Source: Bacteroidales bacterium (GTDB taxonomy: Bacteria > Bacteroidota > Bacteroidia > Bacteroidales > P3). Taken from it: 34,871 bases of DNA. The translations under genes and the position numbers were made by a program. The stretch is from NCBI GenBank assembly GCA_017960605.1, contig JAGCYV010000016.1:1-34871 (forward strand). Direction: 5' to 3'. Under the pieces are notes generated by a model, which searched no databases, was not told the DNA's origin, and worked only from the letters and a program-made list of their open reading frames with translations. Of the stretch, positions 1 through 34,871 are shown one piece after another (the first letter of the stretch is position 1; each line of letters starts with the position of its first letter).

Positions 1-1
1 G

Positions 2-589
2 CGCAACTTCACCAACTTCGGCATCTTCGTCGAACTGGAAGAGGGCGTCGACGGCCTCATCCACATCAGCGACCTCAGCTGGAGCAAGAAGATTAAACAC
101 CCCGCCGAATTCACCAAGATTGGTGAGAAAATCGACGTCGTTGTTCTTGAGGTCGATGCCGAAAACCGTCGCCTCAGCCTCGGTCACAAGCAGCTCGAGG
201 ACAATCCTTGGGATGTCTACGAGAGCCTCTTCACCGTGGGTAGCGTACACCAGGGCAAGATTGTCAATATGAACGACAAGGGCGCCACTGTGATTCTGCC
301 TTACGAGGTGGAAGCCTTCGCCCCGATGCGTCATCTCGACAAAGCCGACAAGGGCAAAGCCCGTCAGGGCGAGACCCTCGACTTCAAGGTCATCGAGTTC
401 AACAAGGATTCGAAGAAAATCATCGTGAGCCACACCCGTACCTTCCAGGAGGGCGCCGACGCCGTCCGCGAGGGCGACGACCGCAAGGAGCGCGCCACGA
501 AGAAGACCGTGAAGCAGATCAACGAGAACCTTGAGAAGACCACTCTCGGCGACCTCGACATCTTCCAGAAACTGAAAGAGGAGAAGTAA
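2..589 (+). CDS. rpsA: 30S ribosomal protein S1, C-terminal part (5' truncated by the window)
   Basis: The reading frame is open from base 2 to the TAA at 587-589, so only the last 195 codons are present. Two S1-type OB-fold RNA-binding repeats can be seen. The first is partial (residues 1-65, with TNFGIFVEL and GLIHISDLSW, the classic S1 core). A second covers about residues 78-145 (GSVHQGKIVNMNDKGATV, then a diverged final strand). A charged tail follows (residues 150-195). S1 helps the 30S subunit bind mRNA. Family proteins in this phylum carry about six such repeats, so roughly two thirds lies to the left of the window. A strong intrinsic terminator follows directly. Identification is firm from the repeat signature and the Lys/Glu-rich tail. 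Confidence 0.93.
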   Translation, partial: RNFTNFGIFVELEEGVDGLIHISDLSWSKKIKHPAEFTKIGEKIDVVVLEVDAENRRLSLGHKQLEDNPWDVYESLFTVGSVHQGKIVNMNDKGATVILPYEVEAFAPMRHLDKADKGKARQGETLDFKVIEFNKDSKKIIVSHTRTFQEGADAVREGDDRKERATKKTVKQINENLEKTTLGDLDIFQKLKEEK

Positions 590-621
590 GCCGGAGCCTT
601 TGCCAAACGGTTCTGAAAAGA

Positions 622-653
622 AAGTTCCCGAGCCTTTTCGGGAACTTTTTTTT
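622..653 (+). terminator. Rho-independent terminator of rpsA
   Basis: A 10-bp perfect stem, AAGTTCCCGA (622-631) with TCGGGAACTT (638-647), closes a 6-nt loop and runs into an uninterrupted T tract (646-653). It lies 33 nt after the rpsA stop and isolates rpsA from the next gene. Confidence 0.93.
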
Positions 654-706
654 GTGCCTGTGACAACAATCTGAGGGACAAAGGTATCTATGATAATGAA
701 AAAAAG

Positions 707-737
707 TTGCATTTGTCAGTTTTATTTGCTATTTTTG
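707..737 (+). promoter_or_regulatory. Bacteroidota-type promoter for the T9SS cargo gene
   Basis: TTG at 707-709, a 20-nt spacer, then TATTTTTG at 730-737 match the -33/-7 consensus of this phylum (TTTG / TAnnTTTG). Transcription would start near 744. That is inside the longest open frame (from 690), so the protein must begin at a later ATG. Confidence 0.7.
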
Positions 738-773
738 TTGATTGTACGATGGGGTAGTGTTGTGTGTAAGAGA

Positions 774-3700
774 ATGAAAATAAGGATAATAAAGAAGAAA
801 ACGATGATAAAAGGACGCTTTATTTACGTTTTGTCGGCGTTGCTGACGGCGGTGCTGGCGCTTCAGTCGATGCCCGCGGGCGCGCAATCCAACTATGACC
901 AGTCGGTGGCCTGCCCGGGTTGGAATAACCCTATGGCCTTCCAGCAGGGGGTACCGAACAAATACTATTGGTCGGGTAAATTGGGCAAGAAGGTCAGTGG
1001 TCAAGGTCAGGCACCTGACCCGTTGCATGGCGTCACCGGCATGACGAACTGGGGTAACACCATTTCGGCTGCAGGTTTGGAAACTGCCACGTTGTCGGGA
1101 AGCAGTTGCGGTGCCAGCTTCCCGAACCCGAATGTCTTCGGTCAAAACAACGCCTTTGCCCTCTATGATTCAATCATCGGGGGAGGCAGGTATGACGTCA
1201 ACACGGGCAATGTTGTCCGCTATGTGCCCACGCATTTCAACACCCACGATAGCATCGGTATCAACACCAACCTGTCGCGCAGTATCCGTATCGGCGATGC
1301 ATGTGGCGGTACCAATGCCACGGCTCTCTATTACAACATGGAGGTCAACTCGCAGAACGCCATGCTGTATATTTATTACGCCTGCGTCATCCAGGCTCCC
1401 GGTCATGGCATTAGTTGTGACCCGGCCTTTATCATCCGTGTGATGAGGGAAACCCCGACGGGGTGGGAGCAAGTGAGCCCGACCAATACCCCAGCCCCTA
1501 CCGGCCAGCAGTGCGATACGCTGTGCTACATGGTGACTTCGACTCCTGCACAAGGACAGGGCTATACTGTCGGTAGTTCTTACGGTGGGTATGGGACTGT
1601 TGTGCTTGGAGGTGATGATGGATGGGGACTGAATGGCTCTTGGTCGAGCGGAGTGGCCTACAAGGACTGGCGCAAGGTGGCTTTGAATCTGGCCAGTTTG
1701 ATGTACGAGAATGTGCGTATCGAGGTGTTGATGAGCGACTGCTGCATGACGGCACACTATGCCTATGCCTACATCGCCGGTGAGTGTCGTCCGATGGAGA
1801 TTCAGGCCAGTGGCTGTCCCCCGGGCGAAGCCACGGAGGTGACCACCCTCGCTGCTCCCCGCGGACTGCAGAAATATGTGTGGTATGCTTCTGAATACGG
1901 CGTGGCCGACCCCAACCAGTCGCTCTATACCGACGGTACCAACGAGTATTTCACCTTCCGCTTGGTGTCGGACACCATCAACCACGGCATGACCGAGGCA
2001 GATACGGCCTACCTGTACAAGGTGCAGGCCAGCGACTTTGAGATACGCTACCGTCCGCATCCCGAGAACCCCTCGGCCGCTCCAGTGGTGCTTACTGACT
2101 CGGTGGGCAACCAGCAGACCTTCCGCTGCGAGGTGACTTCGGCTCTTGACCCAAGCAAGCCCTTCAAGTCGTATATCTACACCAATGTGACCAATACCAA
2201 GCCCACGATGGAGATTGATACCCTGTCAATTTGCGGTGGCGACATCCTGTTGAAGAACTTCAGTGAGGTGCCTGGCAAACCGGGCTTGGTAAAAGCAGAC
2301 AGTACCATTTGGACCTTCTACAACAACCAGGCCTGCGTAGGTGCCGTCGCCTCGCAAGATACGGGTGAAAACGTCACCATCCACTTCGACGACGAGAACT
2401 GGCACGGCGTGTTGGTGCGTACCAACATCGACGAGACACAGCTGACGGGCGACGACGCATTGCCGCACAATGCCTGCTACACGGAGAAGAAATACAAGAT
2501 ACGGGCCATCGCCAATCCCACGGCGCGGATGACGGTGTCGGACTCTGTTTTGTGCGACGACGACGAGACCACGCTGAAGGATGTGAGCACGGGCGTGACC
2601 AAACGCATCTGGGCTTTCCGTCCCGAGGATGCGCCTGAGGCCGACATGACGCTGAGCGACACCGTGAGGGGCACCGGCGACGAAGAGAAGACCATCGTGC
2701 GGTCGTTCTCCCATTCGGTAGAACCGGTGGTGCTGACGGTGTATAACGGCAATTTCTATATCAACCGCCCCTTGGGTGCGGCACCGGGAACCGACACGGT
2801 GTGGTGCATTGGCAGAGACTCTTCCACGGTGAGGGTGTTTGTGCATCCCGAGCTGGAGGTGACGGGCGACACTATCGTCTGTCAAGGCAGCACGACCGAT
2901 GCCACGGTGCGTGCAGTGGGTGTGGATAACTGCACTTATTTCTGGTACACCACGCTTTATGGTACCAACGAGATAGCGACTGGTGACAATCTGAAGGTGG
3001 CGCCCTATGCCGATAAGGCTACCTATTATGTCAAGGTGAGGAGTCCTCAGGGATGCGAAGCATGGGACAGCATACATGCCTACCTGGTACGGCCGACGCT
3101 GACCATGAGTCCCGCCGACGGACGTATCTGCCCGGGCGACACGGTGCGCCTCTTCGGCGGTGACGCCAGTTCCTACACATGGACGTCCGTGCCTGAGGAT
3201 CCTACGTTGGACGGCCAGGCGGAGAACAGCACTGTCAAGGTGCTGCCGAAGGTCAATACCACCTACAAGATGGTGGGACATGGCGATAACGGCTGCGATG
3301 CCACGCCGCTTTACAAGGAGGTGACGGTGATACCGATGCCTGTGCCGAAGGTGGCCTTGGAGCCCGGCATCGTGGATACCGACGACCCCACGGTGAAGAT
3401 GCGTGACGTGTCGCAGTACAGTGTGGGCACCAAGTGGCGCTTCTCGGACGGCAGCGTCGAAGAAGGAACCGAGATACTGCACACCTTCGAGGAAGCCACG
3501 GGTATTGATTCGGTGCATGTGGTGATGATTCCGCGCAACGAGTTGGGATGCACGGTGGAGTACCCCTTCGGTATTTTGGTCAACCTCTATACCGCCTGGG
3601 TTCCCAATATCTTCACTCCGGGCTCGTCGGACGACAATGCCCGCTTCCGCCTCTACACCATCAACAACTACGAGTATTTCCACATCTATATCTATAACCG

Positions 3701-3866
3701 CCGCGGCGAGCAGGTCTTTGAGTCCAACGACCCTGCCTTCGAGTGGGACGGCACCTGCAACAATACGCCGCTGCCGACGGGTGCCTACGTCTATGTGTGC
3801 CGTTACCGCAAGCCCGGTATGAACACACTGGCCGAGTTGCACGGCACTGTGACGCTTATCAGATAG
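774..3866 (+). CDS. Large secreted Ig-like protein with gliding-motility (T9SS type B) C-terminal domain
   Basis: The frame is open from 690, but a promoter at 707-737 lies within that extension, so the start is the ATG at 774 or the one at 804. Both leave a basic N-region and a hydrophobic signal peptide ending near PAGAQS. The mature part has a long N-terminal region rich in Gly, Ser, Asn and Tyr, then several degenerate Ig/PKD-like modules, each opening with a Cys-containing strand (VLCDDDETTL, TIVCQGSTTD, RICPGDTVRL). The last ~85 residues (VPNIFTPGSSDDNARF to LHGTVTLIR) are the gliding-motility-associated C-terminal domain, the type B sorting signal of the type IX secretion system. The protein is therefore probably exported and attached to, or released from, the cell surface; its ligand is unknown. 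It is followed 12 nt later by recQ. Confidence 0.88.
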   Translation: MKIRIIKKKTMIKGRFIYVLSALLTAVLALQSMPAGAQSNYDQSVACPGWNNPMAFQQGVPNKYYWSGKLGKKVSGQGQAPDPLHGVTGMTNWGNTISAAGLETATLSGSSCGASFPNPNVFGQNNAFALYDSIIGGGRYDVNTGNVVRYVPTHFNTHDSIGINTNLSRSIRIGDACGGTNATALYYNMEVNSQNAMLYIYYACVIQAPGHGISCDPAFIIRVMRETPTGWEQVSPTNTPAPTGQQCDTLCYMVTSTPAQGQGYTVGSSYGGYGTVVLGGDDGWGLNGSWSSGVAYKDWRKVALNLASLMYENVRIEVLMSDCCMTAHYAYAYIAGECRPMEIQASGCPPGEATEVTTLAAPRGLQKYVWYASEYGVADPNQSLYTDGTNEYFTFRLVSDTINHGMTEADTAYLYKVQASDFEIRYRPHPENPSAAPVVLTDSVGNQQTFRCEVTSALDPSKPFKSYIYTNVTNTKPTMEIDTLSICGGDILLKNFSEVPGKPGLVKADSTIWTFYNNQACVGAVASQDTGENVTIHFDDENWHGVLVRTNIDETQLTGDDALPHNACYTEKKYKIRAIANPTARMTVSDSVLCDDDETTLKDVSTGVTKRIWAFRPEDAPEADMTLSDTVRGTGDEEKTIVRSFSHSVEPVVLTVYNGNFYINRPLGAAPGTDTVWCIGRDSSTVRVFVHPELEVTGDTIVCQGSTTDATVRAVGVDNCTYFWYTTLYGTNEIATGDNLKVAPYADKATYYVKVRSPQGCEAWDSIHAYLVRPTLTMSPADGRICPGDTVRLFGGDASSYTWTSVPEDPTLDGQAENSTVKVLPKVNTTYKMVGHGDNGCDATPLYKEVTVIPMPVPKVALEPGIVDTDDPTVKMRDVSQYSVGTKWRFSDGSVEEGTEILHTFEEATGIDSVHVVMIPRNELGCTVEYPFGILVNLYTAWVPNIFTPGSSDDNARFRLYTINNYEYFHIYIYNRRGEQVFESNDPAFEWDGTCNNTPLPTGAYVYVCRYRKPGMNTLAELHGTVTLIR

Positions 3867-3878
3867 TACTGCCGCTTC

Positions 3879-5768
3879 ATGCCAGACAAATATCAGCTCC
3901 TGCACCGCTATTGGGGCTACGACACTTTCCGCCCGCTACAGAAGGAGGTCATCGACTCGGTGGTGCAGGGGCGTGATGTTTTGGTGCTGTTGCCCACCGG
4001 GGGCGGTAAGTCGTTGTGCTACCAGTTGCCGGCATTGATGCGGGAGGGTCTGTGCCTGGTGGTGTCGCCCTTGATTGCGTTGATGAAGGACCAGGTGCAG
4101 CAGCTGAGAGACAAAAGGTTGAAAGCGGCCTGTCTGGTTTCTGGCATGAGCGGAGAGGAAGGAACAGAGGTGCTCTATAACGCCATCGCAGGCGAGTTGA
4201 AGTTTCTATACGTCTCGCCGGAACGGCTGCGGAACCGAAGATTTATTGAACACCTGCGGAAGATGAAGGTGGGCCTGATTGCGGTCGATGAGGCCCATTG
4301 TATCTCGCAGTGGGGATACGACTTCAGACCGCCCTACCTGCAGATTGCCGAGGTGCGGGCCTATCATCCACAGGCTCCTCTGATAGCCCTCACTGCCACG
4401 GCGACACAGACGGTGGAGGATGACATCTGCGAACGGCTGCTGATGCACGACTGCCGTCGTTTCTGTGGGAGTTTCTATCGTCCCAATCTCTCATATCAGG
4501 TGTGGCGGGGAGAGGACAAAATGTCACGTCTGGTGGATCTGCTGCTGAGGGAAGAGGGGAGTGTAATTGTGTATGTGCGAAACCGTCGCATGACGCAGGC
4601 GGCGTCTGATTTCCTGAATGCAAACAACATCTCGGCGGCCTGTTACCATGCCGGCCTTGATATGGATGAGCGCGACAGGAGGCAGTCGCTGTGGATGGAG
4701 GGGAGATACCGTGTGATGGTGGCCACCAATGCGTTCGGGATGGGGATTGACAAGCCGGATGTGCGTTTGGTGGTGCATCTGGACATTCCCGACTCGATGG
4801 AGGCTTACTATCAGGAAGCCGGCCGTGTCGGGCGTGACGGACTGCCGGCCCGTGCGATTATGCTGTGCAGTGAGGCCGACGATGCCCGTCTGGAGAAGGA
4901 CTTGGAAATCGACTTCCCGAAGGTCAATTATATCCGCAATATCTACAAGGCCCTGTGTAACTACTACAAGATTCCGATGGGGAGCGGCGCCGACTCGCGA
5001 TACGACTTCGACCTTGTGGAGATATGCAATGCCTACAACTTTGAGGCTCGCCGTTTCTATAGCGCCTGCCGTTTCCTCGAGAGGGAAGGCTTGATTGCCC
5101 TGCCTGAGCGTGAGGAGGCTTTCTCGCAGTTGTATATCCCTTTGAAACGTGAAGAACTGTACCGTTTCCAGGTGAACCATCTGGCCATGGGAAACCTCTT
5201 GCAGGCCATTATCCGGCTCTACCCAGGTCTGTTCACAGGGGCTACGCCCATCGACGAGGGAAGAATCGCCAAACGCTGTTTTATGGAACCCGAAGATGTG
5301 GCGTCGCTGCTGTCGCAGATGAACGACATGCATGTGGTGAAATACCGGCCACGGCCTACGAAGCCGCAAATCCTGTTTCCCTCGGCACGTATCGATGAGA
5401 AGGAGTTCTTCCTGAACGATGAGAGTTATGTGCGGTTGCAGACGTCGGCGCGCCAGCGCATGGAGGCGATGCTGCGGTACGTGCACAATGACAAAGAGTG
5501 CCGTAGTCGTCAGTTGTTGGCCTACTTCGGGGAGAAGGAGGCTGTGGATTGCGGTATTTGTGATGTCTGCCGAAAGAAGGATGCCTCCCACTTGCCACCG
5601 GTTGAAGCGAAAATCGCCGAAATACTGGCGCAGGGTGCGTTAAGTGTCAAGGAATTGTGTGGCCGCTTGGAGGAGATGGGTTATCCCGATGCCCCCGATG
5701 CGGTGAAGACATTGCTTGACAAGGGCATTGTCTATTTGGACAAGAACTTGTTTGTCAATTCACGGTAG
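3879..5768 (+). CDS. recQ: RecQ-family ATP-dependent DNA helicase (629 aa)
   Basis: This is a 3'-5' superfamily 2 helicase acting in recombination and fork repair. Motifs in order: motif 0 with FRPLQKEVI (residues 17-25), Walker A LPTGGGKS (38-45), DEAH box VDEAHCISQWGYDFR (136-150), the RecQ aromatic loop within that, LTATAT (171-176), and motifs V/VI with ATNAFGMGIDKPDVR (282-296) and QEAGRVGRDG (312-321). A winged-helix-like stretch follows (about 375-500), and then the Zn-type cysteines C541, C558, C561 and C564 near the C-terminus. In E. coli RecQ the zinc cluster comes directly after the helicase core, so the order differs here. No HRDC domain is visible. The ATG at 3879 places motif 0 at the normal distance. 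The 3' end overlaps the convergent maf gene by 37 nt. Confidence 0.94.
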   Translation: MPDKYQLLHRYWGYDTFRPLQKEVIDSVVQGRDVLVLLPTGGGKSLCYQLPALMREGLCLVVSPLIALMKDQVQQLRDKRLKAACLVSGMSGEEGTEVLYNAIAGELKFLYVSPERLRNRRFIEHLRKMKVGLIAVDEAHCISQWGYDFRPPYLQIAEVRAYHPQAPLIALTATATQTVEDDICERLLMHDCRRFCGSFYRPNLSYQVWRGEDKMSRLVDLLLREEGSVIVYVRNRRMTQAASDFLNANNISAACYHAGLDMDERDRRQSLWMEGRYRVMVATNAFGMGIDKPDVRLVVHLDIPDSMEAYYQEAGRVGRDGLPARAIMLCSEADDARLEKDLEIDFPKVNYIRNIYKALCNYYKIPMGSGADSRYDFDLVEICNAYNFEARRFYSACRFLEREGLIALPEREEAFSQLYIPLKREELYRFQVNHLAMGNLLQAIIRLYPGLFTGATPIDEGRIAKRCFMEPEDVASLLSQMNDMHVVKYRPRPTKPQILFPSARIDEKEFFLNDESYVRLQTSARQRMEAMLRYVHNDKECRSRQLLAYFGEKEAVDCGICDVCRKKDASHLPPVEAKIAEILAQGALSVKELCGRLEEMGYPDAPDAVKTLLDKGIVYLDKNLFVNSR

Positions 5769-6304
5769 AGGTGCGCTACCGGCAACCCCATTACATTGTA
5801 GAAGCAGCCTTCAATGTGGCTGATTCCCACCATGCCAATCCATTCCTGTATGCCATAGGCACCGGCTTTGTCGTAAGGCCGGTAGCGGTCAATGTAATAC
5901 TCAATCATTTGGTCGGTGAGAGGAAGGAAGTGCACGGTAGTCTCTTCTGTGAACGAGCATTGTTGTTGCCTTGATCGCAGGCATACGCCGGTACACACAT
6001 GATGGGCCCGGCCTGAAAGGCGATGCAGCATGGTTGCGGCTTCGTCGTGGTCGGCAGGTTTTCCCAAAATGATGTCGTCGGCAATCACCACCGTGTCGGC
6101 CGTTACGAGCACGTCGTCCGGCTCCAGTTGCTCCACGGGGAAAGCTTCCGCTTTGCGGCAGGCCAGAATCTCGGCCGCCTGGCGGGGAGAGACAGATGGA
6201 CCCAGATGCTCGTCCACGTCAAGCGACACCACTTCAACAGGAAACCCCAGCTCGGACAATAACTGCCGACGCCGGGGCGATTTCGAGGCTAAGACAAGAC
6301 GCAT
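5732..6304 (-). CDS. maf: Maf-family nucleotide pyrophosphatase
   Basis: Maf proteins hydrolyse non-canonical nucleoside triphosphates such as dTTP/UTP or m5UTP/m7GTP analogues and are linked to septum control. The frame extends to 6367, but the family N-terminus (MRLVLASKSPRRRQLL) starts at the ATG at 6304, giving 190 residues, a normal family length. The phosphate-binding SKSPRR motif (residues 8-13), the TADTVV segment (about 69-74), GKP, DKAGAYGIQ and the C-terminal GCFYNVMGLPV are all present. It is the last gene of a four-gene minus-strand operon, 4 nt after the MORN-repeat gene. Its last 37 nt overlap the end of recQ. The motifs do not settle the exact nucleotide specificity. Confidence 0.95.
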   Translation of the reverse strand: MRLVLASKSPRRRQLLSELGFPVEVVSLDVDEHLGPSVSPRQAAEILACRKAEAFPVEQLEPDDVLVTADTVVIADDIILGKPADHDEAATMLHRLSGRAHHVCTGVCLRSRQQQCSFTEETTVHFLPLTDQMIEYYIDRYRPYDKAGAYGIQEWIGMVGISHIEGCFYNVMGLPVAHLYRELTNKFLSK

Positions 6305-6308
6305 GGCG

Positions 6309-7451
6309 TTATTTGACTTCGCGGCCGGCCTTGAATTTGGCACGGTAGGCTTCCTTGCCGTTGTCATACCAAACCCACTTGCCGTCTTTCTCTCCGTTCA
6401 CAAACTGACCTTTCTCCACCAGTCCGCCGGCCTCGTTGTAGCGTTCGTATTTGCCGTCCAGCACACCGTCGGTGTAGTGCTGCTTCACCTCCACCTGACC
6501 GTTAGGGTAGTATCGGATTTCCTCACCCTCTTTCACGTCGTCGTCGTAATTGATGATGTAGCGCACGGAGCCGTCGTCATAGAGTCCTCGCCATTCGCCG
6601 TCTTTCAGGCCGTTGTTGAAGCTTCCTGTGTAGTCAATCTTGCCGTTCTCATACCAGGCCGTCCACTCGCCGGTCTCCAAGTCGTTGGCATAATTGCCTT
6701 CGTGCAGTTTGCGGCCGCTCTCGTACCACGTGGTCCAAAGACCTTCGCGCTTGCCGTTGCGGTAGTCGCCGGCACGCCATTGTTCGCCTGTCTCGTAGTA
6801 ATACACCCAGCGGCCGATTTCCTTGCCACGGGAATAGGAGCCTTGGATGCCGAGTTTGCCGTTGGTGCGCCAGTAGAACTTCCACACGCCGTCCTGCTCG
6901 CCATCCACGAGGTTGCCCTCCATGTCGAGCCTTCCGTTGGCGAGCCACCAGGTGCCTTTGCCCTGCAACTCGTTGTTGCGGTAGAGCCCGCGGAACTTCA
7001 GTTGTCCGTTGTTGTGCCATTGCGAGGTCTCGCCCTCACGGCTGCCGTTCACATAGGTGATCTCCTCTTCCACCTGACCGTTGTCGTGCCAGGAGCGGTA
7101 GAGTCCGTTTTTCTTGCCGTTCTCCACATTCACCTCGCTCTTGAGGTCGCCGTTGCGGTACCACGAGCGGCTGACACCGGTACCGTGGCACTCCTCAGCC
7201 ATGCGGCTGCCATCCTCGTAGTAGAAGGTCCAGGTGCCTGTTTTTTGGCCGTTCAGGTAACTGCCTTGTTGCGACATCTGTCCTGTCGGATACCACCAGG
7301 TCCATTGGCCGGTACGCTTCCCGGCATCGTTGAGGGTGCCCTCCACCGAAAGCTGCTTGCTGTCGGTATAGGTCTTCTCGTATCGGGTCTGTGCTGTGAC
7401 GGGTGCCACTATGAGCAGTGTGGCGGCTGCGGCAAGGAATATCTTTTTCAT
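6309..7451 (-). CDS. Exported MORN-repeat (MORN_2 / YwqK-like) protein
   Basis: The 380-residue protein has a clear signal peptide (MKKIFLAAAATLLIVAPVTAQ). The rest is about fifteen tandem repeats of roughly 23 residues with the pattern G-x-W-x-x-Y/W-x-x-NG-x(6-8)-Y-x-NG-x-x-x-G, for example GQWTWWYPTGQM, GLWTTWYESGRK and GKWVWYDNGKEA. This is the MORN_2 variant repeat, found in YwqK-type proteins and many Bacteroidota envelope proteins. Such repeats form an extended beta surface, and no catalytic residues are recognisable. The name 'antitoxin YwqK', often transferred to such proteins, is not supported by anything here, since no toxin gene lies alongside. The gene sits 6 nt after the DUF4270 gene and 4 nt before maf, so co-transcription is very likely. 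Confidence 0.88.
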   Translation of the reverse strand: MKKIFLAAAATLLIVAPVTAQTRYEKTYTDSKQLSVEGTLNDAGKRTGQWTWWYPTGQMSQQGSYLNGQKTGTWTFYYEDGSRMAEECHGTGVSRSWYRNGDLKSEVNVENGKKNGLYRSWHDNGQVEEEITYVNGSREGETSQWHNNGQLKFRGLYRNNELQGKGTWWLANGRLDMEGNLVDGEQDGVWKFYWRTNGKLGIQGSYSRGKEIGRWVYYYETGEQWRAGDYRNGKREGLWTTWYESGRKLHEGNYANDLETGEWTAWYENGKIDYTGSFNNGLKDGEWRGLYDDGSVRYIINYDDDVKEGEEIRYYPNGQVEVKQHYTDGVLDGKYERYNEAGGLVEKGQFVNGEKDGKWVWYDNGKEAYRAKFKAGREVK

Positions 7452-7457
7452 GGGTGA

Positions 7458-8720
7458 TTATTCGGTATAAACGATTTCAATTCTGACACGGTCGGTGCCG
7501 GTGATGCCTTTGAGGACGGTGCGGGCGGCGGAACTTTGGCGTGAGTCGAGGAGAATCAGGGTGCCTTCGTCCGACCCGTTGCGGAGCAGGTTCTGTACAT
7601 GCTGGGTCAGGCGCAGTCGGTAGCAATGGCGGCTGTCGTCATACTTGCCGTCGAAGCCTGCCAGAGTGTAGAGGTCGAGCAGGTCGGCCACGTAGTTCTG
7701 GCTGCCGGTGGCGAAACGGGCCAGCATCTGGGTCGGTTTCATGTCGTCGGCCTCGTCGGCAGTGGGCAGCAGCAGTTCGGCGTGGTGGATGGTGGCCATC
7801 GGGTGCTCGGCGGCAAAGGTGCGGATGGCGTTGTCGAACGAGAGCAGGATGCTGTATCCGGCCAGCGGCTCAATATAAAGTGTCGTGTTGCCGGGGATGC
7901 TGTCGGCACCGCCGGTGGTGCTGCCGGTGTAGTCGTGCACAAAGCGGGTGAAGCGCGAGGTGCCGGTGCCCAGCAGGAATACGTACTTGCTGCTGACGGT
8001 GTCTTCGGGACGGTAGCGGTAATAGACCGACAGGCAGGTCTTGGTGGCGGCGAAGTTGATGGTCATCATGCCGTCGCTTCCGGCATCAGTGAGGCGCACA
8101 CGGAGACCTTTGGTGGTCTGGATAAACTCTTCCGACGAGGCGGTCTGCCTCAGCACGTTGTCGATGCCGTTCCCGAGAGGAAGGCGGATTACCGTGTCGT
8201 TCGCGCCAACGCTGATGTCGCCGTCGAAGAAACAGCCGGCGGGATTCACCGCCAGCGAGTCGTTGCTGAAATAGAAGGTGTCGCTTTGCAGCGCCTCGGC
8301 CAGCTGCATCACCTCGAAGTGGAAATTGTAGGTGTTCTCATTGCTCGGATAGAGGTGGTCCTTCACCAGGGTCAGCACCACAGAGTCGATGGTCAGCTCG
8401 CCGAAGTTGATGCTGGAATAGTTGGAGGGGAGGGCAATCTGGGTGTAGAGTATCGATGACACCTTGCCGAAGATGGCGTCTTGGTAGTTGCCTATGATGC
8501 CGAGGGTGTTGTAGGCGTTGTATCCCGTGGTCATCAGCGAGTCGTCGCGCACGCTGAAGGCACGGTCGGCATAGAATGTATAGGTCTTTCCTTCGTACAG
8601 CGCGTCGCCGCCGGAGATGGTGTTGCCCAGTTCGGTTTGTTCGTCGGTGCAGGCTGTGGGGAGTATCCAGAGGGCGCCGAGCAGCGCCAGTCCGGGGAGC
8701 AGTGTGATCAGTCTTTTCAT
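7458..8720 (-). CDS. DUF4270-family lipoprotein
   Basis: The open frame runs upstream to 8879, but that part overlaps the preceding gene in another frame and reads as low-complexity Ser/Thr/Arg. The ATG at 8720 starts a proper lipoprotein signal (MKRLITLLPGLALLGALWILPTAC), with lipidation expected on the Cys before TDEQTELG. The body (420 residues) has the DUF4270 pattern: an early conserved block with TLGIIGNYQDAIFGKVSSILYTQI, then a long all-beta protein ending in RVRIEIVYTE. Its function is unknown, and it is probably exposed in the periplasm or on the outer membrane. It follows the GT5-like gene by 4 nt; this gene pair is, to my knowledge, a frequent neighbourhood in Bacteroidota. Confidence 0.87.
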   Translation of the reverse strand: MKRLITLLPGLALLGALWILPTACTDEQTELGNTISGGDALYEGKTYTFYADRAFSVRDDSLMTTGYNAYNTLGIIGNYQDAIFGKVSSILYTQIALPSNYSSINFGELTIDSVVLTLVKDHLYPSNENTYNFHFEVMQLAEALQSDTFYFSNDSLAVNPAGCFFDGDISVGANDTVIRLPLGNGIDNVLRQTASSEEFIQTTKGLRVRLTDAGSDGMMTINFAATKTCLSVYYRYRPEDTVSSKYVFLLGTGTSRFTRFVHDYTGSTTGGADSIPGNTTLYIEPLAGYSILLSFDNAIRTFAAEHPMATIHHAELLLPTADEADDMKPTQMLARFATGSQNYVADLLDLYTLAGFDGKYDDSRHCYRLRLTQHVQNLLRNGSDEGTLILLDSRQSSAARTVLKGITGTDRVRIEIVYTE

Positions 8721-8724
8721 GTTG

Positions 8725-9546
8725 TCAGTTCTCAATCTTGCCGATGATGCTGTCGTAGAATTTGTTGATGCGGGTGAAGAATTCGTCGCGGTCCTCGATG
8801 TAGTCCAGCACGTTGCGTTTGTTCTCCTTGGCGAAGGCCACCAACTCGGGATTGGCGTTGGCCGACCCGACGATGACACCCTGCGAATAGGTGATGGCCG
8901 ACTTCATGAGGCCGAGATAGGTGGTGTCGCCGTAGAGGCGCAGGTCCTTGGCGGTGGCGCCGTCGGCCTTCATCTTGCGCTCCAGGTCGCCGCCGATATG
9001 GCCCTTGAAGTGGTCGTCCATCAGCGTGATGACCATCTTGGTGCCGTTGAAGAAAGAGTTCTCTTTGTTGATGCGGCGCAGGTAGAACGGAATCATCGAC
9101 GTGAACCATCCGCAGAAGTTGATCAGGTGCGGCTGCCAGGCCAGTTTGCGCACGGCCTCGAGGGTGCCGCGGCTGAAGAAGAGCAGTTGCTCGTCGCTGT
9201 CGCCAGGCAGGGTTCCGTTGTCGAGGACGGCGTTGGTACGCCCCGTGAAATATTCGTCGTTGTCAATGAAATAGACCTGCATGCGGGCCGTGGGAATGGA
9301 GCCTACCTTGATGATGAGCTGGTGGTCGCAGTTGTTCACTATCAGGTTCATTCCGCTCAGGCGTATCACCTCGTGCAGCTGATGTTTCCGTTCGCTGATG
9401 GTGTTGAATTTAGGCATGAAAACCCTGATCTCGCGCCCCATTTCCTGAATTTTCGCCGGCAAATAGCGTCCCATCATGGCAGTGTCACTCTCGTTGGAGA
9501 ATGGTATAATCTCCTGATTGACAAAGAGTATTCTTCCTTTTGACAT
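8725..9546 (-). CDS. Stand-alone GT5 (glycogen/starch synthase) N-terminal-domain protein
   Basis: The protein has 273 residues from the ATG at 9546 (the frame extends to 9705, but the promoter lies there). The sequence resembles only the N-terminal Rossmann half of glycogen synthases: GRILFVNQEIIPFSNES, then GREIRVFMPKFNTISERKHQ, the Asp/Tyr-rich MQVYFIDNDEYF, and PHLINFCGWFTS near where the catalytic-cleft loop lies. The usual ADP-glucose-binding KxGGL near the N-terminus is replaced by SNESDTAMMGRYLP, and the whole C-terminal nucleotide-binding domain is absent. It is usually annotated as glycogen/starch synthase in this phylum, but true synthase activity is doubtful. It heads the operon with DUF4270, MORN and maf genes. 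A well-formed promoter lies just upstream. Confidence 0.82.
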   Translation of the reverse strand: MSKGRILFVNQEIIPFSNESDTAMMGRYLPAKIQEMGREIRVFMPKFNTISERKHQLHEVIRLSGMNLIVNNCDHQLIIKVGSIPTARMQVYFIDNDEYFTGRTNAVLDNGTLPGDSDEQLLFFSRGTLEAVRKLAWQPHLINFCGWFTSMIPFYLRRINKENSFFNGTKMVITLMDDHFKGHIGGDLERKMKADGATAKDLRLYGDTTYLGLMKSAITYSQGVIVGSANANPELVAFAKENKRNVLDYIEDRDEFFTRINKFYDSIIGKIEN

Positions 9547-9574
9547 TCTTGTATATATATAATAAGTCCGATTG

Positions 9575-9604
9575 CAAAAGTACGAAAAAAAACTGATATG
9601 GCAA
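9575..9604 (-). promoter_or_regulatory. Promoter of the GT5-like/DUF4270/MORN/maf operon
   Basis: Read on the minus strand, TTTTG (TTG at 9604-9602), a 19-nt spacer and TACTTTTG (9582-9575) form a full -33/-7 pair for this phylum. The start codon lies 28 nt downstream of the -7 box. Confidence 0.75.
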
Positions 9605-9642
9605 AATTTAATATTTTTTTTCCTGCAATCGAAAAAAGTTTG

Positions 9643-9650
9643 TACTTTTG
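9643..9650 (+). promoter_or_regulatory. -7 box of the recX promoter
   Basis: TACTTTTG at 9643-9650 matches TAnnTTTG. No good TTTG lies 19-21 nt upstream (a T-run and CCTG are there). It is divergent from the minus-strand promoter at 9575-9604, about 40 nt away, and 26 nt before the recX ATG. Confidence 0.6.
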
Positions 9651-9676
9651 CATTTCCAATCTGACTGTAAAAGACG

Positions 9677-10159
9677 ATGAAAGACAGCCTGAAGAAGAGC
9701 CTCACGGCCCCGGAGCTTCTCGACCGGGCCCGACGCTATTGTGCCATGTCCGAGCAGTGTGAATCAGGTGTGAGGCAGAAGTTGATAGCATGGGGCGCCT
9801 CGCCGGCCGATGTCGATCCCATCATCGCCAGTCTCCGTTCCGACGATTATCTCAACGATGTCCGCTATGCCCGTATCTATGCCGAGAGCAAGATTCTCCA
9901 ACAGCATTGGGGACGCCAGAAGGTCCTCTACCAGCTGCGGTTGAAGCATCTCTCCAAAGAGGCCATTGCCGATGCGATGCGCATCGTCGGCGACGAGACC
10001 TACAACGCCATCCTGGCCGATGAGACCGCCAAGAAACTCCAGTCTCTCGGCGGCGAACTGACTCCCGACACCCGCCACCGTCTCCAGGCCTTCCTTGCCT
10101 CGCGCGGATTCACCATCGAGGAAATCAATCAAGTAATCAATAATAATTCAGCACTATGA
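9677..10159 (+). CDS. recX: Regulatory protein RecX
   Basis: RecX binds RecA filaments and modulates recombinase activity. The protein has 160 residues and is strongly helical, with the family's repeated three-helix modules. The first contains ARRYCAMSEQCESGVRQKLIAWG (about 17-40). The second contains LRSDDYLNDVRYARIYAESK with the conserved D-x-R-[YF]-A-x-x-[YF]-x-x-x-[KR]. The third contains the diagnostic WGRQKVLYQLRLKHLSKEAI. The ATG at 9677 lies 26 nt after the -7 box. The stop overlaps the start of the DUF3078 gene by 4 nt (ATGA), so translation is probably coupled. recA is not in the window. Confidence 0.92.
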   Translation: MKDSLKKSLTAPELLDRARRYCAMSEQCESGVRQKLIAWGASPADVDPIIASLRSDDYLNDVRYARIYAESKILQQHWGRQKVLYQLRLKHLSKEAIADAMRIVGDETYNAILADETAKKLQSLGGELTPDTRHRLQAFLASRGFTIEEINQVINNNSAL

Positions 10160-11259
10160 AGCGTACATTTATTCTTTTCGCCGCCCTGCTGGCCACTGCC
10201 TCGGTCGCCCTGGCCCAGGACGATGCCAAACCCAAATTCTCCCTCTCCGGTGGCGACTGGAGCACCATCACTACCCCCGCCCTCAAGGTGAGCGAGCAGT
10301 TGTTCAACAACTGGTCGAAGAGCGGCAACTCCACCTTTGATGTCACCTCCACCTTCTTCGGCAACTACAAATACACCCACCCCAAGTATGTGTGGGACAA
10401 TATCGCCGACCTCGCCTACGGCTACGCCTGGCAGGACCTCGAGCCCGAAGGCGTACTCTTCGAAACCCGCCGCAAGAGCAACGATAAGATCGACCTCACC
10501 AGCGCCCTCAGCTGGAACGCCTATAAGGGTTGGGGCGCCAGCCTCACGGCCAACCTCAAGACCCAGTTCGGCGACGGCCGCGAATATGCCGGCATCGAGG
10601 ACAAGGAAGGCACCGTCGTGTCGCATTTCTTCGCCCCGGCCTACCTCACCACCGCTCTTTCCTTTGAATACAAGAAACCCGAATGGTCGGTCGCACTCTC
10701 GTTCCTGACCGGCAAGACCACCTTCGTCTGCAACGACCACTTCATCATCGACGGCCTCAACTACGGTGTCATCCAGCCCGATGAGTTCGACCCGGCCGAC
10801 CCTAAAACCTACAAGTACATCGAGAACGCCTACTTCGCGCTTGGTAGCTATATCAAGGCCCAGTACCTCAAGAAGGATCTGCTGCCCAACCTCGACCTCT
10901 ATGCCCGTCTCGAGCTCTTCTACGACTACCAGAAACCGACCAACATGGGATGGAAGTCTATCGACACCGCCACCAGCTGGGCCACCGCCCGTACCAAATA
11001 CACCGGCTTTGAAACCACCTCGCAGGAAGGCTTCGAACGCATGAAGAAACTGAAACCCATCCAGCGCTTCGCCTTTGAGACCGACCTCGACTTCGAAATC
11101 AAGCTCGACTACCGCTTCTCCGAGCACATCGCCGCCAACTTCGCCACCAACCTCAAGTACGACACCGACTTCTCCGGTATCGGCCGTGGCGGCCACTGGC
11201 AGCTCTATCAGATGGCCGGCGTGCAGGTCTTCTTCAGCTGGAAGACCCCCAAGAACTGA
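10156..11259 (+). CDS. DUF3078 family, probable outer-membrane beta-barrel protein
   Basis: The protein has 367 residues with a signal peptide (MKRTFILFAALLATASVALAQ). The mature sequence alternates polar and aromatic residues in strand-like blocks (FGNYKYTHPKYVWDN, GWGASLTANLKTQFGDG, IKAQYLKKDLLPNLDLYARLELF) and ends in a barrel-type terminal strand, AGVQVFFSWKTPKN, that closes on aromatic residues. The motif near residues 45-55 (SEQLFNNWSKSGNSTF) is characteristic of DUF3078. The role is unknown; an outer-membrane location is inferred from composition. It overlaps recX by 4 nt, an odd partnership because RecX is a cytoplasmic RecA regulator, so the operon link may be only transcriptional convenience. 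A 13-bp hairpin lies 21 nt after the stop. Confidence 0.84.
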   Translation: MKRTFILFAALLATASVALAQDDAKPKFSLSGGDWSTITTPALKVSEQLFNNWSKSGNSTFDVTSTFFGNYKYTHPKYVWDNIADLAYGYAWQDLEPEGVLFETRRKSNDKIDLTSALSWNAYKGWGASLTANLKTQFGDGREYAGIEDKEGTVVSHFFAPAYLTTALSFEYKKPEWSVALSFLTGKTTFVCNDHFIIDGLNYGVIQPDEFDPADPKTYKYIENAYFALGSYIKAQYLKKDLLPNLDLYARLELFYDYQKPTNMGWKSIDTATSWATARTKYTGFETTSQEGFERMKKLKPIQRFAFETDLDFEIKLDYRFSEHIAANFATNLKYDTDFSGIGRGGHWQLYQMAGVQVFFSWKTPKN

Positions 11260-11280
11260 TCACCTGGTCATAGGAACCGT

Positions 11281-11311
11281 CAGGGGGCCGATGCAGCGCA
11301 TCGGCCCCCTG
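11281..11311 (+). terminator. Strong hairpin between two convergent genes
   Basis: CAGGGGGCCGATG (11281-11293) and CATCGGCCCCCTG (11299-11311) form a 13-bp perfect GC-rich stem with a 5-nt loop. The following T tract is short (ATTTTG), so termination is plausible rather than classic. Being symmetric, it could serve both the DUF3078 gene and the facing DUF62 gene. Confidence 0.7.
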
Positions 11312-11335
11312 GCTATTTTGCTAGCCCTTCGGCTT

Positions 11336-12112
11336 TTAGTCTTTAAACTTCAGCAACACCCCTTCGTTCAGCTTGATGCCGTGGAGCCGTGCCAGCGAGC
11401 GGTTCTCGAAGGCCAGCTCCAGCATGCCTGTGGCCGAGACGGTGAGAATCAGGCCCAGGTTGTTGCCGCCGCTGCCGCGGTGGTAGGAAGGGCTGATTTC
11501 CGAGGTGGTCAGCTCCTTGACCTGCAGCGTGAACGCCCGTCCCTGGCGCAGTTCCTCAAACTCGCGGTAGCTCATGCCGAGGTAGGCGTTGCCGTAGTTA
11601 TCCACGTGATGCACATAGATGCGGTAGTACTCGCCCTGTTGCAGGTATCCCGCCCAGGGGCGCTGCAACAGCTGGGGATGGCGCGGGCCGAGGTCCGCCA
11701 GCGGCGCTCCCTTCAGCAGCCGTGCCGCCGCGGGGCAGAAGAGGTTGTAGGCCGCGAAGTTGTAGATGCCGTTCTCTTGGGTTTCCAGTCTGACGACTTC
11801 CTCCGCCTCCTGGCCGAACACCAGGGCCGGCAGGCCGTTGTCGGAGCAGAGGAAATACTGTCCGCGGGCACGCAGGGCCACGAAGGGCGGCTGTGACGCC
11901 ACATCGACCAGGTGCACCGTCCCCTCGGGGAAGCCCAGACAGCCGTGACGCACCACGAAGCTGGCGCTCATCACGTTGTGTGCCTCCAGCCGGTGCGTGA
12001 TATCCACCACCTGCACACCCTCCACCAGGCGCATCAGCGCCCCCTTCACCATGCCGGCGAAGAAGCCCTGCTCGCCCCAATCGGTTGTCAGTGTTGCAAT
12101 TGGCGTTTTCAT
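11336..12112 (-). CDS. DUF62 / SAM hydroxide adenosyltransferase-like protein with a degenerate active site
   Basis: The family converts S-adenosylmethionine plus hydroxide to adenosine and methionine (relatives are SAM chlorinases and fluorinases). The start is the ATG at 12112, giving MKTPIATLTTDWGEQGFFAG at the N-terminus, equivalent to the family's TDFG...GxxKG. VDITHRLEAHNV (residues 36-47), FLCSDNGLP (87-95), FCPAAARL (125-132) and the C-terminal beta domain (NYGNAYLG onward) are all present. However, the family's Asp-Arg-His triad is not preserved: DPGVGxxR is replaced by DVASQPPF (70-77), and the TFHGRD block by NFAAYN (118-123). The product may be a diverged subfamily typical of the phylum or may have lost activity. 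It is monocistronic, with a TATCTTTG -7 box just upstream. Confidence 0.86.
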   Translation of the reverse strand: MKTPIATLTTDWGEQGFFAGMVKGALMRLVEGVQVVDITHRLEAHNVMSASFVVRHGCLGFPEGTVHLVDVASQPPFVALRARGQYFLCSDNGLPALVFGQEAEEVVRLETQENGIYNFAAYNLFCPAAARLLKGAPLADLGPRHPQLLQRPWAGYLQQGEYYRIYVHHVDNYGNAYLGMSYREFEELRQGRAFTLQVKELTTSEISPSYHRGSGGNNLGLILTVSATGMLELAFENRSLARLHGIKLNEGVLLKFKD

Positions 12113-12121
12113 ATCGGACTG

Positions 12122-12129
12122 CAAAGATA
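12122..12129 (-). promoter_or_regulatory. -7 box for the DUF62 gene
   Basis: Minus-strand TATCTTTG (12129-12122) matches TAnnTTTG, 9 nt before the ATG at 12112. This implies a very short leader. No convincing -33 element was found at the usual distance. Confidence 0.5.
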
Positions 12130-12217
12130 CGCAATTTTACCGATATGTCGAGGAAAAAATGCTTCCCCGGTCAAAATCTTTTCCCTGCGCCGGCTTTTTA
12201 ACATATTTTTAGTATCT

Positions 12218-12440
12218 GTAACACGCTGATACTAAGTCTTGAATCCGTTATGACCTAGTATTGACCTAGTATTGACCTAGTAATGACTATATAGAAAGTA
12301 CTAGGTCATTACCCGGTCACACCTTCATCATGCCCAAGTGTTTCTTTCATCATACTTGAACCATACTTGAGTCATACTTGAACCATACTTGAGTCATGCC
12401 TGAGGTATCATATTTAAGGAACACTTATGTTAGACTTAGG
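12218..12440 (+). repeat. Dispersed intergenic element, copy A, built on an 11-bp period
   Basis: In the 437-nt gap before sufC there is a tandem TGACCTAGTAT block (three units, 12251-12282). About 88 nt later, exactly in phase, comes a block of (A/G)(C/T)CATACTTGA units (12349-12403). The region between them keeps 11-bp spacing with degenerate units. The 88 nt at 12227-12314 match 25639-25726 with one difference. TACTAGGTCA (12299-12308) is the reverse complement of each of the three TGACCTAGTA units, so a hairpin can form, with CTATATAG in the loop. An 11-bp period breaks any reading frame every unit, and I see no coding sense. It ends about 40 nt before the sufC -7 box. Confidence 0.9.
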
Positions 12441-12481
12441 TTTTTATGAAAAAAAATCATTTCGTATCGTATTTTTTTGTG

Positions 12482-12489
12482 TATATTTG
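12482..12489 (+). promoter_or_regulatory. -7 box of the sufC-sufD-porE-like-msbA-like operon
   Basis: TATATTTG matches TAnnTTTG. The leader to the sufC ATG would be about 55 nt. No clean -33 TTTG lies 19-21 nt upstream (TTCG at 12461 is the nearest), so the promoter may need an activator or use the repeat just upstream. Confidence 0.5.
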
Positions 12490-12549
12490 TACTTTAATAT
12501 TTAAGGCAGATAAAGTTTATAAAGGTAAGAACCAAATAATTGCAACGAT

Positions 12550-13308
12550 ATGTCATTACTTTCGATACGTAATTTGCACGCCTCCATCGGCGACCGCGAG
12601 ATTTTGAAGGGGGTGAACCTGGAGGTGAACCGCGGCGAGGTGCACGCCATCATGGGTCCCAACGGCAACGGCAAGAGCACCCTGGCGGGTGTGGTGGCCG
12701 GCAACCCGAAATATACTGTCACCGAGGGTGAGGTGATTTACAACGGCAAGAATATCCTCGACCTGCCGGTGGATGTGCGTGCCGCCGAGGGTATCTTCCT
12801 CGGATTCCAGTATCCGGTGGAGATTCCCGGGGTGAGCATCACCAACTTCATGCGCACCGCCGTCAACGAGCAGCGCAAGTACCACGGTCTCGACCCCCTG
12901 AGCGGTAGCGAATTCCTGAAGCTCATGGAGGAGAAGAAGAAGGTGGTGGAGATGACCACCAACCTGGCCAACCGCTCGGTGAACGAGGGCTTCAGCGGCG
13001 GCGAGAAGAAGAAGAACGAGATTTTCCAGATGGCCATGCTGAATCCCACGCTCTCCATCCTCGACGAGACGGACAGCGGCCTCGACATCGACGCCCTGCG
13101 TATCGTGGCCGGCGGCGTGAACCAGCTGCGTTCGAAGGATAACGCCACGGTGGTGATTACCCACTACCAGCGCCTGTTGGACTTCATCGTGCCTGACTTC
13201 GTGCACGTGCTCTATGAGGGCCGCATCGTAAAGACCGGTCCCAAGGAGCTGGCATTGGAGCTGGAGGAGAAGGGCTACGAATGGATTAAAGAGGAACTGG
13301 GTGCTTAG
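12550..13308 (+). CDS. sufC: Fe-S cluster assembly ATPase SufC
   Basis: SufC is the ABC-type ATPase of the SufBCD iron-sulfur scaffold in the cytoplasm. The protein has 252 residues with Walker A GPNGNGKST (36-44), a Q-loop in LGFQYPVEIPG (84-94), the SufC-specific signature FSGGEKKKNEI (148-158), Walker B LSILDETDSGLD (168-179) with catalytic E173, and the H-loop in VITHYQRLL. It starts at an ATG with a short upstream leader. It is the first gene of a plus-strand operon. The usual Bacteroidota order sufB-sufC-sufD is broken here, because the DNA before sufC is the 11-bp repeat element and a gene on the other strand. Confidence 0.97.
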   Translation: MSLLSIRNLHASIGDREILKGVNLEVNRGEVHAIMGPNGNGKSTLAGVVAGNPKYTVTEGEVIYNGKNILDLPVDVRAAEGIFLGFQYPVEIPGVSITNFMRTAVNEQRKYHGLDPLSGSEFLKLMEEKKKVVEMTTNLANRSVNEGFSGGEKKKNEIFQMAMLNPTLSILDETDSGLDIDALRIVAGGVNQLRSKDNATVVITHYQRLLDFIVPDFVHVLYEGRIVKTGPKELALELEEKGYEWIKEELGA

Positions 13309-13325
13309 TGTTTAGAGTTTAGGTT

Positions 13326-14249
13326 ATGATTAGGAAAGACCAACTTCCCAATATATGGAACGACGACTGGAAGCCGACGGCTGAACCCCGTGAGCTGACG
13401 GTCGAAGCCGGACGGCAGCTGCGGGTGGTGCTCTGCGACCCGCAGGATGTGCCGCTGTTCCGTTGCGACGGTGAGGCCGACCTGCTGCTGGCCGACGAGA
13501 GCCTGCGGCTTCTGGTGGGCGAGGGCGCCGACGTGCAACTCTACCGCCTGCAGGGTCCCTTCACCCCGGCCACCTGCATCACCGAGACCACCGTCACCCT
13601 GCAGCGCGATGCACGCCTGCGGATGAACACCGTCACCCTCGGGGGCGGCCATGTGAGGAACAACGTGGTGGTGCGCATGCAGGGCGAGGGGTGCACGGTC
13701 GATGCCGACGGCCTCTATCTGATGGACCGCGAGCAGCAGTGCGACAACTACATCTTCGTGGAGCATGCCAAACCCCATTGCCAGAGCAGGGAACTCTACA
13801 AGGGCATCATCGACGACTCGGCCCGTGCCCGCTTCAACGGCCATGTGCTGGTGCAGGACGGCGCCGTCAAGACCGAGGCCTTCATGACCAACCGTAATAT
13901 TCTGCTCACCGACAAGGCACACGTGGATACGCGGCCTTTCCTCGAGATATACAATGACGATGTGAAGTGTTCGCACGGCTCCACCATTGGCCAACTCGAC
14001 GAGCAGGCGTTGTTTTACCTGATGACCCGTGGCATCAGCCACCGTACGGCCATCACCATGCTCAGCTATGCTTTCTGCGATGAGGTGATTAGGAAGATAG
14101 GCCTGCCGGGACTGCGTGACGCCGTGGAGGATATGGTGAAGAAGCGCCTGCACGGTGAACTGACCTCCTGTGCCGACTGCGCCATCGCCTGCAAGAACCC
14201 TTGCAACGGCCCCGACGCACACTTTGAAATTGACCCAAGCAAATTGTAA
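13326..14249 (+). CDS. sufD: Fe-S cluster assembly protein SufD (short form)
   Basis: SufD pairs with SufB and SufC in the scaffold complex. The right-handed parallel beta-helix core is recognisable (INTVTLGGGHVRNN-like strands, then SRELYKGIIDDSARARFNG, KTEAFMTNRNILLTDKAHVDTRP). So is the hallmark DDVKCSHGSTIGQLDE (residues 211-226), which contains the Cys/His pair (C215, H217) corresponding to the SufD residues implicated in cluster formation in E. coli. At 307 residues it is shorter than many SufD proteins (about 420-450), mainly in the N-terminal helical domain. The C-terminus carries four closely spaced cysteines, C282, C285, C289 and C293, a possible metal-binding tail. It lies 17 nt after sufC, and its TAA abuts the ATG of the next gene. 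Confidence 0.93.
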   Translation: MIRKDQLPNIWNDDWKPTAEPRELTVEAGRQLRVVLCDPQDVPLFRCDGEADLLLADESLRLLVGEGADVQLYRLQGPFTPATCITETTVTLQRDARLRMNTVTLGGGHVRNNVVVRMQGEGCTVDADGLYLMDREQQCDNYIFVEHAKPHCQSRELYKGIIDDSARARFNGHVLVQDGAVKTEAFMTNRNILLTDKAHVDTRPFLEIYNDDVKCSHGSTIGQLDEQALFYLMTRGISHRTAITMLSYAFCDEVIRKIGLPGLRDAVEDMVKKRLHGELTSCADCAIACKNPCNGPDAHFEIDPSKL

Positions 14250-15986
14250 ATGCGCCGACTGGTATATCTGATGCTGCTGCTTTGCCTGCCGCTCTTTGCG
14301 GTGGGGCAGGGAAGCAGTGTCATGATCAAGTCGGGCGACGAGGCCACGTACCGCAAGGCCTTGGGGGAGTACGAACACAGGCACTATCGCGAGGCGGCAC
14401 AGCTGATGCGCCGTGTGGCGAGCCGCAATCCCAAAGCCGCCGACCCGCAGTTCTGGCTGGGGATGACGGCGGTGAAGGACGGCTTCAACGTGACGGCCAT
14501 CCGCCGCTATTTCGGCCGCTGCATCGAGTTGGAGCCCGACTATGCCAATCCCTTGGCCCACTACTATATGGCGCTTATCCACTATACCGACGACCGTTAC
14601 GACGACGCGGTGACGGAGTTGAACAAGTACTTCGCGTTGGCCAACGGCAGTCAGGACAAGGCGGTGAACGCCGTCTATGAGGAGGCGTCGAACTACCTCT
14701 ATTGGTCGCAGTTCCTCGCCGAGGCAGTGCTCAACGCGGCACCCTTCGACCCGCAACGCGTGGAGGGGGCGAGCAGTATGAAATACAACGAGATGCTGCC
14801 TTTCCTTACAGTCGATGGGCAGACGTTCTACTACCTGCGTGAGATGCCTGCTTCGACCGAGCGTACCTTCTATGCCCGCGAGTTGGAGCGGAAGCAGTGG
14901 TACCTGTACAGCAGCAAACGATTGAATGACACGGCCTTTAGCAAGGGCGTGGAGCTGCCGGCGCCGTTCAACAGCGGCGACCCCGAGGGCGGGGTGAGTG
15001 TCACCGCCGACGGCTCGGAACTCTACTATTCCATCATCCGCAACAGCGGTGGTTATGCCAACAGTGACATCTATTGTGCCCGCAAGGACAAATCGACAGG
15101 CCGATGGACCGTGGAGAACTGCGGGCCTCAGGTGAATGGCGACCGTTCGTGGGAGTCGCAACCCACCATCAGTGCCGACGGAAAGACGCTCCTCTTCGCC
15201 TCCAACCGCAAGGGCGGGCAAGGCGGCATCGACATTTGGCGCTGCCACAAGTTGAAGAACGGCGACTGGAGCCGGGCCGAGAACCTGGGCTCCAATATCA
15301 ATACCGACGGCAACGAGAAGGCTCCCTTCCTGGCGGCCGACGGACGGACTCTTTACTTCCTCAGCGACGGCTGGCAAGGCTTCGGTGGATACGATGTCTA
15401 TTTTGCCAATCTGTCAGACTCCTACGGCAACCGTCCCACCAACCTCGGCCTGCCCATCAACACCGAGGCCGACGAGCTGAGCTTCGGCGTCAGTGCCGAC
15501 GGCCGCAAGGCTTACTTCAGTGGCCGTCTGGAGGGCTCGCGCAGCTCGGATATCTTGATGTTCGATCTCTATCCTGCCGCACGCCCCGAACCGATGCGGC
15601 TCTGCCGGATGAAGATGGTCAGCCCAAGGGGCGAACGCGACACGGTGCTGATGCTCTCCGAACAGTATGTCAATGTGGTGATCCTTGCGGAGGAAGGCAT
15701 GCTGCCCGTCATCCGCTGCGGCAAGGCCAAGGATCTGAACGGGAAGAGGGTAACGTTGAACGACAGCATTGCCGCGATTAACCTGCTTGACAATCAAGTG
15801 GTCGATGCTCTGTCGGCATGGCTCGTCGAGCATCCGAGGGTGCACATCGCAGTGGAATGCCCCAAGCAGGCCGACGCACAGGCTGCGGTGGCGCGCTTGA
15901 GGGAGAAAGGACTGCGTGCCGAACGCCTCACCGCCCGTGGCGGCACCGACATCGCCACCTCACAAATAAGACTGAAAACTGAATGA
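14250..15986 (+). CDS. PorE-like TPR / PD40 beta-propeller / degenerate OmpA-domain protein
   Basis: The protein has 578 residues with a signal peptide (MRRLVYLMLLLCLPLFAVGQ). Residues about 28-150 form TPR-like helices (YRKALGEYEHRHYREAAQLM, NPLAHYYMALIHYTDDRYDDA). Residues about 180-440 contain five PD40/WD40-like repeats, each with a D-G-x-x-[LF]-[YF]-[FY] core (FLTVDGQTFYYL, SVTADGSELYYS, TISADGKTLLFAS, FLAADGRTLYFLS, GVSADGRKAYFS). The last ~80 residues resemble an OmpA C-terminal domain (VVDALSAWLVEHPRVHIAVE, then AAVARLREKGLRAERL) but lack its peptidoglycan-binding Asp/Arg signature. The domain order matches PorE, a periplasmic component of the type IX secretion system that binds peptidoglycan. 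Start and stop touch the neighbouring genes, so it is firmly in the sufC operon. Confidence 0.76.
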   Translation: MRRLVYLMLLLCLPLFAVGQGSSVMIKSGDEATYRKALGEYEHRHYREAAQLMRRVASRNPKAADPQFWLGMTAVKDGFNVTAIRRYFGRCIELEPDYANPLAHYYMALIHYTDDRYDDAVTELNKYFALANGSQDKAVNAVYEEASNYLYWSQFLAEAVLNAAPFDPQRVEGASSMKYNEMLPFLTVDGQTFYYLREMPASTERTFYARELERKQWYLYSSKRLNDTAFSKGVELPAPFNSGDPEGGVSVTADGSELYYSIIRNSGGYANSDIYCARKDKSTGRWTVENCGPQVNGDRSWESQPTISADGKTLLFASNRKGGQGGIDIWRCHKLKNGDWSRAENLGSNINTDGNEKAPFLAADGRTLYFLSDGWQGFGGYDVYFANLSDSYGNRPTNLGLPINTEADELSFGVSADGRKAYFSGRLEGSRSSDILMFDLYPAARPEPMRLCRMKMVSPRGERDTVLMLSEQYVNVVILAEEGMLPVIRCGKAKDLNGKRVTLNDSIAAINLLDNQVVDALSAWLVEHPRVHIAVECPKQADAQAAVARLREKGLRAERLTARGGTDIATSQIRLKTE

Positions 15987-17812
15987 ATCCAATCTTCCGC
16001 ATATTCCGCTATCTGCGTCATTTCCCATGGCAAATCGGGTTGAACATCTTCTTCAACCTGCTGCATATCCTCTGCAATCTGGGCACCTACGTGATGATTG
16101 TGCCCTTCGTGGAACTGCTGTTCGGCGGCGGCAATGTGCCCGATGCCGAGCCGGCCTTCGCCTTCAGTCAGGAACAGCTGGCCGACTGGGCTTTCTGGCA
16201 CCTGCATCGCTACCGCGACACCCTGGGCCTTTGGAACTGCCTGCTGATTATCGCCGGCGGCTATCTGGCCTGCTCGTTGCTGAGCAACCTCTTCCGCTAC
16301 CTGAGCTATGTGTTCCTCAATATCACCCGCAACGGTCTGATTGAACACCTGCGCAACGACCTCTACAAGCGCATCACCATCCTGCCGGTGAGCTTCTTCG
16401 GCCGCCGTCGCAGGGGCGACCTAATCAGCCGCATGGCCAACGACTTGGTCGATGTGGAGTGGAGTGTGGTGAGCACGCTGGAGGCCTTGGTGCGCGACCC
16501 CATCAATGTGATAGTTTTCTGTGCCGCCCTGCTCTTTGTCTCGTGGCGACTGTTTGTGCTCTTCTTGCTGGTGCTGCCGGTGGGAGTGTGGCTGATGACA
16601 CGCATAGGCCACAGCCTGAAACGCAACTCCCAGCGAGGTCAGGACCGTTTGGGAAGCCTTTTCGGACTGCTCGACGAGGCGCTCATGGGCTTGCGGGTCA
16701 TCAAGAGTTTTGGCCGTGAGAAGGACAGCGAACAGCGTTTCCGCAGGGCTAACGAGGATTATGCCCGCACCATGGTGCAGGTGGCCCGCCGGCGCGAGCT
16801 TTCCAGCCCGTTGTCCGAGATTCTGGGCACGCTAGCACTGGTCATCGTGCTTATTGTGGGCGGTTCCTGGGTCATCGGCGGCCATATCCAGCCGTCGGTG
16901 TTCATCTTCTTTGTCATCATCTTTGCCCGACTCATACCGCCACTCCAGTCTATCGTGAGGGCTTACAATAGCCTGCAGAAGGGCAGCGCCTCGGCGGCCC
17001 GCTTCCTCGAGGTGCTCGATGCCGACGAACTGATTGTGGAGAAGCCCGACGCACATGTCTTGCAGGGATTCGACCAAGGACTGGAATTGCAGGATGTGAG
17101 TTTCAGCTACGAGGCCGAAGGCACGTCGCACACGGTGCTCAACCACATCAATCTCACCATTTCCAAGGGTCAGACGGTGGCCATCGTCGGTCCTTCGGGG
17201 GCGGGCAAGAGCACCATGGTCGATTTGTTGCCGCGATTCTACGACCCCACCGGCGGCACCATTAAGATAGACGGATATCCTCTTGGCGATTTGAATATCA
17301 ACTCGGTCCGTCGTCAGTTCGGCTTGGTCAGCCAGAGTTGTATCCTCTTCAACGACACGGTGGCCAACAACATCGCTTTCGGCTCCGAGAGCTACAGCCG
17401 CGAGCAGATACGCGAGGCGGCCCGCATCGCCCATGCCGACGAGTTTATTGAGAGCCTTCCGCAAGGCTACGACACCCAAGTCGGCGACCGTGGCCTGACT
17501 CTTTCCGGCGGTCAGCGTCAGCGTCTTTCCATCGCCCGTGCTGTGTTGCGCGACACACCCATCCTCATCCTGGATGAGGCTACGTCGGCGCTCGATTCCG
17601 AAAGCGAGCGTGCTGTGCAGCAGGCACTGGAGACCGTCATGCAGGGGCGCACCTCCATCGTTATCGCCCACCGCCTCTCCACCATCCGCCATGCTGACTG
17701 CATCATCGTCCTTGACCAAGGCTGCATCGTTGAGCAGGGTTCGCACGACGAGTTGATTGCCCATAACGGGCTCTATAAAAAGCTCGTTGATATGCAGTCG
17801 TTTATAAAATAA
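15983..17812 (+). CDS. MsbA-like ABC exporter (fused membrane and ATPase domains)
   Basis: This 609-residue half-transporter probably acts as a homodimer exporting lipid A core or another lipid across the inner membrane. The N-terminal half has about six membrane segments (WQIGLNIFFNLLHILCNLGT, NVIVFCAALLFVSWRLFVLF, ALVIVLIVGGSWVI and others). The ATPase half has Walker A GPSGAGKST (403-411), signature LSGGQRQRLS (507-516), Walker B ending LDEATSALD (D531, E532) and H-loop His563 in AHRLSTI. It overlaps the PorE-like gene by 4 nt and ends the operon. The tRNA-Val promoter starts one base after its stop codon. MsbA function is the most common for this architecture, but drug export cannot be excluded from sequence. 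Confidence 0.9.
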   Translation: MNPIFRIFRYLRHFPWQIGLNIFFNLLHILCNLGTYVMIVPFVELLFGGGNVPDAEPAFAFSQEQLADWAFWHLHRYRDTLGLWNCLLIIAGGYLACSLLSNLFRYLSYVFLNITRNGLIEHLRNDLYKRITILPVSFFGRRRRGDLISRMANDLVDVEWSVVSTLEALVRDPINVIVFCAALLFVSWRLFVLFLLVLPVGVWLMTRIGHSLKRNSQRGQDRLGSLFGLLDEALMGLRVIKSFGREKDSEQRFRRANEDYARTMVQVARRRELSSPLSEILGTLALVIVLIVGGSWVIGGHIQPSVFIFFVIIFARLIPPLQSIVRAYNSLQKGSASAARFLEVLDADELIVEKPDAHVLQGFDQGLELQDVSFSYEAEGTSHTVLNHINLTISKGQTVAIVGPSGAGKSTMVDLLPRFYDPTGGTIKIDGYPLGDLNINSVRRQFGLVSQSCILFNDTVANNIAFGSESYSREQIREAARIAHADEFIESLPQGYDTQVGDRGLTLSGGQRQRLSIARAVLRDTPILILDEATSALDSESERAVQQALETVMQGRTSIVIAHRLSTIRHADCIIVLDQGCIVEQGSHDELIAHNGLYKKLVDMQSFIK

Positions 17813-17813
17813 A

Positions 17814-17845
17814 TTTGGTCAGGTCGCAAAAAGTTAGTACTTTTG
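17814..17845 (+). promoter_or_regulatory. Promoter of tRNA-Val
   Basis: TTTG (17814-17817), a 20-nt spacer and TACTTTTG (17838-17845) match the phylum consensus perfectly. The -33 box begins one base after the msbA-like stop codon. The -7 box is 17 nt before the tRNA, so the primary transcript has only a short 5' leader. Confidence 0.85.
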
Positions 17846-17862
17846 CACCCTCAAAACCGAGA

Positions 17863-17937
17863 GGGAGTATAGCTCAGCTGGTTCAGAGCGCCTGCCTTAC
17901 AAGCAGGAGGTCACTGGTTCGATCCCTGTTACTCCCA
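17863..17937 (+). tRNA. tRNA-Val (anticodon TAC)
   Basis: The cloverleaf reads as follows. Acceptor GGGAGTA pairs with TACTCCC, and the D-stem is GCTC/GAGC. The anticodon stem CCTGC/GCAGG has loop CTTACAA, giving anticodon TAC. T-arm ACTGG-TTCGATC-CCTGT contains one T-T mismatch in the middle of the stem. The discriminator is A. CCA is not encoded (the next bases are CCG). Confidence 0.95.
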
Positions 17938-17941
17938 CCGC

Positions 17942-17972
17942 AGCGTGCCAGACGGCACGCTTTTCTTTTTTT
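17942..17972 (+). terminator. Rho-independent terminator after tRNA-Val
   Basis: AGCGTGCC (17942-17949) pairs with GGCACGCT (17954-17961) around a 4-nt loop, followed by TTTTCTTTTTTT. It ends the tRNA transcript, and probably also read-through from the sufC operon. Confidence 0.92.
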
Positions 17973-17995
17973 AGATTATTTAAGAATATATCTTA

Positions 17996-18025
17996 TTGAA
18001 GTATAGTCGTTTTGTCTTATTTTTG
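17996..18025 (+). promoter_or_regulatory. Promoter of the Ala-rich lipoprotein gene
   Basis: TTG (17996-17998), a 19-nt spacer and TATTTTTG (18018-18025) fit the -33/-7 consensus. The leader to the ATG at 18079 would be about 48 nt. Confidence 0.7.
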
Positions 18026-18078
18026 CAATTTGAAAATCAATAGAAAGAATATTGTATAACCTTAAAAATCAAAAAGAA

Positions 18079-18510
18079 ATGAAGAAAGTTTTAGCATTTG
18101 TCAGCTGCGCTATGTTTGTCGCCGCTATGACTGTTGCCTGTGGTCACAAGAACGCCGAGGCCGTTGACAGCACCGTCGAGGAGACCGTCGAAGAGGTCGC
18201 CACCGAAGCCGCCCCCGTTGAGGCTGCTGTCGATGCCGACGCCGCCATGCTCGCCGCTGCCAAAGAGGCTGGCCAGGCCGTCTGCAACTGCACCAATGGT
18301 GATGCCACCAGCATCGAGAAATGCATGAAGAGCGTTCTTGCCGCCGGTTATGCCGAGTATCAGGGCAACGACGCTTTCACCGCCGCCGTCCGTGCCGAGA
18401 TCGACAACTGCATCAAGGCCAAAGCCACTGCTGCTGCCAAGGATGCCGCCAACGAGGGTATCAAGGAAGGTGCCAAGGCTCTGTCCAACGCGCTGAACAA
18501 AAAGAACTAA
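18079..18510 (+). CDS. Small Ala/Glu-rich lipoprotein, function unknown
   Basis: The start is the ATG at 18079 (MKKVLAFVS), preceded by an A-rich AAAAAGAA stretch; upstream extension to 18052 adds only non-signal residues. This gives 143 residues with a lipoprotein signal ending TVAC (Cys21). The mature part opens with an acidic, Thr/Val/Glu/Ala low-complexity spacer (about 25-60). It continues with a helical domain holding four cysteines (AVCNCTNG, IEKCMKSV, IDNCIKAK) and an Ala/Lys-rich amphipathic tail. I recognise no family. The paired cysteines could form periplasmic disulfides. It has its own promoter and terminator, and the signal and spacer resemble those of the lipoprotein at 19457-19807, suggesting a shared localisation strategy. 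Confidence 0.82.
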   Translation: MKKVLAFVSCAMFVAAMTVACGHKNAEAVDSTVEETVEEVATEAAPVEAAVDADAAMLAAAKEAGQAVCNCTNGDATSIEKCMKSVLAAGYAEYQGNDAFTAAVRAEIDNCIKAKATAAAKDAANEGIKEGAKALSNALNKKN

Positions 18511-18528
18511 TCTTTTGTTAGACATGAA

Positions 18529-18562
18529 GACAGGTCTGCAATGATACAGACCTGTCTTTTTT
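18529..18562 (+). terminator. Rho-independent terminator
   Basis: GACAGGTCTG (18529-18538) pairs perfectly with CAGACCTGTC (18547-18556) around an 8-nt loop, then TTTTTT. It ends the Ala-rich lipoprotein transcript only 9 nt before the next start codon. Confidence 0.93.
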
Positions 18563-18571
18563 ATTATCTTT

Positions 18572-18919
18572 ATGAAGAAAGCTGTTTTATTGGCTCTTTT
18601 GGCGGTGCTCTGCTGTGCTGCCTGCCGTCATGATGCGGGCAGGCCTCGTGGGGTGCTGAGCCATGACCAAATGGTCGATTTCCTGACCGACGCCTATCTG
18701 CTGGAAGGTTTCTATGCCGTCGAGACGCAGTATCGCTACGATGTCCTCACCGAACAGACGCTGCACTCTTACGACAGCATCCTCGAGGTGCATCACACCT
18801 CGCGCAAGGCCGTTGAGCGGAGTATCGACTATTACATGGGTCACCTTGACGAGTACAAGGACATCCATGACGAAGTTGTCGCACGGCTGGAAGCCGAGCG
18901 CGACAGCCTGATGAACTAA
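18572..18919 (+). CDS. DUF4296-family lipoprotein
   Basis: The protein has 115 residues with a lipoprotein signal (MKKAVLLALLAVLCCAAC, with Cys residues at 14, 15 and 18). The body has the DUF4296 layout: MVDFLTDAYLLEGFYAVE in the first helix, then SYDSILEVHHTSRKAVERSIDYYMGHLDEY and a final charged helix. The function of the family is unknown; it is nearly restricted to Bacteroidota. A terminator hairpin ends 10 nt before its ATG, and no separate promoter could be placed. It may depend on read-through, or the hairpin may occlude its start. It ends 10 nt before the end of the convergent gene. Confidence 0.83.
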   Translation: MKKAVLLALLAVLCCAACRHDAGRPRGVLSHDQMVDFLTDAYLLEGFYAVETQYRYDVLTEQTLHSYDSILEVHHTSRKAVERSIDYYMGHLDEYKDIHDEVVARLEAERDSLMN

Positions 18920-18929
18920 GTTGTTGTTT

Positions 18930-19352
18930 TTATTTAGCCTCCGGCATCTGGGGCTCGGGAGCCTCGATGACAGGGATGGGCGAGTGGGCTAACCAGCGTC
19001 CGTGGCGTTTGCGCACTTCGAGGGTGGCCGAGAAGTCCTTGATGGGCGTAGTCTTGTGGTAGGTGGCCACGGCCGACGTGTCGTCAATTATCTGTATATT
19101 TGTTATCTCTATGGTGGCCGGGGTGTCGGACTTGATGTAGTTCGTATCTACCATCGTCAGCAGTCCGCGGGCCGTGATGAGGGTGGTTTCGCGTGTCTCC
19201 GGCGTGGCGTACTTCTCGGCGCCATCCACGTCGTAGTTGGCCATGGCGTAGCTGTATTTGTATGCCGCCTTCTCTATTCTCTCTTCGTCGCTGGCACAGG
19301 CCGTCAGCAGCAGTGCAGTGGCCAGCAGGGCAAGTGTGGTGAGGTGTTTCAT
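18930..19352 (-). CDS. Small lipoprotein, possible NTF2-like/DUF4878-type fold
   Basis: The protein has 140 residues. The signal MKHLTTLALLATALLLTAC has a good lipobox (LTAC). The remainder reads EKAAYKYSYAMANYDVDGAEKYATPETRETTLI, a helix pair typical of SnoaL/NTF2-like lipoproteins (cf. DUF4878). A beta region follows (ATIEITNIQIIDDTSAVATYHKT, FSATLEVRKRHGRWLAH) and a Pro/Glu tail. The fold call rests on this helix-then-sheet layout and is tentative; no catalytic residue is apparent. It is convergent with the DUF4296 gene. No TAnnTTTG was seen in the short upstream gap. Confidence 0.72.
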   Translation of the reverse strand: MKHLTTLALLATALLLTACASDEERIEKAAYKYSYAMANYDVDGAEKYATPETRETTLITARGLLTMVDTNYIKSDTPATIEITNIQIIDDTSAVATYHKTTPIKDFSATLEVRKRHGRWLAHSPIPVIEAPEPQMPEAK

Positions 19353-19407
19353 AAAAACGTTTTGTAATAAAACGCCAACACGTCAGTTTTATTGTACTGG
19401 GGATAAT

Positions 19408-19438
19408 AAAAGAGGCCGCCTGATGGGCGGCCTCTTTT
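19408..19438 (-). terminator. Bidirectional terminator
   Basis: AAAAGAGGCCGCC (19408-19420) and GGCGGCCTCTTTT (19426-19438) form a 13-bp stem with a 5-nt loop, giving a T run on either strand. It lies 18 nt after the stop of the minus-strand lipoprotein gene that ends at 19457. Confidence 0.88.
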
Positions 19439-19456
19439 GTTACCAAGGAAGAAAGT

Positions 19457-19807
19457 TTATCTCTTCTTCACAGGAGCGGTTGCTTCAACGGCGGCTTTAC
19501 CGTCGGCTTTAATCTCCATTTTGGTGTTGTCGGTATTAATCGTCATGATGGTCTTCCCGTCTTTGGTGGTTGTCTTGGTGACAGCCTCTTTGGCAGGAGC
19601 TTTCTTCTTAGGAGTGGCTTTTTTGACAGGCTCAGCGGGAGCAACCTCGACGGTGTCAATCATAGGCATGGTGTCCTCAACGATTTCCTCGATGGGAGTA
19701 GTGTCGATGGGAGTGGTGTCCTCGACTGCCTCGGGGGCGTTCTTGCAGGCCACGGTCAGCGACATGGCGGCCAGTGCGATGGCAACAAATTTAAATGTAG
19801 TCTTCAT
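19457..19807 (-). CDS. Small acidic/Lys-rich lipoprotein, function unknown
   Basis: The protein has 116 residues with a lipoprotein signal ending SLTVAC (MKTTFKFVAIALAAM...). The mature part is low complexity: an acidic Thr/Pro/Ile/Glu stretch with repeated DTTPI and DTMPM units, then a basic PKKKAPAK block, then a short beta-like segment (DGKTIMTINTDNTKMEIKADGK). No family is recognised, and it may act as an envelope spacer or tether. It lies 21 nt downstream of the InlB-repeat lipoprotein gene on the same strand and is probably co-transcribed. Its signal peptide and acidic spacer resemble the Ala-rich lipoprotein at 18079-18510. Confidence 0.75.
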   Translation of the reverse strand: MKTTFKFVAIALAAMSLTVACKNAPEAVEDTTPIDTTPIEEIVEDTMPMIDTVEVAPAEPVKKATPKKKAPAKEAVTKTTTKDGKTIMTINTDNTKMEIKADGKAAVEATAPVKKR

Positions 19808-19828
19808 GGCTAAATCTTTAAAGTTGTT

Positions 19829-20605
19829 TTATTTCAACAGGCCACCTTTCGACCAGTTGGCAGCCGTCCAAGTGCCGGCGACATCAACGGAAACGGGATA
19901 GATAACATCATCTCCGTTGGCATAAGCGCCAAGGTCATAAACTTCACCTTCAGCAGTGAATACCATATAGGTGGTGTTCATGTCAATTTCAGTGATGGTC
20001 TGCAGGAAGGATTCGCACTGCCATTTGGCATAGGTATTTCCTTCGTACTCAGCACTCTCACCGGGGACGTTGTAATATAACCAGCCATAGCTATTGCCCT
20101 GTGCAGCCTCAAAGGTTCCAACGGTCGTGCCACTGGTGATCTGAATCAGGGGTTGATCTGCAGCTTGATATTGCTTGTGCAACTGCATGATGAATCTGTT
20201 CGAGTACATACCGGCAATCCAAGTGGTGGGAGTCCAGGTGGTCTCGTTGAAAGTAACGGTCATGTGATCGGGGACAGCAGCAGCGAAGTTGGCGGTGTAG
20301 CTCTTGTCCGAGGTAATGACAATGGTGCGGGGATTGTCGGTGTTGGCATCATCCCAGTTGGCAAACTTGAAACCGGTGTTGGCGGTGGCAGTCAGCACCA
20401 CAGTGTCACCAGCTTTGTAGGCACTCTTCTGGGGATTGGCGGCAACGCTACCCATAGCACCATCGTTGACTTTCAGCGTGAGCTTGTAGGTTACGACGTT
20501 GGTGTCGTTGTCGGTGTCGGGTTTGGTCTCATCTTTCTTGCAGCTGACGAGAATCATCGAGCTGGCGAGCAGGGCAACGCCCATGATTTTGAAGATGTTT
20601 TTCAT
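19829..20605 (-). CDS. Lipoprotein with a divergent InlB B-repeat domain
   Basis: The start is the ATG at 20605 (the frame runs to 20644 over the -7 box region). The product has 258 residues with a lipoprotein signal ending ILVSC followed by KKDETKPDTDND. Residues about 38-108 are one divergent InlB B-type repeat (YKLTLKVNDGAMGSVAANP, AGDTVVLTATANTGFKFANWDD, SDKSYTANF), a fold common in Bacteroidota and Firmicutes surface proteins. The C-terminal ~150 residues (MTVTFNETTWTPTTWIAGMY to AANWSKGGLLK) are rich in Trp, Tyr and Thr and not recognised. An outer-surface adhesive or sensory role is a guess. Promoter TATTTTTG sits upstream; the small lipoprotein at 19457 follows. Confidence 0.84.
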   Translation of the reverse strand: MKNIFKIMGVALLASSMILVSCKKDETKPDTDNDTNVVTYKLTLKVNDGAMGSVAANPQKSAYKAGDTVVLTATANTGFKFANWDDANTDNPRTIVITSDKSYTANFAAAVPDHMTVTFNETTWTPTTWIAGMYSNRFIMQLHKQYQAADQPLIQITSGTTVGTFEAAQGNSYGWLYYNVPGESAEYEGNTYAKWQCESFLQTITEIDMNTTYMVFTAEGEVYDLGAYANGDDVIYPVSVDVAGTWTAANWSKGGLLK

Positions 20606-20652
20606 TGTGTTTGTTGTTTTTGGGTTAATAATTATTCGTATCAAAATTGGTG

Positions 20653-20682
20653 CAAAAATACTATTTTTTTCTGATATACAAA
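20653..20682 (-). promoter_or_regulatory. Promoter of the InlB-repeat lipoprotein gene
   Basis: On the minus strand TTTG (20682-20679), an 18-nt spacer and TATTTTTG (20660-20653) fit the consensus. The start codon is 48 nt after the -7 box. Confidence 0.68.
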
Positions 20683-20713
20683 TAAAAAACGTGTTTTTTA
20701 ATGTTTTTTAGCA

Positions 20714-21793
20714 TTATCGGCGGATGTCCAGAGCATCGCGCAGACCGTTGGCCAGCAGCATGAAAGCCAGCACAATAACCATGATGGCCGCGCCCGGCAG
20801 CAGGGCCAAGTAGGCGCTGTCGAGTAGGATGTATCCGTAGTAGTCTTTCACCATCATGCCCCACGAAGGCATGGGGGGCTGCACGCCGATGCCGAGGAAA
20901 CTCAGGCCCGCCTCCAGCAGGATGGCGCTGGCGAAGTTGCTGGCGGCCACCACCACCACGGCCCCCACGATGTTGGGCAGGATGTGGTGGAAGATGGTGC
21001 GGAAAGTGCTGTAGCCTAACGCACGGGTGGCTTCGACATATTCTTTCTCCTTGATGCTGAGTACCTCGCCACGCACCACGCGGGCGATATCGACCCACAT
21101 CGTCAGTCCTACGGCCACGAATATCTGCCAAAAACCCTTTCCAAGGGCGAAGGTGATGGCGATGACCAGCAGCACCGTGGGGATGGACCACACCACATTG
21201 ATGAGCCACATGATGACGTTATCCACCCAGCCGCCGTGGTAGGCCGCCAAGGCGCCGAGGGTGATGCCCACGAGCAGGGCGATGAGGATGGCGATGAAGC
21301 CCACCGAGAGGCTCACCCGCGACCCTATCATCATCATGCTCAGCACGTCGCGTCCGTAAGAGTCGGTGCCGAGGATGAAGGTGCGGCTCTTGATGTCGGC
21401 CACACGGCTGCGTTCCACCACCAGCGGCTCGCCGGCCACGGGGGTGGCGTGCAATTGGCCGTCGGTCCAGCGGTAGTCGGTGATGGGGATGGCGGTATAA
21501 GGAAGCGGGGTGCCCTTCACCATATTGCGATGCAGGGGACCTGTGGCGTCGAGGTAGAGGAAGGTGGCCTTGCTGCCGGGCTTGAGGGTGGCCAGCTCCA
21601 GGTATTGCTGGTTGCAGAAGGGTGTGGGGTCGGGCGTGATGAGGTATCCCAGCAGGGCCACCACGGCGAAAAGGCCGATGACCACGAGGCTGGCCACCGA
21701 CAGCGGGTTGCGCCGGAAGCGCTGCCAAGCCATGTGGTCGAGCGAACCCGTCGGATTCCCTTTCTTCTTTCCTATGAGCGACAGTATGGTCAT
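20714..21793 (-). CDS. OppC/DppC-type ABC transporter permease
   Basis: This 359-residue inner-membrane protein has one N-terminal membrane segment (SVASLVVIGLFAVVALLGYLI). A ~100-residue periplasmic region follows (about 55-150), then the binding-protein-dependent transport core with about five segments. LGTDSYGRDVLSMMMIGSRVSL is the typical OppC entry, and the EAA loop is EYVEATRALGYSTFRTIFHHILPNI. Dipeptide/oligopeptide import systems need a second permease, ATPases and a binding protein, and none is adjacent, so this is either a split system or an orphan. It lies 13 nt after sufT and is the last gene of the mutA-led unit. The periplasmic insert is longer than in a typical DppC. Confidence 0.88.
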   Translation of the reverse strand: MTILSLIGKKKGNPTGSLDHMAWQRFRRNPLSVASLVVIGLFAVVALLGYLITPDPTPFCNQQYLELATLKPGSKATFLYLDATGPLHRNMVKGTPLPYTAIPITDYRWTDGQLHATPVAGEPLVVERSRVADIKSRTFILGTDSYGRDVLSMMMIGSRVSLSVGFIAILIALLVGITLGALAAYHGGWVDNVIMWLINVVWSIPTVLLVIAITFALGKGFWQIFVAVGLTMWVDIARVVRGEVLSIKEKEYVEATRALGYSTFRTIFHHILPNIVGAVVVVAASNFASAILLEAGLSFLGIGVQPPMPSWGMMVKDYYGYILLDSAYLALLPGAAIMVIVLAFMLLANGLRDALDIRR

Positions 21794-21806
21794 CGTTCCA
21801 GATTTC

Positions 21807-22124
21807 TTACATGAATCCCAACTCCACCTTGATGTCGTCGGGTATCATGTCCATGCTCCAGGGCGGGTCGAAGGTGAGCTCCACATCCACGCTCTTCACG
21901 CCGCTGATGTAGGTCACCATCTGTTTCACTTCCTGGTACATGTACTCGGCTTCGGGGCAGTCGGGGGCGGTCATGGTCATCAGTATCTTGACGTTCAGTT
22001 CCGCATCGACATCCACCTTGTATATCAGTCCGAGGTCGTAGATATTCACCGGTATCTCGGGGTCATAGACGTTCTTCAGGCAGTTGATGACGGCCGATTT
22101 GATGGTCTCTTGCGTGGGTTCCAT
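21807..22124 (-). CDS. sufT: SufT-like DUF59 (MIP18 family) Fe-S assembly factor
   Basis: The protein has 105 residues and is a single DUF59 domain: DPEIPVNIYDLGLIYKV (21-37), MTMTAPDCPEAEYM (50-63) with the conserved reactive Cys56, and a C-terminal VELTFDPPWSMDMIPDDIK. DUF59/SufT proteins help deliver or mature Fe-S clusters. The assignment is supported by sufE immediately upstream (20 nt). The exact partner is unknown. The short gap before it carries GTTAAAGGTTATTGGTTATTG in the sense direction, a pattern that resembles the gaps before sufD and mutS. Confidence 0.91.
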   Translation of the reverse strand: MEPTQETIKSAVINCLKNVYDPEIPVNIYDLGLIYKVDVDAELNVKILMTMTAPDCPEAEYMYQEVKQMVTYISGVKSVDVELTFDPPWSMDMIPDDIKVELGFM

Positions 22125-22144
22125 ATCTCAATAACCAATAACCT

Positions 22145-22564
22145 TTAACCTTTCATTTTATAGGCCAGCGCGTACATCTTCATCTGCTTCACCATCGAGG
22201 TGAGACCGTTGGAGCGGGTGGGGGAGAGGTGTTCCTTGAGGCCGATGGCGTCGATGAAAGCCAGCGGGGCGTCGAGGATTTCCTGCGGTGTGTGTCCGTC
22301 GAGGGCGCGGATAAGCAGCGAGATGATGCCGCGGGTAATCACGGCGTCGCTGTCGGCCCGGAAGTGGAGCACGCCGTCGCGGTACTCGCAGCTGAGCCAC
22401 ACCCGGCTCTGGCATCCGCGGATGAGGTTCTCCTCGGTCTTGTCCTTCTCCTCGATGACCGGGCAGTCCTTGCCCAGCTCAATCAGGTAGGCGTATCGGT
22501 CGAGCCATTCGTCAAAGTTTGCGAATTCGTCGATCATCTGCTGTTCTGTCTCTTGTATGGTCAT
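22145..22564 (-). CDS. sufE: SufE sulfur-acceptor protein
   Basis: SufE accepts persulfide sulfur from the cysteine desulfurase SufS and passes it to SufBCD. The protein has 139 residues. The acceptor loop LIRGCQSRVWL places the active cysteine at C51, the same position as in E. coli SufE. The remaining conserved elements (FADSDAVITRGIISLLI-like helix, LGLKEHLSPTRSNGLTSMVKQMK) are present. The ATG overlaps the stop of the lptF/G gene by 4 nt (ATGA), so expression is probably coupled. sufS is not in the window. Confidence 0.96.
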   Translation of the reverse strand: MTIQETEQQMIDEFANFDEWLDRYAYLIELGKDCPVIEEKDKTEENLIRGCQSRVWLSCEYRDGVLHFRADSDAVITRGIISLLIRALDGHTPQEILDAPLAFIDAIGLKEHLSPTRSNGLTSMVKQMKMYALAYKMKG

Positions 22565-23661
22565 TTGGGTGCTTTATAAATCAGATAGATTGCCGCGATG
22601 CCGAATACCAGCTGGGGCAGCAGCACAGCCATGAAGGGCGTCAGGTTGCCGCCGGTGGCAAAGACGGTGGTGATTTTCATAAATACGATAAACCCGAAGG
22701 CCAGCGTGATGCCGATGGCCAGGTGCATCCCGATGCCGCCGCGACTCTTGCGCGAGGCGATGGAGACCCCAATGAAGGTCATCACGATGATGGCTATGGG
22801 GTTGAGCAGACGCTGGTAGAGCTCTATCTGCGCCTCTTTCACGATGCCCGTGCCACGCATTTTCTCGCGTTCGATGTGGCGGATGAGGGCGGGGGTGTTC
22901 ATGGTCTCGATACGCTTCGACTTCAGGTCGAGGTCCGTCGTCGTGATGCCGTAATCCACCAGGGTATCCTGGACGAAGGTGAGTTTCTCTCTGCCGTCCT
23001 TGGCCACCGTGCGTTGCACATATCCGATGCTTTTCCACAGGCCGCTGTTGGTGTCGTAGGCGATGAGGTCCGAGGTCTCGCGTTTGAGCAGGCGCCCTTC
23101 GTCATCGATTTCCTCGCGGCAGAATTTGAAAGCATGCAGGATGGTTACATCGTAGCTCTCGGCATAGACTTGCACGCCGGGTTGCGACTGGAAGTGCACG
23201 TTGGTGTAGAAGCTTGTGCCCCGCGACTTCACGTATTGTTCCTCGAAGTCTATCAGGTGACGGTTCGAGATGGGAATCACGAAGTTGCCCAGCAGCAGCA
23301 CCGCGATGGCCACCACCACCGATCCGTACAGGTAGGGACGCAGCATGCGCCGGTAGCTGATGCCCGACCCGAGGATGGCGATAATCTCCGTGTTGCCCGC
23401 CATCTTCGAGGTGAAGAAAAGCACCGAGATGAAAATGAACAGCGGGCTGTAGAGGTTCACGAACCCCGGGATGAAATTGAAGTAGTAGTCGAAGACCACC
23501 TGCCCGAAGGAGGCGTGGTGGCCCAGAAAGCGGTCCAGCTTCTCGCTGACGTCAAAGGTGATGACAATGACAATAATCAATGCCAAGGCCAGCAGGAACG
23601 TCTTGAAATACTTCGTCAGAATATACCTGTCCAGCCTGGAAAAGAGCGACCCTTGACGCAT
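22561..23661 (-). CDS. LptF/LptG-family permease (YjgP/YjgQ)
   Basis: The protein has 366 residues and is a membrane component of the LptBFGC lipopolysaccharide extraction complex. The N-terminal block LDRYILTKYFKTFLLALALIIVIVITFDVSEKL (the LDRYI...F signature) and segments near residues 60-120 form the first three helices. A periplasmic beta-jellyroll-like region (about 145-265, including VQVYAESYDVTILHAFKF) is followed by three C-terminal helices (NPIAIIVMTFIGVSIASRKSRGG, GMHLAIGITLAFGFIVFMKI, LVFGIAAIYLIYKAPK). Whether it is LptF or LptG cannot be told. It sits between mutA (13 nt) and sufE (4-nt overlap). Confidence 0.91.
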   Translation of the reverse strand: MRQGSLFSRLDRYILTKYFKTFLLALALIIVIVITFDVSEKLDRFLGHHASFGQVVFDYYFNFIPGFVNLYSPLFIFISVLFFTSKMAGNTEIIAILGSGISYRRMLRPYLYGSVVVAIAVLLLGNFVIPISNRHLIDFEEQYVKSRGTSFYTNVHFQSQPGVQVYAESYDVTILHAFKFCREEIDDEGRLLKRETSDLIAYDTNSGLWKSIGYVQRTVAKDGREKLTFVQDTLVDYGITTTDLDLKSKRIETMNTPALIRHIEREKMRGTGIVKEAQIELYQRLLNPIAIIVMTFIGVSIASRKSRGGIGMHLAIGITLAFGFIVFMKITTVFATGGNLTPFMAVLLPQLVFGIAAIYLIYKAPK

Positions 23662-23674
23662 TATCTGTTATGGC

Positions 23675-25531
23675 TTAGAGCAGCTGTTTCTGGAATTTGG
23701 TGAGGCAGTCGAGTGCGTTGGTTTTGACGTGGATGAACTCGTCAATGCCGTAGCCTTTGTAGGTCTCCACCATCTCCTTCGGGAAGCCGGCCAGCACGAG
23801 GCTCTTCACCTTGCCTTTCAGCAGGTCGCACACGGGCTGGGTCAGTTCGGCGTATTCGTCGTCGCTCGAGCAGAGCACCACCACATCGGCGCCGCTCTCG
23901 AGGGCTGCCTTGGCTCCCTCTTCGGGGGTGGCAAAGCCCAGGTTGTCGATGATTTCATAACCCGCCACGCCGAAGAAGTTGGTGGCGAAGCCGGCGCGGG
24001 CCTTGCGCATGGTCAGGTTGCCGTAGGTCAGCAGGAATACCTTCGGACGGTGGGAGGCCTTCTCGGTCTGCAGGCGCAGCTGCTCGAAGGCCTCGGCGCC
24101 GCGATAGGGGCGCAGCACCTTCACCTCGTCGCCTTGTTCGCAACAGCAACAGTGTTTCTCGCCGTTGGCTACCTTGTCCCCCATCTTCTCCAACAGGTTG
24201 GGGTATTGGTTGGTGCCGAGGATGGTGGTCTTGCGCAGAGCGATGTCGAGGTCGCGTTTGCGGGCGGTCTCGGCCACCTCGTCCTGCACCATTCCGGCGC
24301 GCAGGGCCTTGCAGTATCCGCCGGCCTCTTCGACCTTCAGGAAGTGTGCCCAGGCACCCTTGGCGATTTCGTTGGTCAGGTTCTCGATGTAATAGCTTCC
24401 GGCGGCGGGATCGACGATTTTCTCCAGGTAGCTCTCCTCTTTGAGCAGCAGCTGCTGGTTGCGGGCGATGCGGTAGCCGAAATCGTCGGCCTCCTTGTAG
24501 GCGTTGTCGAACGGCAGCACCGAGATGGAGTCGGCGCCGGCCACAGCCGAAGACATGGTCTCGGTGGTCGAGCGCAGCATGTTCACATAGGGGTCATACA
24601 CCGACTGGTTCCACTCGCTGGTGGTGGCGTTGATGAACAGCTTGTAGGGGCAGTCGCACTCAGGTTTGTACTGCTCCACAATCTTGCTCCACAGCAGGCG
24701 GGCGGCGCGTATCTTGGCGATCTCCATGAAGTAGGTGCTTCCCACGCCCACGTTGAGCATGATGCGGCTGGCCACATGCTCCATCTTGCAACCCATGTCG
24801 GTCAGACGGGCCACCAGCTCGTTGGCGGCGGCCAGGCCGAAGCCCAGCTCCTGCACGATGTTGGCTCCGGCGTTGTGCAGCAGGTTGCTGTTCACGGTCA
24901 GCACACGGAACTTGGGCAGCTCCTCGTGGGCGTATTCCACCAGCGCTTTGGCCATCTGAAGGTCGCCCTCCTCGCCACGATGGAACTTGCCGTGCGTCAG
25001 GGCGTAGCGGAACATGTCGAAGTTCACCGAGCCGTGCAGCTCCTTGGTGTCGTAGCCGTTGGCACGGGCGTATTCAACATACAGTTTCAGCGTCTGCAGG
25101 TAGTCCTGTGAGCAGTTGAAGTTGATGCTCACGGCGTTGATATAGATGCCTTTGAGCAGGGCGGCCATATCGGCTGCGGTGGTCACCTGCTTGGCACAGA
25201 GGCCCAACGAGGTGGCGCCGCGCTCCACGGCGTCGAGGGCGATGCGGTTGGCCTCCTTGGGGTCCTTCACACGGATGTCCTGACGCACCTCCCACTCGTT
25301 GCCGCCGCACTGGTTGCCGCGTGTGTAGGGCTTCTGGCCGGGGTTGGCCTCCAGATATTCAAGGCCTTCCAGGTCTTCGGCACGGTAGTAGGGCTTCACG
25401 TTGAACCCTTCGATGGTGTGCCACACCAGTTTCTTGTCGTAGTCGGCCCCTTTGAGGTCTTTCATAATCACCTCCTCCCATTTCTCGGTCGGAACGGGCG
25501 GAAATTCGCTGAATAATTTGTTGTCTTCCAT
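23675..25531 (-). CDS. mutA: Methylmalonyl-CoA mutase small subunit (MutA)
   Basis: Methylmalonyl-CoA mutase interconverts succinyl-CoA and methylmalonyl-CoA, a step of the propionate pathway common in gut Bacteroidales. MutA is the non-catalytic partner of the B12-bearing MutB. The 618-residue protein has the barrel domain (IEGFNVKPYYRAEDLEG, QVTTAADMAALLKGIYINAVSINFN, MLRSTTETMSSAVAGADSISVLPFD, VDPAAGSYYIENLTNEIA). It ends in a degenerate cobalamin-binding-like domain without DxHxxG, as expected for the small subunit. Residues 461-464 form an unusual CCCC run after EKH, between the domains. mutB does not follow; the next gene is an lptF/G-type permease 13 nt away. The gene leads a five-gene unit with its own promoter. 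Confidence 0.95.
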   Translation of the reverse strand: MEDNKLFSEFPPVPTEKWEEVIMKDLKGADYDKKLVWHTIEGFNVKPYYRAEDLEGLEYLEANPGQKPYTRGNQCGGNEWEVRQDIRVKDPKEANRIALDAVERGATSLGLCAKQVTTAADMAALLKGIYINAVSINFNCSQDYLQTLKLYVEYARANGYDTKELHGSVNFDMFRYALTHGKFHRGEEGDLQMAKALVEYAHEELPKFRVLTVNSNLLHNAGANIVQELGFGLAAANELVARLTDMGCKMEHVASRIMLNVGVGSTYFMEIAKIRAARLLWSKIVEQYKPECDCPYKLFINATTSEWNQSVYDPYVNMLRSTTETMSSAVAGADSISVLPFDNAYKEADDFGYRIARNQQLLLKEESYLEKIVDPAAGSYYIENLTNEIAKGAWAHFLKVEEAGGYCKALRAGMVQDEVAETARKRDLDIALRKTTILGTNQYPNLLEKMGDKVANGEKHCCCCEQGDEVKVLRPYRGAEAFEQLRLQTEKASHRPKVFLLTYGNLTMRKARAGFATNFFGVAGYEIIDNLGFATPEEGAKAALESGADVVVLCSSDDEYAELTQPVCDLLKGKVKSLVLAGFPKEMVETYKGYGIDEFIHVKTNALDCLTKFQKQLL

Positions 25532-25568
25532 TATTTTGTATCGTTTATTCCACTACAGGTTTGAAAAG

Positions 25569-25598
25569 CAAAGATACACAAAAAAACGGAACCTCCAA
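25569..25598 (-). promoter_or_regulatory. Promoter of the mutA-lptF/G-sufE-sufT-oppC unit
   Basis: On the minus strand TTTTG (TTG at 25598-25596), a 19-nt spacer and TATCTTTG (25576-25569) fit the -33/-7 consensus. The leader is about 30 nt, with no room for a B12 riboswitch. Confidence 0.75.
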
Positions 25599-25629
25599 AA
25601 TATTATTATAAATATGTATGGAAAATCGT

Positions 25630-25837
25630 GTAACCGCCTGATACTAAGTCTTGAATCCGTTATGACCTAGTATTGACCTAGTATTGACCTAGTATTGACT
25701 ATATAGAAAGTACTAGGTCATTACCCAGGTACGCTTTCATCATGCCCAGGTGTTTCTTTAGGCATACTTGAGTCGTACTTGAACCATACTTTGGTCATAC
25801 CTGAGGATTAACTTAAGGAACATTTAAGTTACTTAAG
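25630..25837 (+). repeat. Dispersed intergenic element, copy B, built on an 11-bp period
   Basis: This is a second copy of the element at 12218-12440, in the same orientation. The core 25639-25726 differs from copy A at one base. The three TGACCTAGTA units lie at 25663, 25674 and 25685, and the inverse TACTAGGTCA at 25711-25720. The second block (25761-25804) has three CATACTTGA-type units plus GTCATACCTGA, one unit fewer than copy A. GGATTAACTTA, AGGAACATTTA and AGTTACTTAAG continue the 11-bp step to 25837. It fills most of the 348-nt gap between mutA and the helicase gene and ends 17 nt before that gene's -7 box. Confidence 0.9.
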
Positions 25838-25853
25838 AGTTGAAAAAAAATCG

Positions 25854-25861
25854 TATATTTG
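25854..25861 (+). promoter_or_regulatory. -7 box of the AddA-like gene
   Basis: TATATTTG, the same octamer as before sufC. It ends 18 nt before the ATG at 25880, implying a very short leader and ruling against the TTG at 25859 as start. No good -33 box is visible at normal spacing. Confidence 0.5.
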
Positions 25862-25879
25862 CAGTCAAATACGATACCG

Positions 25880-28800
25880 ATGGGAAACGTACAGAATGCA
25901 CAGAATCCGTTTGTTATATGCAAGGCGGCGGCCGGGAGCGGCAAGACTTTCACCTTGGTGAAAGAGTACCTGAAACTGGCCATGAGCACCGATGCCCCGC
26001 GATGTGAACGGGGCACCGAGGCCTTCCGCCAGCAGCTTCGGCGGCGTTTCCGCGGCATCCTGGCCATCACCTTCACCAACAAGGCCGCCGGCGAGATGAA
26101 GAGCCGCATCATGGACTACCTCGACCAGATGGCCGCCCACGGCACCGACCCGAAGCTCTCGCCCATGGGCAAGCCGCTCCTCGAGGCGCTCAACGCGATG
26201 CCCTGCTACGCTGGCAATCCGCTGACGGAGAGCGAGCTGCAAGACATGGCCGAGGTGGTGCGGTCGGCGGTGCTGCACCAGTACAGCGACCTTGCGGTGT
26301 GCACCATCGACAGCTTCATGCACCGCATCGTGCGCACCTTTGCCCACGACCTGAACCGACCGATGGACTTCGAGGTGATGATTGACCAGGATGAGATGAT
26401 TGCCCAGGCGGTCGAAGGGGTGATGTCGCTGGTGGGGACGCATGGAAACGAGTCGCTTACCTCATTGGTGCAGGCCTTCGCCGACAGTCGCATGGAGGGG
26501 GAGCACGGCTACCGTATCGAGGGCTCGTTGGCCTCGCTGGCGACGCAGCTCTTCAAGGAGGGCACCGAATCCTATGTGGAAGCTCTCTCGAAACTGAAAC
26601 TCAGTGATTTCGACGATATATACCGCTCGCTGACGGCCGACAACCGGCGTTTCGAGCAGGAGACGCGACGTTGCGGCGAGGAGATGATGGCCCTGCTGGC
26701 GCAGGCGGGTGCCGGCGAGGCCGACTGTGCCGGCGGCAAGAACGGCTACTACGGCTACTTCCGCGGCTTGGCGGAGGGCAACATACGGCCGATGACCAAG
26801 ACCGTGGCGGAGAACCTGGAACAGGGCAAGTTGCACAGTGCCAAGTGCGACCCTGCTGTGCGCGACGGCCTGCAAGGGGTCGCCGGTGCGATACAGGCCC
26901 TCTATGAACGCACGCTGGCGCTGGTGGGGTCGGCGGTCGGTGGCGAAGGGGCCGGCCTGCGCGACTACAATACCCGCTCGCTGCTGCTCAAGAACCTCTA
27001 TTCCATGGCGTTGCTCGGAAAACTCGCCGAGCAACTGAAGCTCTATTCCAAAGATAACGACGTGGTGCATCTGTCTGAATTCAACAGATTGATTAACAAG
27101 ATAGTGAGCGAGGAACCGGCACCGTTTATCTATGAGCGTCTGGGCAACCGCTACCACCACTTTCTGATTGATGAGTTCCAAGACACCTCGGTGTTGCAGT
27201 GGCATAACCTGGTCCCGTTGGTGGAAAACGGTGTGTCACAGCGATATGAGTCGCTGGTGGTGGGCGACGGCAAGCAGGCGATTTACCGCTTCCGACAGGG
27301 CGACGTGCGCCAGTTTGTGCGCCTGCCGCATGTGGAAGGGATGGACCTCCACGGGCAGACCCTCGAAGCACGCGGAAACTACAGCGACGTGAGCCTCAGC
27401 CGCAACTTCCGTACCGCGCGGAGCGTGGTGGAGTTCAACAACCGCTTCTTTACATGGTTGCTGCAGCAGAAACCCTTCGCCGACAATGAGTTGGCGCAGC
27501 AGATATATGTAGGCCAGCCTGATGGGGAGGGGCATCCCGCCCTGTGGCAGTACCTGCCCGACAAGGAGGTGCCCGACGGGCATGTGGAGGTTAGCTTTGT
27601 GGATCCCGACGACCCGGACGCCGTCTATGAATACATCAGGCAGACCATCGTGCGGCTGGTGCGTGAGCAGGGCTACAGCCTGCGCGACATCATGATTCTG
27701 GGCCGCAACAAGAGCGACCTCGACCATGTGGGCACCTATCTGCAAGAGCATGGAGAAGAGATGCCCATCGCACTGAGTTCCAGCGAGTCGTTCTTCCTCA
27801 CCCGCAGCCATGCCGTGATGGCGGTGATGGCAGCCCTGCGGCTGTTGCGCGACGCTGGCGACCGTGTGGCCGCCGCCGACCTGCTGCAACGTCTCCACGC
27901 CTTGGGACTTATTGGAAGCGACCACAGCGAGGCCTTCCTTGAAGAGGGGCCAGTGGATGTGGCTGCCCTGCTACGCGAGGAACCTGATGGACTGGAATTC
28001 AGACCGTCCTATCTCGCCGGACTGGGACTTTACGACTGTTGCGAAGAGATTGTGCGTCAGCTGCATCTGGGCGCTGTCGATGCCGCTTATGTGGGTTCGT
28101 TGTTGGGGTGTGTGGCCTCGTTCGTCACCCGCCGCGGCGAAGGGGTTGGGGCGTTCCTGGATTGGTTCGACGACAATGCCGGCGACCCTGCCGACAGCCG
28201 GTCGCGGCAGCTCTCGGTGGCCACGCCCGAAGGCGTCGATGCCGTGCGGCTGCTGACCATCCACAAGTCCAAGGGCCTGGAGGCACCGGTCATCATCTGC
28301 CCCTTCTTTCCTCCCAGCTGGAAAAGCCATAAGTTGTGGGTCGATCTGGGGAAGGATTTCGAGGTCGGCGGTCACAAGCTGCCGGCGGCTTTCGTCGAGT
28401 TCGACAAGAAGCGGTCGTCGCGGTTCGACGACGTGAAGGCCGAGGAACAGCGGCTCGACGAGGTCGATAAGCTCAATGTGCTCTATGTGGCCCTTACGCG
28501 TCCGCAGGAGCAACTGTTTGTTGTCTGCCCCACGCCGTCGGAAGGCTCGGCTTCGGACGAAGTGAGCTATCCGCGTCTGCTCCATGACTTTATGAATCAG
28601 GAGGAACCGTGGCTTGGCGATGCCGGCTTCCGGCATGTGGCGAAGATTGGTTCGGAAGAGAATAGGACGGACAAGGTGGCCATAGAAGATGTCAGTTTCG
28701 CCCCGTGGAGTGCCAGGGTGGCGGTGGCTTCGCCCGAAGAGAGTAGGCTCGACCCGATGCAGGAAGAGAAGGTGCGCTTCGGCACCTATGCCCATGCGTT

Positions 28801-29191
28801 GCTCTCGGATATCCGCCATGCCGGCGACGCACAGGCCGCCCTGGAACGGTTTGTCCGTCAGACGCCGCTCACCGATGGGGAACGGGGACGGATGGAAGAG
28901 TTGATTTCCAGTGTGATGAGTCATCCTGAGTCGGCCCGTTTCTTCCGGGAGGACTATGAGGTGAAGAACGAGTGCGACCTGACCGACGGGGCCATGCTGA
29001 TGCGGCCCGACCGGGTGGTCTTTACGCCGGAGGAGACCTGGGTGGTCGATTTCAAGACCGGCCAGGATCTCGGCGAGGTGCACGACCGGCAGGTGAGGCG
29101 CTACTGCGAGGCGATGCGAGACATGGGCTATCCCAAGGTCAGCGGGTGGCTGCTCTACCTGCCTGAGGTGAAGGTCCGGCAGGTGCTGTGA
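25880..29191 (+). CDS. UvrD-type helicase with C-terminal PD-(D/E)XK nuclease domain (AddA/RecB-like)
   Basis: The protein has 1,103 residues from the ATG at 25880; the frame allows a TTG seven codons earlier, but that lies inside the -7 box. It carries Walker A AAAGSGKTFTL (K22), ITFTNKAAGEMKSRI, Walker B FLIDEFQDTS (about 428-437), GDGKQAIYRFRQGD, LLTIHKSKGLEAPVI and VLYVALTRPQEQL (about 865-880). A C-terminal nuclease follows, with RPDRVVFTPEETWVVDFKTG (about 1038-1058), the PD-(D/E)XK core, then Q...Y for DNA binding. Such enzymes process double-strand breaks for recombination. The usual second subunit (AddB-like, PD-(D/E)XK) is not next to it. The gene lies behind the 11-bp repeat element and is followed after 137 nt by a TonB-family gene. 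Confidence 0.92.
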   Translation: MGNVQNAQNPFVICKAAAGSGKTFTLVKEYLKLAMSTDAPRCERGTEAFRQQLRRRFRGILAITFTNKAAGEMKSRIMDYLDQMAAHGTDPKLSPMGKPLLEALNAMPCYAGNPLTESELQDMAEVVRSAVLHQYSDLAVCTIDSFMHRIVRTFAHDLNRPMDFEVMIDQDEMIAQAVEGVMSLVGTHGNESLTSLVQAFADSRMEGEHGYRIEGSLASLATQLFKEGTESYVEALSKLKLSDFDDIYRSLTADNRRFEQETRRCGEEMMALLAQAGAGEADCAGGKNGYYGYFRGLAEGNIRPMTKTVAENLEQGKLHSAKCDPAVRDGLQGVAGAIQALYERTLALVGSAVGGEGAGLRDYNTRSLLLKNLYSMALLGKLAEQLKLYSKDNDVVHLSEFNRLINKIVSEEPAPFIYERLGNRYHHFLIDEFQDTSVLQWHNLVPLVENGVSQRYESLVVGDGKQAIYRFRQGDVRQFVRLPHVEGMDLHGQTLEARGNYSDVSLSRNFRTARSVVEFNNRFFTWLLQQKPFADNELAQQIYVGQPDGEGHPALWQYLPDKEVPDGHVEVSFVDPDDPDAVYEYIRQTIVRLVREQGYSLRDIMILGRNKSDLDHVGTYLQEHGEEMPIALSSSESFFLTRSHAVMAVMAALRLLRDAGDRVAAADLLQRLHALGLIGSDHSEAFLEEGPVDVAALLREEPDGLEFRPSYLAGLGLYDCCEEIVRQLHLGAVDAAYVGSLLGCVASFVTRRGEGVGAFLDWFDDNAGDPADSRSRQLSVATPEGVDAVRLLTIHKSKGLEAPVIICPFFPPSWKSHKLWVDLGKDFEVGGHKLPAAFVEFDKKRSSRFDDVKAEEQRLDEVDKLNVLYVALTRPQEQLFVVCPTPSEGSASDEVSYPRLLHDFMNQEEPWLGDAGFRHVAKIGSEENRTDKVAIEDVSFAPWSARVAVASPEESRLDPMQEEKVRFGTYAHALLSDIRHAGDAQAALERFVRQTPLTDGERGRMEELISSVMSHPESARFFREDYEVKNECDLTDGAMLMRPDRVVFTPEETWVVDFKTGQDLGEVHDRQVRRYCEAMRDMGYPKVSGWLLYLPEVKVRQVL

Positions 29192-29235
29192 AAGTGAAAG
29201 AAATGTTAAAATTTTCGGTTTTTCACATTTTGTTG

Positions 29236-29265
29236 TTGGTAATTTGGATTTTTTTTGTAATTTAG
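29236..29265 (+). promoter_or_regulatory. Possible promoter of the TonB-family gene
   Basis: TTG (29236-29238), a 19-nt spacer and TAATTTAG (29258-29265), one base off TAnnTTTG. It is the best candidate in the 137-nt gap before the gene and is otherwise unsupported. Confidence 0.35.
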
Positions 29266-29328
29266 CGGTGCGAAAAAGAGGGCTCGGAAAGCCCCTGAAA
29301 GTGGAATAAATAATTAAAAGACAAAAAT

Positions 29329-30015
29329 ATGGAACCGAAGAAAAATCCCAAGGCTGACCTCGAAAACCGTCGAGGACTCTACTTAGAGATTGGTTTGGTG
29401 GTGATTCTTGTAGCCGCATTGGTTGCGTTCAACCTGAAATCCTACGATTCGGAGGAGAAAGTGCAGTTTGAGCGCCAGGCCAGCGAGGAGCAGGAGGAAA
29501 TCGTCATCCAGACCCAGCAGGAAGAACTCCCCCCACCTCCTCCCCCCGAGCAGCCCGAGGTGACCACCGAGTTTGAAGTGGTCGAAGACGACAAGGAAGT
29601 GAAGAACGAGCTGGTTGTCAATGCCGAGGTGACCGAAGAGACCAAGAACATCGAGATTACCCCCGTCAAGATTGAGGAAGAGGAAGAAGAGGAAGAGCAG
29701 CAGATCTTCACCGTTGTGGAGAACGATCCCGAATTCCCCGGCGGCATGGAAGCCCTGTACAAGTACTTGGCCCAGAACATCAAGTATCCCCAATTGGCCC
29801 GTGACAACAACATCACCGGCCGCGTGTATGTCACCTTCGTGGTGGAGCGCGACGGCAGCATCACGGGTTGCAAGGTGCTTCGCGACATTGGCGGCGGCTG
29901 CGGTGCAGAGGCTGTCCGTGTGGTGAAGTCGATGCCCAAGTGGACGCCCGGCAAGCAGCGCGGTAAAGCTGTCCGTGTGCAGTTCAACCTGCCCGTCAAC
30001 TTCAACCTGCGCTAA
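29329..30015 (+). CDS. TonB-family energy-transducer protein
   Basis: The protein has 228 residues: a short cytoplasmic N-terminus, one membrane segment (residues 19-35, YLEIGLVVILVAALVAF) and a flexible periplasmic linker. The linker contains six prolines (68-73) and an eight-Glu run (116-123). The C-terminal TonB_C domain is at about 135-228 (FPGGMEALYKYLAQNIKYPQLARDNNITGRVYVTF, the Bacteroidota-specific layout). Such proteins couple proton-motive force to outer-membrane receptors (SusC-like). The linker is shorter and more acidic than in E. coli TonB. ExbB/D are not in the window. It is followed after 5 nt by the ABC-F gene. Confidence 0.94.
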   Translation: MEPKKNPKADLENRRGLYLEIGLVVILVAALVAFNLKSYDSEEKVQFERQASEEQEEIVIQTQQEELPPPPPPEQPEVTTEFEVVEDDKEVKNELVVNAEVTEETKNIEITPVKIEEEEEEEEQQIFTVVENDPEFPGGMEALYKYLAQNIKYPQLARDNNITGRVYVTFVVERDGSITGCKVLRDIGGGCGAEAVRVVKSMPKWTPGKQRGKAVRVQFNLPVNFNLR

Positions 30016-30020
30016 GTGCT

Positions 30021-31946
30021 TTGATTAGCGTCAACAACCTGTCGGTGCAGTTTACAGGCACCGAGCTTTTTAAGAACGTCACATTCAACATCGCCGACCA
30101 CGACAGGGTCGGCCTTGTTGGTATGAATGGGGCGGGTAAATCCACTTTGCTGAAGATTCTCTGCGGAGAGCAGGAGCCGGAAAGCGGCACCCTGATTATC
30201 GCGTCGGGCCAGACGGTGGGCTACCTGCCGCAGGAGATGGTGCCCGATGCTGTGGGGACGGTCATCGAAGAGACCTTGACGGCTTTCAGCCAGTTGGACG
30301 AACTGGAGCGGGAGCAGGAACGGCTGACGGCCGAGATTGCCGAACGGACTGACTATGAGTCGGCGGCCTATACGCGGCTGTTGGAGCGACACAACGAGGT
30401 GACGGAGCGGCTGACCATGCTCGGCGGCGGCCGTCGGCGCGAGGCGGCCGAAAAGGTGCTGTTGGGACTGGGGTTCAGGCATGAGGATTTCGAACGGCCT
30501 GTGGCGGTGTTCAGCGGCGGATGGCAGATGCGAGTGGAACTGGCCAAGTTGCTGCTGCGGCACCCCGACTTCCTGCTGCTTGACGAACCGACCAACCACC
30601 TGGATATCGTCTCCATCCAATGGTTGGAAGACTACCTGACGGGCTACAGCGGAGCCGTGGTGCTGGTGAGCCACGACCGTACCTTCCTCGACAATATCAC
30701 CAAACGCACCATCGAAATTACCGCAGGCCGCATTTACGACTATAAATGCCCCTATTCCGAGTATGTGGTGCAGATGCAGGAACGACGGGCCAGCCAGATG
30801 GCACAGCTGACCAATCAGCAGCGTCAGGTGGCGCAGATTGAGGCGTTTATCGAGCGTTTCCGTTATAAGGCTACCAAGGCCAAGCAGGTGCAGAGCAGGG
30901 TAAAGATGCTGGAACGTATGGAAAGGGTGGTGGTCGATGAAGTGTCGGACGAAAGCATTCATTTCCAGTTTCCGCCGGCCCCGCATAGCGGCAAGATTGT
31001 GGTAGAAGCCCAAGGGGTGGGCAAGGCCTACGGGGAGCATCAGGTGTTCGACAAGGTGGATATGTTGCTCACGGCCGGCAAGAAGGTGGCTTTCGTGGGC
31101 CGCAACGGAGAGGGCAAGAGTACCATGGCCAAGGTGATTGTGGGAGACATTAACGACTATACCGGCACCCTGCGCCTCGGAGCCGGAGTGGTGTTGGGCT
31201 ATTATGCACAGAACCAGGCCGCCATGCTCAACCTGGAACGTACCGTTTTCGAGACTATCGACGATGTGGCCACCGGCGACATTCGACCCAAGATACGCAA
31301 CATCCTCGGCAGTTTCCTCTTCTCGAATGAGGATATGGACAAGAAGGTCAAGGCGTTGTCGGGTGGCGAGAAGGCTCGGCTGGCATTGGCCAAACTGCTG
31401 CTCACCCCCAGCAATCTGCTCATCCTCGACGAGCCGACCAACCACTTGGACATGAACTCGAAAGACGTGCTCAAGAACGCCCTGCTGCAATACACGGGGA
31501 CGCTGATAGTGGTGAGCCATGACCGTGACTTCCTCAGCGGATTGACCGACGAACTCTACGAATTCAGAGACGGCGAGGTGCATGAGTTCAAGGGTGATAT
31601 CATGGAGTTTGTCAAAAGTGGCCAGTGGTCGGTGGCCAGTGACCAGGTTCCGGGTGCGGAAAACGGAACCCTGAACACGAAACAACCGACACTCTCCGAA
31701 GGACGGGCTGCCTATGAGCAGAGCAAGGAGCGAGAGAGAGAAAGGAGAAAGCTGCAGAATGCAGTGAAGCAGAAGGAAAAAGAAATAGAAGAAATAGAGA
31801 AACAGCTGGAAGAGAAGGATGCCGTGCTAGCCACGGGACTCCCTCAGAACGAAGAGTTTTACAGGGTGTATCAGGAATTGAAAACAATGCTCGAGCACAA
31901 GATGGAAGAGTGGGAAGAGGCTGTTATCCTGGCAGAAGGGCAATGA
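30021..31946 (+). CDS. ABC-F family ATPase (ribosome-associated type), TTG start
   Basis: The protein has 641 residues with two ATPase domains. Domain 1 has GMNGAGKST, the signature FSGGWQMRVELAKLL and DEPTNHLD. The linker contains ERRASQMAQLTNQQRQVAQIEAFIERFRYKATKAKQVQSRVKML. Domain 2 has GRNGEGKST, LSGGEKARLALAKLL and DEPTNHLD. ABC-F proteins bind the ribosomal E-site and rescue stalled or antibiotic-bound ribosomes. The family N-terminus ISVNNLSVQFTGTELFKNVTF begins directly after a TTG codon at 30021, and no ATG lies upstream in frame close by. The start is therefore TTG, 5 nt after tonB. A low-complexity segment (about residues 532-555, SGQWSVASDQVPGAENGT) precedes a long coiled coil. 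Its ribosomal specificity is not determined. Confidence 0.92.
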   Translation: MISVNNLSVQFTGTELFKNVTFNIADHDRVGLVGMNGAGKSTLLKILCGEQEPESGTLIIASGQTVGYLPQEMVPDAVGTVIEETLTAFSQLDELEREQERLTAEIAERTDYESAAYTRLLERHNEVTERLTMLGGGRRREAAEKVLLGLGFRHEDFERPVAVFSGGWQMRVELAKLLLRHPDFLLLDEPTNHLDIVSIQWLEDYLTGYSGAVVLVSHDRTFLDNITKRTIEITAGRIYDYKCPYSEYVVQMQERRASQMAQLTNQQRQVAQIEAFIERFRYKATKAKQVQSRVKMLERMERVVVDEVSDESIHFQFPPAPHSGKIVVEAQGVGKAYGEHQVFDKVDMLLTAGKKVAFVGRNGEGKSTMAKVIVGDINDYTGTLRLGAGVVLGYYAQNQAAMLNLERTVFETIDDVATGDIRPKIRNILGSFLFSNEDMDKKVKALSGGEKARLALAKLLLTPSNLLILDEPTNHLDMNSKDVLKNALLQYTGTLIVVSHDRDFLSGLTDELYEFRDGEVHEFKGDIMEFVKSGQWSVASDQVPGAENGTLNTKQPTLSEGRAAYEQSKERERERRKLQNAVKQKEKEIEEIEKQLEEKDAVLATGLPQNEEFYRVYQELKTMLEHKMEEWEEAVILAEGQ

Positions 31947-31975
31947 GTCTGGGCTCTAAAGATTAAGGTTTAAAG

Positions 31976-34612
31976 ATGGCAAAAAAGACAGATGACGGAT
32001 CGCCGTTGATGCGGCAACATGCAGAACTGAAAAAGAAGTTCCCGGATGCAATATTGTTGTTCCGTGTGGGCGATTTCTACGAGACATTTGGAGAGGATGC
32101 CCGGAAAGCGTCGCAGATACTGGGCCTGACATTAACCCGCAAGATGGCCGGCGGTGGCGAATACACCGACTTGGCCGGGGTACCATATCATGCCATAGAA
32201 CAATACCTTCCGCGATTGGTCAGGGCCGGACACAGGGTGGCCATCTGCGAGCAGTTGGAAGACCCCAAGACCGCCAAGGGATTGGTGAAACGCGGGATTA
32301 CGGAGTTGGTGACCCCCGGTGTGGCCTACAACGACATGGTGCTCGAGGTGAAGGAGAATAACTTCCTCTGCGGCCTGCATCTGACGGACAAGATCCACGG
32401 AGTGAGCTTCTTGGATGTTTCGACGGGCGAGTTCTATGTGGCCCAGGGAGACCTGTCATATATTGACAAACTGATGTCCAACTTCCATCCCTCGGAGGTG
32501 GTGCTCCAGCGGAAGAAACAGCGGTGGTTTACTGAGCATTTTGCAGAGAAATATTATTGCAACACCTTCGACGACTGGGTGTTTGCTCCCGACTTCGCCC
32601 GAGAGCTGTTGCTGAAGCAGTTTGGCACTGCGTCGCTCAAGGGATTTGGTGTGGAGGATCTGGACGTGGGCATTATCGCAGCCGGTGCGGTGCTCTACTA
32701 CCTGCAAGACACACAGCACAATCAGACGGCCAATATCACACGGCTGAGCCGGGTGGAACGGGACCGTTATGTGTGGCTTGACCGGTTCACGGTGAGGAAC
32801 TTGGAGCTGGTGTCATCACCCAATGACAATGCACGGACTTTGCTGGATGTGATAGACCAAACGCTTACTCCCATGGGCTCGCGCCTGATGAGGCGATGGG
32901 TGCTGATGCCGCTGAAGGAGAAGGAACCCATCGAGGAACGTCTGCGGGTGGTGGATGAACTGGTACGTGATGCGGAACTGCGGCAGGCTTTGGGAACCCA
33001 GATAAAAGCCATTGGTGACCTTGAGAGGCTGATTACCAAGGCTGCAGTCGGCCGTATCAGTCCCCGTGAGATGCAACAGTTGAGGCGTTCGCTCGAGGCA
33101 GTGGGGGAGGTGAAGCGGCTATGTGGCGAGAGTGGCAGCGAGGCACTGGCACGGATGGCCGATCAGATGAACCCATGCCCGCTGTTGTCCGAACGCATTG
33201 GACGCGAGTTGAAAGAAGAACCGCCCGCCAAGGTAGAGAAGGGAGGTGTGATGGCCAGTGGTGTCAGCGAGGAATTGGATGAGCTGCGCGGAATGGCCGG
33301 ATCGGGCAAGGAATACCTGAAAGCCCTCCAGCAACGTGAGCAGGAAGCTACCGGCATACCATCGCTCAAGGTGGGCTTCAACAATATCTTCGGCTACTAC
33401 TTTGAAGTGTATAACACGCACAAGGACAAGGTGCCGGAGGGGTGGGTGAGACGTCAAACATTGACCAATGCAGAGCGATATATCACACCGGAACTGAAAG
33501 AGTATGAGGACAAGATATTGGGTGCCGAGGAGCGCATACTGGCGTTGGAGATGCAGTTGTACAACCAGCTGATGGCTGCTGTGACGGAGTATGTGCAGCC
33601 GATACAATATGATGCACAGATGGTGGCCCATCTGGACTGCCTGCAGAGTTTTGCCGAAGTGGCACTTGGGGGCAATTATTGCCGGCCGGAACTGACGGAG
33701 GATGACAAGATTGAAATATTTGAAGGAAGGCATCCCGTCATTGAAACCCAGATGGCTGCAGGAGAGCAGTATGTCAGTAATGATGTGATGCTCGACAGTG
33801 AACGTCAGCAGATTATCATTGTTACCGGTCCCAACATGTCGGGTAAGTCGGCATTGCTGCGCCAGACGGCGCTTATCGTGCTGATGGCCCAGATGGGCAG
33901 CTATTGTCCCGCCAAGAGGGCTGTGGTGGGGCTGGTAGATAAGGTATTCACGCGCGTAGGCGCGAGCGATAACCTAAGCAGCGGAGAATCGACCTTTATG
34001 GTGGAGATGAACGAGACCGCCAGCATCCTCAACAATGTCAGTGACCGGAGTTTGGTGTTGCTCGACGAGATAGGCCGTGGTACTTCGACTTACGACGGCA
34101 TTTCCATCGCCTGGGCCATCACGGAGTATCTGCACAACAACAAGAAAGCCCGTCCCAAGGTGATGTTTGCGACACATTACCATGAACTTATTGAGATGGA
34201 GGAACAATATGAGCGCATCAAGAACTATCATGTGAGCGTGAAGGAGATAGATGGCAGGGTTATCTTTTTGCGCAAGTTGGTCCCGGGTGGGAGTGAGCAT
34301 AGTTTTGGTATTCATGTGGCCCGTTTGGCAGGCATGCCTCCGCAGGTGGTCAATCGTGCCGATGCCATGCTTCAGATTTTGGAAGCCAAAAACAACCATA
34401 CAGTTGGAGAGGGTGAAAAAATCAAAAACAAGGGTGAAAAGACCGAAAAAAACGATTCGATGCCGGGCTATCAGTTGAGCTTTATCCAGCTGGAAGATCC
34501 GACCTTGATGGAGATAAAGGATAAGATACTGAATATTGATATTGATACACTTACGCCGCTTGAGGCATTGTTGAAACTGAATGAGATTAAGAAGATCGTG
34601 GGGAAAAAATAA
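31976..34612 (+). CDS. mutS: DNA mismatch repair protein MutS
   Basis: MutS recognises mismatches and small loops. The protein has 878 residues, the usual length. The mismatch-binding FxE motif is F34-Y35-E36 in GDFYETFGED. Connector, core and clamp domains follow (about 130-580). The ATPase has Walker A GPNMSGKS (618-625), the signature region DNLSSGESTFMVEM and Walker B LVLLDEIGRGTSTYDG. The helix-turn-helix dimerisation region is near 720-800. The C-terminus (NIDIDTLTPLEALLKLNEIKKIV) matches the family's tetramer/beta-clamp tail. The ATG at 31976 lies 29 nt after the ABC-F gene in a gap with GATTAAGGTTTAAAG. A promoter and two tRNA genes follow. Confidence 0.97.
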   Translation: MAKKTDDGSPLMRQHAELKKKFPDAILLFRVGDFYETFGEDARKASQILGLTLTRKMAGGGEYTDLAGVPYHAIEQYLPRLVRAGHRVAICEQLEDPKTAKGLVKRGITELVTPGVAYNDMVLEVKENNFLCGLHLTDKIHGVSFLDVSTGEFYVAQGDLSYIDKLMSNFHPSEVVLQRKKQRWFTEHFAEKYYCNTFDDWVFAPDFARELLLKQFGTASLKGFGVEDLDVGIIAAGAVLYYLQDTQHNQTANITRLSRVERDRYVWLDRFTVRNLELVSSPNDNARTLLDVIDQTLTPMGSRLMRRWVLMPLKEKEPIEERLRVVDELVRDAELRQALGTQIKAIGDLERLITKAAVGRISPREMQQLRRSLEAVGEVKRLCGESGSEALARMADQMNPCPLLSERIGRELKEEPPAKVEKGGVMASGVSEELDELRGMAGSGKEYLKALQQREQEATGIPSLKVGFNNIFGYYFEVYNTHKDKVPEGWVRRQTLTNAERYITPELKEYEDKILGAEERILALEMQLYNQLMAAVTEYVQPIQYDAQMVAHLDCLQSFAEVALGGNYCRPELTEDDKIEIFEGRHPVIETQMAAGEQYVSNDVMLDSERQQIIIVTGPNMSGKSALLRQTALIVLMAQMGSYCPAKRAVVGLVDKVFTRVGASDNLSSGESTFMVEMNETASILNNVSDRSLVLLDEIGRGTSTYDGISIAWAITEYLHNNKKARPKVMFATHYHELIEMEEQYERIKNYHVSVKEIDGRVIFLRKLVPGGSEHSFGIHVARLAGMPPQVVNRADAMLQILEAKNNHTVGEGEKIKNKGEKTEKNDSMPGYQLSFIQLEDPTLMEIKDKILNIDIDTLTPLEALLKLNEIKKIVGKK

Positions 34613-34620
34613 AAAAATAT

Positions 34621-34651
34621 TTTGTCAGTTTCAAAAAACTTTGTACTTTTG
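34621..34651 (+). promoter_or_regulatory. Promoter of the tRNA-Gly/tRNA-Leu transcript
   Basis: TTTG (34621-34624), a 19-nt spacer and TACTTTTG (34644-34651) match the phylum consensus. It begins 8 nt after the mutS stop. The sequence downstream of the -7 box (GCACCC) matches that before tRNA-Val, so the tRNA promoters share a pattern. Confidence 0.85.
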
Positions 34652-34687
34652 CACCCGCTTTTGAGGTAACGAAGCAGCATTTTAGAT

Positions 34688-34760
<73 letters not shown>

Positions 34761-34786
34761 CAAAGGCTCCTAAATCAGAGAGAGAA

Positions 34787-34869
34787 GCTCTGGTGGTGGA
34801 ATGGTAGACACGAGGGACTTAAAATCCCTTGCCCGCAAGGGCGTGTGGGTTCAAGTCCCACCCGGAGTA
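34787..34869 (+). tRNA. tRNA-Leu (anticodon TAA)
   Basis: Acceptor GCTCTGG pairs with CCGGAGT (two G-U type pairs). The anticodon stem AGGGA/TCCCT has loop CTTAAAA (anticodon TAA). A long variable arm TGCCCGCAAGGGCGT is present, typical of a class II tRNA. T-arm is GTGGG-TTCAAGT-CCCAC, discriminator A. It lies 26 nt after tRNA-Gly, and the window ends two bases after it. Confidence 0.93.
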
Positions 34870-34871
34870 CA

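What the first reader, a model, noticed from the sequence alone, without database searches (positions are those of the whole stretch)
12218..12440. Dispersed ~210-bp intergenic element with a continuous 11-bp period, present twice
Two copies (here and at 25630-25837) have the same orientation. The 88-bp core is identical at 87 of 88 positions, far more than expected for unlinked intergenic DNA 13 kb apart. Almost the whole element can be cut into 11-mers. TGACCTAGTA-type units and CATACTTGA-type units are in phase with each other (88 bp apart, 8 x 11) in both copies. An 11-bp step near the helical repeat puts each unit on the same face of DNA, pointing to a protein-binding array, an architectural site or a mobile non-coding repeat. 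It is not a CRISPR (no spacers) and not coding (11 is not a multiple of 3).
Basis: seen in the sequence. Interest (0 to 1): 0.8.

Follow-up and report, generated by a model that had tools for sequence, protein, structure and literature searches.

The report
Genus-wide 11-bp intergenic repeat arrays
The two copies belong to a large family of short DNA repeats between the genes of a little-studied bacterium, where spacer DNA is built again and again from 11-letter units whose spelling changes while their length does not; what this is for is unknown.

Summary
Confirmed, and larger than reported. The copies match at 87 of 88 positions and the element tiles in 11-mers. The own genome holds 46 matching stretches, about 40 places; the near species Bacteroidales bacterium UBA3834 holds 57. 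2 of 120 genomes searched in the genus, the own included, carry the unit dimer.

Anatomy: 33-bp leader, direct TGACCTAGTAT units, an inverted unit (quasi-palindrome), often a second array.

In 210 intergenic regions (50 kb), 61 arrays have period 11 and 8 have 22, against 0.4 and 0.15 in shuffles; none has 10, 12 or 13 (another mask gives 1, 2 and 0). 24 unit sequences differ by more than 2 of 11 bases without a common motif. Period-11/22 arrays occur in 15 of 30 sampled congeners and 0 of 21 genomes of other families.

Orthologs differ by whole units, loci exchange sequence, and one array can stand where another stands in the sister species.

Best reading: a non-coding repeat class outside core promoters that grows and shrinks by 11-bp units. 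Protein binding and transposition are not shown. New variant of a known kind.

The parts
12218..12440 (+). element copy 1, between a SAM hydroxide adenosyltransferase gene (-) and an ABC ATPase gene (+; SufC-like by its SufBD-core neighbour)
12218..12250 (+). 33-bp leader GTAAC...CTGATACTAAG...TTA; conservation among 36 extracted copies begins near its 5' edge
12251..12283 (+). array 1: three TGACCTAGTAT/A units
12284..12294 (+). degenerate in-phase unit TGACTATATAG
12299..12308 (-). inverted unit TACTAGGTCA; in the right arm of the quasi-palindrome 12262-12319
12306..12349 (+). degenerate 11-mers in register linking the two arrays
12350..12404 (+). array 2: TCATACTTGAA/CCATACTTGAG units plus TCATGCCTGAG
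12122..12129 (-). -7-like box (CAAANNTA on +) of the leftward gene
   Evidence: read; motif recalled
12482..12489 (+). -7-like box TATATTTG of the rightward gene
   Evidence: read; motif recalled
25630..25837 (+). element copy 2, between a methylmalonyl-CoA mutase gene (-) and a UvrD-type helicase gene (+)
25630..25662 (+). leader of copy 2
25663..25695 (+). array 1 of copy 2: three TGACCTAGTAT units
25711..25720 (-). inverted unit of copy 2
25763..25795 (+). array 2 of copy 2 (CATACTTGAGT-type, three units)
25569..25576 (-). -7-like box (CAAANNTA on +) of the leftward gene
   Evidence: read; motif recalled
25854..25861 (+). -7-like box TATATTTG of the rightward gene
   Evidence: read; motif recalled

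Best explanation
It is a dispersed, non-coding leader-array-hairpin repeat, one of many period-11 array families in the intergenic DNA of this Bacteroidales genus. SHOWN by sequence: about 40 places; a shared 33-bp leader, a direct 11-mer array, an inverted unit, then a variable tail; unit numbers differing in 11-bp steps between two species; a leader variant and a tail type exchanged between loci; one 11-mer array standing where another stands in the sister species; period kept while unit sequence differs. INFERRED: arrays grow and shrink by strand slippage or unequal recombination in whole units, helped by the hairpin. Copies and unit sequences spread by ectopic recombination or conversion through leader and array. 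Arrays persist because they mostly lie outside core promoters and transcribed leaders, where length changes do little harm. MOST SPECULATIVE: the unit is 11 bp because the expanding process prefers a step of about one helical turn.
For: 46 matches in G000, 57 in UBA3834. 61 arrays at period 11 and 8 at 22 in 210 intergenic regions against 0.4 and 0.15 in 20 shuffles. Ortholog differences of one or three whole units. Leader variant GAACTCC (three bases off GAATCCG) at 5 UBA3834 loci and 0 in the G000 stretches held; one of these, L066, has flanks 100% identical to window copy 2 over 595 bp on the left and 158 bp on the right, while copy 2 has the common form. L192 has a left flank matching one G000 element locus (L017, 87%) and a right flank matching another (L034, 93%), as expected from recombination through the element. 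Tail type replaced at L016/L067. Different arrays in the same intergenic region. Leader core also before three CTCCGT arrays of G000. 46 of 49 arrays lie upstream of the start-proximal -7-like box, against 0.75-0.76 for random positions.
Against: Slippage alone does not explain why 11 and not 10, 12 or 13. The position bias is modest and rests on a simple motif. Placement between divergent genes (20 of 41 array-bearing regions; 52 of 210 regions overall, 18.2 of 50 kb by length) could reflect function. The near-invariant hairpin core could mean selection as well as recent spread. No clean insertion into an empty site was seen. Of the indels of 5 bp or more in 38 well-aligned region pairs three are multiples of 11 (11, 11, 33) and four are not (5, 7, 7, 12); a 1-bp gap inside array 2 is seen at L019/L081. 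Leader-proximal units are clearly more uniform in G000 (33 of 36, 33 of 36, 21 of 32, 4 of 11 perfect for units 1-4) but units 1-3 do not differ in UBA3834 (17 of 23, 17 of 23, 13 of 18; then 1 of 4). The leader core was not found at 9 of 10 or better before other arrays of UBA3834 (0 of 21) or of congeners (0 of 25 other-type arrays).
Confidence: 0.55

Rival explanations
1. Helically phased protein-binding or architectural arrays: a nucleoid or regulatory protein coats DNA one turn at a time between promoters, recognising shape more than sequence.
For: Strict period; 20 of 41 array-bearing regions lie between divergent genes; 46 of 49 arrays upstream of -7-like boxes; 4-mers CCTA, ACGG and CTAG are the top enriched among 51 pooled units of G000, UBA3834 and congeners.
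Against: No common motif (18 G000 units: 5.53 bits against 5.45, sd 0.23, in 40 shuffles). Period 10 absent or nearly so. The same region carries unrelated arrays in sister species.
Confidence: 0.22
2. MITE-like element: leader and tail are the ends of a non-autonomous transposon moved in trans, with the arrays as internal cargo, comparable to BrickBuilt.
For: Sharp leader edge, dozens of dispersed copies, modular leader/array/tail with truncated tails. In copy 1 the RNA fold pairs 8 nt of the leader (12232-12239) with 8 nt at the right end (12432-12439).
Against: In the four other copies tested none of the inverted repeats joins the ends; for copy 1 two of seven pairs were not displayed. Variable right end. 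The one Y1-transposase match is not flanked by the element; no reverse transcriptase match, in an assembly 78% complete. No empty site found.
Confidence: 0.17
3. RNA-level element: the direct array plus inverted units form a transcript hairpin; 11 bp is one turn of A-form RNA (recalled), so a dsRNA-binding or processing enzyme sets the period.
For: RNA fold z-score -3.9; inverted units also next to unrelated unit families, in congeners 11 of 22 arrays (8 places) against 3.6 in shuffles.
Against: In both window copies the element lies between outward-facing -7-like boxes, so neither gene's mRNA should contain it (read). 37 other-type arrays of G000 and 17 of UBA3834 show no excess of inverted units (4 against 3.8; 0 against 1.4). 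No Rfam match there.
Confidence: 0.08
4. Local recent duplication of one intergenic region, or an assembly artefact.
For: The two copies are 13 kb apart; N runs at some UBA3834 copies suggest assembly trouble.
Against: About 40 places in one assembly and several orthologous places in an independent assembly.
Confidence: 0.01

Closest known systems
Long simple sequence repeats: heptamers of cyanobacteria and Xanthomonas, TAACTGA heptamers (PMC4692102 passages and discussion section; PMC4679880 abstract and Bacteroidetes section; PMC4060949 passages)
   Same: Intergenic tandem arrays of one unit length, with different unit sequences side by side in some genomes; place kept and length varying between close relatives; slippage of a preferred unit length has been proposed for heptamers.
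   Different: Unit length here is 11, with many unit families in one genome; a leader and an inverted unit in part of the families; often between divergent genes, where the Xanthomonas/Nostoc repeats are under-represented.
BrickBuilt minisatellite-bearing MITE of Porphyromonas gingivalis (PMC4596501, abstract and one section)
   Same: Leader, tandem units, tail; 19 intergenic copies with different unit numbers and partly missing leader or tail; narrow host range. Porphyromonas is a Bacteroidales genus (recalled).
   Different: One 23-nt unit and small inverted-repeat ends there; here 11-nt units of many families, no inverted-repeat ends conserved among five copies, and an inverted unit inside.
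REP/BIME elements with RAYT transposases (recalled)
   Same: Dispersed intergenic hairpin repeats.
   Different: The only Y1-transposase match is not flanked by copies; tandem 11-mers rather than a single short palindrome.
CRISPR arrays (recalled)
   Same: Leader followed by repeats; in G000 the best conserved units are next to the leader.
   Different: No spacers; units head to tail.

Membership tests
length-fixed intergenic long SSR / STRR | head-to-tail units of one length, over-represented in intergenic DNA | tested here: met
   61 arrays at 11 and 8 at 22; 0.4 and 0.15 in shuffles
length-fixed intergenic long SSR / STRR | several unit sequences of the same length | tested here: met
   24 units under 9/11 identity in the G000 sample
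length-fixed intergenic long SSR / STRR | unit number varies between close relatives | tested here: met
length-fixed intergenic long SSR / STRR | unit of 7 bp, as in the described heptamer families | tested here: not met
   unit is 11 bp; separate 7-bp arrays also occur
MITE / BrickBuilt | terminal inverted repeats | tested here: inconclusive
   none joining the ends in 4 of 5 copies; copy 1 has an 8-nt leader/right-end pair in its fold; right end ill-defined
MITE / BrickBuilt | target-site duplication or empty site | tested here: inconclusive
   no clean empty site in 50 region pairs; target duplications not scored
MITE / BrickBuilt | leader, tandem repeat and tail modules at dispersed intergenic sites | tested here: met
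REP/RAYT | RAYT gene flanked by copies | tested here: not met
CRISPR | unique spacers between repeats | tested here: not met
   units head to tail
sequence-specific protein-binding array | common motif across arrays | tested here: not met
sequence-specific protein-binding array | bound protein | not testable with these tools
   needs pulldown or footprint

The most novel reading that the evidence does not exclude
This genus has a dedicated process that writes intergenic DNA in 11-bp steps whatever the sequence: an array maker, leader-anchored in at least two families, whose units are exchanged and replaced while the 11-bp register and, in part of the families, a terminal inverted unit are kept. 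It would be an array system without spacers in which length, not sequence, is the inherited feature.
Probability: 0.2. Interest if true: 0.88.

Novelty: new variant of a known kind. Interest (0 to 1): 0.6.

Why it matters
Repeat families are usually defined by their sequence. Here the conserved property is the length of the unit: two dozen different 11-mers in a third of one genome, and others across the genus, with 10, 12 and 13 absent or rare. That asks a sharp, testable question (what sets 11?) in DNA usually ignored, offers a natural experiment on slippage and helical phase, and gives fast markers for a lineage seen here only as draft genomes.

Tried and rejected
Common binding motif by alignment of units over all rotations and strands: not above shuffles (likewise for UBA3834 and congeners). 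Units as descendants of one ancestor: only partly; with units collapsed at 10/11, G000 shows an excess of close neighbours (mean best identity 8.38 against 7.80, maximum 8.06 in 60 shuffles), but collapsed at 9/11 it stays within the shuffles (7.62; 7.50, maximum 7.83). REP/RAYT, reverse transcriptase and phage carriage: unsupported (no exact match in viral contigs for two patterns). Known RNA family: only three tRNAs in the window. Strand preference of the element in tandem gene pairs: 6 with and 3 against, too few. Clean empty sites: none in the pairs examined. The alignment output was cut in the middle and some locus pairs there ended at contig ends or N runs; I use only pairs printed in full. 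G035 holds GGTCAACGCTA units, 9/11 like GGTCAATACTA by eye; not followed. Literature: no paper on 11-bp arrays of this kind turned up in the searches, of which I saw listings and the parts named; this does not prove absence from print.

Full report
OBSERVATION. The copies at 12218-12440 and 25630-25837 share an 88-bp stretch identical at 87 positions, in the same orientation. Copy 1 matches itself at lags 11, 22 and 33 with identity 0.56, 0.53 and 0.40, and at 0.17-0.35 at the other lags from 5 to 34. It can be written as 11-mers from the first base: a 33-bp leader, TGACCTAGTAT units, TGACTATATAG, AAAGTACTAGG, TCATTACCCGG, TCACACCTTCA, TCATGCCCAAG, TGTTTCTTTCA, then TCATACTTGAR units. The linking part looks like a decayed array in the register of the second one. 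Among extracted arrays (two or more units required) an inverted unit ends within 60 bp in 29 of 36 in G000 and 18 of 23 in UBA3834, at the same offset in 27 and 16.

HOW MANY, WHERE. BLAST of the element against the own genome (1.91 Mb, 78 contigs, 78% complete) gives 46 matches, with 40 of 58 first-look candidates scored; some matches are parts of one place, so about 40 places. I fetched 38 stretches around them and printed 40 places with flanks. Conservation among 36 copies rises sharply about 33 bp before the array. Right ends differ: type A runs into the TCATACTTGAG array, type B into TAGTGTT-type repeats; for copies with the standard hairpin a simple classifier gives 14 A, 7 B, 1 other in G000 and 8, 6, 2 in UBA3834. 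Of 120 genomes searched in the genus two hold the dimer TGACCTAGTANTGACCTAGTA: G000 itself with 78 matches and G067 with 45. A pattern scan of the species-genome collection returned 19 stretches, all of Bacteroidales bacterium UBA3834; records of or near the own genome may be left out there. The UBA3834 genome, G061, has 57 BLAST matches; I take G061 and G067 to be the same, since contig lengths agree. The earlier BLAST of 36 other congeners and 24 genomes of other families gave one weak 31-bp hit, in a congener. Viral contigs: none.

THE LARGER PHENOMENON. I sampled 672 kb of the own genome: the window plus 40 stretches. The second set was taken from long contigs, most of them known to hold copies, so it is not blind. 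In 210 intergenic regions of at least 60 bp (50,005 bp) Tandem Repeats Finder gives 61 arrays of period 11 and 8 of period 22. Periods 7 (18), 8 (11), 16 (11) and 9 (5) follow; 10, 12 and 13 are absent. Twenty dinucleotide shuffles average 0.4 at 11. With another gene mask the same sample gives 53 at 11, 7 at 22, 1 at 10, 2 at 12 and 0 at 13 of 128 arrays. The less biased first set (275 kb with the window, which itself gives 3 of the arrays; run-based detector) gave 13 at period 11 among 27 arrays. With arrays masked, intergenic DNA still shows identity 0.292 at lag 11 against 0.276 and 0.275 at lags 10 and 12 (lag 8 reaches 0.294). The arrays have many spellings: 24 units below 9/11 identity in any rotation or strand, some of them from arrays of only two or three copies. 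No common motif beyond shuffles is found, though CCTA (13 of 51 pooled units, 4.35 expected, shuffle maximum 10), ACGG (10; 3.2; 9) and CTAG (7; 1.7; 7) are over-represented. In congeners 26 of 78 arrays have period 11 or 22, in 15 of 30 genomes, 21 of them sampled with 20-40 kb and the rest with less; period 7 has 14, and 10, 12 and 13 have 1, 1 and 4. In 21 genomes of other Bacteroidales families (257 kb, 30 kb intergenic; four gave no intergenic bases) 0 of 15 arrays have period 11 or 22 (Fisher p 0.009 against congeners and 0.0002 against G000; the control is small and arrays of one family are not independent).

SHARED ARCHITECTURE. A leader core like CTGATANTCAG, on which 17 of 18 TGACC arrays of G000 and 16 of 18 of UBA3834 score 8 or 9 of 10, also precedes arrays of the unrelated CTCCGT type at three loci of G000 (L178, L177, L219). 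In all, 6 of 42 other-type arrays of G000 score 9 or more (one of them beside a TGACC array), against 1 of 63 arrays of other periods and 1 of 500 random pairs; but 0 of 21 other-type arrays of UBA3834 and 0 of 25 of congeners do. So the shared leader is shown for G000 families only. An inverted unit at 9/11 or better within 70 bp is seen for 14 of 18 TGACC arrays and 5 of 5 CTCCGT arrays in G000 (1.2 and 1.2 in shuffled controls), 14 of 18 and 2 of 4 in UBA3834 (1.6 and 0.4), and 11 of 22 other-type arrays in congeners, which are 8 places (3.6 expected). It is not seen above chance for other-type arrays of G000 (4 of 37, 3.8 expected) or UBA3834 (0 of 17, 1.4 expected). So there are hairpin arrays and plain arrays.

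EVOLUTION. Orthologous copies differ by whole units: one unit at L021/L055, L024/L056 and L053/L069, three units at L020/L066; a 1-bp gap in array 2 is seen at L019/L081. Of 149 UBA3834 intergenic regions 50 could be paired with G000 regions; 49 were aligned and 38 were at least 75% identical; their indels of at least 5 bp are 5, 7, 7, 11, 11, 12 and 33, beside fifteen of 1 bp and three of 2 bp. Eleven of the 50 pairs have a period-11/22 call on at least one side; one of these is doubtful (its consensus has 10 letters). In two the arrays are unrelated although the flanking genes are about 89% identical. At a third site, outside this set, UBA3834 has a similar leader followed by a related CTACCCTAGTA-type array. 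A three-base leader variant (GAACTCC for GAATCCG) occurs at 5 loci in UBA3834 and 0 in the G000 stretches held. One of these, L066, has flanks 100% identical to window copy 2 (595 bp left, 158 bp right), which has the common form, so leader sequence was exchanged at an occupied site; the direction is not known. Two more match G000 element loci by the left flank only (L192 to L017, 87%; L088 to L026, 81%), and L192's right flank matches a different G000 element locus (L034, 93%), as expected from recombination through the element. Units 1 to 4 from the leader are perfect in 33 of 36, 33 of 36, 21 of 32 and 4 of 11 in G000; in UBA3834 17 of 23, 17 of 23, 13 of 18 and 1 of 4, so the polarity is clear in G000 only. 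I read this as whole-unit slippage plus ectopic exchange.

PLACEMENT. Of 41 array-bearing regions 20 are divergent, 15 tandem, 4 convergent and 2 at edges; all regions: 52 divergent, 137 tandem, 21 convergent; by length divergent regions make 36%. Regions with 7-, 8-, 14- or 16-bp arrays are mostly tandem (29 of 37). For 49 arrays with a usable TAnnTTTG box 46 lie upstream of the start-proximal box, against 0.75-0.76 for random positions in the same regions; for 7-, 8-, 14- and 16-bp arrays 11 of 13. Gene calls come from a simple codon-usage caller of my own. In the window both copies sit between outward-facing boxes; neighbours are housekeeping-type genes.

MECHANISM. I favour a non-coding repeat class that grows by 11-bp steps, with a stalled or folded replication intermediate at the inverted unit, and that spreads by recombination between copies. 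Dispersal, step size and exchange are shown; the replication step and the reason for 11 are inferred. The protein-coat and MITE rivals remain open.

KNOWN THINGS. Heptamer repeats of cyanobacteria, Xanthomonas and some Bacteroidetes are the nearest kind: length-fixed, intergenic, sequence-variable (passages and discussion of PMC4692102; abstract and one section of PMC4679880). PMC4692102 reports a hypothesis that heptamer excess reflects polymerase contacts; the same kind of argument could apply to 11. [quoted passage not shown] BrickBuilt (PMC4596501, abstract and one section) is the nearest element. I found no report of an 11-bp class like this one in the searches listed.

Noticed in passing
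L030, L033, L058, L060, L063, L072 downstream of type B copies: Several copies with the TAGTGTT-type tail precede paralogous secreted proteins (MKK..FLVS.L...); the one printed whole (L060) has a C-terminal end resembling a sorting signal (recalled). Gene-family duplication may have carried the element.
   Followed up: partly
L038, L042, L061: A second paralogous secreted family follows copies with the TCTACTATGTCA variant hairpin.
   Followed up: partly
G000 intergenic sample: Separate 7-bp (TAGTGTT-like) and 8-bp (GTTGATAN) array classes, mostly in tandem gene pairs, unlike the 11-bp arrays.
   Followed up: partly
L113-L114 (G002): In the k-mer distance count the strongest repeat distances of this congener are 26-27 and 52-53 bp, well above 11.
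   Followed up: no
L225:15227-15373: Compound locus: TGACCTAGTAT units beside TACCTTAGTGA/TACCCTAGTGT units, a possible snapshot of one unit turning into another.
   Followed up: no
L081, L082, L088, L091, L098, L192 (UBA3834): Runs of N stand in place of arrays in the UBA3834 assembly, and some contigs begin at copies, so array lengths there are uncertain.
   Followed up: no
L192 (UBA3834): Left flank of one G000 element locus and right flank of another meet at a copy, suggesting a rearrangement through the element.
   Followed up: partly
L249: The only Y1-transposase-like match of the genome lies beside unrelated interspersed repeats (CCCATCACAATGCTG...).
   Followed up: no
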